The notes under the pieces: generated by a model
Seen by the model: the letters and a program-made list of their open reading frames with translations, nothing else
Database searches by the model: none
Told to the model about the DNA's origin: nothing
Translations under genes and position numbers: made by a program
Shown: positions 1 to 64,000 of the stretch, piece after piece
Numbering within the stretch: position 1 is the first letter of the stretch
Layout of the letters: the number at the start of each line of letters is the position of its first letter
Source: Bacillota bacterium
Lineage (GTDB): Bacteria > Bacillota > Sulfobacillia > JAIMAT01
Direction: 5' to 3'
NCBI GenBank assembly: GCA_029961055.1
Contig: JASBVM010000004.1
Coordinates: 1 to 64,000 of the forward strand
DNA length: 64,000 bases

Positions 1-1012
<1,012 letters not shown>

Positions 1013-1103
1013 ACCCCGTTCGTCCTTCCCGGACGGCCCGTGCGCATCCTCCACGCGCTCGCCTCCCGCGCCAACTCTTCTCTTCTGTGCGATCCTTTGG
1101 ACC

Positions 1104-1225
1104 GGCTCCGGTGGTGAGAGCGGAAGGGTCCCACCCGTTCCCATGCCGAACACGGCCGTGAAACCTTCCAGCGCCAATGGTACTGGGCGGGCCACCGCCC
1201 GGGAGAGTAGGTCGCTGCCGGAACC
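1104..1225 (+). rRNA. 5S ribosomal RNA
   Basis: A 5S rRNA follows the 23S gene after a spacer of about 90 bases. It contains the diagnostic CCCGTTCCCATGCCGAACAC block (near 1134-1153) and GAGAGTAGGTCG near the 3' end. The two ends pair as helix I, CCGG-TCCGG against CCGGA-CCGG, which sets the boundaries to within a few bases. Together with the upstream 23S and downstream tRNA it forms the end of an rrn operon. Confidence 0.95.
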
Positions 1226-1239
1226 GGTTCGCTCTTCGT

Positions 1240-1315
1240 TCCTGGTTAGCTCAACTGGTAGAGCATCCGGCTGTTAACCGGAGGGTTGCAGGTTCGAGTC
1301 CTGCACCAGGAGCCA
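1240..1315 (+). tRNA. tRNA-Asn (anticodon GTT)
   Basis: This is a 76-base cloverleaf. The acceptor strand TCCTGGT (1240-1246) pairs perfectly with ACCAGGA (1305-1311), the anticodon stem TCCGG pairs with CCGGA, and the loop carries GTT. The discriminator is G and the 3' CCA is encoded in the gene. It lies 14 bases after the 5S rRNA and is presumably cotranscribed with the rrn operon. Confidence 0.97.
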
Positions 1316-1324
1316 AGATGGAGG

Positions 1325-1356
1325 GCCCGCGAACTCCCCGGAGTTCGCGGGCTTTT
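1325..1356 (+). terminator. Rho-independent terminator of the rrn/tRNA-Asn operon
   Basis: A perfect 12-bp stem (GCCCGCGAACTC with GAGTTCGCGGGC), a CCCG loop and a TTTT tract start 9 bases after the tRNA. This is a textbook intrinsic terminator. It also argues against any tmk start codon upstream of or inside it. Confidence 0.93.
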
Positions 1357-1460
1357 GCTTTCGGTCTGTCCGGCCTCGGCAGGGGGGCGCCGGCGCCGAG
1401 CGCGCGGGCGGGAGAGCAGGTCGAGTCGCCGGCGCGCCGCCGTTCTGATACCTTACGCGG

Positions 1461-1476
1461 GGAGGAAGGAACGATC
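1461..1476 (+). promoter_or_regulatory. Strong ribosome binding site with an AUC (or ACG) start codon for tmk
   Basis: GGAGGAAGGA (1461-1470) is followed by ACG (1471) and ATC (1474) in the tmk frame. ATC lies 8 bases from GGAGG and gives a protein beginning M-Q-G-L-F-L-S-F-E-G, matching the usual start of thymidylate kinases. No in-frame ATG, GTG or TTG lies between the upstream terminator and the P-loop. The start is inferred, not proven. Confidence 0.6.
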
Positions 1477-2124
1477 CAAGGGCTCTTTCTGAGCTTCGAG
1501 GGCGGCGAGGGCGCCGGCAAGTCGACCCAGGCGGCTCGCCTGGCGGACGCGCTGGCGGCCCGGGGCGTTCCGGTGGAGCTGGTGCGGGAGCCGGGCGGGA
1601 CGGCGCTGGGCGAGGCGGTGCGGGCTGTCCTCCTGGAGCGGCGCGAGACGCCGCTGGTGCCGGCCGCGGAGGCGCTCCTCTACCTGGCGGCGCGGGCACA
1701 GCTGGTGCGGGAGCGGATCCTGCCCGCGCTCGCCGCAGGGCGGTGCGTCGTCGCGGACCGCTTCGCCGATTCCACCCTGGCCTACCAGGCCTTCGGCCTG
1801 GGGGAGCCGATCGAGCTGGTGGAGAGTGCCAACGGATGGGCGACGGCGGGAAGGAAGCCCGATCGCACCTACCTCCTCGACCTGGATCCGGAGGTCGGGC
1901 TGGAGCGGCACGAGTCGGAGCATCCCGTGCGGGACCGTATCGAGGCGCGGGGCTTGGAGTACCATCAGCGCGTGCGGGAGGGCTACCGCCGGCTGGCGCG
2001 GGCCGAGACGGGGCGGTTCCTGGTGCTGGCGGCGGAGGAGCCGGTGGAGCGGCTGCACGCCATCATTCTCGAGGACGCTTGGCGGCTCTGGTGTTCTCGC
2101 GGGGAGCGGGGTGGGGAAGCGTGA
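1474..2124 (+). CDS. tmk: Thymidylate kinase
   Basis: Thymidylate kinase phosphorylates dTMP to dTDP with ATP, a cytosolic step of dTTP synthesis. Read from ATC 1474 the protein is 216 residues, normal for the family. It opens with the conserved F-E-G strand and a P-loop GGEGAGKST at residues 10-18; a DRF motif (equivalent of DRY/DRF) and the arginine-rich lid follow. The gene heads a tight operon and its TGA overlaps the GTG of darA as GTGA. The only canonical in-frame starts upstream (for example ATG 1318) lie in or before the rrn terminator and would append an unrelated arginine/proline-rich tail. The product is certain; the start codon is the odd point. Confidence 0.93.
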   Translation: MQGLFLSFEGGEGAGKSTQAARLADALAARGVPVELVREPGGTALGEAVRAVLLERRETPLVPAAEALLYLAARAQLVRERILPALAAGRCVVADRFADSTLAYQAFGLGEPIELVESANGWATAGRKPDRTYLLDLDPEVGLERHESEHPVRDRIEARGLEYHQRVREGYRRLARAETGRFLVLAAEEPVERLHAIILEDAWRLWCSRGERGGEA

Positions 2125-2450
2125 AGCTGGTGATCGCCGTGGTACAGGACAAGGACTCGGGGCGGCTCCTGAGCGCGCTGGTCGACCGCGGGCACTCGGC
2201 GACCAAGCTGGCGAGCACCGGGGGCTTCCTGCGCGAAGGGAACACCACCCTGCTGATCGGCGTGGAAGACGACGAGGTGGAGGAGGTGCTCCACCTGATC
2301 GGGGAGGTCTGCCAGTCGCGCCAGCAGATGGTCAATCCCATGCCGCCCGCGGCCGGCCAGGTGGAGAGCTACATGACCTACCCGGTCGAGGTGACGGTCG
2401 GCGGCGCCACGGTCTTCGTCCTCGATGTCGAACACTTCGCGAAATTCTAG
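2121..2450 (+). CDS. darA: Cyclic-di-AMP receptor DarA (YaaQ/PstA, PII-like)
   Basis: This 109-residue protein belongs to the PII-like DarA/PstA family, trimers that bind the second messenger c-di-AMP. Recognisable blocks are the N-terminal strand KLVIAVVQDKDSG, the GGFLREGNTTLLIGV segment and the C-terminal FVLDVEHFAKF strand. It starts at GTG overlapping the tmk stop and sits in the same place as yaaQ in B. subtilis. Family knowledge gives the ligand; its downstream target is not known in general. Its presence implies that the organism makes c-di-AMP, although no cyclase gene lies in this window. Confidence 0.93.
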   Translation: MKLVIAVVQDKDSGRLLSALVDRGHSATKLASTGGFLREGNTTLLIGVEDDEVEEVLHLIGEVCQSRQQMVNPMPPAAGQVESYMTYPVEVTVGGATVFVLDVEHFAKF

Positions 2451-3369
2451 CGGCGGCGGTCCCGGCTCCGGTGGCGGCGCCCCGGCGGCGCGGCCGCGGC
2501 CGCACGCGCTGCTCCTGGTCGGCCCCGAGGAGGCGACGGAGCGTGCCGCCCGCGCGCAGACGCAGCGCGCCCTCTGCGAACGGGGTGAGGGATGCGGTCG
2601 TTGCGCTTCCTGCCGCCGGCTGGAGGAAGGAGCACATCCCGACTGGCTGGTGGTGGAGCCGCCGCGGACCGGCAGCGTGGGCATCGACGAGGTCCACCGG
2701 GTCATCCGCTGGCTCTCCCTGCAGCCTCTGATCGCTGCGCGGCGGGTGGCGCTCTTCCGCCAGGCGGACCGGCTGAGCCCCGCCGCTCAGAATGCGCTGC
2801 TCAAGGTGCTGGAGGAGCCGCCCGGCGACGCGCTGCTGCTCCTGGCCAGCGCGCTGCCGGACCGCCTCCTGCCGACCGTCCGCTCGCGCTGCGGCGAACG
2901 CCGGATCGAGCCCGGAAGCGAGGCGCGTGACCGGGCGGATGACGGCGGTCGGCGGCCGCCGGCGGGAGGCTCGCCGGAGGCGGCCTGGCTGGAGGCGATC
3001 CTCTCCCCCGGCTCCCTGGAGATCTGGCAGGCGGCGCGGGAGGCGGCGGGGTCGAGCCGGGAGGAGATCGAGCAGGGCCTGGGCGCCCTGGAAGAGGTGC
3101 TGGCCGCCAGCTTTCGAGAGCCGTCGCCGGGTGGGGCGGAGGCGGGCTGGCCGGCGCGGCTGCGAGTGCTGGGCCCGTCCCGCCGGCTGGCCGCCGCGCG
3201 CGCCGTGGCCCGGGCGCAGCAGGCGGTCCGCGCCAACGTGGGGCTGGAACTGGTGTTGGACGTGCTCTTCCTCGAGTTGCGGCGGCTCCTCGTCGACGCC
3301 GATCCTGCAACGTCAACCGGGATGCGGGCTTCGGGCCGCGGGCGGGCCGATGGAGGTGTCTGGAGTTGA
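2425..3369 (+). CDS. holB: DNA polymerase III delta' subunit
   Basis: Delta' is a clamp-loader subunit that helps place the beta sliding clamp on DNA. This 314-residue protein has a zinc module with four cysteines (C-x5-C-x2-C-x2-C near residues 52-63) and the family block Q-N-A-L-L-K-V-L-E-E-P-P-G-D. The position of the Walker A loop reads VGPEEATERAAR and lacks the GKT triplet, so it should not hydrolyse ATP, as in many delta' proteins. The ATG at 2425 overlaps the end of darA by 26 bases; the first 25 residues are Gly/Ser/Pro-rich, so a later start is possible. Its TGA overlaps the TTG of ricT. Confidence 0.9.
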   Translation: MSNTSRNSSGGGPGSGGGAPAARPRPHALLLVGPEEATERAARAQTQRALCERGEGCGRCASCRRLEEGAHPDWLVVEPPRTGSVGIDEVHRVIRWLSLQPLIAARRVALFRQADRLSPAAQNALLKVLEEPPGDALLLLASALPDRLLPTVRSRCGERRIEPGSEARDRADDGGRRPPAGGSPEAAWLEAILSPGSLEIWQAAREAAGSSREEIEQGLGALEEVLAASFREPSPGGAEAGWPARLRVLGPSRRLAAARAVARAQQAVRANVGLELVLDVLFLELRRLLVDADPATSTGMRASGRGRADGGVWS

Positions 3370-4067
3370 ACGAGGAACGGGTGCGGGTGATCGGTGTCCG
3401 TTTCCGCTTGGCCGGACCGGTGGCGGAGGTGACCGCCGGCGAGCTGGAGCCGGTGCTGGAGACGGCGGTGGTGGTGGCCGGCGAGCGCGGGGAGGAGCTG
3501 GCCCGGGTGGTGCGACGGGGCCGGTGGGTTCCCGCCGCGGAGGGCGAGGGGCTCCCGCGGGTGGTCCGCCTGGCGACCGCGAGCGACCTGGAGGCCGATG
3601 CGGAGAACCGGCGGCTGGCCGACGAGGCCTTCTCCACCTGCGCCGAACTGATCGAGGAGGAAGGCCTGGCCATGCACCTGGTGGATGCCCGCTACAATCT
3701 CGACCGGTCGCACCTCCTCTTCTCCTTCACCGCTCCGGAGAGGGTGGACTTCCGCCACCTGGTCCGCCAGCTGGCCACCCGCTTTCGCACCCGGATCGAG
3801 CTGCGCCAGGTCGGTCCGCGGGATGCAGCGCGGTTGCTGGGCGGCATCGGTCCCTGCGGGCGGATCCTCTGCTGCACCAGCTTCCTGAGGGAGTTCAACA
3901 CCGTCACGGTGCGGATGGCCAAGGCCCAGGCGCTGGCGCTCAACCCCGAGTCGCTCTCGGGGCTCTGCGGCCGCCTCAAGTGCTGCCTCCGGTACGAGTG
4001 GACCGGCGGCAACCAGGGCGGCGGCGAAGCCGACGCCAAGGGCGAGCTCCTGACGGGAGTGGGGTAG
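3366..4067 (+). CDS. ricT: PSP1-domain regulatory protein RicT (YaaT)
   Basis: RicT belongs to the PSP1 C-terminal family. In B. subtilis RicA-RicF-RicT form an Fe-S cluster-bearing complex that promotes RNase Y-dependent mRNA maturation and affects sporulation and competence. The 233-residue product shows the conserved core, including the RYNLDRSHLLFSF strand, R-D-A-A-R-L-L-G-G-I-G-P-C-G-R, a CC pair in ILCCTSF, and CGRLKCCLRYE. The clustered cysteines fit Fe-S binding. It starts at TTG 3366, overlapping the holB stop by TTGA. RicA (YmcA) and RicF (YlbF) are not in this window. Confidence 0.92.
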   Translation: MNEERVRVIGVRFRLAGPVAEVTAGELEPVLETAVVVAGERGEELARVVRRGRWVPAAEGEGLPRVVRLATASDLEADAENRRLADEAFSTCAELIEEEGLAMHLVDARYNLDRSHLLFSFTAPERVDFRHLVRQLATRFRTRIELRQVGPRDAARLLGGIGPCGRILCCTSFLREFNTVTVRMAKAQALALNPESLSGLCGRLKCCLRYEWTGGNQGGGEADAKGELLTGVG

Positions 4068-4070
4068 CCT

Positions 4071-4778
4071 TTGGCCGGTACGCTTTATGTCGTGGCCACG
4101 CCCATCGGCCACCTGGAGGATATCACCCTTCGCGCGCTCCGGGTGCTGAGGGCGGTCGACCGCATCCTCGCCGAGGACACGCGCCACACGGCACTCCTGC
4201 TCCGGCACTACCGGATCCGGAAGCCGCTGGTAAGCTATCATGAGCACAACGAGCGCCAGCGGGCCGGGGAGGCGCTGGCCTGGCTGGAGGCGGGCGAGGA
4301 GCTGGCGCTGGTCAGCGACGCCGGGACGCCCGCCCTCTCCGACCCAGGCTATCGCCTGATCCGTCTGGCCGCGGAGCGAGGGGTGCGGGTGTCACCGGTG
4401 CCGGGCGCCATGGCGGCGGTGGCGGCGCTGAGCGCCTCCGGGCTGCCCACCGACGCCTTCACCTTTGCCGGCTTTCCGCCCCGGCGGGTGGGGCCGCGCC
4501 GGCGCTGGCTCGAGCAGCTGGCCGCCGAGCCCAGGACCGTCATCCTGTACGAGGCGCCGGAGAGGGTGGCGCGCACGCTGGCGGAGATGCGGGAGATCTT
4601 CGGCGGCGAGCGGCGAGCGGTGGTGGCCCGGGAGTTGACCAAGGCTTTCGAAGAGTTCCGCCGCGGCCGGCTGGACGAGCTCGCTCACCTGGCGACGGAA
4701 GGCAGGCCCCGCGGGGAGCACGTCCTCCTGGTGGAGGGGGCCGGCCGGCGGCGCGTCGCCGAGGAGGGGAACGCGTGA
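4071..4778 (+). CDS. rsmI: 16S rRNA (cytidine1402-2'-O)-methyltransferase
   Basis: RsmI methylates the 2'-O of C1402 in the decoding centre of 16S rRNA using S-adenosylmethionine. The N-terminal GTLYVVATPIGHLEDITLRA and the SDAGTPALSDPG loop are diagnostic of this tetrapyrrole-methylase-fold family. It starts at TTG 4071, three bases after ricT. At 235 residues it is shorter than E. coli RsmI (about 286) and ends after the methyltransferase fold, so the small C-terminal domain seems absent. The stop overlaps the metG GTG as GTGA. Confidence 0.93.
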   Translation: MAGTLYVVATPIGHLEDITLRALRVLRAVDRILAEDTRHTALLLRHYRIRKPLVSYHEHNERQRAGEALAWLEAGEELALVSDAGTPALSDPGYRLIRLAAERGVRVSPVPGAMAAVAALSASGLPTDAFTFAGFPPRRVGPRRRWLEQLAAEPRTVILYEAPERVARTLAEMREIFGGERRAVVARELTKAFEEFRRGRLDELAHLATEGRPRGEHVLLVEGAGRRRVAEEGNA

Positions 4779-6745
4779 GCAGAGGGGAAGCGGCAGCCCG
4801 GGAAGGCAGCAGGCCTTCCTTCTATCTGACGGTGGCCATCGACTACTCCAACTCGGCCCCCCACCTGGGTCACGCCTACGAGAAGGTGGCGGGCGACGCC
4901 CTCGTCCGCTACCACCGGCTGCGCGGCGAGGACGGCTTCTTCCTGGGCGGCAACGACGAGCACAGCGTCAACGTCCTCAAGAGCGCGCGGGCCCAGGGAC
5001 TGGAGCCGAAAGAATACTGCGACCGGATGCACCGGGTTTTCCAGGAGACCTACGAGCGGCTCGGCCTCCAGCTGGACGAGTTCATGCAGACCAGCGGGGA
5101 GCGGCACGTCCGGGCGGTGCAGGAGCTGGCGCGCGCCATCTACGAGAACGGCTACGTCTACAAGGGCCGCTACGCCGGCTGGTACTGCCCAAGCTGCGAA
5201 GCCTTTTACACCGAGAAGGACCTGGACGCGGAGCACCTCTGCCCCGTCCACGGCAGGCCGGCCGAGTACATCGAGGAAGAGAACTACTTCTTCAGGCTGT
5301 CCGCCTTCCGCGACCGGATCCTGCGGCACATCGAGAGCCACCCGGACTTCGTCCAGCCCGAGACGCGGCGGAACGAGGTGCTGGCGGTCCTGCGCGGCGG
5401 CCTCGAGGACATCAGCATCAGCCGGGCCCATATGGAGTGGGGCATCCCGATCCCCTGGGATCCCTCCCAGGTGGTCTACGTCTGGTTCGACGCGCTGGCC
5501 AGCTACATCTCGGGGATCGGCTACGGGAGCGATCCCGAGCGCTTCCGCCGCTACTGGCCGGCCGACGTCCACCTCGTCGGCAAGGACATCAGCCGCTTCC
5601 ACGCCATCATCTGGCCCGCCATGCTGATGGCGGCCGGCCTGGAGCTGCCGAGGAAGGTCTTCGTCCACGGCTTCCTCAATTACCGCGGCTCCAAGCTCTC
5701 CAAGTCGAGCGGCAACGTGATCGCCCCTGCCGATCTCCTGGACAAGTACGGCGTCGACCCGGTCCGCTGGTTCCTCTGCGCGGAGACGCCCTTCGGCGAG
5801 GACGGCGACTTCACCGAGGAGACCTTCATCCACCGGGTCAACGCCGACCTGGCCAACGACCTGGGCAACCTTCTCTCGCGGGTGACGGCCATGATCGACC
5901 GCTACGCGGCGGGCCGGATCCCCTCGCCGGAGGCGAGCGACGGCGTCCTGCGCAAGGCCGCCGCCGCGGCCAAGGAAGCCTACACCCAGGCGATGGAGCG
6001 GCTCGCCCTGCGCGAGGCGGCGCAGGCGGCGCTCGAACCCGTTCGACGCGCGAACAAGTACCTGGACGAGCAGGCGCCCTGGGAGTTGGCCCGGCATCCG
6101 GAGCAGCGGGCGAGGCTGGAGGCGGTCCTCTACGACGTGGCCGAAGTGTTGCGGGTCTCGGCGGTGCTGGTCTCGCCCTTCCTGGTCCAGGCGCCGGAGC
6201 GGATCTGGGAGCAGCTGGGAGCCGAGGGCTCGCCCCGGAGCGGCTGGTCGGCGGCAGAGTGGGGCGGGCTCCGGGCGGGGACCCCCATCCGGCGCGGATC
6301 GGCGCTCTTCCCCCGCCTGGAGCCGCCCTCCGCCGGCGCCGGCGCCGCGGCTCCGTCGCCCCAGCCCCAGCGGGGCACGCTGGCCGCCGCTGCCCGGGAC
6401 GAGGCTCCCGCGGCGGCCGGGCTGGTCGACGTCGAGACCTTCCGCCAGCTGGATCTGCGGGTGGCGCGGATCGAGGAGGCCGAGAGGATCCCCGGCGCCG
6501 ACCGGCTGCTCAGGCTGGTCCTGTCGGCGGGAGAGCTGGGGCGGCGACAGGTGGTGGCGGGGGTGGCCGAGCACTACCGCCCGGAGGAGCTGGTCGGGAG
6601 GCAGGTGGTCTTCGTCGCCAATCTGAAGCCGGCGCGGTTGCGGGGCGTGGAGTCCCAGGGCATGATCCTGGCCGCCAGCGGCGAGGGCGAGCTCGCCCTG
6701 GTGGCGCCGGAGCATCCCGTAGAACCCGGCACACGGGTGAAGTAG
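4775..6745 (+). CDS. metG: Methionyl-tRNA synthetase
   Basis: This enzyme charges tRNA-Met with methionine. The 656-residue class I synthetase has HLGH at residues 30-33 (HIGH signature) and KLSKS near residue 307 (KMSKS signature). A single zinc knuckle lies in the insertion domain (CPSC ... CPVH), typical of the one-knuckle MetG form. The C-terminal 105 or so residues form an EMAP-II/Trbp111 tRNA-binding domain (LDLRVARIEEAERIPGADRL), joined by an Ala/Pro-rich linker. It starts at GTG overlapping the rsmI stop and is cotranscribed with tatD. Confidence 0.97.
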   Translation: MSRGEAAAREGSRPSFYLTVAIDYSNSAPHLGHAYEKVAGDALVRYHRLRGEDGFFLGGNDEHSVNVLKSARAQGLEPKEYCDRMHRVFQETYERLGLQLDEFMQTSGERHVRAVQELARAIYENGYVYKGRYAGWYCPSCEAFYTEKDLDAEHLCPVHGRPAEYIEEENYFFRLSAFRDRILRHIESHPDFVQPETRRNEVLAVLRGGLEDISISRAHMEWGIPIPWDPSQVVYVWFDALASYISGIGYGSDPERFRRYWPADVHLVGKDISRFHAIIWPAMLMAAGLELPRKVFVHGFLNYRGSKLSKSSGNVIAPADLLDKYGVDPVRWFLCAETPFGEDGDFTEETFIHRVNADLANDLGNLLSRVTAMIDRYAAGRIPSPEASDGVLRKAAAAAKEAYTQAMERLALREAAQAALEPVRRANKYLDEQAPWELARHPEQRARLEAVLYDVAEVLRVSAVLVSPFLVQAPERIWEQLGAEGSPRSGWSAAEWGGLRAGTPIRRGSALFPRLEPPSAGAGAAAPSPQPQRGTLAAAARDEAPAAAGLVDVETFRQLDLRVARIEEAERIPGADRLLRLVLSAGELGRRQVVAGVAEHYRPEELVGRQVVFVANLKPARLRGVESQGMILAASGEGELALVAPEHPVEPGTRVK

Positions 6746-6746
6746 G

Positions 6747-7646
6747 GTGCCTGAGCCGTCCCGGAGGCGCGGCGAGGCGGGGAGGGAGGCCGACCCGTTC
6801 GCCGGCGGCCGGCTGGAGGCGGGGGCGCCGGCCAGGGGGCCGCTCTTCGACGCCCACGCGCACCTCGCCGACCCGGCGTTGGCCGGCGAGCGGCAGGCGG
6901 TGCTGGAGCGGGCCCGGCAGGCCGGGCTCCTCTGGATCCTCGACAGCGGCACCTCGCTCGAGGACTCCCAGCGGGCGCTGGCGCGGCGCGGCGAGGCGGC
7001 GGGCGTCCGGGTGGAGGTAGCCGTGGGGGTCCACCCGCACGAGGCGGCCGGTGCCCCGCCGGACTGGCCGGAGCGGCTGCGGGGACTGGCACGCCGGGGC
7101 GCCGTCGCCATCGGCGAGATCGGCCTCGACTATCATTACGATCGGTCGCCGCGACCGGTACAGCGGGAGGCGCTCCGAAGGCAGCTGGAGCTGGCACGGG
7201 AGCTGGATTTGCCGGTGGTCCTCCACGAGCGGGAGGCGCACGCCGATCTCCTGGCCATCCTGGACCAGACCGGCCTGCCGCCCCGGGGAGGGGTGATCCA
7301 CTCCTTCTCGGGCGGCCCCGGCGAGGCAGAGGCCTACCTGGGGCGGGGGCTCTTCCTCGGCGTCTCCGGTATGGTCACCTTCCGGCGGGCGGACGCCCTC
7401 CGCCAGGCGATCCGCGAGGCGCCGGCGGAGCGGCTGCTTTACGAGACGGACTCGCCCTACCTCGCGCCGCATCCGCTCCGCGGAAGGCGGAACGAGCCGG
7501 CCCACGTGGCCTGGACCGTGGCGGCGGTGGCCGAGCTGCGGGGCGAGCCGGCCGCGGAGCTCCTCCGTGCCGCCTGGACCGGCCTGGCCAGGCTGTACGG
7601 CGCACCGTTGCCGGAGAGACCGGTGCGGGGCGGGCCCGCTGGGTGA
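6747..7646 (+). CDS. tatD: TatD-family metal-dependent hydrolase (YabD)
   Basis: TatD enzymes are TIM-barrel metal-dependent hydrolases with DNase activity in studied members. Metal-binding motifs are present: DAHAHL, GEIGLDYHYD, the histidines in VVLHERE and VIHSFSG, and TDSPYL near the C-terminus. The 299-residue protein begins at GTG 6747 with an extra 30-residue Gly/Arg-rich N-terminus before LFDAHAH, so a later start is conceivable. It follows metG by one base and precedes rsmA by four. The Bacillus genes yabE and rnmV, which normally follow, are not here. Confidence 0.92.
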   Translation: MPEPSRRRGEAGREADPFAGGRLEAGAPARGPLFDAHAHLADPALAGERQAVLERARQAGLLWILDSGTSLEDSQRALARRGEAAGVRVEVAVGVHPHEAAGAPPDWPERLRGLARRGAVAIGEIGLDYHYDRSPRPVQREALRRQLELARELDLPVVLHEREAHADLLAILDQTGLPPRGGVIHSFSGGPGEAEAYLGRGLFLGVSGMVTFRRADALRQAIREAPAERLLYETDSPYLAPHPLRGRRNEPAHVAWTVAAVAELRGEPAAELLRAAWTGLARLYGAPLPERPVRGGPAG

Positions 7647-7650
7647 GAGG

Positions 7651-8526
7651 ATGAACCGGCTGCCGGGCACCTCCCCGCGAGCGCTCAAGGCCCTGCTGGC
7701 CGAGCTGGGGGTGCGCCCGGACCGCCGGCTGGGGCAGAACTTCCTGGTCGACGCGCGTGTCCTCCGCTCCGCGGTGGAGGCCGCCGAGCTCCACGCGGGC
7801 GACGCGGTGCTGGAGGTGGGGCCGGGAACCGGGACGCTGTCGGCCGCCCTGCTCGAGGCGGGCTGCCGGTTGCTGGCGGTGGAGCGGGACCGCCGCCTGG
7901 CCGGCTGGCTGTCGCAGGCCCTGGCCGGCCAGCCGGCGTTTCACCTGCTCGTGGGCGACGTGCTCCGCCTGGACTGGCGGTCGGCCTGGCGGGCGACGTT
8001 CGGACCGGTGGAGCGCGCGCTGGTGGTCTCCAACCTGCCCTACGCCATCTCCGGGCCGCTGGTCCGGGACCTGGTGACGGCGGACGAACCGGCGTGGGAG
8101 CGGCTGGTCCTCCTCGTGCAGCGCGAGTTCGCCGACCGGCTGACGGCGCCTCCCGGGACGGAGGCCTACGGGGCGCTGACGCTCCTGACCCGGCGCTATG
8201 CGCGCGTGGAGCGGCTGCTCCGGGTCTCTCCCGCCTCCTTCTGGCCCGAACCGGAGGTGGAGTCGGCGCTGATCCGCCTCTGGCCGATCCGGCCGCGACC
8301 GCCACGGGAGCCCTTCGAGTCGCTGGTCCGCGTCGCTTTCGCCCACCGGCGCAAGACGCTGGAGAACGGCCTGAAGGGCTGGCGGGGTCCGCGAGGCGGG
8401 TTGGGACGGCCGGAGGTGGAACGGCTCTGCCGGCGAGCCGGGCTCGACCCCGCCGTGCGGGCGGAAGAGCTGGACGTGGCCGACTTCGAGCGCCTCGCCC
8501 GGGTGGTGGAGGCCGGAGAGCTATAA
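7651..8526 (+). CDS. rsmA: 16S rRNA (adenine1518/1519-N6)-dimethyltransferase KsgA
   Basis: RsmA dimethylates two adjacent adenines in the 3' hairpin of 16S rRNA during 30S maturation. Motifs seen: RLGQNFLVD, the SAM-binding EVGPGTGTLS, GDVLRLDW and the catalytic SNLPYAISGP (NLPY). The ATG at 7651 follows the tatD stop by four bases and gives 291 residues, normal for the family; an in-frame ATG further upstream lies inside tatD. It is probably the last gene of the tmk operon. Confidence 0.95.
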   Translation: MNRLPGTSPRALKALLAELGVRPDRRLGQNFLVDARVLRSAVEAAELHAGDAVLEVGPGTGTLSAALLEAGCRLLAVERDRRLAGWLSQALAGQPAFHLLVGDVLRLDWRSAWRATFGPVERALVVSNLPYAISGPLVRDLVTADEPAWERLVLLVQREFADRLTAPPGTEAYGALTLLTRRYARVERLLRVSPASFWPEPEVESALIRLWPIRPRPPREPFESLVRVAFAHRRKTLENGLKGWRGPRGGLGRPEVERLCRRAGLDPAVRAEELDVADFERLARVVEAGEL

Positions 8527-8593
8527 TCGAAGCATGCCAAGCGGCACGCAGCGGCCCGAAGAGGGGTGGCCGGCGAGGGCGCCGGAGACCGAG

Positions 8594-9067
8594 ATGACCT
8601 TCTTCAGCCCGACTCGGGGAGCGCTCGACTTCGATGGGGTTTTCCAGGAGATTGTCCGCTTCCTCGAGGAGGATCCGGAGTCGGAGTACACCCTCATCGT
8701 AGGCAGCGACTCGCAGCTTCGCAGCCACGATGTGGTCTATGTGACCGCCATCGTCGTCCACCGCCGGGGAAAGGGTGGGCGATATTTTTATGAGAAACGG
8801 GTACGGCGGAGGTCGGAGAGCCTGCGCCAGCGGATCCTCTACGAGGCCTCCCTCAGCCTGCAGGTGGCGGGCAGGTTGGCCGAGGCGCTCTCGGAGAACG
8901 GCCACGCCCGCATGAACGTGGAGATCCACCTCGACATCGGCTCCCATGGCGACACCAAGGACCTGATCCGGGAGATCGTCGGCATGGTCACCGGGAGCGG
9001 ATTCGGCGCCCGCATCAAGCCGGACTCCTTTGGCGCCTCCAGCGTCGCCGACAAGTACACGAAGTGA
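8594..9067 (+). CDS. DUF458 RNase H-like protein (YkuK family)
   Basis: This 157-residue protein belongs to the YkuK/DUF458 family, predicted to have an RNase H-like fold, with no established function. The conserved start TFFSPTRGALDF, the GSDSQ strand and HLDIGSHGDTKDLIREIVGMV support this, with acidic residues placed as in RNase H-like folds. ATG 8594 is preferred over ATG 8534 because the family begins at this FxSPTRG segment and GGAG lies 7 bases upstream; the earlier start adds a 20-residue polar tail. B. subtilis carries ykuK elsewhere, so its position between rsmA and veg is a lineage feature. Confidence 0.85.
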   Translation: MTFFSPTRGALDFDGVFQEIVRFLEEDPESEYTLIVGSDSQLRSHDVVYVTAIVVHRRGKGGRYFYEKRVRRRSESLRQRILYEASLSLQVAGRLAEALSENGHARMNVEIHLDIGSHGDTKDLIREIVGMVTGSGFGARIKPDSFGASSVADKYTK

Positions 9068-9079
9068 GGTTGGCGGCTG

Positions 9080-9108
9080 TTGACGGATAAGCGCCGGCCT
9101 CCTATAAT
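9080..9108 (+). promoter_or_regulatory. Sigma-A promoter of veg
   Basis: TTGACG (9080-9085) and a perfect TATAAT (9103-9108) are separated by 17 bases, with transcription expected near 9115. This is one of the best promoters in the window, and veg in B. subtilis is also known for a very strong vegetative promoter. Confidence 0.9.
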
Positions 9109-9180
9109 ACCATGCCTTTGACGCCGAGCCCCTTTCGTGGTAGATTTTCATCGTATGGACGGAGAGGGGTGGGCGGCAGC

Positions 9181-9459
9181 GTGGCGGGCCAGAAGGAGAT
9201 GCTCCAGATCCGGCGCGTTCTGGAGGCGCATCTCGGCGAACGGGTCCGGGTCCGGGCCAACAAAGGCCGCCGGAAGTTCGTCGAGCGCGAGGGAACGCTG
9301 GAGAGCACCTACTCGAGTCTCTTCGTGATCCGGCTGGAACAGGGCAGCGAAGGGCGACACGTCTCGTACACGTACCAGGACATCCTGACCTGCGAGGTGG
9401 AGCTCCACCTCCTGGACCGCGAGGGCGAGCAGGTGCTGGTACCTTCCGGTACCCTCTGA
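9181..9459 (+). CDS. veg: Veg protein
   Basis: Veg is a small conserved Bacillota protein that in B. subtilis is linked to biofilm formation and spore outgrowth; its biochemical role is unclear. The 92-residue product matches Veg through LGERVRVRANKGRRKFVERE, the TYSSLFVIRLEQ strand and VSYTYQDILT. GTG 9181 is chosen because the family begins about ten residues before this block and a G-rich Shine-Dalgarno lies 8-9 bases upstream; the ATG at 9112 would sit only 3 bases after the -10 element. It is monocistronic, with its own promoter and terminator. Confidence 0.92.
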   Translation: MAGQKEMLQIRRVLEAHLGERVRVRANKGRRKFVEREGTLESTYSSLFVIRLEQGSEGRHVSYTYQDILTCEVELHLLDREGEQVLVPSGTL

Positions 9460-9526
9460 GGCCTCCCCGGCGGAGCGGCGCGAGGGAGTCTCGCGGCACC
9501 GGAAGGGATCTCGTGGAAGCCATGGA

Positions 9527-9560
9527 ACCGGTCACGAAGAGGCGTGGCCGGTCTTTTTTT
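9527..9560 (+). terminator. Rho-independent terminator after veg
   Basis: A 10-bp stem (ACCGGTCACG with CGTGGCCGGT, one G-T pair), a six-base loop and then CTTTTTTT. It lies 67 bases after the veg stop and separates veg from ispE. Confidence 0.93.
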
Positions 9561-9681
9561 GTGACGCCGGAAGGGGGCGGCCGGACGGGACGGCCCCGGC
9601 TTGACGCCGTCCGCCCGGAACGCCCATCCTCTCTGTGGGCCGGAGGCCGTCGGAGCCTCCGCGAACGAGCGCCGAGGAAGG

Positions 9682-10614
9682 GTGTCGACCATCCGCCTGG
9701 ATGCCAGGGCCAAGCTGAACCTCTCCTTGCACGTCGTGGGCCGGGTGGGCGACGTCCACGCCATCACCTCGGTGATGCAGTCGCTGCTCCTCTCGGACCG
9801 GCTGGAGATCGAGAAGGCCGACGAGACCTCGCTCTGGGTGAGCGAGGCAGGGCTGGCCGACGGCTCCAACCTGGTCTGCAAGGCGCTCCGCGAGCTGGAG
9901 GCCCGGGTCGGACGACCGCTTCCCCTGGCCATACGGCTGGAGAAGGAGATACCGGCGGCGGCGGGGCTCGGTGGCGCCAGCGCCGACGCCGCCGCCCTGC
10001 TTCGGGCGGCGGATCGGATCTACGAGCTCGGCCTGACGGGGGCGGAGCTGTCGGCGGTGGGGCGGCGCGTGGGCTCGGACGTCCCGTTCGCCCTGGTGGG
10101 CGGCAGCGCCTACGTCGCCGCCACCGGCGAGGAAGTGGTGCCGCTCCCCTTCCTCGGGGATCTGGAGGTGCTGCTGGCCGTCCCCGATCCCCCGCTGCTG
10201 ACCGGCCAGATCTATGCGGGATGGGACGAGCTGGCGGCCGGCGACGCCTCCTGTCTCCACCCCGACCCGCACCGGCGGCTGGGGCGGATCCGGCCGGGCG
10301 ACCGGCGATCGCTGGCCGGTCTGCTCCATAACGATCTCCTCGAGCCCGCGGCGCGCCGCTCGCCGGGGCTGCGCCGGCTCCTGCGGAGCTGGCGCCAGGT
10401 GACGCCCCTGGCCGGCATGAGCGGAAGCGGTCCGACGCTCTTCGCCCTGCCGGTCGACCGCTCCGAGACCGAGGAGCTGGAACGCCTGGCCCGCCGGGAG
10501 GGGGCGCGCATCTTCCGCACCCGCTTCGCCCGGAGCGGCGTCGTCGTCCGCGAGGGATCGCGGGAACGAGGGGCGAGGATCGGCATCCAGGCCGGCAGGC
10601 CGGCGAAAGGGTGA
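9682..10614 (+). CDS. ispE: 4-diphosphocytidyl-2-C-methyl-D-erythritol kinase
   Basis: IspE phosphorylates CDP-ME in the non-mevalonate isoprenoid pathway. The 310-residue GHMP kinase has the N-terminal ARAKLNLSLHV and the ATP-binding glycine loop IPAAAGLGGASADAAALLRA near residues 92-111. The C-terminal MSGSGPTLFAL block is also present. GTG 9682 is preceded by GAGGAAGG at close spacing; upstream in-frame codons run into the veg terminator region. The stop overlaps the next GTG. No ispD or ispF is seen in this window. Confidence 0.93.
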   Translation: MSTIRLDARAKLNLSLHVVGRVGDVHAITSVMQSLLLSDRLEIEKADETSLWVSEAGLADGSNLVCKALRELEARVGRPLPLAIRLEKEIPAAAGLGGASADAAALLRAADRIYELGLTGAELSAVGRRVGSDVPFALVGGSAYVAATGEEVVPLPFLGDLEVLLAVPDPPLLTGQIYAGWDELAAGDASCLHPDPHRRLGRIRPGDRRSLAGLLHNDLLEPAARRSPGLRRLLRSWRQVTPLAGMSGSGPTLFALPVDRSETEELERLARREGARIFRTRFARSGVVVREGSRERGARIGIQAGRPAKG

Positions 10615-11381
10615 GCCGAGTGTTGCATGCCATCGTCTTGGCGGGCGGCCCCAACACGGGGCCGTTGCGCGAGGTGGCGGAGGTGGCGTTCGAGGCCGAG
10701 GTGCCCGTGGCGGGGAGGCCCATGGTGCTCTGGGTGGTGGACGCGCTCCGCCAGTCCGAGTGGGTGACCGGCGTCCGCGTCATGGGGCCGTCGAGCCTGG
10801 CTCCGCTGCTGGAGGGGAAGGCCGAGCTGCGCGAGCCCGGCGCCACCTTCGCCGGCACCATGCTCCGTTCGCTGGAAGGCCTGGAGGCCGACGACCGGCT
10901 CCTCTTCGCCACGGCCGACATCCCGCTGATCACCGCGCCGATGGTCGACCGCTTCGTGGCCGCGGCCGCGGAGGAAGACGCCGACCTGGCGGCGACCGTG
11001 GTGCTCCGGCAGGTCTGCGAGCGCGCCTATCCGGGGGTGCACCGGACCTATGTACCCCTGCGGGAAGGGCCGGTCACCATGGGGAACCTCTTCCTGGCGC
11101 GGCCGTGGGTGATGCCGCAGGTGATCGAGAACGTCCAGCGCCTCTACGATGCGCGCAAGAACCCGCTCCGCCTGGCCGGCCTGTTCGGGCCGGGCATGAT
11201 CTTCCGCCTGCTCACCCGCTCCATGAGCCTGCCGGAGCTGGAAGCCTACTTCTCCAAGCGACTGGGCGGGGCGCGGGGCGTGGCGGTGGTCTCGCCGGAT
11301 CCGGAGGTCGGCATCGACGTCGACAAGGTCGCGGACTGGCAGCTGGCCGAGGAGCATCTGGCCAGGAGGGCGCGGGCTTGA
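10611..11381 (+). CDS. Nucleotidyltransferase-fold protein (MobA/GlmU-N-like), role unknown
   Basis: The 256-residue product begins LHAIVLAGGPNTG, the nucleotide-binding loop of the NTP-transferase (GT-A) fold, followed by EVPVAGRPMVLWVVDAL and an acidic ATADIP strand typical of metal binding in this fold. Such enzymes transfer a nucleotidyl group to a sugar phosphate, isoprenoid alcohol or molybdopterin; the substrate cannot be read here. It overlaps ispE by GTGA and purR by TTGA, so it is cotranscribed with both. It is not IspD or GlmU by sequence. The C-terminal third (GLFGPGMIFRLLTRSMSLPELE) is not a motif I recognise. Confidence 0.75.
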   Translation: MSRVLHAIVLAGGPNTGPLREVAEVAFEAEVPVAGRPMVLWVVDALRQSEWVTGVRVMGPSSLAPLLEGKAELREPGATFAGTMLRSLEGLEADDRLLFATADIPLITAPMVDRFVAAAAEEDADLAATVVLRQVCERAYPGVHRTYVPLREGPVTMGNLFLARPWVMPQVIENVQRLYDARKNPLRLAGLFGPGMIFRLLTRSMSLPELEAYFSKRLGGARGVAVVSPDPEVGIDVDKVADWQLAEEHLARRARA

Positions 11382-12259
11382 GCCGGGAGGAAGGTGCCCG
11401 GGGGTTGGATCATCCGCGGCGCAGCCGGCGTCTGGTGGCGCTGACATGGCAGTTCACGGAGAACCCCTCCCGGCTGATCTCGCTCTCGCGGCTGGGCGAG
11501 GAGCTGGGGGTGGCCAAGTCCTCGCTCAGCGAGGACGCCGCCATCATCGACGCGACGCTCCGCTCGCTGGGCGTCGGCCGGCTGGAGACCGTGAGCGGAG
11601 CCACGGGTGGCCTCCGCTTCCGCCCCGAGCTGGCGCCCGCGCTGGAGGAAGCCTGGCTGCACGAGCTGGCCCGCCTCCTCGCCGATCCGGAGCGGATCCT
11701 GCCCGGCGGATACCTCTACATGAGCGACATCATCTTCGATCCGGCCTGGGCGGACCGGATCGGCTGGATCCTGGCCCATCGCTTCCGGGAGGCCGGTGCC
11801 GACCGGGTGGTCACCATCGAGACCAAGGGGATCCCGCTGGGGCTGATGACCGCCCGGGCGCTCCACCTGCCGCTGGTGGTGATCCGCCACGGCTCCCGGG
11901 TGAGCGAAGGCTCCTCGGTCAGCGTCAACTATCTCTCCGGCTCGGGACCGCGCATCCAGACCATGTCGCTGGCGCGCCGGGCGCTGGTGGGCGCGCGGCG
12001 GGCGCTGGTGGTGGACGACTTCCTGCGCGGCGGCGGGACGGTGCTCGGCATCCGCCAGCTCCTCCACGAGTTCGACTGCGAGGTGGCCGGCGTGGGCGTC
12101 CTGGCCGCCACCCGGCTACCGGAGGTGAAGCGCGTGGACGAGTACACGGCGCTGGTGGAGGTGGGCCAGGTGGACGAGGGCGCCGGGCGGGTCGAGGTCC
12201 GCCCACTGGCGCCAGGGGGCCCCGGCGGAGAAGGGGAGAGGCGGCATGGAGAGGCCTGA
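11378..12259 (+). CDS. purR: Purine operon repressor PurR
   Basis: PurR of Bacillota has an N-terminal winged helix joined to a phosphoribosyltransferase-fold domain and represses purine genes unless PRPP is bound. Residues 16-60 (RRLVALTWQFTENP, then GVAKSSLSEDAAII) match the PurR DNA-binding domain. ALVVDDFLRGGGT is the PRPP-binding loop. TTG 11378 is chosen because AGGAGGG lies 7 bases upstream and it overlaps the previous stop. The length of 293 is normal. Nearby prs and the BMP-type transporter give a purine/PRPP theme. Confidence 0.94.
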   Translation: MSREEGARGLDHPRRSRRLVALTWQFTENPSRLISLSRLGEELGVAKSSLSEDAAIIDATLRSLGVGRLETVSGATGGLRFRPELAPALEEAWLHELARLLADPERILPGGYLYMSDIIFDPAWADRIGWILAHRFREAGADRVVTIETKGIPLGLMTARALHLPLVVIRHGSRVSEGSSVSVNYLSGSGPRIQTMSLARRALVGARRALVVDDFLRGGGTVLGIRQLLHEFDCEVAGVGVLAATRLPEVKRVDEYTALVEVGQVDEGAGRVEVRPLAPGGPGGEGERRHGEA

Positions 12260-13520
12260 GCGCGGCGTGGAGCCGGAACCGACGCCGGCGCTGATCCGCC
12301 AGGCGGCGGAGAGGCTGCAGGGCGTGGCGGAGCGGACGCCGCTCCTGCGCTCGCCGATCCTGTCGGAGCGGTACGGGGTCGAGGTCTTCCTCAAGGCGGA
12401 GTGCCTCCAGCGGACCGGCTCCTTCAAGGTGCGCGGCGCCTACGCCCGCATCCTCGGTCTGAGCGAGGAAGAGCGCCGCCGCGGGGTGGTCGCCGCCTCG
12501 GCGGGGAACCACGCCCAGGGCGTCGCCTTTGCCGCGGCGGCGCTGGGCATCCCGGCCACCATCGTCATGCCCGTCGACGCGCCCATCACCAAGCGTTCGG
12601 CCACCGAGCGATACGGCGCCCGTGTCGTCCTCTACGGCGAGAGCTTCGACGAGGCGTTCGCCTGGGCCGTCCAGGTCGCCGAGAGCAGCGGCGCCACGCT
12701 GATCCACGCCTTCGACGACCCCTGGGTGATCGCCGGCCAGGGCACGGTCGGACTGGAGATCGCCGAAGAGATGCCGGACGTGGATACGGTGCTGGTCCCC
12801 GTCGGCGGCGGCGGCCTCGCCTCGGGCGTCGCCCTCGCGCTCAAGGCGAGCAATCCCTCGATCCGCGTCATCGGCGTCCAGTCGGCTGCCGTGCCCGCCG
12901 CCTACGACGCGCTCCGACGCCGCCGGGCGGCGACCGAGACGGGGAAGGCCCCGGAGCAGGCCGACGCCCCCCGGCGGGGTCACGCGCCCACCCTGGCCGA
13001 CGGGCTGGCGGTCAAGCGGCCCAGCGAGCGGACGCTCTCCATCCTGGAGCGGCTACTGGACGACATCGTCCTGGTGGGCGAGGAGGAGATCGCCCGCGCG
13101 ATCCTCCATTACCTGGAGCGGGAACGGCTGGTGGTGGAGGGTGCCGGCGCGGTGACGCTGGCCGCCCTGGCGGGACAGGAGCGGCTTCGCGCCGGTGCGC
13201 GGCGGGTGGTGCTGGTGGTCAGCGGCGGCAACATCGACGTCAACCGGATCGCCCGCATCATCGACCGGGGCCTCTACGAGGAGGGGCGGGTGGCGCGCTG
13301 GAGCGCGCTCCTGGACGACCGCCCCGGGGCGCTCGAGCGCTTCCTGCACGTGGTGGCGGAGGCGGGCGCCAACGTCCTGGACGTGGTCCACGACCGGATC
13401 GACGCCCGCATCCCGGTGGGCCGGACCCGGGTGACGGTGACGCTGGAGCTGCGGGACGCGGCGCACGGGACCGAGGTGGAGAGCCGCCTGACGGCCGCCG
13501 GTTACGACCTGCAGGGCTGA
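12246..13520 (+). CDS. ilvA: Threonine ammonia-lyase with C-terminal ACT domain
   Basis: This PLP enzyme deaminates threonine to 2-oxobutanoate, either for isoleucine synthesis or in threonine catabolism. The PLP lysine is Lys61 in SFKVRGA, the phosphate-binding loop is GGGGLASG, and the C-terminal block from about residue 345 (WSALLDDRPGALERFLHVV) is an ACT domain as in the shorter IlvA/TdcB type. It starts at ATG 12246, overlapping purR by 14 bases. The 424-residue length includes an Arg/Glu-rich insertion near residues 220-245. Biosynthetic and catabolic roles cannot be told apart from sequence. Confidence 0.92.
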   Translation: MERPERGVEPEPTPALIRQAAERLQGVAERTPLLRSPILSERYGVEVFLKAECLQRTGSFKVRGAYARILGLSEEERRRGVVAASAGNHAQGVAFAAAALGIPATIVMPVDAPITKRSATERYGARVVLYGESFDEAFAWAVQVAESSGATLIHAFDDPWVIAGQGTVGLEIAEEMPDVDTVLVPVGGGGLASGVALALKASNPSIRVIGVQSAAVPAAYDALRRRRAATETGKAPEQADAPRRGHAPTLADGLAVKRPSERTLSILERLLDDIVLVGEEEIARAILHYLERERLVVEGAGAVTLAALAGQERLRAGARRVVLVVSGGNIDVNRIARIIDRGLYEEGRVARWSALLDDRPGALERFLHVVAEAGANVLDVVHDRIDARIPVGRTRVTVTLELRDAAHGTEVESRLTAAGYDLQG

Positions 13521-13558
13521 GAGGGCGGCGCCGCGGGGGCGGAAGGGGGGAGGCGGTC

Positions 13559-13702
13559 GTGAACCTCTGGTGGGGACTGCTTCTGGCGGCGATCCTGTTC
13601 CTGGCCGCGCTCCGCTTCCTGGCGGGCCTGGTCGCCTGGGTGATCCGCCTCCTGGTCCTGGCGGGCGCCATCGCCTTCGTGGTCTGGATGCTGAGACGGT
13701 AG
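13559..13702 (+). CDS. 47-residue two-helix membrane protein
   Basis: A short open frame begins at GTG 13559 behind GGGGGGAGG and ends at TAG 13700-13702. Almost the whole product is hydrophobic, apparently two membrane spans split by a single Arg (NLWWGLLLAAILFLAALR, then AWVIRLLVLAGAIAFVVWML), ending RR. It lies between ilvA and spoVG, and the spoVG sigma-H promoter starts just after its stop. I do not recognise the family. A good ribosome site and the hydrophobic pattern favour a real gene. Confidence 0.65.
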   Translation: MNLWWGLLLAAILFLAALRFLAGLVAWVIRLLVLAGAIAFVVWMLRR

Positions 13703-13709
13703 CGAACTG

Positions 13710-13738
13710 GTAGGAAATGGCAGATCCATGTCGAATCC
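13710..13738 (+). promoter_or_regulatory. Sigma-H promoter of spoVG
   Basis: GTAGGAAAT (13710-13718) fully matches the sigma-H -35 consensus RNAGGAWWW. After 11 bases GTCGAAT (13730-13736) matches the core of RNNGAATWW. The spacing is within the consensus range. In B. subtilis spoVG is a classic sigma-H gene, so this predicts early stationary-phase induction. Confidence 0.8.
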
Positions 13739-13800
13739 TCGTCCAGACGGGGAGCGAGCCCGGCGGCACCGGGAGAGGCCCCGCAAGAGGAGGGATCGAC

Positions 13801-14085
13801 GTGGAAGTGACCGAGGTGCGCATCCGGCGCCTCAACGGCCAGGGCAAGGTGCGCGGGAGCGCCAGCGTCACCTTCGATGACGCCTTCGTGGTCCACGACA
13901 TCCGCATCGTGGAGGGGGAGCGCGGCTACTTCATCGCCATGCCCAGCCGCCGGACGCCGGCCGGCCAATATCTGGACGTGGCCCACCCCATCACGGCGGC
14001 CATGCGGGACCGCCTTCAGGGGGCGGTGCTGGCCGCCTTCCAGGCGGAGGAGGAGGTCCGGGAGCTGCGCGAGGGCACCGCGTGA
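13801..14085 (+). CDS. spoVG: Septation/sporulation regulator SpoVG
   Basis: SpoVG is a small conserved regulator affecting asymmetric septation and gene expression; homologues bind nucleic acids. The 94-residue product begins MEVTEVRIRRLNGQGKVR and contains the hallmark FVVHDIRIVEGERGYFIAMP and SRRTPAGQYLDVAHPI. GTG 13801 is fixed by AGGAGGG six bases upstream and by the family N-terminus. It has its own sigma-H promoter. Confidence 0.95.
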   Translation: MEVTEVRIRRLNGQGKVRGSASVTFDDAFVVHDIRIVEGERGYFIAMPSRRTPAGQYLDVAHPITAAMRDRLQGAVLAAFQAEEEVRELREGTA

Positions 14086-14122
14086 GGCGGTCGGGCGATG
14101 TCCCAACCGCCCGAAAGCTGTC

Positions 14123-14151
14123 CTGACAGGTCGTAAGGCAGGCTGTATAAT
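14123..14151 (+). promoter_or_regulatory. Sigma-A promoter of the nucleoside transporter operon
   Basis: CTGACA (14123-14128) and TATAAT (14146-14151) are separated by 17 bases, about 50 bases before the GTG of the binding-protein gene. I see no purine riboswitch fold in the short leader. Confidence 0.85.
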
Positions 14152-14203
14152 GACGCGGGCTTGCGGGCTCCGAAATCCTTCCCGGCCCTCAGGAGGGGAA
14201 GCC

Positions 14204-15265
14204 GTGGTACGCGGAAGACCTGGTTGGGTCTCGCTCCTGCTGGCTTTAAGCCTTGTCCTCGCGGCCTGCGGAGGCACTCCGGCTGCGAAAACCGGCTCGC
14301 AGCAAGGCCAGACTCAGGGCAATGGAACGGCGTCGACCAAGACGATCCGCGTCGGCCTGGTCACCGACGTGGGCGGACTCAACGACCACAGTTTCAACTA
14401 CCTTGCCAACCAGGGCCTCCAGCGCGCCATACAGCAGCTGGGCGTCCAGGGGAAGGTGGTCGAATCCCACAACCAGACCGACTACGTCCCCAACCTGACC
14501 AACTTTGCGCAACAAGGCTATGACCTGGTGATCGCCGTCGGCTTCCTCATGACCGATGCGGTCAAGCAGGTGGCTCCGCAGTACCCCAACACCAAGTTCC
14601 TGCTCATCGACGACCAGATCACCGGCATCCCCAACGTCGCCTCGGCCATGTTCCGCAGCGAGCAGGCAGGCTACCTGGTCGGCGCGCTGACGGGGCTGGC
14701 GGAGAAGAACCATGCGCTTCCCAACCTGAAAGGGCAGGATAAGGTGGCGGTCATCGGCGGGATGAAGATCCCGCCCGTCGACTCCTACATCGCCGGCTTC
14801 CAGGCCGGGGTGAAGGCGGTCGACCCGAAGATCCAGGTCAACCTGGTCTACGAGGGGAAGTTCGACGACCCGACGGGCGGCCGCGAGGTGGCGTTGAGCC
14901 AGATCGCCCAGGGTGCGGACATCCTCTTCCACGTGGCCGGGGGCACCGGCACCGGCGTCATCAACGCCGCGGAGGCCCAGAAGGTCTACGCCATCGGCGT
15001 CGACGCCGACCAGAACTACCTGGCTCCGGACACCGTGATCACCTCGGCGCTGAAGCGGGTCGACGTGGCCACCTTCGACATCATCAAGGCGGTCAAGGAC
15101 GGCACCTTCCAGAGCGGCGTCCACTGGTTCGACCTGAAGAACGACGGTGTCGGCTACGCCAAGCCCATCGCGGCCGTGCCGCAGTCGATCGTGCAGCAGG
15201 TGGAACAGATCCGCCAGCAGATCATCGACGGAAAGATCCAGGTGCCCGCGACCGTGGGCAAGTAG
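14204..15265 (+). CDS. BMP-family nucleoside-binding lipoprotein
   Basis: This is the substrate-binding component of a BMP/PnrA-type ABC importer, a family that binds purine nucleosides. GTG 14204 follows AGGAGGGG at good spacing. A lipoprotein signal ends in LVLAAC with the lipid-bearing Cys at residue 21. The mature part shows VGLVTDVGGLNDHSFNYLA (DxGGxxDxxFN) and FRSEQAGYLVGALTGL, both diagnostic of BMP proteins. Length is 353 residues. The ATPase and two permeases follow, as in the guanosine system NupNOPQ of B. subtilis. The exact ligand is inferred from family. Confidence 0.92.
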   Translation: MVRGRPGWVSLLLALSLVLAACGGTPAAKTGSQQGQTQGNGTASTKTIRVGLVTDVGGLNDHSFNYLANQGLQRAIQQLGVQGKVVESHNQTDYVPNLTNFAQQGYDLVIAVGFLMTDAVKQVAPQYPNTKFLLIDDQITGIPNVASAMFRSEQAGYLVGALTGLAEKNHALPNLKGQDKVAVIGGMKIPPVDSYIAGFQAGVKAVDPKIQVNLVYEGKFDDPTGGREVALSQIAQGADILFHVAGGTGTGVINAAEAQKVYAIGVDADQNYLAPDTVITSALKRVDVATFDIIKAVKDGTFQSGVHWFDLKNDGVGYAKPIAAVPQSIVQQVEQIRQQIIDGKIQVPATVGK

Positions 15266-15286
15266 CGGCCGGCGCACCAGCGGTCG

Positions 15287-15317
15287 GCGGGGCTGCCGTC
15301 CACGGAGGCAGCCCCGC
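15287..15317 (+). terminator. Intercistronic stem-loop after the binding-protein gene
   Basis: A perfect 11-bp stem (GCGGGGCTGCC with GGCAGCCCCGC) with a nine-base loop, then TTC. The lack of a real T tract suggests a partial terminator or 3'-end stabiliser, which would make the binding protein more abundant than the membrane parts. Confidence 0.6.
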
Positions 15318-15324
15318 TTCATGG

Positions 15325-16884
15325 GTGGGATGGCGAGTGGACGAAGTCCTGCACCTGCACGGCATCACGAAGCGCTTTCCCGGTGTGCTCGCCAACGATC
15401 GCGTCGATCTCGGCCTGGTGCGGGGCGAGATCCATGCGATTCTGGGCGAGAACGGCGCCGGCAAGTCCACCCTGATGAAGATCGTCTCGGGGATGCTGGA
15501 GCCGGACGAGGGGTGGATCGAGCTGGACGGCCGGCGCGTCCGCTTCGCCAGCCCGCGGGAGGCCATCGCTGCCGGCATCGGCATGGTCTACCAGCACTTC
15601 ATGCTCATACCGGTCTTCACCGTGGCCGAGAACGTGGTCCTGGGCGCCGAGCCGGGGCGGGGCCTCCGCTTCGACCGGAGCGAGGCCGAGCGCGAGGTGC
15701 GGGCGCTGGCGGAGCAGTATCACATGGAGGTGGATCCGGCCGCGCGGGTGGGCGATCTGTCGGTCGGCCTGCAGCAGCGGGTGGAGATCCTCAAGACCTT
15801 CTACCGCAAGGCCCGGATTCTCATCCTCGACGAGCCCACCGCGGCGCTCACCCCCCAGGAGGCGCGCGACCTCTTCCAGGTGATGAGGGGGCTCGTCCAG
15901 CAGGGCATCTCAATCCTTTTCATCAGCCACAAGCTGGACGAGGTCCTCGGGGTGGCGGACCGGATCACGGTGATGCGCCGCGGACGTACGGTTGCCACCT
16001 TGCGACCGGCGGAGACCGACGAGCAGGAGCTGGCCCACCTGATGGTGGGCCGCGCCGTCCAGCTGGTCAGCGCGCGACCGCCCGTGGAGCGCGGCCCGGT
16101 CGTCCTGCAGGTGGAAGAGCTGACGGTCCGGAGGGAGGATGGCCGGCTCGGCGTGGACGGCGTCAGCTTCTCCATCCACGCCGGCGAGGTCTTCGGGATT
16201 GCGGGCGTGGAGGGGAACGGGCAGGCGGAGCTGGTGGAGGCGGTGGCGGGGCTGCGGCCCGTGGCAGGCGGCAGGATCCGCTACCTCGGCCAGGAAGTGA
16301 CCGCCTGGGACGCCCGGCGGCGGGCGATGGCCGGCATCGCCTACGTGCCCGAGGACCGCGTGGGGACCGGGCTGGTGATGGGCTTCACCCTGGCGGAGAA
16401 CCTGGCGCTCAAGCGCTACTTCCTGCCGCCGCTGGCGCACCGCGGGTGGCTCGACCGGCGGGCGATGTGGAGCGAGGCGAAGCGGCGACTGGAGCTTTAC
16501 GACGTCCGCCCGCCGGAGCCGGGGCTGACGGCGCGCGCTCTCTCCGGGGGCAACCAGCAGAAGGTGATCCTGGCGCGGGAGGTGGGCTCGGACCCCGAGC
16601 TCCTGATCGCCTACCAGCCGACGCGCGGCCTGGACGTGGGCGCCATCGAGTTCGTCCACCAGCAGATCCTCCGCCTGCGCGGGGAAGGGAAGGCGATCCT
16701 CCTGGTTTCGCTGGAGCTGGACGAGGTGTTGCAACTGAGCGACACGGTGGCGGTCATGTACCGCGGGCGGCTGGCGGCCGTCCTCCCCTCGGAGGAAGCC
16801 GACCGGGAGACGGTCGGCCTCTACATGACGGGAGGGAAGGCTCGAGCCGCCGAGCCGGAGCGCGAGGAGGGAGGCCGCCGGTGA
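15325..16884 (+). CDS. Nucleoside ABC transporter, duplicated ATPase subunit
   Basis: The 519-residue protein carries two ABC domains in tandem, as in sugar/nucleoside (CUT2/BMP) importers. Domain 1 has Walker A GENGAGKST, signature-like LSVGLQQR and Walker B ILILDEPTAAL. Domain 2 has the degenerate Walker A GVEGNGQAE, signature LSGGNQQK and a Walker B reading LLIAYQPTRGLD. Degeneracy of domain 2 is usual in this family. The start is GTG 15325 or, equally likely, GTG 15337. Its stop overlaps the first permease as GTGA. Confidence 0.92.
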   Translation: MGWRVDEVLHLHGITKRFPGVLANDRVDLGLVRGEIHAILGENGAGKSTLMKIVSGMLEPDEGWIELDGRRVRFASPREAIAAGIGMVYQHFMLIPVFTVAENVVLGAEPGRGLRFDRSEAEREVRALAEQYHMEVDPAARVGDLSVGLQQRVEILKTFYRKARILILDEPTAALTPQEARDLFQVMRGLVQQGISILFISHKLDEVLGVADRITVMRRGRTVATLRPAETDEQELAHLMVGRAVQLVSARPPVERGPVVLQVEELTVRREDGRLGVDGVSFSIHAGEVFGIAGVEGNGQAELVEAVAGLRPVAGGRIRYLGQEVTAWDARRRAMAGIAYVPEDRVGTGLVMGFTLAENLALKRYFLPPLAHRGWLDRRAMWSEAKRRLELYDVRPPEPGLTARALSGGNQQKVILAREVGSDPELLIAYQPTRGLDVGAIEFVHQQILRLRGEGKAILLVSLELDEVLQLSDTVAVMYRGRLAAVLPSEEADRETVGLYMTGGKARAAEPEREEGGRR

Positions 16885-17939
16885 ACGGCTCGACCCGTCG
16901 CTGGCAGGCGGCGCTGATCCCCGTCCTGGCAGTGTTGCTCTCGCTCCTCATCGGCGCCGTGGTGATGGTGCTCAGCGGCTACAGCCCGCTCCCCGCCTAT
17001 GCCGCCCTCTTCGTGGGCGCCTTCGGGACCCCGTTCAACATCGCCACCACGCTGGCGCACTCGGTGCCGCTGATGCTGACGGGCCTGGGCGTGGCCATCG
17101 CCTTCCGCTCCGGGCTCTTCAACATCGGTGCGGAGGGGCAGTTCTGGGCCGGGTCCATCGCCACCACGTGGGTGGGCTACGCCGTAGGCGGGCTTCCTCC
17201 CGTCCTCCACGTCACCCTGGCGCTCCTCGCCGGGGCGGCGGCCGGGGCGGTCTGGGCGGCGCTGATCCCGGGCCTGCTCAAGGCGTACACGGGCGCGCAC
17301 GAAGTGATCACGACGATGATGATGACCTACGTGGCCATCCAGCTGAGCCACTTCCTCCTCGAGGGCGGACCGATGCAGGCCCCGGGCTATACGCCGGTCT
17401 CGCCGGACATCCGGCCGTCAGCCTTCCTGCCGCTTCTGGTGCCGCGGACGCAGCTGAGCGCCGGGCTCTTCATCGCGCTGGGCGCGGCCGTGATCGCCTG
17501 GCTGATCCTGGAGCGGACGACGCTCGGCTACCGGATGCGCGCCGTCGGCTTCAACGCGCGGGCGGCGGCCTATGCGGGGATCGACGTGGCCGCGACGACG
17601 GTGCTGGCGCTGGGCCTGAGCGGCGCCTTCGCGGGCGTGGCCGGGGCGGTGGAGGTGCTGGGCGTCAACCACAGGCTCTACGACTCGTTCACCGCCGGCT
17701 ACGGCTTCACCGCCATCGTCGTCGCCCTCCTGGCCAAGAACGACCCGTGGGCGACGCTGGGAGCGGCGCTCCTCTTCGGCGCGCTCTCCACCGGCGCCTC
17801 CTACATGCAGCTCTCGGCGGGCGTCCCCTCGCAGCTGGTGGACGTGGTGCAGGGCATCATCATCTTCTTCATCGCCGCCGATGCCATCATCGCCTGGCTG
17901 CTGCGCAGGAGCAGGAACAGGAAGGAGGTGGCGGCGTGA
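16881..17939 (+). CDS. Nucleoside ABC transporter permease 1
   Basis: The 352-residue integral membrane protein is of the BPD_transp_2 family and corresponds to NupP-like permeases. About nine hydrophobic segments are seen, and the GLFNIGAEGQFWAG loop is characteristic of nucleoside and branched-chain-type permeases. GTG 16881 overlaps the ATPase stop. It pairs with the next gene to form the channel. Confidence 0.9.
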   Translation: MNGSTRRWQAALIPVLAVLLSLLIGAVVMVLSGYSPLPAYAALFVGAFGTPFNIATTLAHSVPLMLTGLGVAIAFRSGLFNIGAEGQFWAGSIATTWVGYAVGGLPPVLHVTLALLAGAAAGAVWAALIPGLLKAYTGAHEVITTMMMTYVAIQLSHFLLEGGPMQAPGYTPVSPDIRPSAFLPLLVPRTQLSAGLFIALGAAVIAWLILERTTLGYRMRAVGFNARAAAYAGIDVAATTVLALGLSGAFAGVAGAVEVLGVNHRLYDSFTAGYGFTAIVVALLAKNDPWATLGAALLFGALSTGASYMQLSAGVPSQLVDVVQGIIIFFIAADAIIAWLLRRSRNRKEVAA

Positions 17940-18868
17940 GCCTGGGCGACTTCCTGGGCGTGCAGACCTGGGTGGGGACGATCAGCTGGGGCGCGCCCAT
18001 CGCCCTGGCGGCGCTGGGCGGCACCTTCTCGGAGCGGACCGGCGTGGTCAACATCGCCATGGAGGGGCTGATGCTGATCAGCGCCTTCTTCTCGGTCCTG
18101 GGTGCCTGGGCGCTGCACAACGCCTGGCTCGGCCTCGGGGTGGGCGTGGTCAGCGCCATGCTCTTCGCGCTGCTCTTCGCCTGGGGTGCCATCCGCTTCA
18201 AGGCCGACCAGATCATCCTGGGCATGGCCATCAATACGCTGGCCATGGGGCTGACCGGCTACCTGCTCAACACGATCTTCGGCTACGGCGGCACCCCCGT
18301 GAACACCCCGCAGCTGCCCACGGTGAGCATCCCGCTCCTGGCCTCGATCCCCTGGCTGGGGCCCGTGCTCTTCCGCCAGAACGTGCTGATCTACGCCCTC
18401 TTCATCCTTCTCGTGCTCTCGCACTTCCTGCTGTTCCACACGCGGCTCGGGCTGAGGATGCGCGCGGTGGGGGAGCATCCGCAGGCGGCGGACGCGGCCG
18501 GTATCAACGTCTACCGCATCCGCTACCTGGGCGTCCTCCTCTCCGGGTTCTTCTCCGGCCTGGCGGGCGCCTACCTCTCGATCGGGGCGCTGAACAGCTT
18601 TAATGTCAACATGAGCAACGGACGGGGGTACATCGCCCTGGCCGCCATGATCTTCGGCGGCTGGACGCCGCTGGGCGCCTTCGGAGCCTCCATGCTCTTC
18701 GGGTTTGCCAGTTCCATCGCCTTCAACCTGCAGGGGCTGGGCATTCCCAAGGACCTGGTTCTGATGCTCCCCTACGTGGCCACCATCGTGGCGCTGGCGG
18801 GCGTGGTGGGACGGACCACCGCCCCGGCGGCGGACGGCGTGCCCTATGATCCAAGCGAGTCCAGCTGA
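17936..18868 (+). CDS. Nucleoside ABC transporter permease 2
   Basis: The 310-residue membrane protein is the partner permease (NupQ-like). It shows ERTGVVNIAMEGLMLISAF, the equivalent of the family loop, and about eight to nine hydrophobic helices. GTG 17936 overlaps the upstream stop (GTGA). It ends 17 bases before glmU, so the transporter and glmU-prs may be one transcript. Confidence 0.9.
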   Translation: MSLGDFLGVQTWVGTISWGAPIALAALGGTFSERTGVVNIAMEGLMLISAFFSVLGAWALHNAWLGLGVGVVSAMLFALLFAWGAIRFKADQIILGMAINTLAMGLTGYLLNTIFGYGGTPVNTPQLPTVSIPLLASIPWLGPVLFRQNVLIYALFILLVLSHFLLFHTRLGLRMRAVGEHPQAADAAGINVYRIRYLGVLLSGFFSGLAGAYLSIGALNSFNVNMSNGRGYIALAAMIFGGWTPLGAFGASMLFGFASSIAFNLQGLGIPKDLVLMLPYVATIVALAGVVGRTTAPAADGVPYDPSESS

Positions 18869-18885
18869 CGGGGGCGGAGACGGCG

Positions 18886-20277
18886 GTGGAGCGAAGGGTG
18901 GCGGTCATCCTGGCCGCCGGACAGGGGAAGCGGATGAGGTCGGCGCTGCCCAAGGTGATGCACCCGCTGCTGGGGCTGCCGATGCTCGAGTATGGGGTGC
19001 GGGCGGCGGAGGGCGCCGGAGCCGACCTGATCCTGGTGGTGGTGCCGCCGGCGGGGGAGGCGATCCAGAGCTACCTGGGCGACCGTTGCACCTACGTCGT
19101 CCAGCCGGAACCGAGGGGGACCGGCGACGCGCTCCGCCAGGTGGAGCCGCTGGTCCCCCGGGACGCGGTGCTCTGGGTGATGTACGGGGACATGCCACGG
19201 CTGGGGCCGGAACAGCTGCAGGGGGTGTTCGGGGAGCACCGCCGGGCGCGCGCCGCCGCCACGCTGACCAGCATGGAGCCGGCGGATCCCGACGGGTACG
19301 GGCGGATCGTCCGTTCGGCCCAGGGCGACTTCCTTCGGATCGTGGAGGAGGCGGACGCCGACGAGGCGACGCGGGCGATCCGGGAGGTGAACGCCGGCCT
19401 CTACGTCTTCGAGGCCGAGCCCCTCTTCGCCGCCCTTCGCCGGGTGGAGCCGCGGAACGCCCAGGGGGAGTACTACCTGGTGGACGCGCTGCCGAAGATC
19501 CGCGAGGCCGGCGGGCGCGTCGCCGTATGGAGAGCCGGCCGCCGGGAGGAGTTCGAGGGGGTGAACGACCGGAGCCAGCTGGCGGAGGCGGAGGCCTGGC
19601 TGCGACGGCGGATCGTGGCGCGGTGGATGGCGGAGGGCGTCACCATCGTCGACCCGGAGAGCACGTGGATCGGCCCCGACGTCGAGATCGGAGCCGATGC
19701 CCGCGTCGAGCCCATGAGCTGGCTGCTGGGCCGCTCCCGCGTGGCCGCGGGGGCGCGGGTCGGGCCGGGCGCCTACCTGGTCGACAGCGAGGTGGGCGAG
19801 GGGGCCCGTGTCCTCTTCTCGGTGGTCGAGTCGAGCCGGATCGGGAGAGGCGCCTCCGTCGGCCCGTTCTCCCACCTCCGGCCGGGGGTCGAGCTGGGCG
19901 AGGCCGCGCTGGTGGGCAACTTCGCCGAGGTGAAGAACAGCCGGGTAGGGGCCGGGACCAAGATCCACCACCACAGTTACATCGGCGACGCCGACCTGGG
20001 AGCGGGGGTGAACATCGGGGCCGGCGTGGTGACGGTCAACTACGACGGGCAGAGGAAGCACCGGACCGAGATCGGCGATGGTGCCTTCATCGGTTGCAAC
20101 GCCAACCTGATCGCTCCCTTGAGCATCGGCGAACGCGCCTACGTGGCGGCGGGGTCGACGCTCGACCGGGACGTGCCGGCCTGGGCGCTGGCGATCGCGC
20201 GGGAACGCCAGACCAACAAGGCCGAGTGGGTGCGGCGGCGGCAGGAACGCACCGGTTCCGAGGGGGAGGAGCGGTGA
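18886..20277 (+). CDS. glmU: Bifunctional GlmU (N-acetylglucosamine-1-P uridyltransferase / glucosamine-1-P acetyltransferase)
   Basis: GlmU makes UDP-GlcNAc for peptidoglycan and wall polymers by acetylating GlcN-1-P and then attaching UMP. The N-terminal half has the nucleotide-binding loop LAAGQGKRMRSALPKVMHPL and QPEPRGTGDA. The C-terminal half is a left-handed beta-helix with hexapeptide repeats and the acetyl-transfer signature NFAEVKNSRVGAGTK. Length is 463, normal. The start is GTG 18886. The stop overlaps the prs GTG. Confidence 0.96.
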   Translation: MERRVAVILAAGQGKRMRSALPKVMHPLLGLPMLEYGVRAAEGAGADLILVVVPPAGEAIQSYLGDRCTYVVQPEPRGTGDALRQVEPLVPRDAVLWVMYGDMPRLGPEQLQGVFGEHRRARAAATLTSMEPADPDGYGRIVRSAQGDFLRIVEEADADEATRAIREVNAGLYVFEAEPLFAALRRVEPRNAQGEYYLVDALPKIREAGGRVAVWRAGRREEFEGVNDRSQLAEAEAWLRRRIVARWMAEGVTIVDPESTWIGPDVEIGADARVEPMSWLLGRSRVAAGARVGPGAYLVDSEVGEGARVLFSVVESSRIGRGASVGPFSHLRPGVELGEAALVGNFAEVKNSRVGAGTKIHHHSYIGDADLGAGVNIGAGVVTVNYDGQRKHRTEIGDGAFIGCNANLIAPLSIGERAYVAAGSTLDRDVPAWALAIARERQTNKAEWVRRRQERTGSEGEER

Positions 20278-21266
20278 GCCACCACGAGGAAGCCGAAGAC
20301 CGCCCCTTCAGCGGGCTGAAGATCTTCTCGGGCAACGCCAACCCGCACCTGGCACAGGAGATCTGCGACTACCTGAAGGTACCGCTGGGGAACGTGGAGG
20401 TGGGTCGCTTCTCCAACGGGGAGATCCGCGTCTCCATCCGCGAGAACGTCCGTGGCATCGACGTCTTCGTGGTTCAGCCCACCAGCCAGCCGGTCAACGA
20501 CAACCTGATGGAGCTGCTGATCCTGATCGACGCGCTGCGGCGGGCCTCGGCCGGCCGCATCACCGCGGTCGTCCCCTTCTACGGCTACGCGCGCCAGGAC
20601 CGGAAGACGCGGGGGCGCGAGCCCATCACGGCCAAGCTGGTCGCCAACCTGATCACCGTCGCGGGAGCCAACCGGGTGCTGACCGTCGACCTGCACGCCG
20701 GGCAGATCCAGGGCTTCTTCGACGTGCCGGTGGACAACCTCTCCGGTGTGCCGCTGCTGGCCCAGTACCTGCGGGAGAAGGGGCTGGACCGGAACGCGGT
20801 GGTGGTCTCGCCCGACGCCGGCGGCGTGCCCCGGGCCCGCGACATGGCCGACCGCCTGGGTGTGGGTCTGGCGATCCTGGACAAGCGCCGGCCCGAGCCC
20901 AACGTGGCCGAGGTGACCCACGTGATCGGGGAGGTGGACGGCCGCGACGCCATCATCGTCGACGACATGATCGACACCGCCGGCACCGTCAAGGAAGGAA
21001 GCCTTGAGCTGAAGCGCCGCGGCGCACGGCGCGTGATCGCCTGCGCCACCCACCCCGTCTTTTCGGGTGACGCATGGAAGAATCTGGCGGAGGCCGGCCT
21101 GGAGGAGGTGGTGGTGACCGACACCATCGCCCAGCCGCAGCGGAGTCGCATCGACGGCCGCCTCACCGTCCTCCCCACCGGCCCGTTGCTGGCGGAGGCG
21201 ATCCGCCGCATCCACAGCGACAAGTCGGTCAGCGCCCTGTTCGACGACCCGCCCAGCATGCTGTAA
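20274..21266 (+). CDS. prs: Ribose-phosphate pyrophosphokinase (PRPP synthetase)
   Basis: Prs makes PRPP from ribose-5-phosphate and ATP, feeding purine, pyrimidine, His and Trp synthesis. Diagnostic parts are KIFSGNANPHLAQEI, the PTSQPVNDNLMELL loop, YGYARQDRK, and the PRPP-binding DDMIDTAGT. Length 330 residues from GTG 20274. It sits directly after glmU as in B. subtilis, and its product PRPP is the effector of PurR encoded upstream. Confidence 0.96.
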   Translation: MSHHEEAEDRPFSGLKIFSGNANPHLAQEICDYLKVPLGNVEVGRFSNGEIRVSIRENVRGIDVFVVQPTSQPVNDNLMELLILIDALRRASAGRITAVVPFYGYARQDRKTRGREPITAKLVANLITVAGANRVLTVDLHAGQIQGFFDVPVDNLSGVPLLAQYLREKGLDRNAVVVSPDAGGVPRARDMADRLGVGLAILDKRRPEPNVAEVTHVIGEVDGRDAIIVDDMIDTAGTVKEGSLELKRRGARRVIACATHPVFSGDAWKNLAEAGLEEVVVTDTIAQPQRSRIDGRLTVLPTGPLLAEAIRRIHSDKSVSALFDDPPSML

Positions 21267-21293
21267 GCTTGGTTTCCGTGAATCCGCGAAGCG

Positions 21294-21318
21294 GCCGGCG
21301 CGCCCGGTGCGCGCCGGC
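21294..21318 (+). terminator. Stem-loop between prs and ctc
   Basis: A perfect 10-bp stem GCCGGCGCGC / GCGCGCCGGC with a CCGGT loop and no T tract. It may end or attenuate the prs transcript, or simply be a structured leader for ctc. Confidence 0.4.
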
Positions 21319-21353
21319 GCGAGCCCGGGAATAGGAAATGGAGGGTGCGAACA

Positions 21354-21977
21354 TTGGAACGTCCCGTGCTGCACGCCCAGCCGCGCCAGGCCGGGCATCC
21401 CAACCGGGAGCGCCGGCAGGGCCGGTTGCCCGCGGTGGTCTACGGCGAGGGGGAGAGCCAGCCCATCTCCCTCGACCGGCGGGAGTTCGAGGAGCTGATG
21501 GGGCAGGGGGGCGCGCACGGCCTGCTCGATCTGGAACTGGAAGGAAGCCTCGCCCCCACCATGGTGGCGGAGGTCCAACGGCATCCCGTCTCCGGTCGCC
21601 TGCTCCACGTCGACCTGCACAGGGTCGCCCTCGACCGGCCGGTTCGCGCGGAGGTCCCCATCGTGATCACCGGCGAGGAGGAGCTGGTCAAGAGGCACGG
21701 TATCGTGGAGCGCCTGCTGCGCGCGGTGGAGGTGGAGGCGCTTCCTTCCGCGCTGCCGGAGGAGGTGGCTGTCGACGTCGGCGGCCTGGAGCCCGGCACC
21801 ACCCTGACGGCCGGGGAGCTCCGGCTGCCCGAAGGGGTCCGCCGGATCACGCCGGCGGAGGAGCCGGTCCTCTCCATCACCCTGCCGCAGGCCGAGGAGA
21901 CGGGGTCCGAGGAGAGCGGCGCCGAGGCCGGGAAGACCGAGGAGAAGGGCGCCGCCGGCGGCGAGGGTGGCGAGTGA
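21354..21977 (+). CDS. ctc: 50S ribosomal protein L25 / general stress protein Ctc
   Basis: Ctc binds 5S rRNA in the large subunit. The 207-residue product has the L25 domain (GRLPAVVYGEGESQPISLD) and the beta-rich TL5-like C-terminal domain, then an acidic Glu/Gly tail. TTG 21354 is preferred because GGAGGG (21340-21345) lies eight bases upstream; the GTG at 21345 would touch the Shine-Dalgarno. Pth overlaps its end by 11 bases. Confidence 0.9.
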   Translation: MERPVLHAQPRQAGHPNRERRQGRLPAVVYGEGESQPISLDRREFEELMGQGGAHGLLDLELEGSLAPTMVAEVQRHPVSGRLLHVDLHRVALDRPVRAEVPIVITGEEELVKRHGIVERLLRAVEVEALPSALPEEVAVDVGGLEPGTTLTAGELRLPEGVRRITPAEEPVLSITLPQAEETGSEESGAEAGKTEEKGAAGGEGGE

Positions 21978-22596
21978 GGCGACCGGGCGCTGGGCCGTGG
22001 TCGGCCTGGGCAATCCCGGGCCGGAGTACGCCACCACCCGGCACAACCTGGGCTTCCGGGCGCTCGACCGCCTGGCCCAGCGCCATGCCCTGAGGTGGAG
22101 GCGTCGCGAGCGCTACCTGTGGGCCGAACTGCCGGCTGCGGGAACGGCTGAGGGAGCGATCCTGGTCAAGCCTCTCACCTATATGAACCTCAGCGGCGAG
22201 GCCGTGCGGGCGGTCCTGGCCCGCTGGCGCGTACCCCTGGCCCGGCTTCTGGTGGTCCACGACGACATGGACCTGCCCTGCGGGCGGCTCCGCCTGCGCA
22301 GGGGCGGACGGGCGGCGGGGCATCATGGAGTCGAGTCGCTGATCGAGTCGCTGGGCAGTCCGGATTTCGCACGGTTGCGGATCGGCATCGGCCACCCGCC
22401 TGCGGGCGAGGATGTGGTCGCCTACGTGCTGGGAGCCCCTGCGCCGGAGGAGGAGGCCGTTCTGGAGCAGGCCGTGGAGAAGGCCTCCGACGTGGTCCGG
22501 CTGGTCCTGGAGAGGGGGCTGGAAGCGGCCATGAACCAGGCGAACCGGAGCGGCGGCGGAGAGGCGGGCGGAGGCGGAGGAATGCTGCGGGGTTGA
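21967..22596 (+). CDS. pth: Peptidyl-tRNA hydrolase
   Basis: Pth releases peptides from prematurely dropped peptidyl-tRNA (SpoVC in Bacillus). The signature GLGNPGPEYATTRHNLGF carries the catalytic His, and VVHDDMDLPCGRLRLRRGG is the second conserved block, followed by AGHHGVESLIESLG. Length 209; the C-terminal tail is Gly-rich. GTG 21967 overlaps ctc, and the stop overlaps the mfd TTG. Confidence 0.95.
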   Translation: MASEATGRWAVVGLGNPGPEYATTRHNLGFRALDRLAQRHALRWRRRERYLWAELPAAGTAEGAILVKPLTYMNLSGEAVRAVLARWRVPLARLLVVHDDMDLPCGRLRLRRGGRAAGHHGVESLIESLGSPDFARLRIGIGHPPAGEDVVAYVLGAPAPEEEAVLEQAVEKASDVVRLVLERGLEAAMNQANRSGGGEAGGGGGMLRG

Positions 22597-25500
22597 ACAT
22601 CTGGGATCGGATCTACCGGGAGTGGCTGGCGAGGCCGGAGACGCCCGGGTTGCTGGACGTGATCCGGAAGAACCGCAGGGCCTGGTTGTGGGGCGTGACC
22701 GGAGGAAGCCTGCCCATGACCATGGCCATGCTGGCGCGCGCCCTGGAGCAGCGTTCGCTGCTGGCGGTGGTGCCCAACCTGCGCCAGGCCGAGCAGCTGG
22801 CTCGGGACCTGAGCTGGTGGCGGCCGGAGAAACGGGTGCTCGTGCTCCCTCCCATGGAGGTGACCCTCTACCGGCTGGAGGCTCGCTCCTGGGACCTGCT
22901 GGCGCCGCGGCTGGAGGTGCTCAGCTCCCTGCTGGGCAGGGAGCCGGTACTGGTGCTGGCTCCGGTGGACGCGCTGACCCGCGCGCTGGAACCGCCCGCC
23001 GTCTTCCGGCGCTACCTGGTCGACCTGGAGCCCGGGGATCGGGCGGAGCCGGCGTCGCTGGCGGCGCGGCTGGTCGAGGCAGGCTTCGAGCGGGTCGAGC
23101 GGGTGGACGGTCCGGGACAGCTGGCCGTGCGGGGCGACATCCTGGACGTCTATCCCCCGGCGGCCGAGCCGATCCGGATCGAGTTCTTCGACGATGTGGT
23201 CGACTCGATCCGCGTCTTCGACCTGGAGAGCCAGAGATCCCTGGCCCACCTGGAGCGTGTCCTCCTCTCCCCTGCCTGGGAGGTCCAGGCCAGCCGGGAG
23301 GAGCGGGAGTCGGCCGTGGAGCGCGCCGGGGATCGCTTGAGCCCGGAGGCCCGCGAGGAACTGGGCGGCGGGGGCGATCCCTCCCGCTTCCTGCCGCTGA
23401 TCCACGGGGCGGTCGGCTTGGAGGCCTACCTGCCCCGCGGGGCGGTCACCCTGGCGGTGGAGCCGGGCCGGCTGCGCGATCGGCTGGAAGGGATCCGCCG
23501 CGAGTGGGAGGAGCGGATCGGGCGGCTGGCCGAGAAGGGGGAGCTCGAGCCGGGGCAGGAGCAGCTCCAGCTGGCGCCGGAGCGGGTGACGGCCCTGTGG
23601 CGCGACTGGCCGGGGGCCGATCTCTCCGGCCTGGCCCCGTCGGCGACGGAGGAGCGGCCGGTGGAGATCCGCTCCCGGTCGATCCCGACCTTCCGCGGGC
23701 AGATGACGCTGGTCACCCAGGAGATGGAGCGCTGGCGGGCGCGCCGCCAGCGCTGCCTGGTCGTCCTGGAGGGGGAGGCGCAGCGGCACGCCTTGGCCGA
23801 GCAGCTGCGGGAGGCGGGCCTGGAGCCGGTGGAGGCGCCCTCGGGCGAGTGCGAGCTGCCCGAGGGGGCGATCCGGCTGGTCGAGGGGCGACTGGGCAGC
23901 GGCTTCGAGCTGCCGGGCCTCCGCCTGGTGGTGCTGACGGCGGCGGAGCTCCGCGGCCGCCAGCCCGGCCTGCGCCGCCAGCGCCCGCGCCTCGAGTCGG
24001 TGGGTGAGACGCTCTCCCGCTGGGAGGATCTCCGCACCGGGGACTACGTGGTCCACGTCCAGCACGGGATCGGGCGCTTTCTGGGCGTGCAGCCCATGGA
24101 GGTCCAGGGCGTGCGGCGCGACTACATGATCCTCGAGTACGAGGGCGGCGACCGGCTTTACGTGCCCACCCAGCAGATCGACTCGGTCCAGAGGTACGTG
24201 GGCACGGAGGGCCGGGCGCCGAGGCTCTACCGGCTGGGCGGGAACGAGTGGGAGCGGGTCAAGGAACGGGTCCGCCGCTCGGTCCGGCAGATGGCCGACG
24301 AGCTTCTCCAGCTCTACGCGGCGCGCCAGGCGGTGGAAGGCCACGCCTTCTCGCCCGATACCCCGTGGCAGCGGGAGTTCGAGGAGAGCTTCCCCTACGA
24401 GGAGACGCCCGATCAGCTGCGCGCCGTGGAAGAGATCAAGCGGGACATGGAGCGGCCCAGGCCCATGGACCGGCTGCTCTGCGGCGACGTGGGCTTCGGC
24501 AAGACGGAGGTGGCGCTGCGCGCCGCCTTCAAGGCGGTGATGGACGGGAAGCAGGTGGCCGTCCTGGTGCCGACCACGGTGCTGGCGCAGCAGCACTACG
24601 TGACGTTCCGCCAGCGCCTGGCCGGCTTCCCCGTCCGGGTCGAGGTGCTCAGCCGCTTCCGCTCCACGGCCGAGCAGGAGGCGATCCTGACGGCCACGCG
24701 GCGCGGCGAGGTGGACGTCCTGATCGGCACCCACCGGCTGGTCCAGCCGGACGTGGCCTTCAAGGACCTGGGCCTGGTGATCGTGGACGAGGAGCAGCGC
24801 TTCGGCGTGGAGCACAAGGAGTTCCTGAAGAAGCTGAAGAGCTCGGTGGACGTGCTGACGCTGACCGCCACCCCCATCCCGCGGACGCTCCACATGTCGC
24901 TGGCAGGGATCCGCGACATGAGCGTGATCGAGACCCCGCCTGCAGGCCGCTTCCCGGTGGAGACCTATGTGGTCGAATACGACGAGGCGCTGGTGCGCGA
25001 GGCGCTGGAAAGGGAGCTGGCCCGGCACGGGCAGGTGTACTACGTCCACAACCGGGTGCGGACCATCGACCAGGCCTACGAGCGCGTCCGCCGGATGGTG
25101 CCGGAGGCGCGGGTGCTGGTGGCGCACGGCCAGCTCTCCGATGAGCGGCTGGAGCAGGTGATGATGGACTTCCTGGAGGGGCGGGCGGACATCCTCGTCT
25201 GCACCTCCATCATCGAGAACGGGCTGGACCTTCCGCGGGTGAACACCCTGGTGGTGGAGGACGCCGACCGCTTCGGGCTGGCCCAGCTCTACCAGATGCG
25301 CGGCCGGGTCGGCCGTTCCGACCGGGTCGCCTTCGCCTACTTCACCTACCGGCGCCAGAGGGTGCTGCCGGAGGCGGCCCAGAAGCGGCTGGAGGCGCTG
25401 AAGGACTTCACCGAGCTGGGCTCCGGCTTCCGCATCGCCCTGCGGGACTTGGAGATCCGCGGGGCGGGGAATATCTTGGGAGCGGAACAGCACGGGTTCA

Positions 25501-26087
25501 TCGCCTCGGTGGGCTTCGAGCTGTATGCGCAGATGCTGGAGGAGGCGGTGCGCGAGCTCCGTGGGGAGCGGACCGCGCCGGCCACGCGCGCGACCGTCGA
25601 GCTGGCCGTGGACGCGTACGTGCCCGACGGATACGTGCGCGATCCCAGGCAGAAGATCGAACTGTATAAGCGGGTGCAGCGGGTGGAACAGGCCGACGAG
25701 GTCGACGAGCTGGCGGAGGAGCTGGTCGACCGGTTCGGCGAACCGCCGGCGGAGGTCCGGAACCTTCTCGAACTGGCCCGCCTGCGGGTACTCGCCACGG
25801 AGTTGGGCATCCTGGCCTTGACCCAGGAGCGGCGGGAGCTCCACGTCCAGTTCGCCGGCTTCCTGAGCGGCGGGCTGAAGGGCGAGCTCCACGGCCTGAC
25901 CGTGCCGGGGGTCGGCCGGGCCCGGGTGGACGCGGGAGGCAGCGTCGGCTTCCGCATCCCGCTGGGTGGGGTGCAGGGCGACGAGCTCCTGGGGCGGGTG
26001 CAGCAGGTGCTGCAGGCGGTGGCTTCCTTGGAGGGGGTCCGGCGCTGGAGCCGGCGGGCCGGAGCCGACGCGGCCAGCGTCCGCTGA
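22593..26087 (+). CDS. mfd: Transcription-repair coupling factor Mfd
   Basis: Mfd removes stalled RNA polymerase from damaged DNA and recruits UvrA. The 1164-residue protein has the UvrB-like N-terminal modules, the CarD-like RNA-polymerase interaction domain (residues ~475-550, GDYVVHVQHGIGRFLG), and the superfamily 2 translocase with Walker A GDVGFGKTEVA near residue 631 and DEEQRFG near 732. The translocation-in-repair motif and C-terminal regulatory domain follow. The start is TTG 22593 overlapping pth. In B. subtilis Mfd also affects sporulation and catabolite repression. Confidence 0.97.
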   Translation: MNIWDRIYREWLARPETPGLLDVIRKNRRAWLWGVTGGSLPMTMAMLARALEQRSLLAVVPNLRQAEQLARDLSWWRPEKRVLVLPPMEVTLYRLEARSWDLLAPRLEVLSSLLGREPVLVLAPVDALTRALEPPAVFRRYLVDLEPGDRAEPASLAARLVEAGFERVERVDGPGQLAVRGDILDVYPPAAEPIRIEFFDDVVDSIRVFDLESQRSLAHLERVLLSPAWEVQASREERESAVERAGDRLSPEAREELGGGGDPSRFLPLIHGAVGLEAYLPRGAVTLAVEPGRLRDRLEGIRREWEERIGRLAEKGELEPGQEQLQLAPERVTALWRDWPGADLSGLAPSATEERPVEIRSRSIPTFRGQMTLVTQEMERWRARRQRCLVVLEGEAQRHALAEQLREAGLEPVEAPSGECELPEGAIRLVEGRLGSGFELPGLRLVVLTAAELRGRQPGLRRQRPRLESVGETLSRWEDLRTGDYVVHVQHGIGRFLGVQPMEVQGVRRDYMILEYEGGDRLYVPTQQIDSVQRYVGTEGRAPRLYRLGGNEWERVKERVRRSVRQMADELLQLYAARQAVEGHAFSPDTPWQREFEESFPYEETPDQLRAVEEIKRDMERPRPMDRLLCGDVGFGKTEVALRAAFKAVMDGKQVAVLVPTTVLAQQHYVTFRQRLAGFPVRVEVLSRFRSTAEQEAILTATRRGEVDVLIGTHRLVQPDVAFKDLGLVIVDEEQRFGVEHKEFLKKLKSSVDVLTLTATPIPRTLHMSLAGIRDMSVIETPPAGRFPVETYVVEYDEALVREALERELARHGQVYYVHNRVRTIDQAYERVRRMVPEARVLVAHGQLSDERLEQVMMDFLEGRADILVCTSIIENGLDLPRVNTLVVEDADRFGLAQLYQMRGRVGRSDRVAFAYFTYRRQRVLPEAAQKRLEALKDFTELGSGFRIALRDLEIRGAGNILGAEQHGFIASVGFELYAQMLEEAVRELRGERTAPATRATVELAVDAYVPDGYVRDPRQKIELYKRVQRVEQADEVDELAEELVDRFGEPPAEVRNLLELARLRVLATELGILALTQERRELHVQFAGFLSGGLKGELHGLTVPGVGRARVDAGGSVGFRIPLGGVQGDELLGRVQQVLQAVASLEGVRRWSRRAGADAASVR

Positions 26088-26132
26088 AGGTGGGGCGCGG
26101 AGGAAGCCGGGCGGCGCGCGGCGGCCGGCGTC

Positions 26133-26163
26133 GAATAAACCATGGAAACGCACCCGTACACTA
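26133..26163 (+). promoter_or_regulatory. Possible sigma-G promoter of spoVT
   Basis: GAATA (26133-26137) fits the sigma-G -35 (GHATR) and TACACTA (26157-26163) matches five of seven -10 positions (CATNHTA). The 19-base spacing is one longer than ideal. It is suggested mainly because spoVT in B. subtilis is a sigma-G gene. Confidence 0.3.
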
Positions 26164-26195
26164 TCCGGGAGGGCGGTGCGGGAGGGGGGGTAGAC

Positions 26196-26744
26196 ATGAA
26201 GGCTACCGGCATCGTCCGGCGGATCGACGATCTGGGCCGAGTGGTCATTCCCAAGGAGATCCGCCGGACGCTCCGCATCCGCGAGGGGGATCCGCTGGAA
26301 ATCTTCGTCGACCGGGACGGCGAGGTGATCCTCAAGAAGTACTCGCCCATCGGCGAGCTGAGCGACTTCGCCAAGGAGTACGCCGAGTCCCTGCACGAGG
26401 TCTCCAGGCACGTGGCTCTGGTCTCCGACCGCGACGTCTTCATCGCCGTGGCGGGAACCGCCAAGAAGGAGTTCATGGACAAGCGGGTCGGTCCGGCTGT
26501 GGAGAAGGCCATGGCGGATCGCCAGGTGGTCGTCGGCCAGGGGGGTGAGGAGACGCTGCTCCCGCCCGACGACGAGGTGAACGGGCACATCACCGCCTAT
26601 GCCGTCGCCCCCATCGTCAGCCTGGGCGACCCGGTCGGTGCGGTGGTCCTCTGCTCACGCGAGCCTGGGGCGAGCATGGGAGAGACGGAGCAGAAGCTGG
26701 TCAGTGCGGCGGCCAGCGTGCTCGGCAAGCAGATGGAACAATGA
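26196..26744 (+). CDS. spoVT: Stage V sporulation regulator SpoVT
   Basis: SpoVT is a forespore regulator made of an AbrB-type swapped-hairpin DNA-binding domain and a C-terminal GAF-like domain. The N-terminus MKATGIVRRIDDLGRVVIPK, then IRRTLRIREGDPLEIFVD, is the AbrB/SpoVT fold. The remainder (VAGTAKKEFMDKRVG, SLGDPVGAVVL) matches the SpoVT GAF domain. ATG 26196 lies behind a G-rich Shine-Dalgarno; 182 residues, normal. Its presence supports a spore former. Confidence 0.94.
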   Translation: MKATGIVRRIDDLGRVVIPKEIRRTLRIREGDPLEIFVDRDGEVILKKYSPIGELSDFAKEYAESLHEVSRHVALVSDRDVFIAVAGTAKKEFMDKRVGPAVEKAMADRQVVVGQGGEETLLPPDDEVNGHITAYAVAPIVSLGDPVGAVVLCSREPGASMGETEQKLVSAAASVLGKQMEQ

Positions 26745-26761
26745 GGGAGCTGCAGGGAGGC

Positions 26762-26790
26762 GGAGCCGGGGCGATCCATGCCCCGGCTCC
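26762..26790 (+). terminator. Stem-loop after spoVT
   Basis: A perfect 11-bp stem GGAGCCGGGGC / GCCCCGGCTCC with a seven-base loop, 17 bases after the spoVT stop. No T tract follows, so termination may be partial. Confidence 0.5.
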
Positions 26791-26842
26791 GGCCGCTTCC
26801 GCGGATCCCGCCCGAAGGACCGGGTTTCGGGGGAGGCGTCGC

Positions 26843-27667
26843 ATGGAAGACCGCGAAGAGGCGGTCGCCCGAGCGTTCCTGGAGGCGGTCCGCACCGTGG
26901 AGCGCCTCCGCCGGCCGGACGGCTGCCCGTGGGACCGCCGGCAGGATCACCGCTCGCTCCGCCGTTACGCGGTGGAGGAGGCGTACGAGCTGGTCGCCGC
27001 CGTGGATGAGGGGCGGCCCGAGGCGGTCAAGGACGAGCTGGCCGACCTCCTGCTGCAGGTGCTGCTTCACGCCGCCATCGCCGAGGAAGCAGGCGAGTTC
27101 ACGCTGGACGACCTGCTCCACCACTTCACCGCCAAGCTGATCCGGCGCCACCCCCACGTCTTCGGTGACGCATCGCTCCAGACGGCGGAGGAGGTGGAAC
27201 GGAACTGGGAGCGGATCAAGGCGGGGTCCGGCGAGGAAGGCGCCGGCTCGGTGCTGGGACGTCCCCCCTTCGAGCAGCCCTCCCTGGCGGCGGCGCAGGA
27301 GATCGGCGAGCGGGCCGCCGCCGCCGGCTTCGACTGGGAGTCGGCGGAGAGCGTCTGGAGGAAGCTCCGGGAAGAAGCGGAGGAGTGGAAGCAGGCCCCG
27401 GATCCGGCCGCGCGCGAGGAGGAGGCCGGCGACTTCCTCTTCACCGCGGTCAACCTGTGCCGATGGTATGGGGTGGATGCGGAGCTGGCGCTGGCCCGTG
27501 CCAACCGCAAGTTCGTCCGCCGCTTTCAGACCATGGAGCGCCTGGCGTCCTCTTCCATGGCGGATTTCGACGCCCAGGAGTGGGAGAAACTCTGGCAACA
27601 GGCGAAGGCGCTGACCGATCCGGGCGGGGCGGGGGCGGAGAGAAGCAAACACGAGGCTTGCGACTGA
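26843..27667 (+). CDS. mazG: Nucleoside triphosphate pyrophosphohydrolase MazG
   Basis: MazG hydrolyses NTPs and dNTPs to monophosphates, a housecleaning activity. The 274-residue protein has two MazG repeats; the first carries CPWDRRQDHRSLRRYAVEEAYE and DELADLLLQVLLHA (the EExxE and EExxD metal motifs), the second EEAEEWKQAP and EEEAGDFLFTAVNL. In Bacillus YabN this module is fused behind a tetrapyrrole methylase domain; here the gene begins directly with MazG (ATG 26843, GGGGGAGG six bases upstream). Confidence 0.93.
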   Translation: MEDREEAVARAFLEAVRTVERLRRPDGCPWDRRQDHRSLRRYAVEEAYELVAAVDEGRPEAVKDELADLLLQVLLHAAIAEEAGEFTLDDLLHHFTAKLIRRHPHVFGDASLQTAEEVERNWERIKAGSGEEGAGSVLGRPPFEQPSLAAAQEIGERAAAAGFDWESAESVWRKLREEAEEWKQAPDPAAREEEAGDFLFTAVNLCRWYGVDAELALARANRKFVRRFQTMERLASSSMADFDAQEWEKLWQQAKALTDPGGAGAERSKHEACD

Positions 27668-27740
27668 CGGATTTGGGAGGAATATGGGAGGCGGACGCGA
27701 ATACCGCTTCCGAAAACTCTCACGGGGGAGCGATTCGACC

Positions 27741-28019
27741 TTGAACAAGAACGACCTGGTGGCAGCGGTCGCCGACAAGACCGGCCTGACGAAGAAAGAC
27801 TCGGAGCGCGTGATCAACGCCGTCATCGACGGGATCCAGGAAGCCCTGGCCGACGGTGATCGGGTCTCTCTGGTCGGTTTCGGCACCTTCGAGGTTCGCC
27901 AGCGGAAGTCCCGCGTCGGCCGCAACCCGCGCACCGGCGAGACCATCCAGATCCCCGGGAACGCGGTGCCCACCTTCAAGGCCGGCAAGACGCTCCGCGA
28001 GATGGTGACCAAGCGCTGA
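27741..28019 (+). CDS. hup: DNA-binding protein HU
   Basis: HU is the main nucleoid architectural protein. The 92-residue product begins LNKNDLVAAVADKTGLTKKD and has GFGTFEVRQRKSRVGRNPRTG, the DNA-intercalating arm. TTG 27741 matches the invariant family N-terminus. An in-frame ATG at 27684 with GGGAGG only three bases away would add 19 unusual residues and is not favoured. A strong terminator follows. Confidence 0.95.
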   Translation: MNKNDLVAAVADKTGLTKKDSERVINAVIDGIQEALADGDRVSLVGFGTFEVRQRKSRVGRNPRTGETIQIPGNAVPTFKAGKTLREMVTKR

Positions 28020-28049
28020 GGTCCCGCGCTCGAGGCGGTCGACAGAATC

Positions 28050-28083
28050 GCGGGCGGGCCGCTTGAGCCCGCCCGCTTCGTCC
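28050..28083 (+). terminator. Terminator after hup
   Basis: A perfect 10-bp stem GCGGGCGGGC / GCCCGCCCGC with a seven-base loop, followed by the T-rich TTCGTCCTT. It ends about 60 bases after the hup stop. Confidence 0.75.
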
Positions 28084-28102
28084 TTCCAGGGGGCGAGTGG
28101 AG

Positions 28103-28405
28103 GTGCGCGTGGACAAGTGGTTGAAGGCGAGCCGCCTGGTCAAGCGGCGGGCCGTCGCCAGCCAGCTCTGCCAGGCCGGTCGCGTCTGGCTCAACGGGCG
28201 CCTGGCCAAGCCGGCCAGCGAGGTGAGGGCGGGCGATCGTCTCCGCCTGCTGCTGGGGGGCAGGGAGCTGGAACTGACCGTCCTGGAGGCCGAGCCGCGT
28301 CCGGGATCCCCGGAGCCTTCCTATCAGATGGTGCCATCCCCCTCGGCCCCGCCCCCGGCGGACCCCGCCTCCGACCCGGGGCGTGATACGGCCCCGTCCG
28401 CGTGA
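28103..28405 (+). CDS. rqcP: RNA-binding S4-domain protein RqcP (YabO)
   Basis: RqcP helps the ribosome quality-control factor RqcH add alanine tails to stalled nascent chains. The S4 domain covers residues 1-60 (RVDKWLKASRLVKRRAVASQ, then GRVWLNGRLAKPASEVRAGD). The family begins M-R-L-D-K, so GTG 28103 is preferred to GTG 28097. The 40-residue Pro/Ser-rich C-terminal tail is low complexity. A possible sigma-E promoter for yabP lies in its 3' end. Confidence 0.9.
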   Translation: MRVDKWLKASRLVKRRAVASQLCQAGRVWLNGRLAKPASEVRAGDRLRLLLGGRELELTVLEAEPRPGSPEPSYQMVPSPSAPPPADPASDPGRDTAPSA

Positions 28406-28413
28406 CATAGGAT
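28384..28413 (+). promoter_or_regulatory. Possible sigma-E promoter of yabP-yabQ
   Basis: TGATACG (28384-28390) keeps the ATA core of the sigma-E -35, and CATAGGAT (28406-28413) keeps CATA...T of the -10 after the usual 15 bases. The start would be about 25 bases before yabP. In B. subtilis yabP and yabQ are sigma-E genes. Sequence evidence alone is modest. Confidence 0.4.
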
Positions 28414-28445
28414 GCAGCGACGAAGGGGCGGACGGGGGTGCGGGC

Positions 28446-28727
28446 ATGGAGAAGACGGAACAGGGCCGGCACGAGCTCCACCTCGTCGACCGGAGCAGCC
28501 TGCGCGTCGTCGGCGTCGAGAACGTCGAGAACTTCGACGAGAACCAGGCGCTGCTGGCCACGCCGCTGGGCCTCCTCCAAATCCGGGGGAGCAACCTGCA
28601 CATCCGCCAGCTGGATCTGGACGCCAGCGAGTTCGCCATCGAGGGCGAGATCTCCGCCCTGGAGTACCGCGAGTCGAGGGCGCTCAGGCAGCGCGGGCGG
28701 GGCCTCCTGGCGCGCATGACGCGCTGA
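28446..28727 (+). CDS. yabP: Sporulation protein YabP
   Basis: YabP is a small mother-cell protein related to YqfC and needed for spore formation in B. subtilis; the mechanism is unknown. The 93-residue product shows HELHLVDRSSLRVVGVENVE and TPLGLLQIRGSNLHI, typical of the family. ATG 28446 fits the family start. It is followed by yabQ after seven bases. Confidence 0.88.
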   Translation: MEKTEQGRHELHLVDRSSLRVVGVENVENFDENQALLATPLGLLQIRGSNLHIRQLDLDASEFAIEGEISALEYRESRALRQRGRGLLARMTR

Positions 28728-28734
28728 GACGACC

Positions 28735-29241
28735 GTGCCGGTTCCTGCCTCTCCCGACCTCCTGGGCGGGCAGATCTACGTCTTCCTCCTGACCGTCCTG
28801 GCCGGGAACGCCGTCGGCCTGCTCTACGACCTCTTCCGCGCCCTGCGCGGCCCCGGGGGCCGGCGCTCCTGGAGGAGCGATCTGCTCGACCTCCTCTTCT
28901 GGCTGGTGGCGGGTCTGCTCCTGGCCGTCGCCATGACCCTCGGCAACTGGCTGGAGTTCCGCCTCTACCCGCTGCTCGGTGCGGCCACCGGCATCGCCCT
29001 CTACTTCTCGCTGGCCAGCCCGGTGATCCTGGGCGCCCTCCTGGCTTTGCGCCGCGCCCTGGGCCGGGCTTCGAGCCGTCTGCTCCGATGGCTCGGCCGG
29101 CACGCCCTGCTGCCGCTGCGGCGAGCGCTGGGCCATCTCCTCCGCGCGACCGCCCGCCGGCTCCGCTGCGCCCGGGGCCGGCGTCCGCCGGGACGGCGCC
29201 TGCGGCGCCTCTGGCGCCGCCTTCGCCGCCGGCGCCGCTAG
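28735..29241 (+). CDS. yabQ: Sporulation membrane protein YabQ
   Basis: YabQ is a mother-cell membrane protein required for cortex formation. The 168-residue product has the family segment GQIYVFLLTVLAGNAVGLLYD, LFRALR, and about four hydrophobic helices in the first 105 residues. The last 60 residues are extremely Arg-rich, a larger basic tail than I would expect. Start GTG 28735. Confidence 0.85.
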   Translation: MPVPASPDLLGGQIYVFLLTVLAGNAVGLLYDLFRALRGPGGRRSWRSDLLDLLFWLVAGLLLAVAMTLGNWLEFRLYPLLGAATGIALYFSLASPVILGALLALRRALGRASSRLLRWLGRHALLPLRRALGHLLRATARRLRCARGRRPPGRRLRRLWRRLRRRRR

Positions 29242-29390
29242 GAGGCGAAGCCGCCCTCCCCCCGGCCGGCCGTCCCCGCCTTCGCCTCCACCCGAGGTAC
29301 GGAGCGCCGCCCGCCGCTGGCACGAAACGGGAGAAGACGAGCTTCTCCCTGCCGGCAGGGATCGCGAGCCGCCTCGCGAACATCCCCAGC

Positions 29391-29444
29391 GTGTACACAG
29401 GTTGTACTGAATTTGTACACAGTCTTTTCCACAGCTGTGAACAA
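29391..29444 (+). promoter_or_regulatory. Cluster of DnaA-box-like sites
   Basis: Within 54 bases lie TTGTACACA (29413-29421), TTTTCCACA (29425-29433) and TGTGAACAA (29436-29444, reverse strand TTGTTCACA), each one mismatch from the DnaA box TTATNCACA, plus GTGTACACA (29391-29399) with two. The stretch is much richer in A and T than its surroundings and lies just before the small HTH gene. It may be a DnaA-binding cluster, or operators for that HTH protein. Confidence 0.5.
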
Positions 29445-29464
29445 CCTCGGACGGGGGCAGGCTT

Positions 29465-29698
29465 GTGCGGGTCGAGATCCGGGGCGTGGAACGCCTCAGC
29501 TTCCGGGAGCGACAGGTGGTGGCGCTGAAGGAGATGGGCCGGTCGACCGACGAGATCGCGACGGCCCTCTCGCTGGCTTCCGCCACCGTCTCGACCCTGC
29601 TCAACCGCGCACGGAGCAAGGGGTATCAGGTCGTCATCGTCCTGGAGGGCGACCCGCTGGGCCTGAGCGCCGCGGACGAGGCGGGCGGCGACGAATGA
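29465..29698 (+). CDS. Small sigma-region-4/LuxR-type helix-turn-helix protein
   Basis: The 77-residue protein is almost only a helix-turn-helix: LSFRERQVVALKEMGRSTDE, then IATALSLASATVSTLLNRA, resembles sigma factor region 4.2 or LuxR-type domains. A short C-terminal strand (YQVVIVLEGDPLGL) follows. GTG 29465 lies after a GGGGGCAGG stretch. It sits between yabQ and divIC, where B. subtilis has nothing like it, with DnaA-box-like repeats just upstream. No sensor or output domain is present. Function unknown; a sporulation or cell-cycle regulator is a guess from context. Confidence 0.7.
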   Translation: MRVEIRGVERLSFRERQVVALKEMGRSTDEIATALSLASATVSTLLNRARSKGYQVVIVLEGDPLGLSAADEAGGDE

Positions 29699-29726
29699 CG
29701 ACGGAGGAAGGAGACGGTGAGACGCC

Positions 29727-30242
29727 ATGAGTCCAGCCAGCGAGCGTGCGACCGGATTCCCCGAGGCGCAGGAGGCCGGCTGGGCGACAGCGAGCGCGAG
29801 GGCTGCGGCTTCGGCGCGGCCGCTCCAGCGTCCCCGGCCTCGACCGTCGCCGCAGCCGGAGAGAGGGCCGAAACTGCGCCTCACCCGCCCGGGCAGGCTG
29901 GTCGCCCTTCTGGCCGGCGGAGCGCTTCTCTTCCACCTGGGTACGGCCGGCGTCCGGCTGCTCGAAATCCAGCGGCAGCTGGCGGCGGCGGAGCAGATGG
30001 TCCAGGCGGAGGCGGCCGGCAATCGCGCCCTGGAAGCCGAGGTGGCCAGGCGGGGGAGCCTGGCCTACATGGAGCAGAGGGCGCGCAGCGAGTTCGGCCT
30101 GGTCCGCCCCGGCGAGACCGTCTACCGCCTGGACGGGGAGCCGACTCCGGCGGTCCCCGCTTCCGGCCCCGGGGCGAGCCGCCAGCTGCCGGGGGCCGCC
30201 TCTTCCCTGGGGGCAGCCCTGGGCGCGCTGCTCTCCCGTTGA
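29727..30242 (+). CDS. divIC: Septum formation initiator DivIC/FtsB-like protein
   Basis: DivIC/FtsB proteins are single-span membrane proteins that form a coiled coil with FtsL in the divisome. The 171-residue protein has a 50-residue basic Pro-rich cytosolic part, one membrane span near residues 58-73 (LVALLAGGALLFHLG), and a coiled coil (LLEIQRQLAAAEQMVQAEAA...). The short motif RSEFGLVRPGETVYRL is the FtsB/DivIC signature. ATG 29727 has GGAGGAAGGAG upstream. Position between yabQ and yabR matches Bacillus. Confidence 0.88.
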   Translation: MSPASERATGFPEAQEAGWATASARAAASARPLQRPRPRPSPQPERGPKLRLTRPGRLVALLAGGALLFHLGTAGVRLLEIQRQLAAAEQMVQAEAAGNRALEAEVARRGSLAYMEQRARSEFGLVRPGETVYRLDGEPTPAVPASGPGASRQLPGAASSLGAALGALLSR

Positions 30243-30259
30243 GCCGGACGGCGGGCATT

Positions 30260-30288
30260 TTGACCCCCTGCCGGTGCTGAGCTAGAAT
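30260..30288 (+). promoter_or_regulatory. Sigma-A promoter of yabR
   Basis: TTGACC (30260-30265) and TAGAAT (30283-30288) with 17-base spacing, about 38 bases before the yabR ATG. Confidence 0.85.
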
Positions 30289-30325
30289 CAATGCAAACGA
30301 GAGCCGGAGGAGGAGAGCCGACCGC

Positions 30326-30721
30326 ATGGCGTTGGAAGTCGGCAGCGTGGTGGAGGGCGTCGTCACGGGTGTCACCAACTTCGGCGCCTTTGTCCAATTG
30401 CCGACCGGGGAGACCGGACTGGTCCACATCTCCGAAGTCTCCGACGAGTACGTGGAGAACATCGAGGATTTTGTCAAGAAAGAGGACCATGTACGGGTGA
30501 AGGTGCTGTCCGTCGACCCGGTGGCGAAGCGCATCGGCCTCTCCATCCGGCAAGCGCAGGAAGGTTGGAAACCCAAGCCGAAGGGCGGGCGGTCCCGCGG
30601 CAACAGGCGCGGTCCGCAAAGCTTCGAGGAGAAGCTGGCCCGGTTCATGAAGGAGAGCGAGGAGCGCCAACGCGACGCCCGCCGGCGGGCCGAGGGCAAG
30701 CGTGGCGGTCGCGGCCACTGA
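30326..30721 (+). CDS. yabR: S1-domain RNA-binding protein YabR
   Basis: A 131-residue protein with one S1 domain at residues 3-75 (EVGSVVEGVVTGVTNFGAF, TGLVHISEVSDEYVENIEDF, VKVLSVDPVAKRIGLSI) and a basic tail rich in Arg, Gly and Glu. S1 domains bind single-stranded RNA; the role of YabR itself is not established. ATG 30326 follows GGAGGAGGAG. It has its own promoter and the usual Bacillus position after divIC. Confidence 0.92.
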   Translation: MALEVGSVVEGVVTGVTNFGAFVQLPTGETGLVHISEVSDEYVENIEDFVKKEDHVRVKVLSVDPVAKRIGLSIRQAQEGWKPKPKGGRSRGNRRGPQSFEEKLARFMKESEERQRDARRRAEGKRGGRGH

Positions 30722-30736
30722 GGGCGAGAGCCGTCT

Positions 30737-30823
30737 GCCGGGGTGCTGGAAGAGGCAGACAGGGGCGACTTAAAATCGCTTGCCCGTGAGGGCGTGGGGG
30801 TTCGAGGCCCCCTCCCGGCACCA
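30737..30823 (+). tRNA. tRNA-Leu (anticodon TAA)
   Basis: An 87-base class II tRNA. Acceptor GCCGGGG (30737-30743) pairs with TCCCGGC (30813-30819), with one G-T pair. The anticodon loop CTTAAAA carries TAA, the long variable arm is GCCC-GTGA-GGGC, and the T stem is GGGGG/CCCCC. Discriminator A and encoded CCA. It lies 15 bases after yabR and may share its transcript. Confidence 0.96.
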
Positions 30824-30830
30824 GCTGTCT

Positions 30831-30858
30831 CCCGCGGCGTGCGCCGCGGGCTTTTCTT
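30831..30858 (+). terminator. Terminator after tRNA-Leu
   Basis: An 8-bp stem CCCGCGGC / GCCGCGGG with a GTGC tetraloop, followed by CTTTTCTTT. It ends the yabR - tRNA-Leu unit. Confidence 0.9.
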
Positions 30859-31032
30859 TCCCCATCCGGCAGGAACCTCCCCGAGAATCCCCGCCCGCCG
30901 CGCGGCGCCGAAGCCGCTGCGGGAAGGCGCATAGGCGCCCGTCCCCCGGGAAGACTGGAAGCGGTCACGATTTCCGGAAGCGGAGCCGATGGGTGGCTCT
31001 TCGAGGGCCCGCTCCGGCGAGGGGGGAGCTGC

Positions 31033-31224
31033 TTGGCAATCACGTACACGGAGAGCTGGTGGCTCGAGGAGTGCGCCAAGGCCGAGCAGGAGGCGGCCAA
31101 GAAGTACCTCGCCTACAGCGAACTGGCCGGCGACACGGAGCTGAAGCGCGTCTGCGAGGACCTGGCCAGCATGCACAGACACCATCTCGACCTGCTGGCC
31201 GACGCGGTCTCCACGATGATGTAA
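31033..31224 (+). CDS. Small ferritin-like/coat-associated protein
   Basis: The 63-residue product has ESWWLEECAKAEQEAAKKYL and a second helix ending MHRHHLDLLADAVS, a short helical hairpin with Glu and His spacing like ferritin-like or coat-associated proteins. TTG 31033 follows GGGGGGAG by five bases. The next gene encodes a CotF-type coat protein nine bases later, so a role in the spore or its surface is likely. The precise family is not certain. Confidence 0.65.
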   Translation: MAITYTESWWLEECAKAEQEAAKKYLAYSELAGDTELKRVCEDLASMHRHHLDLLADAVSTMM

Positions 31225-31232
31225 GGAAGCGG

Positions 31233-31736
31233 ATGCAGGGACACGGGGGTGAGACGGAGACGATGCAAGCTCTTCCCGTCGGCGACAAGGACATCGCCGG
31301 TGATGTCCTGATGACCGAGAAGCGGATGGCCGAGATGCTGGTCCGGGCAACGCTGGAGATGATGCCGGGCGGCGTGCGCAACGAGCTGCAACGGTCGGCG
31401 GACGACACGATCCGGGCCGCCGAGCACGTCTTCAACTACATGAACCGGCACAACTGGTACAACCCGCGCAACGCCGACCCGCAGACGATCGGCTGGTTCC
31501 GCAACGCCCTCGATCGGATGCGAAGCGACCTGGGCAGCGTCTGGGCCAACCGGCCCGGGCGCTTCGCCGGGGCGCCGGCCGGCACCATGGCGGACGGGGG
31601 CAACTGGGGACAGCTCGGTCCGGGCCCCGGCTGGAACCGCCCCGACGTGCGGCCGGGCGAGCCGCTGCCCGCGGGGGGTGGAACCGGGTACGGCTGGCCG
31701 CAGGGCGGCTTCCGCCCGGGTGGCCCGGGGGCCTGA
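31233..31736 (+). CDS. CotF-family spore coat protein with Gly/Pro-rich tail
   Basis: The 167-residue protein contains the CotF-type helical domain: DKDIAGDVLMTEKRMAEMLV, ATLEMMPGGVRNELQ and HVFNYMNRHNWYNPRNADP. Coat F proteins are small spore coat components. The last 55 residues are rich in Gly, Pro and Trp (WNRPDVRPGEPLPAGGG), resembling extensible coat tails. ATG 31233 has AAGGAAG upstream; ATG 31263 is an alternative. A long terminator follows. It is probably cotranscribed with the upstream small gene. Confidence 0.8.
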   Translation: MQGHGGETETMQALPVGDKDIAGDVLMTEKRMAEMLVRATLEMMPGGVRNELQRSADDTIRAAEHVFNYMNRHNWYNPRNADPQTIGWFRNALDRMRSDLGSVWANRPGRFAGAPAGTMADGGNWGQLGPGPGWNRPDVRPGEPLPAGGGTGYGWPQGGFRPGGPGA

Positions 31737-31779
31737 GCGGTTTGCCGCTCGTCGCGCGAAGCGGAGTGTGAGGACGGTG

Positions 31780-31815
31780 GCGGGGCGACGATCGGGGATC
31801 GTCGCCCCGCGCTTT
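31780..31815 (+). terminator. Terminator after the coat gene pair
   Basis: A perfect 14-bp stem GCGGGGCGACGATC / GATCGTCGCCCCGC with a GGG loop, then GCTTT. The only upstream canonical start for the next gene (TTG 31814) lies in its tail. Confidence 0.8.
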
Positions 31816-31966
31816 GCCGGGAGCCGCGGGCCAGGGGGCCCGGAGGCCGGAGCCGCACTGCCAGAGCAAGGCCGCGGCCGCCCCGGAAGGGAAGGGAGCC
31901 GGCGGCCGGGAACCCCTCCATCCGACCGGCGGCCGGCCGCCCGCTTCGCCGGCCGCCGGCCGGAAC

Positions 31967-31984
31967 GGAGGGGAGGATGGGATC
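31967..31984 (+). promoter_or_regulatory. Ribosome binding site with an AUC (or ACG) start for the DUF885 gene
   Basis: GGAGGGGAGG (31967-31976) precedes ATC (31982) by five bases and ACG (31985) by eight in the peptidase frame. This gives M-T-D-A-R-R-E-E, just where the family usually starts. No in-frame ATG, GTG or TTG lies between the terminator and the conserved region. This is inference. Confidence 0.55.
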
Positions 31985-33670
31985 ACGGACGCCAGAAGAG
32001 AGGAAGCGCGCCGGAGGCTGGAGAGCCTCTCGGCGCGCATCATCGACCACCAGCTCGACCTGGTGCCGCCCATGGCCACCGACCTGGGCATCCACGACCG
32101 CGACGACCGCTTGGGGGAGTTCGACCCGCCGGCGCTGGAGAGCGCGGCGCGGCGGACCCACGAGCTCCTGGACCAGCTGGAGGCGTTGCCGGTCGCCGAG
32201 CTCGACCGCGAGGAGCGGGCCGACTGGGAGACGCTCCGCATGGCGCTGGAGAGCCTCCGCCTCCAGCTGGAGGTGGAGCGTCCCTGGGCCCACGACCCTT
32301 CCTTCCCGGTCCAGCTGGCCGCCTGGTCCGTGCTGGGCCTGGCCCGGCGCAGCTTCGGCAGCCCGGAGAGCCGCCTGCGCGCGCTGATCGGCCGTGAGGA
32401 AGCGATGCCTTCGCTCTTCGAGGCGGTCCGGCGTCAGCTGGAGAACCCGCCGGAGGTCCGCGTCCGCATCGCCCTCGAGCAGCTGCCGGGGACGGCCGCC
32501 TTCCTGGCCGACGAGCTTCCCGCCGCCTTCGGCGAGGTGGGTGATCCCGCCCTCCGCCGCCGCTTCGAGGAAGCCAACCGGCGCGCGGTGGAGGCGTTCC
32601 ACCGCTACCACGCCTGGCTGGAGGAGCAGCTGCCCCGCGCCCGCGGGAGCTTCGCCCTGGGCGAGGAGCTCTTCCGCGCCAAGCTCCGCTGGGAGGAAGG
32701 CCTCGAGATCCCGCTGGACGAGCTGGAGCGCCTCGGCCGGGAGGAGCTGCGCCGCCTCCAGGCCATGTTCCGCGAGGCCGCGGGCCGGATCGCCCCCGGC
32801 CGCGATCCCCTCGAGGTGCTGCACGAGCAGGCCCGCCAGCATCCCGCGGCCGAGGAGGTGCTGGGAACCACGCGGAGCCTCCTGGCCGGGCTCCGGCGCT
32901 TCTGCGAGGAGCACCGGATCGTCTCCATCCCCAGCCCCGTCGACCCGGCGGTGGTGGAGACGCCGCCCTTCCTGCGCGCCACCACCCTCGCCTCCATCGA
33001 CCCGCCCGGCCCCTTCGAAGAGGAGTCGAAGGAGGCCTTCTTCCAGGTGACGCTGCCCGACCCGGCCTGGAGCACGGAGCAGAAGGAGCAGCACCTGGGC
33101 GCGCTCAACCGGTACACCAGCGAGGTGATCGCGGTCCACGAGGTCTTCCCGGGCCACTACGTCCAGTTCCTCCACCTCCCGGCCTCCTCGAGCCGGGTCC
33201 GGAAGGTCTTCGGCGCCACCACCTTCATCGAGGGGTGGGCCCACTACACCGAGGAGATGATGCTGGACGAGGGGCTGGGGGAGGGCGATCCGCACCTCCG
33301 CCTCAGCCAGGCGACGGAGGCGCTGGAGCGGGCCGGCCGCTTCCTGGTGGCCATCGGGCTCCATGCCGGCGGCATGCGTTTCGAGGAAGCGGTCGATCTC
33401 TTCCGGCGCGAGTGCTACATGGAGCCCGTCCCGGCGCGCCGCGAGGCGCTGCGCGGCACCACCGACGCCATGTACCTGGCCTACACCCTGGGGAAGCTGG
33501 AGATCCTCCGTCTCCGCGAAGAGTGGCGGCGCCAGCAGGAGGCTCACGGCCAGACCGCCGACCTCCTCGCCTTCCACGACGCCTTCCTGGCCCACGGCTC
33601 GCCGGCCTTGCCGGTCCTCCGCCGGCTCCTGCTCGACGAGACCGGGGGCGGGGAGGCGACCCGGTCGTGA
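31982..33670 (+). CDS. DUF885 family zinc-dependent peptidase-like protein
   Basis: DUF885 proteins resemble gluzincin carboxypeptidases. The HEVFPGHYVQ motif (HExxxGH) and downstream EGWAHYTEEMMLDEG provide the expected metal ligands. The N-terminus (MATDLGIHDRDDRLGEFDPP) and the 562-residue length from ATC 31982 fit the family. No signal peptide is seen, so it should be cytosolic. The canonical upstream start TTG 31814 would add 56 low-complexity residues and lies within a terminator. Its stop overlaps the next gene as GTGA. Substrate unknown. Confidence 0.82.
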   Translation: MTDARREEARRRLESLSARIIDHQLDLVPPMATDLGIHDRDDRLGEFDPPALESAARRTHELLDQLEALPVAELDREERADWETLRMALESLRLQLEVERPWAHDPSFPVQLAAWSVLGLARRSFGSPESRLRALIGREEAMPSLFEAVRRQLENPPEVRVRIALEQLPGTAAFLADELPAAFGEVGDPALRRRFEEANRRAVEAFHRYHAWLEEQLPRARGSFALGEELFRAKLRWEEGLEIPLDELERLGREELRRLQAMFREAAGRIAPGRDPLEVLHEQARQHPAAEEVLGTTRSLLAGLRRFCEEHRIVSIPSPVDPAVVETPPFLRATTLASIDPPGPFEEESKEAFFQVTLPDPAWSTEQKEQHLGALNRYTSEVIAVHEVFPGHYVQFLHLPASSSRVRKVFGATTFIEGWAHYTEEMMLDEGLGEGDPHLRLSQATEALERAGRFLVAIGLHAGGMRFEEAVDLFRRECYMEPVPARREALRGTTDAMYLAYTLGKLEILRLREEWRRQQEAHGQTADLLAFHDAFLAHGSPALPVLRRLLLDETGGGEATRS

Positions 33671-34797
33671 CCGCGCTCTTCGGGTCCTTCCGCCTGCGCG
33701 GGATCGAGCTGGAGAACCGCATCGTCATGTCGCCCATGTGCCAGTACATGGCCGCCGAGGACGGGCTCGCCCGCGACTGGCACCTGGTCCACTACGGCGG
33801 CCGCGCCGTCTACGGACCGGGGCTGATCGTCCTGGAGGCGACGGCGGTGGAGGCCCGCGGCCGGATCACCGGGCGCGACCTGGGCCTCTGGAACGACGGG
33901 CAGGTCGGACCGCTTCGGCGGATCGTGGACTTCCTCCACGCCCAGGGGGTGCCGGCCGGCATCCAGCTGGCGCACGCCGGCCGCAAGGGGCAGGCCCGGG
34001 GCGAGCGGATCATCGGCCCGACGGCCGAACCCTTCCGGCCGGGCGATCCCGTTCCGGAAGCCATGGACCGGGCCACCATCGAGGAGGTGGTGGCGCACTT
34101 CGTCGAGGCGGCGCGGCGGGCGCGCCGGGCCGGCTTCGACTGGGTGGAGATCCACGCCGCCCACGGGTACCTGCTCCACGAGTTTCTCTCGCCGCTGGTC
34201 AACCGCCGCGACGACGAGTACGGCGGTTCGGAGGAGGGGAGGCTCCGTTTCCCGGTGGAGGTGGTCCGCGCCGTGCGGCAGGAGCTGGGCCGGGACTTCC
34301 CGCTGGCGGTCCGTCTCTCGGCCCGCGACTACGCACCGGGCGGCCTCGACGTCCCCGCCACCGTCCGCATCGCCCGGGCGCTCCGGGAGGCCGGAGCCGA
34401 CCTGGTCGACTGCTCCTCGGGCGGGGCGGTGCCCGTCCGGCCGGAGGAGTACCCGGGCTACCAGCTGGAGGCGGCCAGGCGCGTCCGGGCGGAGGTGGGG
34501 ATGCCGACGGCGGCCGTGGGGCGGATCACGGAGCCCGAGTTCGCCGAGGCCGTGGTGGCCAACGGCTGGGCCGACCTGGTCGTCCTGGGGCGCGAGCTTC
34601 TCCGCCACCCGAGCTGGCCGCAGGACGCGGCCATCCGGCTGGGCGCGAGGGCGCGGCCGGCCCATCCGTACGAGCGCGCCTACCGGGCCTGGCCGGCGGA
34701 GGCTCGGCAGGTGGGGAGCGGCTCGGCGCTGGAGGAGCCGCCCGCCCCGGCGGCTCACTCGCGGGCGAGCTTCCAGGGGCCGGCCCAGAAGCCCTGA
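33667..34797 (+). CDS. namA: Old Yellow Enzyme family NADPH dehydrogenase (NamA/YqjM type)
   Basis: This FMN enzyme reduces activated C=C bonds of enals, enones and similar electrophiles. The class III hallmark SPMCQYMAAEDG holds the FMN-tuning Cys; the His pair is in LAHAGRKG and EIHAAHGYLLHEFLSPL, followed by VNRRDDEYGG. Length 376, about 35 longer than YqjM because of a low-complexity tail that runs 43 bases into the convergent zinc-ribbon gene. GTG 33667 overlaps the peptidase stop, so the two are cotranscribed. Confidence 0.9.
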   Translation: MTALFGSFRLRGIELENRIVMSPMCQYMAAEDGLARDWHLVHYGGRAVYGPGLIVLEATAVEARGRITGRDLGLWNDGQVGPLRRIVDFLHAQGVPAGIQLAHAGRKGQARGERIIGPTAEPFRPGDPVPEAMDRATIEEVVAHFVEAARRARRAGFDWVEIHAAHGYLLHEFLSPLVNRRDDEYGGSEEGRLRFPVEVVRAVRQELGRDFPLAVRLSARDYAPGGLDVPATVRIARALREAGADLVDCSSGGAVPVRPEEYPGYQLEAARRVRAEVGMPTAAVGRITEPEFAEAVVANGWADLVVLGRELLRHPSWPQDAAIRLGARARPAHPYERAYRAWPAEARQVGSGSALEEPPAPAAHSRASFQGPAQKP

Positions 34798-34964
34798 CGG
34801 TCCCAGCCGTAGCGCTGGCGATAGAGCGCGCCGCAACCGGGGCAGCGCGCCTCGCGCTCGCCCCGGCCGGTGCCGGGCGGCAGCGGCGCGACGGGGACCG
34901 CTTCCTGGCAGAGAATGCAGCGGAACGTCTCCTCGCGCGGGTGCCGGCGCAGGAAGCGGAACAT
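34755..34964 (-). CDS. Small zinc-ribbon protein
   Basis: On the minus strand a 69-residue frame begins at ATG 34964 behind a strong G-rich Shine-Dalgarno (GGGGGGGAGGGG, eight bases away). It carries CILC and CPGC pairs about 27 residues apart, a zinc-ribbon pattern, and ends in an aromatic-rich tail (RYGWDRQGFWAGPWK). It overlaps the 3' end of the convergent namA frame by 43 bases. I do not know the family; a nucleic-acid or protein-binding zinc ribbon is plausible. Confidence 0.65.
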   Translation of the reverse strand: MFRFLRRHPREETFRCILCQEAVPVAPLPPGTGRGEREARCPGCGALYRQRYGWDRQGFWAGPWKLARE

Positions 34965-35024
34965 GGTTCGGCCCCTCCCCCCCAGACGGAGGTTACCGCA
35001 CCGGCCCGATGGCTCCCCATCGCC

Positions 35025-35053
35025 TTGACCTCGGAGAGGCCGGGACGTACATC
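35025..35053 (+). promoter_or_regulatory. Possible promoter of the Hsp20 gene
   Basis: TTGACC (35025-35030) and a poor TACATC (35048-35053) are 17 bases apart, about 100 bases before the gene. No CIRCE inverted repeat is visible. Weak. Confidence 0.3.
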
Positions 35054-35154
35054 AAAGGGGGCGAGTCCGGAGAGGCTCTTGGCCGGCGAGCGCTGCGGGG
35101 CGCCCGCGGAAGGCGGGTTCGCCCCCACGACGGAGAGGAAGGAAGGGGTCGGCG

Positions 35155-35610
35155 ATGTTCGAAGATCGTCCGCTTCCTCGGCGCTGGCGGGCACGCAGGA
35201 TGTGGAGCACCTTCGACGATCTCGAGCGGATGCGGGACGAGCTGATGCGGTTCTTCGAGGAACCGGCGCTCACCTGGACGCGGCTCTGGGGGCCGCGGAC
35301 CGACGTCTACGAGCAGGGCGGCGAGCTGGTGGTGACGGTGGAGCTGCCGGGGGTCGACGCCAAGAACCTGGACGTCCGGGTCTACGAGGACCGGGTCGTC
35401 GTCCGCGGCAGCAGCGAAGAGGAGACCACCGTCGAGGAGGGGCAGTTCTACCGGAGGGAGCGGAGGAAGGGGAGCTTCCACCGCGTGATCCCCCTCGAGG
35501 TCGAGGTGGTGCCGGACAAGGCGCGTGCCAGCTTCCGGAACGGGTTGCTGGAGATCCGGATTCCGAAGGCGGAGCCGGCCGACGACGGGCATCGCATCCC
35601 GGTCGACTGA
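35155..35610 (+). CDS. Small heat-shock protein, Hsp20 family
   Basis: Hsp20 proteins are ATP-independent holdases. The 151-residue product has an alpha-crystallin domain at residues 47-145: WGPRTDVYEQGGELVVTVEL, PGVDAKNLDVRVYEDRVVV, and the terminal ASFRNGLLEIRIPK (the FxNGxLxIxxPK motif). The I-x-I/V-like IPV lies near the C-terminus. The basic N-terminus (PRRWRARRMW) is slightly unusual. Single gene. Confidence 0.93.
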   Translation: MFEDRPLPRRWRARRMWSTFDDLERMRDELMRFFEEPALTWTRLWGPRTDVYEQGGELVVTVELPGVDAKNLDVRVYEDRVVVRGSSEEETTVEEGQFYRRERRKGSFHRVIPLEVEVVPDKARASFRNGLLEIRIPKAEPADDGHRIPVD

Positions 35611-35801
35611 CCGGGCGGCGAGGCGGGCGAAGAGGGGCGGCGGGGCCGAGACGAGGCGGACCCGCCGCCTCTCCGTCTCACCCGGGCCGAAGACGGGCGG
35701 AGGCGGGCGGAGGGCGGAAGGAGGAAGGAGCGGCCGATCCGGGCGCGGAAATGGTGCCTGGGCCCGGGCCGGTCGCGGGGGCGGGAACGGAGGAGACGGG
35801 C

Positions 35802-36512
35802 GTGACCAGCGGCTCCGAGGAGTACCTGAAGGCCATCTACATCCTGGAGGACGAGGGCACCCAGGTGATCGCGGCGCGGGTGGCCGACTTCCTCGGTCTC
35901 TCGGCGCCGGCGGTGAGCGAGACCCTCCACCGGCTGGAGCGCGAGGGCTACCTGCGGGTGGGCGCCGACCACCGCATCGAGCTGACCGAGGAGGGGCGGC
36001 GGGAGGCGGAGCGGGTGGTCCGGCGCCACCGCCTCGTGGAGCGCTGGCTGACCGACCGGCTGGGACTGGATTGGGCGACCGCGGACGAGGAGGCGGGGGC
36101 CCTGGAGCACGCCATCTCGCCCGTGGTGGAGGAGGCGCTGGACCGCCACCTGGGCCATCCCCTGACCTGCCCGCACGGGAACCCCATTCCCGGGAACGCG
36201 CCCCGTTCGCGGAGCACGGGAGAGCCGCTCAGCCTGGCGCCCACCGGCCGGCGCCTGCGGGTGGAGCGGGTGCGGGAGCGGGCGGAGGAGATCCGGCCGC
36301 TCCTGGAGTACCTCGGCGCGCTGGGCATCGTGCCGGGGGCCGAGCTGGAGCTGCTGGCGGCCGATCCCTACCAGGGCGTGGTGGTCCGGCGGGGGGAACA
36401 GGTGGTCACGTTGACGCAGGCGACGGCGGAGGAGGTCTGCGTGGTGCCGGCCCCGCCCGGCGCGGGCGCCGGCGGCCCGCAGGGAGGCCGAAGGGGAGGT
36501 GGGGCGGGGTGA
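35802..36512 (+). CDS. DtxR/MntR-family metal-dependent repressor with FeoA domain
   Basis: The 236-residue regulator has the family N-terminus SEEYLKAIYILEDEG, a winged helix (ARVADFLGLSAPAVSETLHR), a metal-binding dimerisation domain containing LEHAISPVVEEALDRHLGHP and CPHGNPIP, and a C-terminal SH3-like FeoA domain (residues ~165-225). Such proteins repress iron- or manganese-uptake genes when loaded with metal. GTG 35802 follows GGAGGAG. It overlaps the aminotransferase gene by GTGA, an odd partner. Fe or Mn specificity cannot be read with confidence. Confidence 0.9.
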   Translation: MTSGSEEYLKAIYILEDEGTQVIAARVADFLGLSAPAVSETLHRLEREGYLRVGADHRIELTEEGRREAERVVRRHRLVERWLTDRLGLDWATADEEAGALEHAISPVVEEALDRHLGHPLTCPHGNPIPGNAPRSRSTGEPLSLAPTGRRLRVERVRERAEEIRPLLEYLGALGIVPGAELELLAADPYQGVVVRRGEQVVTLTQATAEEVCVVPAPPGAGAGGPQGGRRGGGAG

Positions 36513-37753
36513 GCACGGAGGCGCAGGCGATCGGCGGCGGGAGGGCGCGGCTGGCACGCCGCGCCCTGGCGCACGAGCTCCCGGGCGCCGCCCTCCCGGG
36601 CGGCGAGGGGGCGGAGGGCGGCTGGATCAGCCTGGGGTGGGGCTACCCGGATCCGACCACCTTTCCGGCCCGGGAGCTGGAGGAAGCCCTCCGCGCCGCG
36701 CTGGCGGAGGAGGCCGGCCGGATCCTGCAGTACGGCGGCGGGAGCGGACCCGCCCGGGTGCGCCGGGCGGTGGCGGAGCACCTGGTGTCGCGGGGGCTGG
36801 AGCTGGACGAGGGGGAGCTCTTCCTGACGGGGGGGAGCACCCAGGGCTTCGACGCGGTCGCGCGCCTCTTCCTCGACCCGGGCGATCCGGTCTGGACCGA
36901 GCGGCCTTCCTACTACGGGGCGATCCGCGTCTTCGGGCTGCACGAGGCGCACCTCCGCGGCATCCCGGCCGACCGGGCGGGGCTGGATGTCGAGGCGCTG
37001 GAGGCGGCGTTGCGGGAGGCGGCCCCCGGCGAGCGACCCAAGTTCCTCTACGTGGTGCCCAGCTTCCAGAACCCGACGGGCGCGCTCCTGCCGCCGGAGC
37101 GGAGGAAGCGGCTGGTGGAGCTGGCGGAGCGGTACGACTTCTACCTGGTCGAGGACGACGCCTACGCCGAGCTCTGGTTCGACGAGCCCGCCCCTCCGCC
37201 GCTGAAGGCCCTGGCTCCCGAGCGGGTCTTCCTGCTGGGAACCGCCTCCAAACTGGTGGCGCCCGGACTGCGGCTGGGCTGGTGCATCCCCCCGCGCCAC
37301 CTGCGCGACGCCTACGTGCGCGTGCAGCCGGGCGGGGAGGGCTCCCCCCTGGCGCTGGCGGCGCTGGCCGGTTACCTGGAGGCGGCCGGCGCGGAGGGCG
37401 GCCGTCTCTTCGAGCGCCACGTGGAGGAGCTCCGCCGGCACTACGCCCGGCGGCGGGACGTCCTGGAGGCGGCGCTGGAGCGGGAGCTCGGCGGGCGGCT
37501 CTCCTGGGAGCGCCCGCGGGGAGGCTTCTTCCACTGGGTGACCTTGCCGCCGGGGGTCGACGCCGCGGCCTGGCTCGGGGCGGCACGGCGCCGGGGCGTC
37601 GACCTGGTGCCCGGTCAGGCCTTCTTCTTCGACGGCGGCGGGGCGGACCGGGCGCGGCTCTGCTTCTCGTACGTGCCGCCGGAGCAGCTGGAGGAGGGCG
37701 CGCGGCGGCTGCGCCTGGCGCTGGACGAGGTGGAGGAGGGAGGCGGGGGATGA
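36509..37753 (+). CDS. PLP-dependent aminotransferase, class I/II (2-aminoadipate/valine type)
   Basis: The 414-residue protein is a fold-type I aminotransferase of the MocR/LysN-like group without a DNA-binding domain. Features: YGGGSGPARVRRAVAEHL, the FLTGGSTQGFD segment, SFQNPTGALLPPERR, DDAYAELWF, and the PLP lysine in GTASKLVAPGLRLGW. It likely acts on hydrophobic or dicarboxylic 2-amino acids. It overlaps both neighbours (GTGA with dtxR, ATGA with the aldolase), so it may produce or consume an oxo acid linked to the aldolase. Confidence 0.87.
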   Translation: MSTEAQAIGGGRARLARRALAHELPGAALPGGEGAEGGWISLGWGYPDPTTFPARELEEALRAALAEEAGRILQYGGGSGPARVRRAVAEHLVSRGLELDEGELFLTGGSTQGFDAVARLFLDPGDPVWTERPSYYGAIRVFGLHEAHLRGIPADRAGLDVEALEAALREAAPGERPKFLYVVPSFQNPTGALLPPERRKRLVELAERYDFYLVEDDAYAELWFDEPAPPPLKALAPERVFLLGTASKLVAPGLRLGWCIPPRHLRDAYVRVQPGGEGSPLALAALAGYLEAAGAEGGRLFERHVEELRRHYARRRDVLEAALERELGGRLSWERPRGGFFHWVTLPPGVDAAAWLGAARRRGVDLVPGQAFFFDGGGADRARLCFSYVPPEQLEEGARRLRLALDEVEEGGGG

Positions 37754-38673
37754 GCGCAGCGGGGAAGGCGGAGCTGCTGCCGGCGATGCTGACGCCCTTC
37801 GACGAGGAAGGGCGCGTCGAGACGCGGCTACTCCGGGAGTACGTCGATTTCCTGGTGGGGCGCGGTGCGGACGGCCTCTTCGCGCTGGGGAGCAACGGGC
37901 TCTTCCCGCTGCTCAAGGCCGAGGAGCGCGAGCGGGCGGTGGCGGCGGTGGTGGAGGCGGCCGGCCAGATCCCCGTGGTGGCCCATGTGGGCGCCGCCAC
38001 CACGGAGGAGGCGGTCCGGCTGGCCCGGGCAGCCCGCCGGGCGGGGGCGGCCGCCGTGGCGGCGGTGACACCCTACTACTACCCGTACGACGAGGAAGCG
38101 CTGCGCGACCACTTCCTGGCCGTCAGCGAGGCGGCCGGCGACCTGCCCGTCTACCTCTACACGATCCCCACCCACGCGCGCAACGAGGTGACCCCGGCGC
38201 TCCTGCGCCGGCTGGCGGCGGAGCTGCCCAACCTGGCCGGCGTGAAGGACTCCAGCCGGGACTTCGCCCACGTGCAGGCGACGCTCTCCGCGGCGGCGGA
38301 GGTGGGCCGCCCGCTGGCGGTCTTCGTCGGGACCGAGAGCCACCTGCTGGCAGCCCTGACGCTGGGCGCCACCGGCGCCGTCTCCGGCGTGGCCAACGTC
38401 TTCCCGGAGGCGCTCCGGGCGGTGGAACGCGCCTGGCACCAGGGAAGCCCGGTGGAGGCGGTGGAGGCGCAGCGGCGCCTCGACCGCCTGCGCGCCATTC
38501 TCGGCGAAGGTCCGGCCATCTCTCCGCACTACGCGGCCCTCCGCTGGCGCGGGCTCGACCTGGGCCGCCCGCCGAGGCCGATCCGCCCCCTGGGCAGCGC
38601 CGAGGAGGCGCGCCTGCGGGCACGCCTGCGCGAGGAGGGCTGGCTGGAGGAGGCGGACGCCGCCGGCCGCTAG
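37750..38673 (+). CDS. DapA-superfamily aldolase/lyase
   Basis: A TIM-barrel lyase of the dihydrodipicolinate synthase / N-acetylneuraminate lyase / KDG aldolase superfamily, 307 residues. The Schiff-base Lys is in LAGVKDSSRD, the Tyr motif is VYLYTIP, and the carboxylate-binding loop reads GSNGLFPLL rather than the GTTGE usual in true DapA, which argues against lysine synthesis. It starts at ATG 37750 overlapping the aminotransferase stop. The pair may handle a 2-oxo acid. Substrate not assignable. Confidence 0.85.
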   Translation: MSAAGKAELLPAMLTPFDEEGRVETRLLREYVDFLVGRGADGLFALGSNGLFPLLKAEERERAVAAVVEAAGQIPVVAHVGAATTEEAVRLARAARRAGAAAVAAVTPYYYPYDEEALRDHFLAVSEAAGDLPVYLYTIPTHARNEVTPALLRRLAAELPNLAGVKDSSRDFAHVQATLSAAAEVGRPLAVFVGTESHLLAALTLGATGAVSGVANVFPEALRAVERAWHQGSPVEAVEAQRRLDRLRAILGEGPAISPHYAALRWRGLDLGRPPRPIRPLGSAEEARLRARLREEGWLEEADAAGR

Positions 38674-38705
38674 GCAGCCGGCAGCGCCCGCGGCGTGGGG
38701 GGTCG

Positions 38706-39929
38706 CTAGGCCCGACGGGCGCGGAACTCCTTCCACGCCTGCTCGACCAGCTCCGGCTGCAAGAGGAGGTCGAGCGCCGTCGCCGCCAGGAGAGCGGCGG
38801 CGGTCCGCGCCGTCTCCAGCCCCCGGCGCGAGAGCGCCGCCTGGGCGAAGGCCCGGGAGTGGTTGGGCTGGTCGACCGGCGCGATGGCCAGGTAGGGATG
38901 GAGCGCGGGCAGGACGCGGCTGACGTTGCCGATGTCGGAGGAGCCCGTCCCGTGGGGGTTCGGCTCCTCCAGGCGGACGCCGCGACGGGAGGCGTTGCGG
39001 GCGAAGAGCTCTTCCAGGACGGAGTTGGGCACGCGCTCGGCGTAGATGCGACCCTGCTCCAGCTCGAGCCGGCATCCGGTGGCCTCGGCGGCACCCCGGG
39101 CGCAGGCGTGAACGCGCTGGAGCAGCGGGAGGAGCGACTCCACGTCCCGCTCGCGGATGATCCAGGTGGTCTCGGCCAGGTCCGGGATGACGTTGGGCGC
39201 GTCGCCGCCCCGGGTGATGACGCCGTGGAGGCGGGCCGTCGGCGAGGTCTGCTGGCGCAGGGCGTTGACCGCGTCGTAGAAGAGGAGGACCGCATCCAGC
39301 GCGTTGATCCCCTGCTGGGGCGCCGCGGCGGCGTGGGCGGCGCGGCCGTGGAAGCGGTAGCGGACGTCCACGCAGGCCAGGGCGTCGCTGCCGACCACGT
39401 TCTGGGTGGCCGGGTGGAACATCATGGCGGCGTCGTAGCCCCGAAAGGCTTCCTGCTCGACCAGGATGATCTTGCCGCCCCCCTCCTCCTCGGCGGGGGT
39501 GCCGAAGACGGAGAGCCGGCCGCGGAAGCGGTCGCCCAGCGGTTCCAGCACCTGGCGGAGCGCCAGCGCCGCCGCGAAGCCGGCCGCGGCGATCAGGTTG
39601 TGGCCGCAGGCGTGGCCCAGACCGGGGAGCGCGTCGTACTCGCAGAGAAGGGCGACGGCCGGCCGCGCCTCGGGCCCCGCCGGTTGCCAGTCGGCGCGGA
39701 AGGCGGTGGGCATGCCGGCGATGCCGCGGGTCACCTGGAAGCCGGCCGCTTCCAGGCGGTCGGCCAGGAAGGCGGCCGACCGCTCCTCCCGGAAGGCGGT
39801 TTCGGCGAAGCCGTGGATGGCGCGGGCCACCTCCTCCAGGGGGCCCGCCAGCCGGTCGACGGCCCGGTCGATCTCGCCTTTCAGTGCCTCCAGGTCCCAG
39901 TTCCGCGACGCGCTTCCGCTCGGGCTCAC
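38706..39929 (-). CDS. M20 family amidohydrolase (AbgB/IAA-amino acid hydrolase-like)
   Basis: M20D-type enzymes hydrolyse amide bonds of N-acyl amino acids or p-aminobenzoyl-glutamate using two metal ions. Motifs: EYDALPGLGHACGHN (metal site), GTPAEEEGGGK, and the late GSSDIGNVSRVLPALHPYL. The EEEGGGK loop and GTGSSDIGN favour the AbgB group. Length 407. The minus-strand GTG at 39929 follows GGAGAGGAGG. It is convergent with the aldolase and divergent from the MFS gene. Confidence 0.88.
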   Translation of the reverse strand: MSPSGSASRNWDLEALKGEIDRAVDRLAGPLEEVARAIHGFAETAFREERSAAFLADRLEAAGFQVTRGIAGMPTAFRADWQPAGPEARPAVALLCEYDALPGLGHACGHNLIAAAGFAAALALRQVLEPLGDRFRGRLSVFGTPAEEEGGGKIILVEQEAFRGYDAAMMFHPATQNVVGSDALACVDVRYRFHGRAAHAAAAPQQGINALDAVLLFYDAVNALRQQTSPTARLHGVITRGGDAPNVIPDLAETTWIIRERDVESLLPLLQRVHACARGAAEATGCRLELEQGRIYAERVPNSVLEELFARNASRRGVRLEEPNPHGTGSSDIGNVSRVLPALHPYLAIAPVDQPNHSRAFAQAALSRRGLETARTAAALLAATALDLLLQPELVEQAWKEFRARRA

Positions 39930-40129
39930 GGGGACGCCTCCTCTCCCGGATGGCGCTCCATTCGCCGGCTGGCGGCGGCGCTCCTGCGGGCGGCGGAGGC
40001 GGTGCGGGCTCCCGGGGCCGGGCGCGACCCGTAGCCGCGGCCCGGCGGTTGCAGGATAATCAACCCGCGGCTTACGAAAGTACGGCGGCCCTGTGCGCCC
40101 GTGACGCCGGGGCTGCCAGCGCGTCGGGG

Positions 40130-41776
40130 GTGATCCTGGCGTCCACGCGTCTCCCGGGCGGCGAGCGGGGTGAGGGCCGCGCCGCCGTGACGGTGGCGGT
40201 GATGGTGGCCACCTTCCTGACGGCGATGGACATGAGCGTCGTCAACACCGCCATCCCCACCATCGTCGGCAACCTGGGCGGGATGCAGCTCTTCTCCTGG
40301 CTGATCTCCGCCTATCTGCTCACCTCGGCCACGACCGTCCCCATCTACGGCAAGCTCGCCGACCTGTACGGCAGGAAGCGGGTCTTCGTCGTGGCGACGC
40401 TCCTCTTCCTGGCCGGCTCCGCCCTCTCCGGCCAGGCGCACTCCATGGAGCAGCTGATCGCCTACCGGGCGCTGCAGGGGATCGGCGCCGGCGGCGTCCA
40501 GCCCATCACCGCCACCATCATCGGCGACATCTTCACGCTGGAAGAGCGGGCGCGGATGCAGGGCCTCTTCTCCAGCGTCTGGGGGGTCTCCGCCATCATC
40601 GGGCCGGCGGTGGGCGGCTTCATCGTCGACGCGCTCAGCTGGCGCTGGATCTTCTACATCAACCTGCCGCTGGGGCTGGCGGCCGTGCTCCTCGTCGCCC
40701 GCTACCTGGTGGAACCCGTCCAGGAGCACCGCCGGCCGCCCATCGACGTGGCGGGGCCGGTGACGCTCAGCATCTCCGTGGTGGCTCTCCTCCTGGCGCT
40801 GACGCTGCTCGCCCAGGGCGCGCCGCTCGCCTCGGGGCAGGTGCTGCCGCTGCTCGCAGCCTTCGCCGCCGGGGGAGCCGCCTTCCTCTGGGCGGAGCGG
40901 CGGGCGGCCGAACCCATGCTTCCCTTCGACCTCTTCGCCAACCGGATTGTCCTGGTGGCCAGCCTGGTCGGCCTTCTCTCCGGGGCGGCCATGACCGGGA
41001 TGACCACCTTCGTGCCCATGTTCGTCCAGGGGGTCCAGCTGGGCACCGCCTCCACCGCCGGCTCGGTGGTGGCGCCCATGTCGGTGGGCTGGCCGCTGGG
41101 CTCCATCCTCTGCGGGCGGCTGGTGCTGCGCACCGGCTACCGCCGGATGGTGGTGCTGGGCATGGCCCTCGACCTGGCGGCCAGCTTCCTGGCGCTCTCG
41201 CTCGGCCCCGGGACCCCGCTCCCCTTCACCGTCGGCGTCATGGTGCTGATGGGCCTCGGCCTCGGCTTCAGCTCCACCGCCCTCCTGATCGGCATCCAGA
41301 GCTCGGTGCCGTGGGGCCGGCGGGGTGTGGTCACCGCGCTCAACCAGTTCGTCCGCAACCTGGGCTCCACCGTGGGGGTCTCCGCCCTCAGCCTCCTCCT
41401 GGACGCCCGGCTCCTGGCGGTCCTCTCGCCGCTCGCCCTGGCGGGCCGCCTCCCGCGAGGGAGCAACCCCGTCTCCGACATCAACGCGCTCCTCGACCCG
41501 ACCCAGCGTCCCCATCTGCCCGCGACCTACCGGGAGCTGCTCCAGGGGGCCCTGGGCTCAAGCCTGCACGTGACCTACTGGGGGATCGCGGCGCTGGGCG
41601 TGGCCGGCCTGGCGCTGGCGCTCCTCACGCCCGGGGGCGACCCTGCGCGCTACGCCGTCGAGGAGCGGCCCGGGGAGCGCCCGGCGGCGGGGCCGGCGCC
41701 GAGGCAGGGCGAACAGCCGGTGGGAGGTGGCGTGGCCGCGCCCGGCACCGCCACCACGGGCCGGGAAGGACGATAG
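40130..41776 (+). CDS. MFS multidrug exporter, DHA2 (EmrB/QacA) family
   Basis: Proton-driven exporter with about 14 membrane spans. TM1 shows VATFLTAMDMSVVNTAIPTI (the DHA2 motif), then GKLADLYGRKRVF (motif A), RALQGIGAGGVQPI (motif B) and GVSAIIGPAVGGFIVD (motif C, antiporter). Length 548 from GTG 40130; GTG 40187 is an alternative that places TM1 nearer the N-terminus. The C-terminal 40 residues are polar low complexity. No nearby regulator except the divergent M20 gene. Substrate unknown. Confidence 0.9.
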   Translation: MILASTRLPGGERGEGRAAVTVAVMVATFLTAMDMSVVNTAIPTIVGNLGGMQLFSWLISAYLLTSATTVPIYGKLADLYGRKRVFVVATLLFLAGSALSGQAHSMEQLIAYRALQGIGAGGVQPITATIIGDIFTLEERARMQGLFSSVWGVSAIIGPAVGGFIVDALSWRWIFYINLPLGLAAVLLVARYLVEPVQEHRRPPIDVAGPVTLSISVVALLLALTLLAQGAPLASGQVLPLLAAFAAGGAAFLWAERRAAEPMLPFDLFANRIVLVASLVGLLSGAAMTGMTTFVPMFVQGVQLGTASTAGSVVAPMSVGWPLGSILCGRLVLRTGYRRMVVLGMALDLAASFLALSLGPGTPLPFTVGVMVLMGLGLGFSSTALLIGIQSSVPWGRRGVVTALNQFVRNLGSTVGVSALSLLLDARLLAVLSPLALAGRLPRGSNPVSDINALLDPTQRPHLPATYRELLQGALGSSLHVTYWGIAALGVAGLALALLTPGGDPARYAVEERPGERPAAGPAPRQGEQPVGGGVAAPGTATTGREGR

Positions 41777-41801
41777 CCGGCCCGGCGCGGCCGGAAACGG
41801 C

Positions 41802-41828
41802 GGGGGGCGGCCCGCCGGACCGCCCCCC
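41802..41828. terminator. GC-rich stem-loop after the MFS gene
   Basis: A 9-bp stem GGGGGGCGG / CCGCCCCCC with a nine-base loop lies 25 bases after the MFS stop and 30 bases before the end of the minus-strand remnant. It could serve either strand. No T tract. Confidence 0.45.
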
Positions 41829-41858
41829 ACCGGCGCGCCGGCTACCGGAGGGAACGGG

Positions 41859-42231
41859 TCAGGAGCCGCTGCCGCCGGCCTCCGCAGGTGCCCGCTGCCG
41901 GAGAAGCGCCACCGGCGCTCCCCGCCAGAGGACGAGCCGCACCTGCGAGCCGCCGGGGATCCAGAGCGGCGAGAGCTCGGGTCCGATGCGCTCCGCCTCG
42001 AGCAGGTCGGCCGGCGTCGCCAGCGCCGAGAGCGTGCGCGGGCTGCCGTCGGGCGGCTCGAGCCGGATGCCGGCGGCGGTGGAGGCGACCACCCGGGCCT
42101 CCTCCACGCTGGTGCCGGGTCCCGCGGGTTCGGCCGCGGCTGCGCGGGCAGGAAGCGCACCGGGCGAGGCGAAGGCGAAGACCAGGAGCAGCGGGCGACG
42201 AGCTGGAAGCGCGCCCCCTGGCGAGGTTCAT
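41859..42231 (-). pseudogene. Possible secreted small protein, frameshifted near its start
   Basis: On the minus strand the frame closing at 41859 encodes a plausible 82-residue domain (IRLEPPDGSPRTLSALATP, IPGGSQVRLVLWRGAPVALL). Upstream in the same frame it reads RRPLLLVFAFASPGALPARA, a good signal peptide, but has no start codon. An ATG at 42231 is in another frame and would join it if one base were removed from the CCCCC run at 42214-42218. No good Shine-Dalgarno precedes that ATG. This may be a decayed gene or a homopolymer sequencing error. It covers most of the 484-base gap 41777-42260, which otherwise holds only a stem-loop. Confidence 0.4.
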
Positions 42232-42260
42232 GATCGGACAAGCGCGGAGGAGGAGAGAGC

Positions 42261-43091
42261 GTGGCGGGGGAGATCGTCGCGCCGGATCCGGCCCTGCCTT
42301 TGCGGGGCGTCATCTTCGACCTGGGCGGCACGCTCATGCACGGCGACGGCTACTGGGAGGACTTCCTGGCGCCCGGGCTGGAGGCGCTGGAGGAGTATGC
42401 GGCGGAGCGGCTCGGCGGGGCGGCGGCCCGGTCGCTGGCGGCCGCCTTCGAGCGGAACTGGCGGGCGGTCCTGGAGCGGTATGATCACGACCAGCCGGAG
42501 GTGCCCGCGGAGGAGGTCCTGCGCCGGGCGGCCGCCGAGGCGGGGTTGCTCGAGGAAGGGTGGGCGCGGGAGTCCGGCTTCGACCCGGTGCGGGCGCTCG
42601 ATCTCTTCCTCGCCCCGGAGCTTTCCAGCTGGCGCGCGCTCCCCGGGGCGGTGGAGCTCCTGCGTGCGCTCCGGGCCATGGGCCTCCGCGTCGGCCTGAT
42701 CTCCAACGCCTCGCGCCACCGGTTCGTCCTCCAGGAGGTGGAGCGGTTCGGCTTCGCCCCCTACCTGGACCCGGTGGTCACCTCCGCCGGCTTCGGCCGG
42801 CGCAAGCCGTCCCCGGCCATCTTCCGGCACGTCCTCGACCGCTGGCGGCTCGAGCCCGGGGAGGTGGCCATGGTGGGTGACCTCCTGCAGGCGGACGTGG
42901 AGGGGGCGCGTCGGACCGGCATGCGGTCGATCTGGCTCACCCTGGTGCCCAATTCCTGGAACGACCCGTACGTGGGCCGGATCGAGCCGGAGGCCACCGC
43001 CGGCTCCTACCCCGAGGTGCTGGCCATCCTGCGGCGGTGGTGGAAGGCCTCGGGGGAGGGGGAGGAGGCCGCGTCAGGCAGCGCTTCCTGA
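42261..43091 (+). CDS. HAD-family hydrolase
   Basis: A 276-residue haloacid-dehalogenase-fold phosphatase. Motif I FDLGGTLMHGDG (the first Asp-equivalent is D, the second position is G rather than D, so the acid-base residue is replaced), motif II LISNASRH, motif III KPSPAIF and motif IV VGDLLQADVEGA. The DxG form occurs in some HAD members, so phosphatase activity is not certain. The cap is a helical type I insert. GTG 42261 follows GGAGGAGGAGAG. It is convergent with the broken GNAT gene, eight bases apart. Confidence 0.85.
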   Translation: MAGEIVAPDPALPLRGVIFDLGGTLMHGDGYWEDFLAPGLEALEEYAAERLGGAAARSLAAAFERNWRAVLERYDHDQPEVPAEEVLRRAAAEAGLLEEGWARESGFDPVRALDLFLAPELSSWRALPGAVELLRALRAMGLRVGLISNASRHRFVLQEVERFGFAPYLDPVVTSAGFGRRKPSPAIFRHVLDRWRLEPGEVAMVGDLLQADVEGARRTGMRSIWLTLVPNSWNDPYVGRIEPEATAGSYPEVLAILRRWWKASGEGEEAASGSAS

Positions 43092-43099
43092 GGGAGGGG

Positions 43100-43550
43100 T
43101 CAGAGCGCCGAGGGCGGGATCCAGCCCGGGAGCTCCTCGCGGGACCGGGCGCGCCACTCCTCCTCGAGGATGGCCATCAGCACCACGTCGTGGTAGGCGC
43201 CGTCGCGGAGGATCGCCTGGCGGAGGCGGCCTTCCTCGCCGAAGCCGGCGCGCGGGCACATCCGGTAGGCCCGCTGGTTGAAGGCGCAGACCCGGAGCTC
43301 GATGCGGTGCAGGTGGAGCTCGTCGAAGCCGAGGCGGAGGATGAGCCGGGTCGCCTCCGTCCCGTACCCCTGGCCGCGCGCCTCGGGGTCGGCGATGGCT
43401 CGTATTCGGCCGAGCGGTTCCTGGGCTCGCGCAGGCGGAGGGTGATGGTCCCGACGGCCCGCTCCGAGTCGACAGCAGGCCGGGGTCGCCGAACCAGCGG
43501 GCGAAGAGCGGCAGGTCGTCGGGACGGACGGCGTCCAGCGTGACGCGCAC
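43100..43550 (-). pseudogene. GNAT acetyltransferase, broken by two frameshifts and a deletion
   Basis: The three minus-strand frames together encode one GNAT protein. Frame 1 from GTG 43550 gives VRVTLDAVRPDDLPLFARWF and GDPGLLS. A different frame then gives DSERAVGTITLRLREPRN and RSAEY. A third frame gives AIADPEARGQGYGTEATRL (the acetyl-CoA-binding Q/RxxGxG/A motif), then RIELRVCAFNQRAYRMC to the TGA at 43100. About 30 residues expected between GDPGLL and VGTI are missing. The gene follows the macrodomain gene with no gap, so it was once a normal operon member. Confidence 0.8.
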
Positions 43551-43553
43551 GGC

Positions 43554-44207
43554 TCAGGCACCTTCCTTCCCGGGCGCGGGCCCGCCGGCTTCCGGGGGCT
43601 CCGCCGCGGCTCCTGGCAGGAGCTCGTCCAGCGCCTGCCGGTAGAGGGCCGCGTCGGTGTCGCGGAAGAGGACGAAGCGGACCTCCTCCACCCCCGTGTC
43701 ACCACGGGCGGCCGCCTCTTGCAGCTCCTCCACCACCGTCCGCAGCGCCACCCGGGCCGCCTCCGCCACGGGATAGCCGTAGGCGCCGGTGCTGATGGAG
43801 GGGAAGGCGACGCTGCGGTCGCCCGCCTCCCGTGCCCGGGCGAGCGACTGCCGATAGGCGCTGCGAAGCGTCTCCGCCTCGCCCCGGCCGCCGCCCTGCC
43901 AGACGGGTCCTACCGCGTGGATCACGTGACGCGACCCCAGGCGGCCGCCGGCACGGGTGAGGACGGCCTGGCCCGGCGGGCAGCCGCCGGCGTCGTGCAG
44001 GCGGCGGCAGTCCTCCTCCAGTTCCGGACCGGCGGCACGGTGGATGGCGCCGTCGACGCCTCCCCCGCCGAGGAGGCCCGGGTTGGCGGCGTTGACGATG
44101 GCGTCGACGCGCTCGCGGGTGATGTCGCCGCGCACCAGCACCAGCCGGCTGGCCGTGCCGGGGACGGGCCGGCGGACGAGCAGCCGGTTCTCCGGACGAT
44201 CCCCCAT
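43554..44207 (-). CDS. Macrodomain protein (O-acetyl-ADP-ribose deacetylase type)
   Basis: Macrodomains bind ADP-ribose; the MacroD/YmdB type removes O-acetyl or mono-ADP-ribose groups. The ligand loops are intact: GDITRERVDAIVNAANPGLL and GGGGVDGAIHRAAG, then PSISTGAYGYP. Length 217 from ATG 44207. This start is chosen because AGGAGGTGA, a full anti-16S match, lies exactly eight bases upstream; the GTG at 44219 would overlap that site. The stop is three bases from the broken GNAT gene. Confidence 0.9.
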   Translation of the reverse strand: MGDRPENRLLVRRPVPGTASRLVLVRGDITRERVDAIVNAANPGLLGGGGVDGAIHRAAGPELEEDCRRLHDAGGCPPGQAVLTRAGGRLGSRHVIHAVGPVWQGGGRGEAETLRSAYRQSLARAREAGDRSVAFPSISTGAYGYPVAEAARVALRTVVEELQEAAARGDTGVEEVRFVLFRDTDAALYRQALDELLPGAAAEPPEAGGPAPGKEGA

Positions 44208-44224
44208 GGGGGAGGTCACCTCCT
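44205..44224 (-). promoter_or_regulatory. Consensus Shine-Dalgarno deciding the macrodomain start
   Basis: Minus-strand AGGAGGTGA (44224-44216), eight-base spacer CCTCCCCC, then ATG (44207-44205). It shows that GTG 44219 is part of the ribosome site, not the start. Confidence 0.8.
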
Positions 44225-44298
44225 GATGCGGACCGCTTCCTTCCAGCCCGGGGCGCCCGGGGGCGCCCGCACGGAGGGCGGGGCCGGCGGCCGGGGGC

Positions 44299-44787
44299 TC
44301 ACTCCGTCAGGTCGGCTACCGTCGCCCGCACGAGGCGGACCAGGTCGCGAGGGTCGACCAGCATCTGGAGTCCCCGCGCGCCGGCGCTCACCATGATCCG
44401 CTCGTGGCGGAGCGCCCGCTCGTCGAGGAAGAGCGGCAGGGGCCGCTTCGAACCGAGGGGCGAGCAGGCTCCTCGCAGGTAGCCGGTCAGCCGGCGGAGA
44501 TCCGGCTCCGGCGCCATCTCGGCGCGCTTGAAGCCGGCCAGGCGCGCCGCCTTCTTCAGCGAGAGGCGGGCGTCGCCCGGGATGCAGGCGAGGAAGTAGC
44601 CCTCCGGACGGGCGCCGGTCTCGCCGCCGCGGGCCAGGAGCGTCTTGAAGGTCCGCTCCAGCGGCCAGCCTACCTTGGCGGCCGCTTCCTCGGCCGTCTT
44701 CTCCGTCTGGTCGAAGGCGCGGAGCTCGTAGGGGATCCCCGCCTCCTCCAGGATCACGATGGCAGGCGTCCGCACCCGCGCCCTCAC
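44299..44787 (-). CDS. YbaK/EbsC-type Cys-tRNA(Pro) deacylase
   Basis: YbaK proteins edit mischarged tRNA, usually Cys-tRNA(Pro). The 162-residue product has the YbaK fold: TPAIVILEEAGIPYELRAFD, VGWPLERTFKTLLARGG with the conserved K, LACIPGDARLSLKKAARLAG and the late TGYLRGACSPLGSKRP (G-x-x-x-P-x-G). GTG 44787 follows GGAGAGCGGGGA and overlaps the stop of the S9 peptidase remnant as GTGA, so both were one operon. Confidence 0.88.
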   Translation of the reverse strand: MRARVRTPAIVILEEAGIPYELRAFDQTEKTAEEAAAKVGWPLERTFKTLLARGGETGARPEGYFLACIPGDARLSLKKAARLAGFKRAEMAPEPDLRRLTGYLRGACSPLGSKRPLPLFLDERALRHERIMVSAGARGLQMLVDPRDLVRLVRATVADLTE

Positions 44788-46701
44788 TCCCCGCTCTCCG
44801 AACCGCTTCCCGCAGCCGCCGCCCGGCCCGGCTCGGTCTCGGGCGGCCGCCGGTCCTCCTCCGGGACGCGCTGGCCGCCCCAACGCTCCAGCCAGAGGGC
44901 GGCCCGCCGGAGCCGGTCGATGGCGCGGCGAGGACGCGAGACGGCGTGGTGCTCGCCCGGCCAGATCACCAGCTCGGCGGGCACACCCCGCAGAACACTG
45001 GACGTCGAAGCGGAAGCCGGGCTGGTCGTAGGCCATCGGCCCGCCGTGGATCATCACCAGCAGCGGTCGCGGCCCCTGCTCCGGCTCCCACCCGGGAGGA
45101 AGCGTCACCAGCCCCTCCACCTCCCAGCCGTCCCCGTCGGAGAAGAGGAGCCGCTCCATGCGGCCTGCGGCTCGCTCCCGCAGGAGCTCCTCGTGCGCCC
45201 GGAAGAGGGGACGCCACTCGCCCTCCGCCTCCGCCTCCGTCGCCGCACCGACCGCGCCCGCCAGAAGCTGGCGGCCGCTGCCGGGGCCGTCCACGAGGAG
45301 CACCAGGCGGCCGGCGGCCGCGGCCACCTCCAAGAGGCTCTGGTCGCGCCGGTAGGGGAGGAGCAACTCGGCGGCGGGCGGTTCCCCCTCCTGGGCCGGG
45401 GCCTTCCCGGCGCCGGGGTCGGGGTGGGCCTCCTCCGCGGCCGGGGCCGTGGCCAGCTCGGGGGCCTGGGAGAGCGAGAAACGCCCCAGCCTGCCCTGGC
45501 CCCGGTCGCCCACCACGGCCAGCAGCCGGTCGGCGTCGAGCCAGACGGGCGGCGCCACCACCGGGCGGTCGAGACCGGCGGTCAGGAGCCGTGCCGGCGT
45601 CCGCTCCAGCGGCTCCGGGTAGCGGCGGGCGTTGCGGACCCGCTCCGCCTCCGGCAGGGCGCCGGGGCCCTCCAGCGACTCGGCGGGGAGGTCGGGGATG
45701 ACGCCGCCGATGCTTCGCCAGCCCTTCCCCACGAAGGTGGCCAGATCTTCCACCGGGCGCGCCTCCGCCACCGGCACCGCCAGCAGGTGGGTGAGCTTGT
45801 AGGCGTTCTCCGGCTCCAGCGGGGAGAGGAAGGCCACCCAGCGGCCGTCGGGCGAGACGCGCGGCGAGCCGGCGTCCACGTCGCCCAGCGTCAGGCGGCG
45901 CGCCTCCCCGCCCTCCGCCGCCACCATCCAGAGGTCGCTGCGGCGGTTGTTGTCGGGGTCGCCCGTCCGGTTGGAGACGAAGACCACCCAGCGGCCGTCC
46001 GGCGTGAAGACCGGCTGCCGCTCGTCGCAGGGGCCTGTGGTGAGGCGGCGGACCTGCCGGCTGCCCACCTCCACGAGGAAGAGATGCGTCCGGACGTCGT
46101 CCAGGAAGCCCTCCCCGTCGAGCTTGTGCTGCACCCGGTCGATGACGACGGGGCCGTGCTCCTCCCGGAGCGCCTTGAGGTACCGGCGCTGCTCCTCGGT
46201 GGGGTCGCGGGCGGCGAAGACGATCCGCGTGCCGTCGGGCGACCAGGCGAATTCGCGCACGCCCTCCTCGGCGCGGGTGAGCTGGCGCGGCTCCCCGCCC
46301 AGGAAGAGGTCCAGGAGCCAGATCTGCGGTCTGGGCTCGGCCTCCTTCTTGCCGGCCGGTCCGTCGGCCGCCCCCGGCGCCGGCCGGGAAGGCTCCGGGA
46401 TATCCGGCTCCGCTGCGACGCCCTCGGCCATCTCCACCTCGTCGGCACGGCTGGAGAGGAAGGCGAGGTAGCGGCCGTCGGGCGACCAGGCGGGCGAGCC
46501 GTCGCGGGTCGCCCCCCGGGTCAGGCGGTGGGCCGGCTCGGAGCCATCGGTCAGGGCGAGCCAGAGGTTCTGCTGGTGATCATCCGATTTCCGGCGGGCG
46601 TAGCGGACGACGAAGGCGACTCGCCGGCCGTCGGGCGAGAGGGCGAGTTCCGAGACGTTCCGAAAACGGTAGTAGTCTTCCAGGCGCAGCGGGCTCTTCA
46701 C
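44784..46701 (-). pseudogene. S9 prolyl oligopeptidase/acylaminoacyl peptidase with deleted catalytic core
   Basis: From GTG 46701 (AAAGGAG upstream) the gene encodes a full beta-propeller (repeats such as AFVVRYARRK, SPDGRYLAFLSSRAD, TPDGRWVVFVSNRTG) and enters the hydrolase domain at LLVMIHGGPMAYDQPGFRFD. Near 45000 the sequence jumps, in another frame, to the C-terminal block GVPAELVIWPGEHHAVSRP ending at 44784. Roughly 150-170 residues with the GxSxGG serine and the catalytic Asp are absent, though the His region survives. The C-terminal stop still overlaps the ybaK start. The product cannot be an active peptidase. Confidence 0.8.
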
Positions 46702-46879
46702 AGCTGGCGCTCCTTTCCCCCAGGAGGTCTGCACGCCCGGGCGTCGCCGGTAGAAGGTTCCGCATGCGAGGCCGCGCCCCTTCCGTCGCCGGGTGCCGCC
46801 GGCGTGGGCCGGGCCGCGGGACCCCCGGGGCGCTCTGCGCAGGGCGGACGTCGCACAGAAGGGTGATGGAAAAGCGTTC

Positions 46880-46892
46880 TTATCGTCGATAA
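46880..46892. promoter_or_regulatory. Palindromic operator candidate before the SufR-like gene
   Basis: TTATCG-T-CGATAA is a perfect 6-1-6 inverted repeat 38 bases upstream of the regulator GTG, overlapping GATAAT (46888-46893), a possible -10. It lies in the divergent region between the regulator and the S9 remnant and fits autoregulation. Confidence 0.5.
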
Positions 46893-46930
46893 TCTCGGAG
46901 GCGGAGCGAGCGCGCCAACAGAGACGGGAG

Positions 46931-47584
46931 GTGGCCGGGACGGAGCGGTCGCGGTCCACACGCGAGGAGATCCTCTGCCTGCTCCAGCAGCATCCCGGAG
47001 CGACGGTGGCGGAGGTGGGACGGCAGCTGGGCATCACCCCCATGGCGGTCCGCCAGCATCTGGCGGTCCTGGAGCGGGATGGCCTGGTCCGGGTGGCGAG
47101 GCGCCGCGGCAGCACCGGGCGCCCCGCGCACGTCTACTTTCTGACGGCGGACGGGCAGGAGGCCTTCGGCCAGGCGTACGACGCCTTCGCCATCGAGATC
47201 CTGCGGGCGGCGGAGCGGGTCGGCGGGCGGTCGCTGGTCGACCGGCTCTTCGCCGAACGGGAGCAGGAGATGACCGAGCGGCTGGTGCGCCAGCTGGGCG
47301 CCGAGCAGGGGGAGCGCCGCCTGCGACGGCTGATCGAGGCGGAGCGGGAAGGCGGTTACCGGGGCGAGCTCCGGGTGGAGGGGGAGCGCTTCGACTTCCT
47401 CCAGTTCAACTGTCCCATCGCCAAGGTGGCGGTGGAGTACCCCGAGGCCTGCGTCCACGACCATGCGATGTACGAGCGGCTCCTGGCCACCCGCCTCGAA
47501 CGGTCCGGCTGCGCGGCCCAGGGCGACGGACCCTGCGTCTACCGGGGACAGGTGGCGGAGGTGATCCAGCACCCGGCGCTCTAG
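46931..47584 (+). CDS. SufR-like [Fe-S] transcriptional regulator
   Basis: The 217-residue protein has an N-terminal winged helix (TREEILCLLQQHPGATVAEV, QLGITPMAVRQHLAVLERDG) and a C-terminal domain with cysteines at about 161, 174, 194 and 202 (NCPIAKVA, EACVHD, SGCAAQG, GPCVYR), the pattern of SufR-type repressors that sense iron-sulfur status. GTG 46931 touches its GGGAGG site, so the true start could be slightly different; ACG 46940 has better spacing. No suf genes are in this window. Target genes are unknown apart from likely autoregulation. Confidence 0.82.
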   Translation: MAGTERSRSTREEILCLLQQHPGATVAEVGRQLGITPMAVRQHLAVLERDGLVRVARRRGSTGRPAHVYFLTADGQEAFGQAYDAFAIEILRAAERVGGRSLVDRLFAEREQEMTERLVRQLGAEQGERRLRRLIEAEREGGYRGELRVEGERFDFLQFNCPIAKVAVEYPEACVHDHAMYERLLATRLERSGCAAQGDGPCVYRGQVAEVIQHPAL

Positions 47585-47595
47585 TTTGCATAGCG

Positions 47596-47619
47596 CCAAT
47601 AGCCCAAATTGGCTATAGT
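47596..47619. promoter_or_regulatory. Inverted repeat upstream of the cupredoxin gene
   Basis: Nested inverted repeats CCAAT...ATTGG and ATAGCC...GGCTAT (47596-47616) end in TATAGT (47614-47619), a possible -10, about 100 bases before the cupredoxin start. The AT-rich island is unlike its surroundings. A well-spaced -35 is not visible. Confidence 0.35.
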
Positions 47620-47715
47620 CGAGAAGGCTGCTCCGGCTGCACACTTCTTTCGCCAGGGAGGGCTGCCGCCGGGGAGCCGTCCCTTTGATGCCGGTCTGTC
47701 AGGGAGGTTCGGGCT

Positions 47716-48138
47716 TTGGCGCATGCAGCTTGGAGGCGCGGTGGGCGGTCGCTCCTGGCCGCCGTTCTCGTTCTGGTCGCGGTTGCGCTGGTGGCCAGCG
47801 CCTGCGGCGGCGGAGGCTCGGCTGGAGCGGGCGGAGGGACCACCGCACAGGTCTCGCTCAAGGAGTACAGCATCACCATCGACGGCACGACGCTCTCCAA
47901 GGGCGGCTCCATGCAGATGAAGCCGGGCAAGGTGACGTTCAACGTGACCAACGACGGCACCATGGTCCACGACTTCGCCATCACGGGGCCGGGCGTCGAC
48001 GAGAGCCAGCCCAAGGGACTGCAGCCCAAGCAGAGCACGACGGTCAGCGTCACCCTCCAGAAGGGGAGCTACCAGGTCTGGTGCACCCAGCCCGGGCACA
48101 AAGACCTGGGCATGTACGGGGTGATCCAGGTCCAGTAG
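47716..48138 (+). CDS. Cupredoxin-domain lipoprotein
   Basis: The 140-residue protein has a lipoprotein signal ending in VASAC (Cys at about residue 30), a Gly-rich linker and a plastocyanin-like domain. The type I copper ligands are visible: His in MVHDFAI and the C-terminal C-x4-H-x4-M of WCTQPGHKDLGM. It is thus likely a membrane-anchored electron carrier or copper protein outside the cell. TTG 47716 follows AGGGAGG by eight bases. Single gene, convergent with psuK. Confidence 0.88.
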   Translation: MAHAAWRRGGRSLLAAVLVLVAVALVASACGGGGSAGAGGGTTAQVSLKEYSITIDGTTLSKGGSMQMKPGKVTFNVTNDGTMVHDFAITGPGVDESQPKGLQPKQSTTVSVTLQKGSYQVWCTQPGHKDLGMYGVIQVQ

Positions 48139-48164
48139 CTTTTCTCGAAGCAGGAATCTTCCGA

Positions 48165-48214
48165 GGGAAGCCCGGCCTGCCCGAGCCTGGGAGGCTCAGA
48201 CCGGCCGGGCTCCC
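48165..48214. terminator. Bidirectional stem-loop between the cupredoxin gene and psuK
   Basis: An outer stem GGGAAGCCCGGCC / GGCCGGGCTCCC (one bulge) encloses an inner stem GAGCCT / AGGCTC. It overlaps the last 19 bases of psuK. Probably a shared terminator for two convergent genes. Confidence 0.55.
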
Positions 48215-49152
48215 ACATGCCGGACCGCCTCTGAGGCCAGGCGGAGCGCGGCGCGCATGGCTTCCGCCGGGGAGCCGCCGGTGAGGCGGGCGCCGAGCCA
48301 GCCCGCGGCGAAGGCGTCCCCGGCCCCGGTCGTATCCACCACCGGCACCCGCGGCGCCGGTGCCCGTCGCAGGGCGCCCCTGCGGTCGGCCCAGACCGCC
48401 CCGTCCCGCCCCAGCTTGACCACGGCCTCGCCGTACCGGTCGGCCAGCTCCAAGGCCAGCGTCTCGGGTGAGCGCCGGCGACCGCGCCCGCCGCCGAGCA
48501 CCTCCGCCTCTTCGCGGTTGGCGAAGAGGAGCGAGGCACCCCCGCTCCAGCGGAACCAGGACGAGGCCCCTTCCCGCGCGAGGAGAGAGGCTGAGGCGGC
48601 GTCCACGCTGACGCTCATGCCGGCTGCCAGCGCGAGGCGGATCGCCTCCCGGCCGGCGGCGCGCGGGCCCGGATCGAGCAGGACGTACCCGGAGAGGTGG
48701 AGGTGGGCCCCGGGCACGAAGAGGGCGACGGGCAGGTCGGCCGGAGCCAGCGCCAGGTTGGCACCGCGATCGGTGAGCATGCTTCGCTCGCCCTCCGCAT
48801 CGACCAGGAGGACGATCAGGCCGGTGGGCCTGCGGGAGTCGCGGGCGAGATGGACCCGGACGCCCAGGCGGGCGAGCTCGCGCTCCTGGAGGTCGCCGAA
48901 GGGGTCGGCGCCGGCGCGCCCGACGAAGTGGACCTCCAGGGCTGCGCCCGAACGCGCCAGCCAGGCGGCCGTGTTGGCCGCCGACCCCCCCGGCCGGGGC
49001 TCGATGCGGGCCGGCGTGTCGCTTGCCCAGGCCAGGGGAGCCTGGATCCGGACGACGAGGTCGGTGACGAGATCGCCCACCGAGAGCACCCTTCGCGGCC
49101 CCGGCGGCCGGGCCCCGGGAAGGGTCGGCCGGCCGCCTTCCCCCCTGCTCAC
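48196..49152 (-). CDS. psuK: PfkB-family kinase, probable pseudouridine kinase
   Basis: A 318-residue ribokinase-fold kinase with [15 protein letters not shown] (PfkB signature 1) and [18 protein letters not shown] (signature 2 with the catalytic Asp). It overlaps psuG by GTGA, and such kinase-glycosidase pairs degrade pseudouridine: PsuK makes pseudouridine 5'-phosphate, PsuG splits it to uracil and ribose-5-phosphate. The specific substrate is inferred from this pairing. The 20-residue N-terminal extension before VLSVGDL is Arg/Pro-rich. Confidence 0.85.
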
Positions 49153-50087
49153 GGGCGGGACGGGCGGAGCGGGCGGCCCGCCCAGGCGACGGCGATGCGC
49201 GCGGCCAGCCGGGCGTTGCGGAGGACGATCTCCCGGTTGACGCGCAGGCTCTCGCCGCCCGTCTCCTCATGGAAGCGTTCCAGGAGGAAGGGGGTGACCC
49301 CCTTTCCGCGGATGCCCCGCTCCTCCAGCTCCTTCAGCGCCTCGGCCAGCACCCGGTCGTGGAGGAGCGGGTCCAGCTGCTGCTCGGGCGGGATCGGGTT
49401 GGCGATGACGATGCCCGACTCGCGGGCCAGCTCGAAGTGGGCGGCCAGGAGCGCCGCCGCCTGGTCCTCGCTCTCCACGCTCCAGTCCAGGCTCTGGCCG
49501 CTGTCGGTGAGATAGAAGCCGGGGAAGCGACGCGTCCGCCAGCCTACCACCAGGACACCCAGCGTCTCCAGCCGCTCCAGCGTGGCGGCGACGTCCAGAA
49601 TGGACTTGACCCCGGAGGAGACCACGGCCACGGGCGTCTCGGCGAGCGTGACGAGATCGTTCGACTCGTCCCAGCTCTCGCGGGCGTCCCGGTGGACGCC
49701 GCCCAGCCCGCCGGTGGCGAAGAGCCGGATCCCCGCCTTGGCCGCCAGCCAGGCGGTGCTGGCGACGGTGGTGGCACCGTCGGTGCCCAGGGCGATGGCG
49801 GCTGCCAGGTCGCGGACGCCCAGCTTGGGAACCTCGGGGCGGGCGATCCGGTCCAGTTCCTCCGGCTCCAGCCCGACGGTGGCCACGCCCTCCACCACGC
49901 CGATGGTGGCGGGGACCGCGCCTTCCTCCCGGACGATGGCCTCCAGCTCCCGTGCCACCTCCAGATTCTGCGGCCGCGGCAGGCCGTGGGCGACCAGCGT
50001 CGATTCCAGGGCCACCACGGGGTCGCCCCGCCGGAGCGCCTGTTCCACCTCGGGAGCGACATGGATCACCCGGTTGGTCGGTTGCAC
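49149..50087 (-). CDS. psuG: Pseudouridine-5'-phosphate glycosidase
   Basis: PsuG reversibly cleaves the C-C glycosidic bond of pseudouridine 5'-phosphate. The 312-residue protein has [61 protein letters not shown] and [15 protein letters not shown], all diagnostic. The minus-strand GTG at 50087 follows GGAGGTGA by about nine bases; a GC-rich hairpin lies just upstream of that site. Cotranscribed with psuK. Confidence 0.94.
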
Positions 50088-50105
50088 CTTTTCCGTTCAC
50101 CTCCA

Positions 50106-50126
50106 GCCGCCCGCCGGGCGGGCGGC
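50106..50126. terminator. GC-only hairpin between the calcium ATPase gene and psuG
   Basis: A near-perfect palindrome GCCGCCCGCC-G-GGCGGGCGGC lies in the 116-base gap, three bases from the psuG Shine-Dalgarno. It may end the ATPase transcript or affect psuG translation. Confidence 0.4.
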
Positions 50127-50203
50127 GACTCCGACCTAGCCTACCATCCTCGCGGGCGGCTCCGCGGGGGAAGCGGGGGGAGGAGAAGCGGGGGAGGAGG
50201 CGG

Positions 50204-53041
50204 TCAGCCGGCTCCGCCCCGGAGGGCGCGGACCGCGCGGAGGACGGCCTTGCCTCCCTCGCCGAGGAGGAGCACCAGCACGAGGGCGAGGAGGACGACG
50301 GCCCAATCGCCGGGGGAGAGCGCGGCCGTGCCGAAGAGCCAGCGCAGCCACGGCTGCAGAAGGATAGCCAGCCCCAGGAGGGCCGAGAGGCCGACCGCGC
50401 CCAGGAGACTGCGGTTGGCCAGGGGTGCCAGGCGGAAGAGACTCTGCTCGATGGAGCGGGCGTTGAAGGACTGGACCAGCTGGCCGAAGGCCAGGGTGGC
50501 GAAGGCGAGCGACTCCGCCCGCTCCACGGAGCCGGTGGCGTGGCCCCAGGCGAAGACACCCAGGGCCAGGAGCCCGAGGCCCACCCCCTGGACCAGGAGG
50601 AGGGGCGCCATGCTGCCGGCGAAGAGGCTCTCGCGCGGGTCCCGCGGCGGGCGGTCCATCACGTCGGGCTCCGGCGGCTCCATGCCCAGGGCCAGGGCGG
50701 GGAGCGAGTCGGTCACCAGGTTGAGCCACAGGATCTGGACGGGCGTGAGCGGCGAGCCGAGCCCGAAGAGGATGGCCAGGAAGATGGCCGTGATCTCGCC
50801 CACGTTGCAGGAGAGCAGGTAGTAGATGCTCTTGCGGATGTTGGCGTAGATCACGCGCCCCTGCCGGACCGCCTCCACGATGGTGGCGTAGTTGTCGTCG
50901 ACGAGCACCATGTCGGAGGCTTCCCTGGCGACGTCGGTACCGGTCCGGCCCATGGCACAGCCGATGTCGGCGCCCCGGAGCGCGGGCGCGTCGTTGACGC
51001 CGTCGCCCGTGACCGCCACCACCTCACCCCGGGCTTGGAGCGCCCGGACGATGCGGAGCTTGTGCTCCGGGCTGACCCGGGCGTAGACGCGGACCCGGCC
51101 GACCGCCTCGGCCAGGGCGTCGTCGTCCAGCTCCTCCACCTCCCTGCCCGTGAGGAGGCCGGAGCCGGTGCCCCCGCGCGAAAGGGCGGTTTCGGCCCGC
51201 CCGCTGCGGGCGGGCTCCTCCTCGAGCAGGCCCAGCTGCCGGGAGATGGCGGCGGCGGTGGCAGCGTGGTCGCCGGTGACCAGCAGCGTCCGGATGCCGG
51301 CCCGCTGGGCGAGCCGGACGCTCTCCCGGGCCTCGGGGCGGAGAGGATCGGCCATGCCGACCAGGCCGAGGAAGACGAGCCCGCGCTCCACCTGCTCCGC
51401 CTCCATCGGCCCGGGTGAGTGGCTCCACACCCGTTCGGCCACGGCCAGCACCCGCAGCGCCTGCCGGGCCAGCCTCCGGTTGGCCTCCAGCCAGCGCGCC
51501 CGCTCCGGTTCGTCCAGGGGCAAGAGGCCGCTCGGGGTCCGGATCCGGTCGCACAGCGGGAGGAGGAGGTCGGGTGCCCCCTTGGTCAGGGTGCGCCACC
51601 CTCCTTCGGGATCGCGGTGGAGCGTCGTCATCCGCTTCCTGTCGGAGTCGAAGGGGAGCGCGCCCTCGCGGGGCCAGCGGGAGAGGAGGCGGGCCGGGTC
51701 GAGCCCGTTCTCGGCGGCGGCCAGGAGAAGCGCCCCCTCGGTGGGGTCGCCCACCACCTCGGGCATGCCGTCCTCGCCTCGCTCCAGCCGGGCGTCGCTG
51801 GCCAGGCAGGCCGCGGACAAGAGACGGCGGACCGGCTCACGGAGCGCCTCCTCCCCGGGAGAGAGGGGGTGGCCTAGCCGCTCGGACTCGCGCCGGTGAA
51901 CGCCCGCGGGCCGGCCTTCCGGATCGGGCACCAGCAGCTGTTGGACGGTCATCCGGTTCTGGGTGAGCGTGCCGGTCTTGTCGGAGACGATCACCGTCGC
52001 GGTCCCCAGCGTTTCCACGGCCGCCAGTCGGCGCACGATGGCGTTCCGCTCGGCCATGCGCCGGACGCCCAGGGCGAGGACGACGGTGACCACGGCCGGA
52101 AGCCCCTCCGGGATGGCGGCCACGGCCAGGCTGACAGCGGTCAGGAGCATCTCCAGCCAGCCTAGCCCCCGGAGAAGGCCGGCAGCGAGGACGAGCGCGA
52201 CCAGGAAGCCCGCGGCGGCCCCCAGCGTCCGCCCCACCTCGGCCATACGGCGCTGGAGCGGCGTCCGCTCCTCCGGTTCCCGGGCGACCAGCCCGGCAAG
52301 CCGGCCGAAGGCGGTCCGGCTTCCCGTGGCCACCACCACGGCCCGGCCGTTCCCGTAGGTGAGCGTGGTCCCGCTGAAGAGGAGGTTGACCAGGTCGCCG
52401 ACGCCCTCCGGCGGCGGCCCGGTCAGCGGCGCTGCCTGCTTCTCCACCGGGAGCGACTCGCCCGTCAGCGGGGCTTCGTTGACTCGCAGGGCCGTGGCCT
52501 CGATCAGCCGGGCGTCGGCCGGGACGCGGTCGCCTGCCTCCACGTGGATCAGATCCCCGGGCACGAGCTGGCTGCTGGGCACGGTGCGCAGCCGGCCGGC
52601 GCGACAGACGCGGGCGGTGGGAGCCGTCATGCGCCGCAGCGCCGCCAGGGCGGCCGCGGCGCTCTGCTCCTGGCTCGCCCCGATCAAGCCGTTGAGAAGG
52701 ACGACCACGGCGATCACCGCCGTGTCGACCCACTCGCGGAGGAGCGCCGAGAGGAGGGCAGCCGCGAGCAGGATCAAGACCAGGGGCTCCCTGAGCTGGT
52801 CGAGGAAGAGACGGGCGAAGCCGCGCTCGCGCGGCTCGGGCAGCGCATTGGCCCCGTACCGCCGGAGCCTCGATCGCGCCTCGGCCTCGTCCAGCCCCAG
52901 GTCGGGGGAGGTGCCCAGGCGCTCGAACAGTGCCGGGGCGTCCAGCCGTGCGTAGGCGGTCAGCTCGTCCACGACGGACGGGGGTGCCGGCTCGGCAGGC
53001 GCCTCCGCCCGGGTCGGATCCGTACCCTGCTGGCGTTTCAT
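50204..53041 (-). CDS. P-type calcium-transporting ATPase (SERCA-like)
   Basis: A 945-residue P2A ATPase that exports cations, probably Ca2+. Features: cation-ATPase N-domain, LTGES actuator loop, [12 protein letters not shown] phosphorylation site, and [17 protein letters not shown] hinge. Ion-binding residues of SERCA are conserved: PEGL in M4, NVGE in M5 and NLVTDSLPA in M6, so both Ca2+ sites appear present. About ten membrane spans. ATG 53041 is preferred over an upstream frame extension that would be Gly/Pro-rich. It stands alone between psuG and the oxidoreductase operon. Confidence 0.93.
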
Positions 53042-53172
53042 CGCTGTCCACGCTCCTTGACGTGCCGGCGGGTCGCGGGAGGCTTGCGCGTTCCGCCCGC
53101 CTCCCTCCCCGCAGCATGGCCGGACCGGGGCGCCTCCACACGGGGGGCCTCCACCCCCGGGCGACGGCACAA

Positions 53173-53197
53173 GCCGTGCGCCACCTGGGCGCACGGC
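53173..53197. terminator. Stem-loop between the nrfD-like gene and the calcium ATPase gene
   Basis: A perfect 9-bp stem GCCGTGCGC / GCGCACGGC with a seven-base loop about 90 bases after the NrfD stop (minus strand), followed on that strand by TTGTG. It may end the oxidoreductase operon. The rest of the 244-base gap shows nothing else. Confidence 0.45.
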
Positions 53198-53285
53198 CTG
53201 CGCTCGTCCCGGCGGCCCGGCTTGACCCCGCCCGCCGTCTTCCCAGCCGCCACCGGACCGGAGAGAGCGGCGGGAGGGCCGACCG

Positions 53286-54170
53286 CTAGAGGAGCTTCTG
53301 CGGCACGCCCCCTGCCACGACCAGGAAGCGAAGGTAAAAACCGCCTACCAGCACCAGCACGGACTCCAGCGCCAGCCAGAACGGCTGCCTCAGCACCGGC
53401 GAGAGCGAGCCGACGCGGGTGAGCAGCTGGAAAAGAATGGGCAGGACGAGTCCCGCCCCCACCACCGCCAGCCAGAAGGCGGCGGCGAAAGGTCCACGGA
53501 CCAGGAGCTCGACCGAGAGCCGCGCCGCCTCCGGCCCGTTGGCCGCGAAGTAGAGGAAGAGCGCGAGCAGCACCGCCTCGGTGACCACCAGGCCCAGGTG
53601 GAGTCCCTGGAAGGACTCCACGTCCTTCCAGACCTCCCGCGAGACCAGGAGCCCGCCGAGGAAGGTCGCCGCCATCCCGGTCGAGCAGGCGGAGACGACG
53701 AAGAGGACGGGCAGCAGCGCGCTGTTCCAGAAGGGGATGGCCTGGATGATTCCCAGCAGCACCCCGGTGTAGAGCGCGACGCCCACGGCGAAGATCGCGG
53801 TGAGCGGTGGGAGCCAGCGCGGCCGTCCGAGCCCCACCAGGTAGCCGTAGCCGTCCAGCGCGGAGAGAATCAGGAAGATGCTCAGGATCCACGTGCCCAG
53901 GGTCATGATCGACTCCGGGTGCGTGTAGAGCCCGAGGATGCGGAGGGGGTGCATCCGCCCCGCGCCCAGGTCGAAGACCAGCAGGGCGGTGCCCACGGCC
54001 ACCAGCGGCGTCGCCAGCCAGCGGCCCATGGCGACCAGCACCGGGGAGGTCTTGCCCCGCTCGCCCCACCAGGCGGTCAGGTAGGCCCCCGCGCCCGCCC
54101 CCGCCAGGAAGAGATAGACCATCACCGGCCAACCCCAGATCGTCTGCGTGGTGCCCTGCACGTCCGGCAT
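53286..54170 (-). CDS. NrfD/PsrC-family membrane quinone-interacting subunit
   Basis: The 294-residue protein has about eight or nine hydrophobic helices with the N-terminal VYLFLAGAGAGAYLTAWW and STGMAATFLGGLL segments of NrfD/PsrC proteins. It would anchor the complex in the membrane and exchange electrons with quinone. ATG 54170 is chosen because GGGGGTGA lies about six bases upstream; GTG 54179 is also in frame. It is the last gene of the three-gene operon. Confidence 0.9.
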   Translation of the reverse strand: MPDVQGTTQTIWGWPVMVYLFLAGAGAGAYLTAWWGERGKTSPVLVAMGRWLATPLVAVGTALLVFDLGAGRMHPLRILGLYTHPESIMTLGTWILSIFLILSALDGYGYLVGLGRPRWLPPLTAIFAVGVALYTGVLLGIIQAIPFWNSALLPVLFVVSACSTGMAATFLGGLLVSREVWKDVESFQGLHLGLVVTEAVLLALFLYFAANGPEAARLSVELLVRGPFAAAFWLAVVGAGLVLPILFQLLTRVGSLSPVLRQPFWLALESVLVLVGGFYLRFLVVAGGVPQKLL

Positions 54171-54184
54171 CCGGCTCACCCCCG

Positions 54185-54727
54185 TCAGAAGACGTAGTAG
54201 ACGCTGGGCCTGGTGCCCAGGTCCGGCCGGAGCGGCAGCGCGTGCCGCTCGGCGATGGCCCGGCTCACTTCGCTCCCGGGGTCGTCGAGGTCGCCGAAGA
54301 TGCGCGCGTGGCCGATACAGGTCTCCACGCAGGCGGGCTGGAGCCCCTGCTTCACCCGGCCCGTGCAGAAGATGCACTTGGCCACGGTGCCTTGCGCCTC
54401 GTCGAACTGTCGGGCGCCGTAGGGGCAGGCGGTCATGCAGTAGCGGCAGCCCACGCAGCGCTGGTAGTCCATCTGGACGGTGCCCGTCTCCGGGTCCTGG
54501 TAGGTGGCCCCGGTGGGGCAGACCTTGACACAGGGCGGGTCCTGGCACTGCATGCACTGGACCGGCAGCGTCACCCGGCGGACGGCCGGGAACCTGCCCG
54601 TCTCGAAGCTGCGCAGGTGGACGCCCGATTCGCCCGGCGGCAGGCGGTAGAGCGTCTCGCAGGCCACCGTGCAGGCCGAGCACTGGGCGCACATGGTCAG
54701 GTCGATGAGCATGCCGTAGCGGGCCAC
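54185..54727 (-). CDS. Four-cluster [4Fe-4S] ferredoxin subunit (PsrB/DmsB-like)
   Basis: The 180-residue electron-transfer subunit has sixteen cysteines in four groups: CAQCSACTVAC, CMQCQDPPCVKVC, CVGCRYCMTAC and CIFC...CVETC, enough for four [4Fe-4S] clusters. It relays electrons between the molybdopterin subunit and the membrane subunit. GTG 54727. The upstream molybdopterin gene ends three bases away. Confidence 0.95.
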   Translation of the reverse strand: MARYGMLIDLTMCAQCSACTVACETLYRLPPGESGVHLRSFETGRFPAVRRVTLPVQCMQCQDPPCVKVCPTGATYQDPETGTVQMDYQRCVGCRYCMTACPYGARQFDEAQGTVAKCIFCTGRVKQGLQPACVETCIGHARIFGDLDDPGSEVSRAIAERHALPLRPDLGTRPSVYYVF

Positions 54728-54730
54728 GGC

Positions 54731-56941
54731 TCACACCACCTTTCGCACGGTGACCAGCGTCTCCGCCGTCGCGCAGGCCCCGGAGTAGGGCGCCGAGCGG
54801 ATCGGCGCCAGCGCCGCGTCGGAGGCGCCCTTGCCGTAGGCCAGGCGCTGGGCCGGTGAGATGCAGCCGAAGCCGTGCGCCATCCAGACCGCCTCCGGCA
54901 CGATTCCCTCGGTCACGTGGGCGCGAAGCCGCTCCCGGCCGACCTCGGAGCGGACCTCCACCAGGTCGCCCTCCCGGATACCCAGCGCGCGAGCCCGGCT
55001 GGGGTGGATCCAGAGCTGGTTCTCCGGCATCAGCGCGTGCAGGTAGGCCAGGTTCTCGGTCGAGGTGTGGGTGTGCATGGGCACGTGGCCGGTGATGAGG
55101 CGGAAGTTGGTCTTGCCGTCGGGCTCCACCAGGGGCGGCTCCCAGACCGGCACGGCCGGGCCTCCTGCCTTCTCCATCGCGGAGGAGGCGAGCTCGATCT
55201 TGCCCGAGGGCGTCTTGAGCGCGAGCGGCTGGGGTGGCGAGGGCGGCAGCGGGAGCGTCACCTCGCGCTCCGCCAGATCGGCGGGTTGGAGGCCCAGCGG
55301 GGCCAGCATCGCCCGGTTGTACTGGTCGAGCGTGTAGGAGAAGTAGCCGCCCAGACCGGTGGCCTCCGCCAGCCGGCGGATGATCTCGTCCTCGCCCAGC
55401 GTGTCGTAGAGCGGCCGGATCGCCGGCTGGGGGAGGACCAGCTTGGTCCCGGAGACCTGGACCGGGCCCAGCCGCTCCAGGTAGGTGGACTCGGGAAGGA
55501 CATAGTCGGCGGTGGTCCAGGCGGTGTCGCTCATCTGGTGGTCGATCACCACCACCAGATCGAGCCTGCGGAAGGCCTCGATCACCCGCGCGCCATGAGG
55601 ATAGGCGCGGACCGGATTGGTGTGGTAGACGATCACCGCCCGCACGGGGTAGGGCTTCCCGCTCTCGATCACCTCGGGCAGGACGTGGGCCCGTCCCATC
55701 CCTTTGGCCAACGGCCACTCCGGTCCGCCGGCGCCGTCGAAGCGGGGGAGCTTCGGCGGCTGGGGCGCCGGCTGGAGCAATGGGAGCGACTTCTCGTCGG
55801 GCAGGGGGGAGGGACCCGGCAGCTTCAGCCCGCCCTTCTTCCCCAGGTTGCCCAGGAGGGCGTTGAGGCAGGCCGTGGCCCGGGTGAGGGCGACGCCGTT
55901 CCAGTACATGCCGCCCTGGGGACCGTGCCAGCCGGGGTCGACGAAGGCGGCCGGCGCCGCGGCAGCCAGCCCGCGGGCGATGCGGGCGATGGTGGCGGCG
56001 TCGATGCCCGACCGCTCGGCGGCCCACTCGGGCGTGTAGGGCTGCACCGCCTGGGCCAGCTGGTCGAAGCCGACGCTCTGGGCCACCGCGTCGGGACTGT
56101 ACAGGTGTTCCGCGATCAGCACGTGGATCATGGCCAGGGCCACGGCCAGATCGGTGCCGGGCCGCACGGGCAGCCACTCGTCCGCCACCGCGGCGAAGTC
56201 GCTCAGGCGCGGATCGAGGGCCACCAGGTGGGCGCCGTTGCGGTGCGCGGTCATCAGTCCCTGCACCTGGGGGTTGGAGATCCCGTCGTTGATGCCGCGC
56301 CCGAAGGAGACGTAGTAGCGGGTGTTGGCGTAGTCACCCGAGGGGACCGCGCCGACGGTGGCCACCCAGCCCACGTTGCGGCTGGAGAAGCAGGTGGGCG
56401 CATGGCTCGTCCAGTTGGGCGAGCCGTAGGCGTTCATGAAGCGCTGCTCCCAGCTGGCCAGGACCTCCGGGTGCGTCAGCCAGACCAGCGCCTGGGGGCC
56501 GTCCTTCGCGCGGATCTCCTGGAGCTTCTGGCCGATCTCCTGGAAGGCCTGATCCCAGGAGATGGGGCGGAGCCGGCCCGAGCCGTCCCGTTTGAGCGGC
56601 TGGCGGACGCGGTCGGGGTCGGTGACCACCTGGAGCCCCGCCTGCCCGCGGGCGCAGAGCCTTCCTCGGCTGATCGGGTCGTCGGGGTTGCCGGAGATGC
56701 GGGTGATCTGTCCCTGGGCTACATGGATCAGGATGCCGCAGTGGGTGGAGCACATCTGGCAGATCGACGGCACCAGCCTCTCGGCCACCGGGGTGCGGGG
56801 AGCGGCGGCCCGCGCCTCCGGCAGCGAGCGCGGCCGGTGGACCAGGCTGCCCGCCACCGCGAGACCGGCCACCGTGGCGGCTCCGGCTCCGAGGAAGCGC
56901 CGGCGCGTGATGCGCCGCTCCTGGATGCCGAACTTGCTCAT
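54731..56941 (-). CDS. Molybdopterin oxidoreductase, polysulfide/thiosulfate reductase-like catalytic subunit
   Basis: A 736-residue DMSO-reductase-family enzyme. The N-terminus has a Tat signal (ITRRRFLGAGAATVAGLAV), so it is exported folded. A [4Fe-4S] motif follows (C-x2-C-x3-C in CQMCSTHCG, fourth Cys in RLCARG). The probable molybdenum ligand is the Cys in SHAPTCFSSRNVGW, as in PsrA/PhsA-type enzymes and unlike the Ser of DMSO reductases. With the ferredoxin and NrfD subunits it forms a Psr-like respiratory complex. The electron acceptor (polysulfide, thiosulfate, tetrathionate or other) is not certain. ATG 56941 follows AAGGGGGGGG. Confidence 0.88.
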   Translation of the reverse strand: MSKFGIQERRITRRRFLGAGAATVAGLAVAGSLVHRPRSLPEARAAAPRTPVAERLVPSICQMCSTHCGILIHVAQGQITRISGNPDDPISRGRLCARGQAGLQVVTDPDRVRQPLKRDGSGRLRPISWDQAFQEIGQKLQEIRAKDGPQALVWLTHPEVLASWEQRFMNAYGSPNWTSHAPTCFSSRNVGWVATVGAVPSGDYANTRYYVSFGRGINDGISNPQVQGLMTAHRNGAHLVALDPRLSDFAAVADEWLPVRPGTDLAVALAMIHVLIAEHLYSPDAVAQSVGFDQLAQAVQPYTPEWAAERSGIDAATIARIARGLAAAAPAAFVDPGWHGPQGGMYWNGVALTRATACLNALLGNLGKKGGLKLPGPSPLPDEKSLPLLQPAPQPPKLPRFDGAGGPEWPLAKGMGRAHVLPEVIESGKPYPVRAVIVYHTNPVRAYPHGARVIEAFRRLDLVVVIDHQMSDTAWTTADYVLPESTYLERLGPVQVSGTKLVLPQPAIRPLYDTLGEDEIIRRLAEATGLGGYFSYTLDQYNRAMLAPLGLQPADLAEREVTLPLPPSPPQPLALKTPSGKIELASSAMEKAGGPAVPVWEPPLVEPDGKTNFRLITGHVPMHTHTSTENLAYLHALMPENQLWIHPSRARALGIREGDLVEVRSEVGRERLRAHVTEGIVPEAVWMAHGFGCISPAQRLAYGKGASDAALAPIRSAPYSGACATAETLVTVRKVV

Positions 56942-57310
56942 GAAGCGGACCCCCCCTTGCCGGAAGATCCCTTGCCGGAAGATGACAAGAAGCCGACATT
57001 CGACTGCGCCAGTGTTGCCGATCGCTTTACAGAAACCAGTCTCCTTCACGACGGGACGTGGTGGAATCCGACGCAGGCGGGATCTGGACGCGGAGGGATC
57101 GGGCTTCAGGAACCCCGCGGGGGTTTGTGGGAGAGGTGGCCCGCCGGCCGTGGATCCGCCGGGGACCGGATCGAGCCGGCGGCGAGGAACCGAGGATCGG
57201 TGCTTGACCAGGCGGAATCTGTGCAAAGGGAAAACCGGCTTCCGAGGCGGGCGGGACACGGAGAGACGGGGCAGGCGAGGAAGACGCCGGCCGAGGCAGC
57301 GCTGAACCCG
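56942..57310. other. Intergenic region between the GreA-like gene and the oxidoreductase operon
   Basis: This 369-base stretch holds the leader of the oxidoreductase operon. I see no convincing promoter, no FNR-type site and no gene. Its one notable feature is a 15-bp tandem duplication next to the ribosome site of the catalytic-subunit gene. Confidence 0.5.
56954..56983. repeat. Exact 15-bp tandem duplication beside the oxidoreductase ribosome binding site
   Basis: CCCTTGCCGGAAGAT occurs twice head to tail (56954-56968 and 56969-56983). On the minus (coding) strand each copy contains CAAGGG, part of the ribosome site lying 13 bases before the ATG. This may be a recent slip duplication affecting translation. 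Confidence 0.85.
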
Positions 57311-57820
57311 CTAGGCGGATCCTTCGCCGGCCTTGTCGCCGTCGATGCGGACGATCTCGAAACGAACGATCTCCCCGTCGGGAAGGCGCGCTTCGGCCAC
57401 CTCGCCGGGGCGGCACCCGATCAGCGCCCGTCCCACCGGCGAGTCCGCCGAGATCAGTTCCTCCACGGGACCGCCCTCGGAAGCCCCCACCACGCGGAAA
57501 CGGAGAAGCTCCCCCGTGGACAGGTCGCGCACCTCGATCCGGGAGCCCAGTCCCACGGCCCCCTCGGGCTGGGCGGTGACCACCTCCGCGTTCTGAAGGA
57601 AGGACTCCAGCTCCGCGATCCTCCGCTCCAGGCGGTGGTGCTCGGCCAGCGCCTGCTGGTAGTCCTCGTTGTTGACGAGGTCCCCGAGCTGGCGCGCGGC
57701 GCGGAGCGCGTCCGCCACCTCGCGCCGACCGACGGTCTTCAGACGGCGGAGCTCCTCCTGGATCTGCTGGAGGCCCTCGGGCGTCACCTGAGGCATTCGA
57801 TCACCGGTGTTAACTTTCAT
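57311..57820 (-). CDS. GreA-like transcription elongation factor with altered tip
   Basis: The product (169 residues from ATG 57820, GGAAGG six bases upstream; 161 from ATG 57796) matches GreA: an N-terminal coiled coil (VTPEGLQQIQEELRRLKTVG, RREVADALRAARQLGD) and a C-terminal FKBP-like domain (GSRIEVRDLSTGELL, ISADSPVGRALIGCRPGEV). GreA rescues backtracked RNA polymerase using two acidic residues at the coil tip (GDLxEN). Here the tip reads GDLVNNEDY: the Asp is kept but the Glu is replaced by Asn, so transcript-cleavage activity may be reduced or changed. Confidence 0.82.
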   Translation of the reverse strand: MKVNTGDRMPQVTPEGLQQIQEELRRLKTVGRREVADALRAARQLGDLVNNEDYQQALAEHHRLERRIAELESFLQNAEVVTAQPEGAVGLGSRIEVRDLSTGELLRFRVVGASEGGPVEELISADSPVGRALIGCRPGEVAEARLPDGEIVRFEIVRIDGDKAGEGSA

Positions 57821-57878
57821 GGACGCCTTCCGGTATCCTGCTGCGGCCACTCCGGCCCTCCGGCCGGCCTGCCGGGGC

Positions 57879-59372
57879 TCACGCGGGACGGAGCAGCGCC
57901 ACCGTCTCCACGTGCAGGGTCTGGGGGAAGAGGTCCAGCGGCTGCGCCGCCATCAGCGTCCAACCCAGCGGCAGCATGGTCTCCAGGTCCTCTGCCAACG
58001 CCTCGGGATTGCAGGAGACATAGACGACCCGCCGCGGGCGCAGGGCGGCGATCCGCTCCATCACCCTCCTGCCCGCGCCCGAGCGGGGCGGGTCGAGGAG
58101 GACCAGGCTGGGCCGCCACCCCTCCGGGAGCGGCGCCGCACCCAGAACCTGCGCCCACGGCCGCTCCCCGCTCAGCCCGGCGAGGAAGGCGCGGACCTTG
58201 GCGGCGACCCAGCGGGCGTTGCCCAGGCCGTTGGCTGCGGCGTTGGTCCGGCCGGCCTCCGCCGTCGGCTCCACGGCCTCCACCCCCACCGCCTCTCCCC
58301 CGGGACCCACCGCCCGCGCAAGGGGGAGCGTGAAGGTGCCCAAGCCGGCGTAGAGGTCGAGGGCTCGTTCCCCCGCCACGGGCTCGGCCAGCTCCAGCGC
58401 CGTCTCCACCAGCCGTTCCGCCTGCGCGCTGTTCACCTGGAAGAAGCTCTCCGGCCCGAGGCGGAAGGAGAGGCCCAGGAGGCGTTCCTCCACCCTGGCG
58501 CCGCCCCGGATCACCTCCGGCGGGCGGGGGAAGTGGAGCGCGTCGCCCGGCTCCTCGTCCTCCACCCACTGCAAGGAAGCGAACCCCTCGACCGCCGCCA
58601 GCCGCCCGCCCAGCCGCTCCAGCGCCTCCCGCCAGCGCGCCTCGCCGCCCTCCAGCGCCGCCGGCGAGGCGGTGGCCAGGAGCACCATCAGCTGGCCGGT
58701 GGCCCCGGAGGCGCGGAGGAGCAGGTGGCGGAGGAAGCCGCGGCCGGCTTCCTTGTCGTAGCCGGGCAGCCGCTCGGTCTCGGCCCAGCGGGCGACGACG
58801 CCCAGCGCCTCCTGGATCGGGGGGAGGGCGATGGGACAGCGCTCGAGCGGCACCAGCTCGCGCCAGCGGCCGCGCCGGTGGAGGCCGGGCCGCCCCTCGG
58901 GCGAGAAGGTGAACTCCATCTTGTTCCGGTAGGCGTAGCTCCTCGGCGCGCCCAGCGCAGGCCGCACCCGCTCGGGCGGCACGCCCACGCGGGCCAGCGC
59001 CGCCCGCACGCGCTCGCGCTTCCAGGCGAGCTGGGCCGGGTAGCTGGCGTGCTGAAGCACGCACCCGCCGCAGAGGCCGAAGACCGGGCATCCCGGCTCG
59101 ACGCGCTCGGGGGAGGGCTCGACCAGCTGCGCCGTCCGCAGCCGCCAGGCAGATCCGCGCCGGCGGCGCCGTGGTGCCCTCGCCGGCGCGGGCTCGAGCT
59201 CCACCTCCACGCGCTCGCCGGGCAGGAAGCCGTCGAGCTCCAGTGCGCCCGCACCGGGGAGCGGTTCGGTGAGGGCGCGGCCCTCCGCGGTCCATGCCGC
59301 CACCCGGACCGCGCGACGGAGGGCGGGGGGGACCTCGTGCCCGGGTTGGCCCTGCCTCTCTTCCGCGCCCAT
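57879..59372 (-). CDS. rlmD: 23S rRNA (uracil-C5)-methyltransferase, RlmD/RumA family
   Basis: A 497-residue TrmA-superfamily enzyme: TRAM-like N-terminal part, a [4Fe-4S] site (C-x5-C-x2-C in CPVFGLCGGC and a fourth Cys in LERCPIAL), the SAM fold with LDLYAGLGTFTLPLA, FFQVN, LDPPRSGAG and the catalytic Cys in YVSCNPEAL. It likely makes m5U in 23S rRNA (U1939 or U747 type; Bacillota RlmCD can do both). ATG 59372 has no Shine-Dalgarno and lies only nine bases from a predicted -10, suggesting a nearly leaderless mRNA. Confidence 0.9.
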   Translation of the reverse strand: MGAEERQGQPGHEVPPALRRAVRVAAWTAEGRALTEPLPGAGALELDGFLPGERVEVELEPAPARAPRRRRRGSAWRLRTAQLVEPSPERVEPGCPVFGLCGGCVLQHASYPAQLAWKRERVRAALARVGVPPERVRPALGAPRSYAYRNKMEFTFSPEGRPGLHRRGRWRELVPLERCPIALPPIQEALGVVARWAETERLPGYDKEAGRGFLRHLLLRASGATGQLMVLLATASPAALEGGEARWREALERLGGRLAAVEGFASLQWVEDEEPGDALHFPRPPEVIRGGARVEERLLGLSFRLGPESFFQVNSAQAERLVETALELAEPVAGERALDLYAGLGTFTLPLARAVGPGGEAVGVEAVEPTAEAGRTNAAANGLGNARWVAAKVRAFLAGLSGERPWAQVLGAAPLPEGWRPSLVLLDPPRSGAGRRVMERIAALRPRRVVYVSCNPEALAEDLETMLPLGWTLMAAQPLDLFPQTLHVETVALLRPA

Positions 59373-59381
59373 GGCGTCGGG

Positions 59382-59411
59382 ATTGTACGGCCGGCATCTC
59401 GGCCGCTGCAA
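59382..59411 (-). promoter_or_regulatory. Promoter of rlmD giving a nearly leaderless mRNA
   Basis: On the minus strand TTGCAG (59411-59406), 18 bases, TACAAT (59387-59382), then nine bases to the ATG at 59372. Transcription would begin about two to four bases before the start codon. Confidence 0.65.
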
Positions 59412-59529
59412 GGGAGGCGGCGCGGTGCGCGACCATCCGCACAGGAACCCGCCTCCGCTTCGCCATCCGACCTTTCCGGCCGACTGGCCAGCGACGGCGA
59501 GGCCAGCGCCTGCGGGGCGGCTCCCGCTT

Positions 59530-59645
59530 TGAAACATTGTGAAACAGAAGTGAAGCGCACTTGCTCGGCCTCCCTGCATGTGAAAACGGATATTGCCAGC
59601 TGCTGTCCGAGATGGTATTGTTTCACAAAGAAGCAGGATGTTTCA
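59530..59645 (+). promoter_or_regulatory. lacI promoter with four TGAAACA operator half-sites
   Basis: TGAAACA occurs at 59530-59536 and 59540-59546 (10 bp apart) and inverted as TGTTTCA at 59619-59625 and 59639-59645 (20 bp apart), so each pair is on one face of the helix. A promoter TTGCCA (59593-59598) - 17 bp - TATTGT (59616-59621) lies between; the third site overlaps its -10. This fits autorepression by the LacI-family protein, perhaps with looping. Confidence 0.65.
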
Positions 59646-59657
59646 GGAAGTGGTCGA

Positions 59658-60668
59658 GTGCGACGGTGGACGACGCGAGAGGTGGCGAGGTTGGCCGGTG
59701 TCTCCCCCGCTACCGTCTCCCGGGTGCTCAACCATCGGGAACTGGTCTCTCCCGAGCTGGCCGAGCGGGTGCGCTCCGCCATCGGGCGGCTTGAGAAGAG
59801 GGGAGCCCGGGCGGGCGTCGCCTACCGGGTGGGCGCCGCCTTCCCTCGCCGGATCGCCGCCCTCGAACCGGAGCCGGTAGGCGGTGCCTTCTACGGTCCA
59901 GTGCTGATGGGTGTGGAGGAGGTGCTGCGATCCAGCGGACATGACCTCTCGCTGTTTACTTACGATCCGGCGGACATGGTCTCCCTGATGGAGCAGCGCT
60001 CTCGCCTCGACGGTCTCGTCCTGCTGGGCGCCGATGTGCCGGAGGAGCTGGCGCGGCGCGCTGCCGCCGAAGGCCTGCCCGTCGTCGTGGTCGACAAGCA
60101 GGTGCGGGGAGCCGATTCCGTCGTCCTGGACAACGTGGGCGGGGCGCAGGAGGTCACCGCCCACGTGCTCGGCGCCGGTTACCGGTCGCTGGTCTACGTG
60201 GCCGAGACGCTGGAGGATCGCAGTTTTGCGGCCCGTCGCGAAGGGTTTGAGCGTGCGGTGCTCGCAGCCGGCCAAACGGTGCAGGCCCGTTCCGTGGAGG
60301 TGGGACGGGGCTGGCAGCGGGCCCCGGAGTTGGTCACAGAGCTGGAGGAGGAGGGGAGGTTTCCCACCGCGGTCGTCGCCGGAAACGACATGACCGCTCT
60401 CCACATCCTTTCTCTGGCCAAGGCGCGAGGTCTGCAGGTGCCGGCGCAGCTGGGGGTTGCCGGCTTCGACGATATCGCGCTGGCGGAGCAGACCGAGCCG
60501 CCGCTGACCACCGTGCGGGTGGACAAGGTGGAGATGGGGCGCCTGGCAGCCAGGCGGCTTCTCGACCGGATCGAGTTTCCCAGCCTGCTGCCGGTCACCG
60601 TGACCATGCACGTCGCTCTTGTCGTCCGAGGTTCCACGCTGCGTCCCGGACATGACGAAGCGAGGTGA
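59658..60668 (+). CDS. LacI-family transcriptional regulator of a sugar operon
   Basis: A 336-residue repressor with an N-terminal LacI helix-turn-helix (TTREVARLAGVSPATVSRVL) and a periplasmic-binding-protein-like effector domain (YGPVLMGVEEVLRSSGHDLS, FPTAVVAGNDMTALHIL, LGVAGFDDIALAEQTEPPL). GTG 59658 follows AGGAAG by seven bases. It is the first gene of an operon with a sugar ABC importer and overlaps the binding-protein gene, so it should control its own synthesis together with uptake. The effector is unknown. Confidence 0.93.
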   Translation: MRRWTTREVARLAGVSPATVSRVLNHRELVSPELAERVRSAIGRLEKRGARAGVAYRVGAAFPRRIAALEPEPVGGAFYGPVLMGVEEVLRSSGHDLSLFTYDPADMVSLMEQRSRLDGLVLLGADVPEELARRAAAEGLPVVVVDKQVRGADSVVLDNVGGAQEVTAHVLGAGYRSLVYVAETLEDRSFAARREGFERAVLAAGQTVQARSVEVGRGWQRAPELVTELEEEGRFPTAVVAGNDMTALHILSLAKARGLQVPAQLGVAGFDDIALAEQTEPPLTTVRVDKVEMGRLAARRLLDRIEFPSLLPVTVTMHVALVVRGSTLRPGHDEAR

Positions 60669-60673
60669 TCGAG

Positions 60674-62026
60674 GTGTTCGCAAAGCGCAGCGGTCATCGT
60701 TCCCTGGCTGTCGTTGCGATGCTTGCCCTCCTCCTGGCCGGCTGCTCCGCCGGGGGCTCGCAGGAAGCCGGGACCGCGGGGTCCAAGACGGGTTCCCCGT
60801 CGGAGAAGGTTCGCGTGGTCTTCTGGTCGGCTCCCAATCCGACCCAGGAAAAATTCTGGCGCACCATGGCCCAGGAGTACATGAAGGACCATCCCGGCGT
60901 CCAGGTGGACGTCTCGCCGATGCCCGAGTCGCCCTCCTCGGAGGCCGGCATCCTGACGGCGCTGGCCAGCGGGACCAAGCTGACCGCCTCGGAGAATGTC
61001 TTCGTCGGCTTTGGAGCGCAACTGGTCAAGAGCCAGGCCATCGTGCCCCTGGACACGCTCCAGGGCTACAGCGACCTGATCCGGTCGCGGAAGGCCGAGC
61101 AGCTGGTCGCAGGCTGGAAGTTTCCGGACGGGCACCAGTACATCCTGCCCCTCTACTCCAACGCCATGCTCTACGCCTGGCGGATGGACATCCTGAAGCA
61201 ACTCGGCTATCAGGAACCCCCGCGAACCTATGGCGAGATTCTCGCCCTCGGACAGAAGCTGAAGTCCAAGTACCCCGACAAGTACGTCCTCGCCAGGAAG
61301 GTGCTGGTTGATCCCAACTCCTGGTGGGAGCGCTGGTTCGACTTCTTCACCCTCTACGATGCCGCCAGCGACGGCGCGCCCTTCCTGAACGGAACGGAAG
61401 TGGTCGCGGACCGCGCCGCCGTCACCAAGGTCATGTCGTTCTACAAGGAGCTGGACGACAAGGGCTATCTCCTGACGAAAGATGCCACCGATCCCTTCGA
61501 GACCGGCCTTGCGGTCTGGAACGTCGTCGGCCCGTGGACGCTCCCATATTGGAAGGAGAAGTATCCGGAGCTGAAGGTGGGCGACAATGTCGTCCTGACC
61601 CCCCCGCCCGTTCCCGACGACTTCCCGGCGGGCAAGACGCCCAAGACCTTTGCGGACTCGAAAGGGGTCGTGATCTACAGGAACGCCTCGCCTGCGGAAC
61701 AGCAGGCGGCTTGGGAGTTCATCAAGTGGGTCCTCTCGGATCCCCGGCACGACCTGACCTGGCTGGAGATGACCGGCCTGCCGCCGGCCCGCGGCGACCT
61801 GACCACCGATCCTGTCTTCCGACAGTACCTCGCCCAGAACCCGGGTCTCGCGCAGTACGCCGGGGCGGTGCCGACCGGGGTGCCGCCCATCCAGAACGAG
61901 AAGTTCGCCGATCTCTACACGCTGATGGGCGAGCGCCTCATGGTGCCGGTCCTCACCGGCCGAAAGAGCCCGGCGCTGGCGTTTGACGATATGAAGGCCG
62001 CCTGGGCGGAGGTCCTGAAGCGGTGA
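60674..62026 (+). CDS. Sugar ABC transporter substrate-binding lipoprotein
   Basis: A 450-residue family 1 solute-binding protein. The signal peptide ends LALLLAGC with the lipid Cys at residue 24. The mature part begins VRVVFWSAPNPTQEKFWRTM and contains YYxxxW-type segments (YILPLYSNAMLYAWRMDIL) and GVVIYRNASPAEQQAAWEFI, typical of carbohydrate binders. GTG 60674 is preferred to GTG 60665 because GAGGTGATC lies just upstream. It is followed by two permeases with overlapping starts; no ATPase gene is in view, so a shared MsmX-type ATPase or a later gene must supply it. Confidence 0.9.
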   Translation: MFAKRSGHRSLAVVAMLALLLAGCSAGGSQEAGTAGSKTGSPSEKVRVVFWSAPNPTQEKFWRTMAQEYMKDHPGVQVDVSPMPESPSSEAGILTALASGTKLTASENVFVGFGAQLVKSQAIVPLDTLQGYSDLIRSRKAEQLVAGWKFPDGHQYILPLYSNAMLYAWRMDILKQLGYQEPPRTYGEILALGQKLKSKYPDKYVLARKVLVDPNSWWERWFDFFTLYDAASDGAPFLNGTEVVADRAAVTKVMSFYKELDDKGYLLTKDATDPFETGLAVWNVVGPWTLPYWKEKYPELKVGDNVVLTPPPVPDDFPAGKTPKTFADSKGVVIYRNASPAEQQAAWEFIKWVLSDPRHDLTWLEMTGLPPARGDLTTDPVFRQYLAQNPGLAQYAGAVPTGVPPIQNEKFADLYTLMGERLMVPVLTGRKSPALAFDDMKAAWAEVLKR

Positions 62027-62910
62027 CAGCCCGGCACTACTACGAGGTAAGGGGGTGGCTTCTGGCCTCCCCCTACCTCCTCTACACGCTGGTCTTCTTC
62101 GCGGTACCGCTGGTCTGGGCGCTCCAGCTGGCTGGCATGGACTGGAACCTGATTGCGCCCCAACGCACCTGGGTAGGCTTCGGCAACCTGGTCGAGGCCC
62201 TGCACAGCCCGCGGATCTGGGCGGCCTTCGTCAACACGTACAAGTTCCTCGTCCTCTTCTTGCCGCTGGTGCTGGCCCTCTCCGTCGGCATCGCCCTCCT
62301 GGTCAACGGCTTGCCGCGGGGCGGGCACTGGTTCACGGTCCTCTTCTTCCTGCCCTACCTCTCCAGCGGCGTCGCCACCTCGCTGGTGATACAGGGGTTG
62401 ATCGCCGTCAACGCCCCGCTCAACCGCTGGCTGGTCTCGGCCTTCGGCTTCAGCCCGCCCTGGCTGGAGAGCCCCGGCTGGGCCACGGTGGTCATCGTGG
62501 TGCTCATCGCCTGGAAGTTCTCGGGCTACTACGCCCTCGTCTACCTGGCCGCCCTCCGGTCTCTGCCCAGGGAACTCTGGGAGGCGGCCGCCCTCGACGT
62601 CCCCAGCGCCTGGCAACGCTTCTGGCGGGTCACCTGGCCCAACCTCTACCCGGCCACCTTCACCGTGACCGTCTTGGCCACGGGGCTGATGTTCAGCGTC
62701 TTCACGGAGCCCTATGTCCTGACGCAGGGCGGCCCGCAACTGGCGACCCATACGTGGCAGCTGGAGATCTACTATCAGGCCTTTGCCAACTTTCGAGCCG
62801 GCTATGCCTCGGCCGTCGCCCTGCTCAACGCCGTGGCCACCTTCGCCGGTGTGGCCGTGGTCCGATGGTTGATGAACCGCTGGGGGCGCGCACATGGTTT
62901 CGAGCCATAG
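62023..62910 (+). CDS. Sugar ABC transporter permease (MalF/UgpA-like)
   Basis: A 295-residue permease with six or so membrane spans. The EAA loop that contacts the ATPase is ELWEAAALDVPSAWQRFWRV followed by TWPNLYPA. The N-terminus SPYLLYTLVFFAVPLVWALQ is typical of CUT1 permeases. GTG 62023 overlaps the binding-protein stop as GTGA. Confidence 0.92.
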   Translation: MTARHYYEVRGWLLASPYLLYTLVFFAVPLVWALQLAGMDWNLIAPQRTWVGFGNLVEALHSPRIWAAFVNTYKFLVLFLPLVLALSVGIALLVNGLPRGGHWFTVLFFLPYLSSGVATSLVIQGLIAVNAPLNRWLVSAFGFSPPWLESPGWATVVIVVLIAWKFSGYYALVYLAALRSLPRELWEAAALDVPSAWQRFWRVTWPNLYPATFTVTVLATGLMFSVFTEPYVLTQGGPQLATHTWQLEIYYQAFANFRAGYASAVALLNAVATFAGVAVVRWLMNRWGRAHGFEP

Positions 62911-63727
62911 GCGACTCCGGACAGGCGGCCTGTACGTGGCGGCTCTCCTGGGCTCCGCGGCGGCGGTCTTTCCCTATCTCTACATGGTGTTGCAGTCGCT
63001 CGCGCCGTGGGACGAAGTGGAGAGGGTCATCTGGCCCAGCCGTCTCACCCTGCGCTCCTACGTCTGGCTCTTCACGGGCGGCGAGACGGGCCTGGCCAGG
63101 CCGTGGCTGCGGGCGCTTTTCAACAGCTTCCTGGTCAGCGGCGCGGACACCCTGGCCATGGTCGCCTTTGGTGCGATGGTCGGGTATGCGCTCTCCCGGA
63201 TCCGTTTCCGGGGCGCTCGCTGGATCGAATCCTTCCTTATGTTCCACATGTTCTACCCGGCCATCATCCTGATCATCCCCACCTTTCTGATCATCCGGTA
63301 CCTGGGTCTCTACGACACCTACCTGGCCATGATCCTCCCCAAGGCGGTGAGCGTCTGGGCGATTTTCATGTACACCACCTTCTTCCGAAGCATGCCCGAG
63401 GAGCTCCTGGACGCCGCCAGGGTGGACGGCGCCGGTGAATGGACGGTGGTGACGCGGATTCTTTTGCCCATGAGCACGACCCTGACCACGGTGGTGGCCC
63501 TGGTGCTGTTCATGGAGCGTTGGACGGAGTTGCTCTGGGACCTCCTCGCCGTCAAGAGCTATAAGTATATGACGCTGAACGTCCTGCTGGCGACCATGAA
63601 GGGGCCGTACGGCATCTACCCGGGGCCGCTCTATGCGGCGAGCGTGGTGCTGACGCTTCCCGTGGTCATCCTTTTCCTTCTCTTCAGCAGGCGCTTCTTC
63701 TCGGGCTTCCATTACATCTTCCGATAA
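62894..63727 (+). CDS. Sugar ABC transporter permease (MalG/UgpE-like)
   Basis: A 277-residue partner permease with six predicted spans and the EAA motif ELLDAARVDGAGEWTVVTRI followed by LLPMS. The end (FLLFSRRFFSGFHYIF) resembles the usual FxxGLxxGAxK tail of MalG-type permeases but without the typical end. ATG 62894 overlaps the first permease by 17 bases. Confidence 0.92.
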   Translation: MVSSHRRLRTGGLYVAALLGSAAAVFPYLYMVLQSLAPWDEVERVIWPSRLTLRSYVWLFTGGETGLARPWLRALFNSFLVSGADTLAMVAFGAMVGYALSRIRFRGARWIESFLMFHMFYPAIILIIPTFLIIRYLGLYDTYLAMILPKAVSVWAIFMYTTFFRSMPEELLDAARVDGAGEWTVVTRILLPMSTTLTTVVALVLFMERWTELLWDLLAVKSYKYMTLNVLLATMKGPYGIYPGPLYAASVVLTLPVVILFLLFSRRFFSGFHYIFR

Positions 63728-63746
63728 GGCCAAGAGGTGTGCAGAG

Positions 63747-64000
63747 ATGATCGAACCGGTGGGTGTCGGTGCGGTGGGGCTCGGGGGTTTCGGACAGTTC
63801 GCCCTGGCGGCTTTGACGAAGGCCCCCGAGGTGAGGCTCGTGGCGGTCTACGATGAGGAAGCGGAGCGGACGGCCAAGGTCGCCGCCCGCCACGGAGCGG
63901 CGCCCTGCGGAAGTTATGAGGAACTGCTGGCGCACCCCGGGGTCGAAGTGGTCTATCTGGCCACGCCCCCGGCCCACCATGGGCCGGCGGCCATCGCGGC
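63747..64000 (+). CDS. Gfo/Idh/MocA-family oxidoreductase (partial, N-terminus)
   Basis: Only the first 84 codons are in the window. The Rossmann start VGVGAVGLGGFGQFALAAL (GxGxxG), an acidic residue ending the second strand (VAVYDEE), and YLATPPAHHGPAAIA (the EKP-region neighbour xTPxxxH) identify a Gfo/Idh/MocA sugar or inositol dehydrogenase. ATG 63747 follows AAGAGGTG by seven bases. It probably oxidises the sugar imported by the upstream transporter. The window edge truncates it. Confidence 0.85.
   Translation, partial: MIEPVGVGAVGLGGFGQFALAALTKAPEVRLVAVYDEEAERTAKVAARHGAAPCGSYEELLAHPGVEVVYLATPPAHHGPAAIA

Follow-up and report, generated by a model that had tools for sequence, protein, structure and literature searches.

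Thymidylate kinase is probably read from a conserved AUC start codon in one genus of Bacillota

To our knowledge, the bacterial genes established to start with a codon other than AUG, GUG, or UUG are very few, and such starts are not searched for by gene callers. The textbook non-AUG start is that of infC, the classic IF3-autoregulated gene. Repression by IF3 has been shown for infC (AUU/AUC) and for sigR (GUC) (PMC5472188), weak third-base pairs are disfavored by IF3 (PMC10158994), and AUU, AUA, and GUC starts lower expression (PMC5472188, PMC13009471). In Staphylococcus aureus, conserved AUU and AUA starts, which rely on extended Shine-Dalgarno (SD) pairing, give about 10% of the expression obtained with AUG (PMC13009471).

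Here we analyzed the first 64,000 nucleotides (forward strand) of contig JASBVM010000004.1 of a Bacillota bacterium (GenBank assembly GCA_029961055.1), referred to below as the window, in which tmk, the gene for thymidylate (dTMP) kinase, an enzyme required for DNA synthesis, is probably read from a very rare AUC start codon, as it is in the other genomes compared from its uncultured genus. The gene resembles infC in its AUC codon within the genus, in its strong SD sequence, and in the conservation of an AUN start among relatives; it differs in that the infC product regulates its own gene, whereas no link between tmk and IF3 is known, and in that the AUN start of infC extends across most of the class, whereas the AUC of tmk is confined to one genus. 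Like the GUC of Streptomyces sigR, the codon is a non-canonical start kept within a genus and absent outside it, although sigR encodes a stress sigma factor for which the IF3 effect is experimental, whereas tmk is an essential enzyme gene whose start is deduced from sequence comparison. With S. aureus cvfC1 (AUU) and ccpN (AUA), tmk shares a weak start combined with an extended SD sequence and conserved among relatives, and with Escherichia coli pcnB (AUU) it shares a weak non-canonical start; these are, however, other genes with other codons, and the value of about 10% of AUG was measured in S. aureus. We conclude that tmk probably joins a known kind, the non-canonical AUN starts, as an essential gene new to that kind in the literature searched, where we found no case of a non-canonical tmk start.

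The window begins inside a 23S rRNA gene, and the tmk start site lies 1.5 kb from the contig end. All features described here are on the forward strand. The rrn operon continues with 5S rRNA (1107 to 1223) and ends with tRNA-Asn (GTT; 1240 to 1315), and Rfam matches around the tmk start site were confined to rRNA and tRNA. The tmk gene (1474 to 2124; 216 amino acids) has a frame open from ATC 1474 through TGA 2122-2124, and its product matched TIGR00041 (155.5 bits; curated cutoff, 83.25) and PF02223 (156.2 bits; cutoff, 27), both over the full length. A single match was found in the genome, with no second tmk copy. The stop codon overlaps the GTG start of a cyclic-di-AMP receptor gene (yaaQ/darA; 2121 to 2450; PF06153, 164 bits) in a GTGA junction, which the three genus members compared have in common, and genes for DNA polymerase III delta′, a PSP1 protein, and a tetrapyrrole-methylase-family protein follow. 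A tmk cluster behind an rrn operon is a familiar arrangement in Bacillota, known from Bacillus subtilis. The order 23S-5S-tRNA-Asn-tmk is also found in a second genome of the genus (G001), while in the third (G002) the contig opens with a 5S fragment followed by tRNA-Asn and tmk.

An initial annotation of the window had reported that the frame has no ATG, GTG, or TTG from the rrn terminator to the P-loop, and our reading of the frame agrees. In-frame ATG codons occur at 1177, within the 5S rRNA, and at 1318, directly 3′ of tRNA-Asn and 5′ of the terminator hairpin; none of the three canonical codons occurs in frame between ATG 1318 and the P-loop, and the first one 3′ of the ATC is GTG 1573, past the P-loop. 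Ahead of the start lies GGAGGAAGGA (1461 to 1470), and the SD sequence GGGGAGG (1459 to 1465) is the same in all three genomes. Its GGAGG portion (1461 to 1465) is separated by 5 nt from ACG 1471 and by 8 nt from ATC 1474, the latter as annotated, and a spacing of 8 falls within the 7-to-9-nt peak of the conserved canonical starts of the genus. The candidate AUC start codon (1474 to 1476) precedes the P-loop by 9 codons. From residue 2 onward, the product aligns with residue 2 onward of Thermus Tmk (5x7j), placing the ATC at the position of Met1; the alignment thus bears out the earlier view that ATC 1474 yields a standard N terminus.

The comparison within the genus covered three genomes, all of one genus and order, with Tmk proteins 79% (G001) and 75 to 76% (G002) identical to that of the genome under study. 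In the three-genome alignment, ATC is invariant; the preceding codon is ACG, GCG, or GCC, and the following codon is CAA, GGA, or GAG. GGAGG stands 8 nt from the ATC in all three genomes behind a spacer of variable sequence, and no canonical start is found near the ATC in G001 or G002. In G002, an in-frame stop lies 13 codons 5′ of the ATC with no canonical codon between, so a non-canonical start is needed in that genome and a longer N terminus is ruled out there. Its recurrence in G001 and G002 makes this arrangement more than chance. In five genes, 43 of the 44 Ile codons are ATC, which makes it the standard codon for Ile here and leaves the third base of the conserved ATC little informative by itself. 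The initial annotation had proposed either AUC or ACG as the start and an alignment of relatives as the way to tell; ATC is present in every genus member compared and is further favored by spacing and N terminus, whereas the ACG is not conserved. Nor does any of these three genomes carry ATG or GTG at this place, the situation in which the annotation would have ascribed the ATC to a sequencing error; canonical starts appear only in more distant relatives of the class.

Among 44 tmk genes scored from the same class, the genus itself being left out, 42 have a canonical start, mostly 8 to 18 codons before the P-loop; 9 codons, the position of the ATC here, is a frequent one. The AUC start of tmk is therefore, as far as sampled, specific to the genus. 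In one further genome (G035, L016), the only canonical codon near the P-loop is a GTG four codons before it. The tmk gene of another (G029, L011) has no canonical start and reads TAG ACG CTG TTT ATC; in this genome, the sole one of its family compared, a non-canonical tmk start may have arisen independently. The rrn-tRNA-tmk order with a canonical tmk start is found in G024, G043, and G055, which belong to one genus of the class, and in G051 (L025), and the rrn neighborhood therefore does not explain the AUC.

Behind the rrn operon, sequence and predicted folding reveal an intrinsic terminator hairpin with a T-rich tail (1325 to 1362; −33.5 kcal/mol), which was not among the matches of a simple terminator scan; its counterparts behind the tRNA reach −27.8 kcal/mol in G001 and −34.6 kcal/mol in G002. 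Between the hairpin and the SD sequence is a conserved block, TTCTG[A/G]TAC[C/G]TTACGC (1443 to 1458), a probable tmk promoter. Across the three genomes, TTCTG[AG]TAC[CG]TTACGCGGGGAGG is kept ahead of the variable spacer and ATC. The block contains an extended −10-like element, TGnTAnnnT (TG 1446-1447, TACCTT 1449-1454), and occurs once in each of the three genomes, solely at tmk; a scan with the sigma-70 two-box consensus gave no site before tmk. We infer a promoter of tmk's own, with a predicted mRNA start at about 1461 and a leader of approximately 13 nt. Given the strong terminators and the conserved extended −10-like element, tmk is probably not transcribed by read-through from the rrn operon. 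The role that the initial annotation had assigned to the rrn neighborhood thus finds no support, since both elements recur in all three genomes and the same gene order elsewhere goes with canonical starts.

Other routes into the tmk frame were considered and rejected. An upstream extension of the protein conflicts with the stop in G002 and shows no conserved codons. For a prfB-like frameshift entry, inspection of the three-genome alignment revealed no conserved upstream frame, and the predicted mRNA starts only about 13 nt before the tmk start. The first 60 nt fold differently from one genome of the genus to another, which speaks against an attenuating leader structure. A special initiator tRNA with anticodon GAU was discarded as well: one initiator-type tRNA motif was found per genome, with anticodon CAT, plus one further match in G002 with anticodon TAT, and none with anticodon GAT was found in the three genomes.

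As a control of the method, the comparison recovered the known case of infC. This gene is single copy (contig C1, 19.0 kb, in the genome under study) and starts with ATC behind GGGGGTGAT in each of the three genomes compared within the genus; across 33 infC genes of the class, the expected column holds AUC, AUU, or AUA in most. Since infC, too, has an ATC start in these three genomes, sensitivity of the tmk start to IF3 is plausible by analogy.

We surveyed about 400 kb of the genome under study (the 64-kb window and stretches of 146 kb and 194 kb) against G001 for other genes of this type. Earlier automatic start surveys had been too noisy, because off-frame reading frames are conserved in this GC-rich genome. 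A filter based on GC content by codon position flagged tmk, nadE, and ygfA, that is, 3 of the 233 genes evaluated clearly lack a canonical start; the filter misses genes of the infC type, in which a canonical codon lies a few codons inside, and infC makes four. In a control genus of the same class (G043 versus G024), no clear case emerged among 136 genes evaluated, five flags having been judged by eye. The difference between 3 of 233 and 0 of 136 is too small to count, and we claim no enrichment. One of the control flags is a selD-like frame (UGCKLGP; G043 contig C1, about 962 kb, L221) with an internal TGA, probably encoding selenocysteine. In nadE (contig C1, about 42.93 kb; 229.8 bits to TIGR00552, NAD synthetase), the arrangement GGAGG-N8-ACG recurs in the three genomes, each time with a spacer unrelated to the other two; there is no canonical codon nearby in the genome under study or in G001, and G002 carries a GTG a few codons past the ACG. 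From this conservation, ACG is the probable start of nadE, and it is a more interesting lead than the AUC of tmk. For ygfA (5-formyltetrahydrofolate cyclo-ligase; 162 bits; contig C1, 57.3 kb), none of the three genomes offers an ATG, GTG, or TTG start, and a CTG behind GAGAAG is the sole conserved start candidate; the gene overlaps with the last part of a biotin-carrier-like frame. Two side observations came from the same genome. In yqgF/ruvX (contig C1, about 135.6 kb), TGA GGG CGG CTG stands against an in-frame GTG in G001, which may reflect a CTG start or an indel. The prfB gene (contig C9, about 186.3 kb) carries the usual SD-like GGAGG and CTTTGAC programmed frameshift site.

Taken together, we consider it likely that tmk is initiated at AUC with a compensating SD sequence, from its own promoter and at a low level open to further reduction by IF3. 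The ordinary initiator tRNA (CAU) would read AUC 1474 by pairing with its first two bases only, and initiation would need acceptance of a C-C mismatch at the third base. The strong GGGGAGG at the best spacing would make up for the weak AUC; its pairing with the anti-SD sequence is assumed, because the 3′ end of the 16S rRNA is not assembled. Transcription would proceed from the promoter with the short leader, 3′ of the rrn terminator. Tmk would be held at a low level by the weak AUC; this level should be set by the strength of the SD sequence and be sensitive to IF3, with IF3 lowering it further, as with infC. The overlapping GUGA junction would probably pass the low level on to the cyclic-di-AMP receptor gene.

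The other non-canonical starts in the genus make a general tolerance a serious alternative to a tmk-specific switch. The genus would then accept non-canonical starts behind a strong SD sequence, promoter and SD strength being tuned to compensate, and the AUC of tmk would be the same start serving no regulatory purpose. The ACG of nadE at a fixed spacing in three of three genomes, two of which lack a canonical start for the gene, points this way, as do ygfA, the ATC of infC, and the yield of three clear cases plus infC in some 400 kb of a single genome; by the same token, the lack of a canonical start in at least three further genes (infC, nadE, and ygfA) weakens the suggestion of the initial annotation that tmk is kept low on purpose. 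The present counts from the two genera nevertheless do not show the rate of such genes to be unusual, and a very weak codon fixed genus-wide in an essential gene is hard to explain by drift alone; we regard general tolerance as possible rather than probable. Dynamic control by IF3 goes a step beyond a fixed low level: a shortage of IF3 relative to 30S subunits would increase initiation at AUC and raise dTTP supply, which would tie DNA precursor synthesis to translation capacity. The AUC start common to tmk and infC in the same genomes and the IF3 repression of sigR (GUC) and infC (AUU/AUC) (PMC5472188) are consistent with such control. However, nadE and ygfA would respond likewise, and a predicted leader of about 13 nt whose folds differ among the three genomes offers no conserved structure, so that we consider it unlikely.

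Placing the start elsewhere accounts less well for these data. Tmk of Aquifex and of Mycobacterium begins at the residue equivalent to Leu4, and CTC 1483 and CTG 1489 are conserved in all three genomes, but these codons lie 17 and 23 nt from GGAGG; the far-upstream ATG 1318 is absent from the relatives, lies 5′ of the terminator hairpin, and is cut off by an intervening stop in G002. A start at any of these positions is very unlikely. ACG 1471, one codon upstream of the ATC, shares the frame and follows GGAGG at 5 nt, and ACG also seems to be the start of nadE in this genus; this reading is nonetheless hardly credible, as the relatives have GCG and GCC there, a spacing of 5 is rare among the conserved starts of the genus, and the nadE ACG itself has a spacing of 8. 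The fragmented, metagenome-type assemblies and the location of the site near a contig end in two of the genomes (that under study and G002) might suggest that the gene is broken or that the sequencing or the assembly is in error. Yet the same ATC in three separate species effectively excludes a sequencing error, the frame is intact over 216 codons, substitutions are biased to third positions (11, 13, and 31 variable columns at codon positions 1, 2, and 3 over 60 codons), and this is the only tmk copy in the genome; the probability of error or decay is negligible.

With AUC initiation as the preferred reading, tmk is likely to be miscalled, extended into the tRNA region here and truncated in relatives: ATG 1318 or ATG 1177 would draw gene callers through the tRNA and terminator, giving genes at 1318 to 2124 or 1177 to 2124. 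A simple comparative test, combining lack of a canonical start in every relative, an invariant codon, and a fixed SD distance, can find such genes without experiments. A broader, doubtful possibility is that start choice is relaxed throughout the genus, an SD sequence at 8 nt selecting AUC (tmk and infC), ACG (nadE), and perhaps CUG (ygfA) as fixed starts of essential genes, in which case dozens of genes across the genome would be misannotated. If the sensitivity of the tmk start to IF3 is true, the supply of DNA precursors would be linked to the fidelity of translation initiation.
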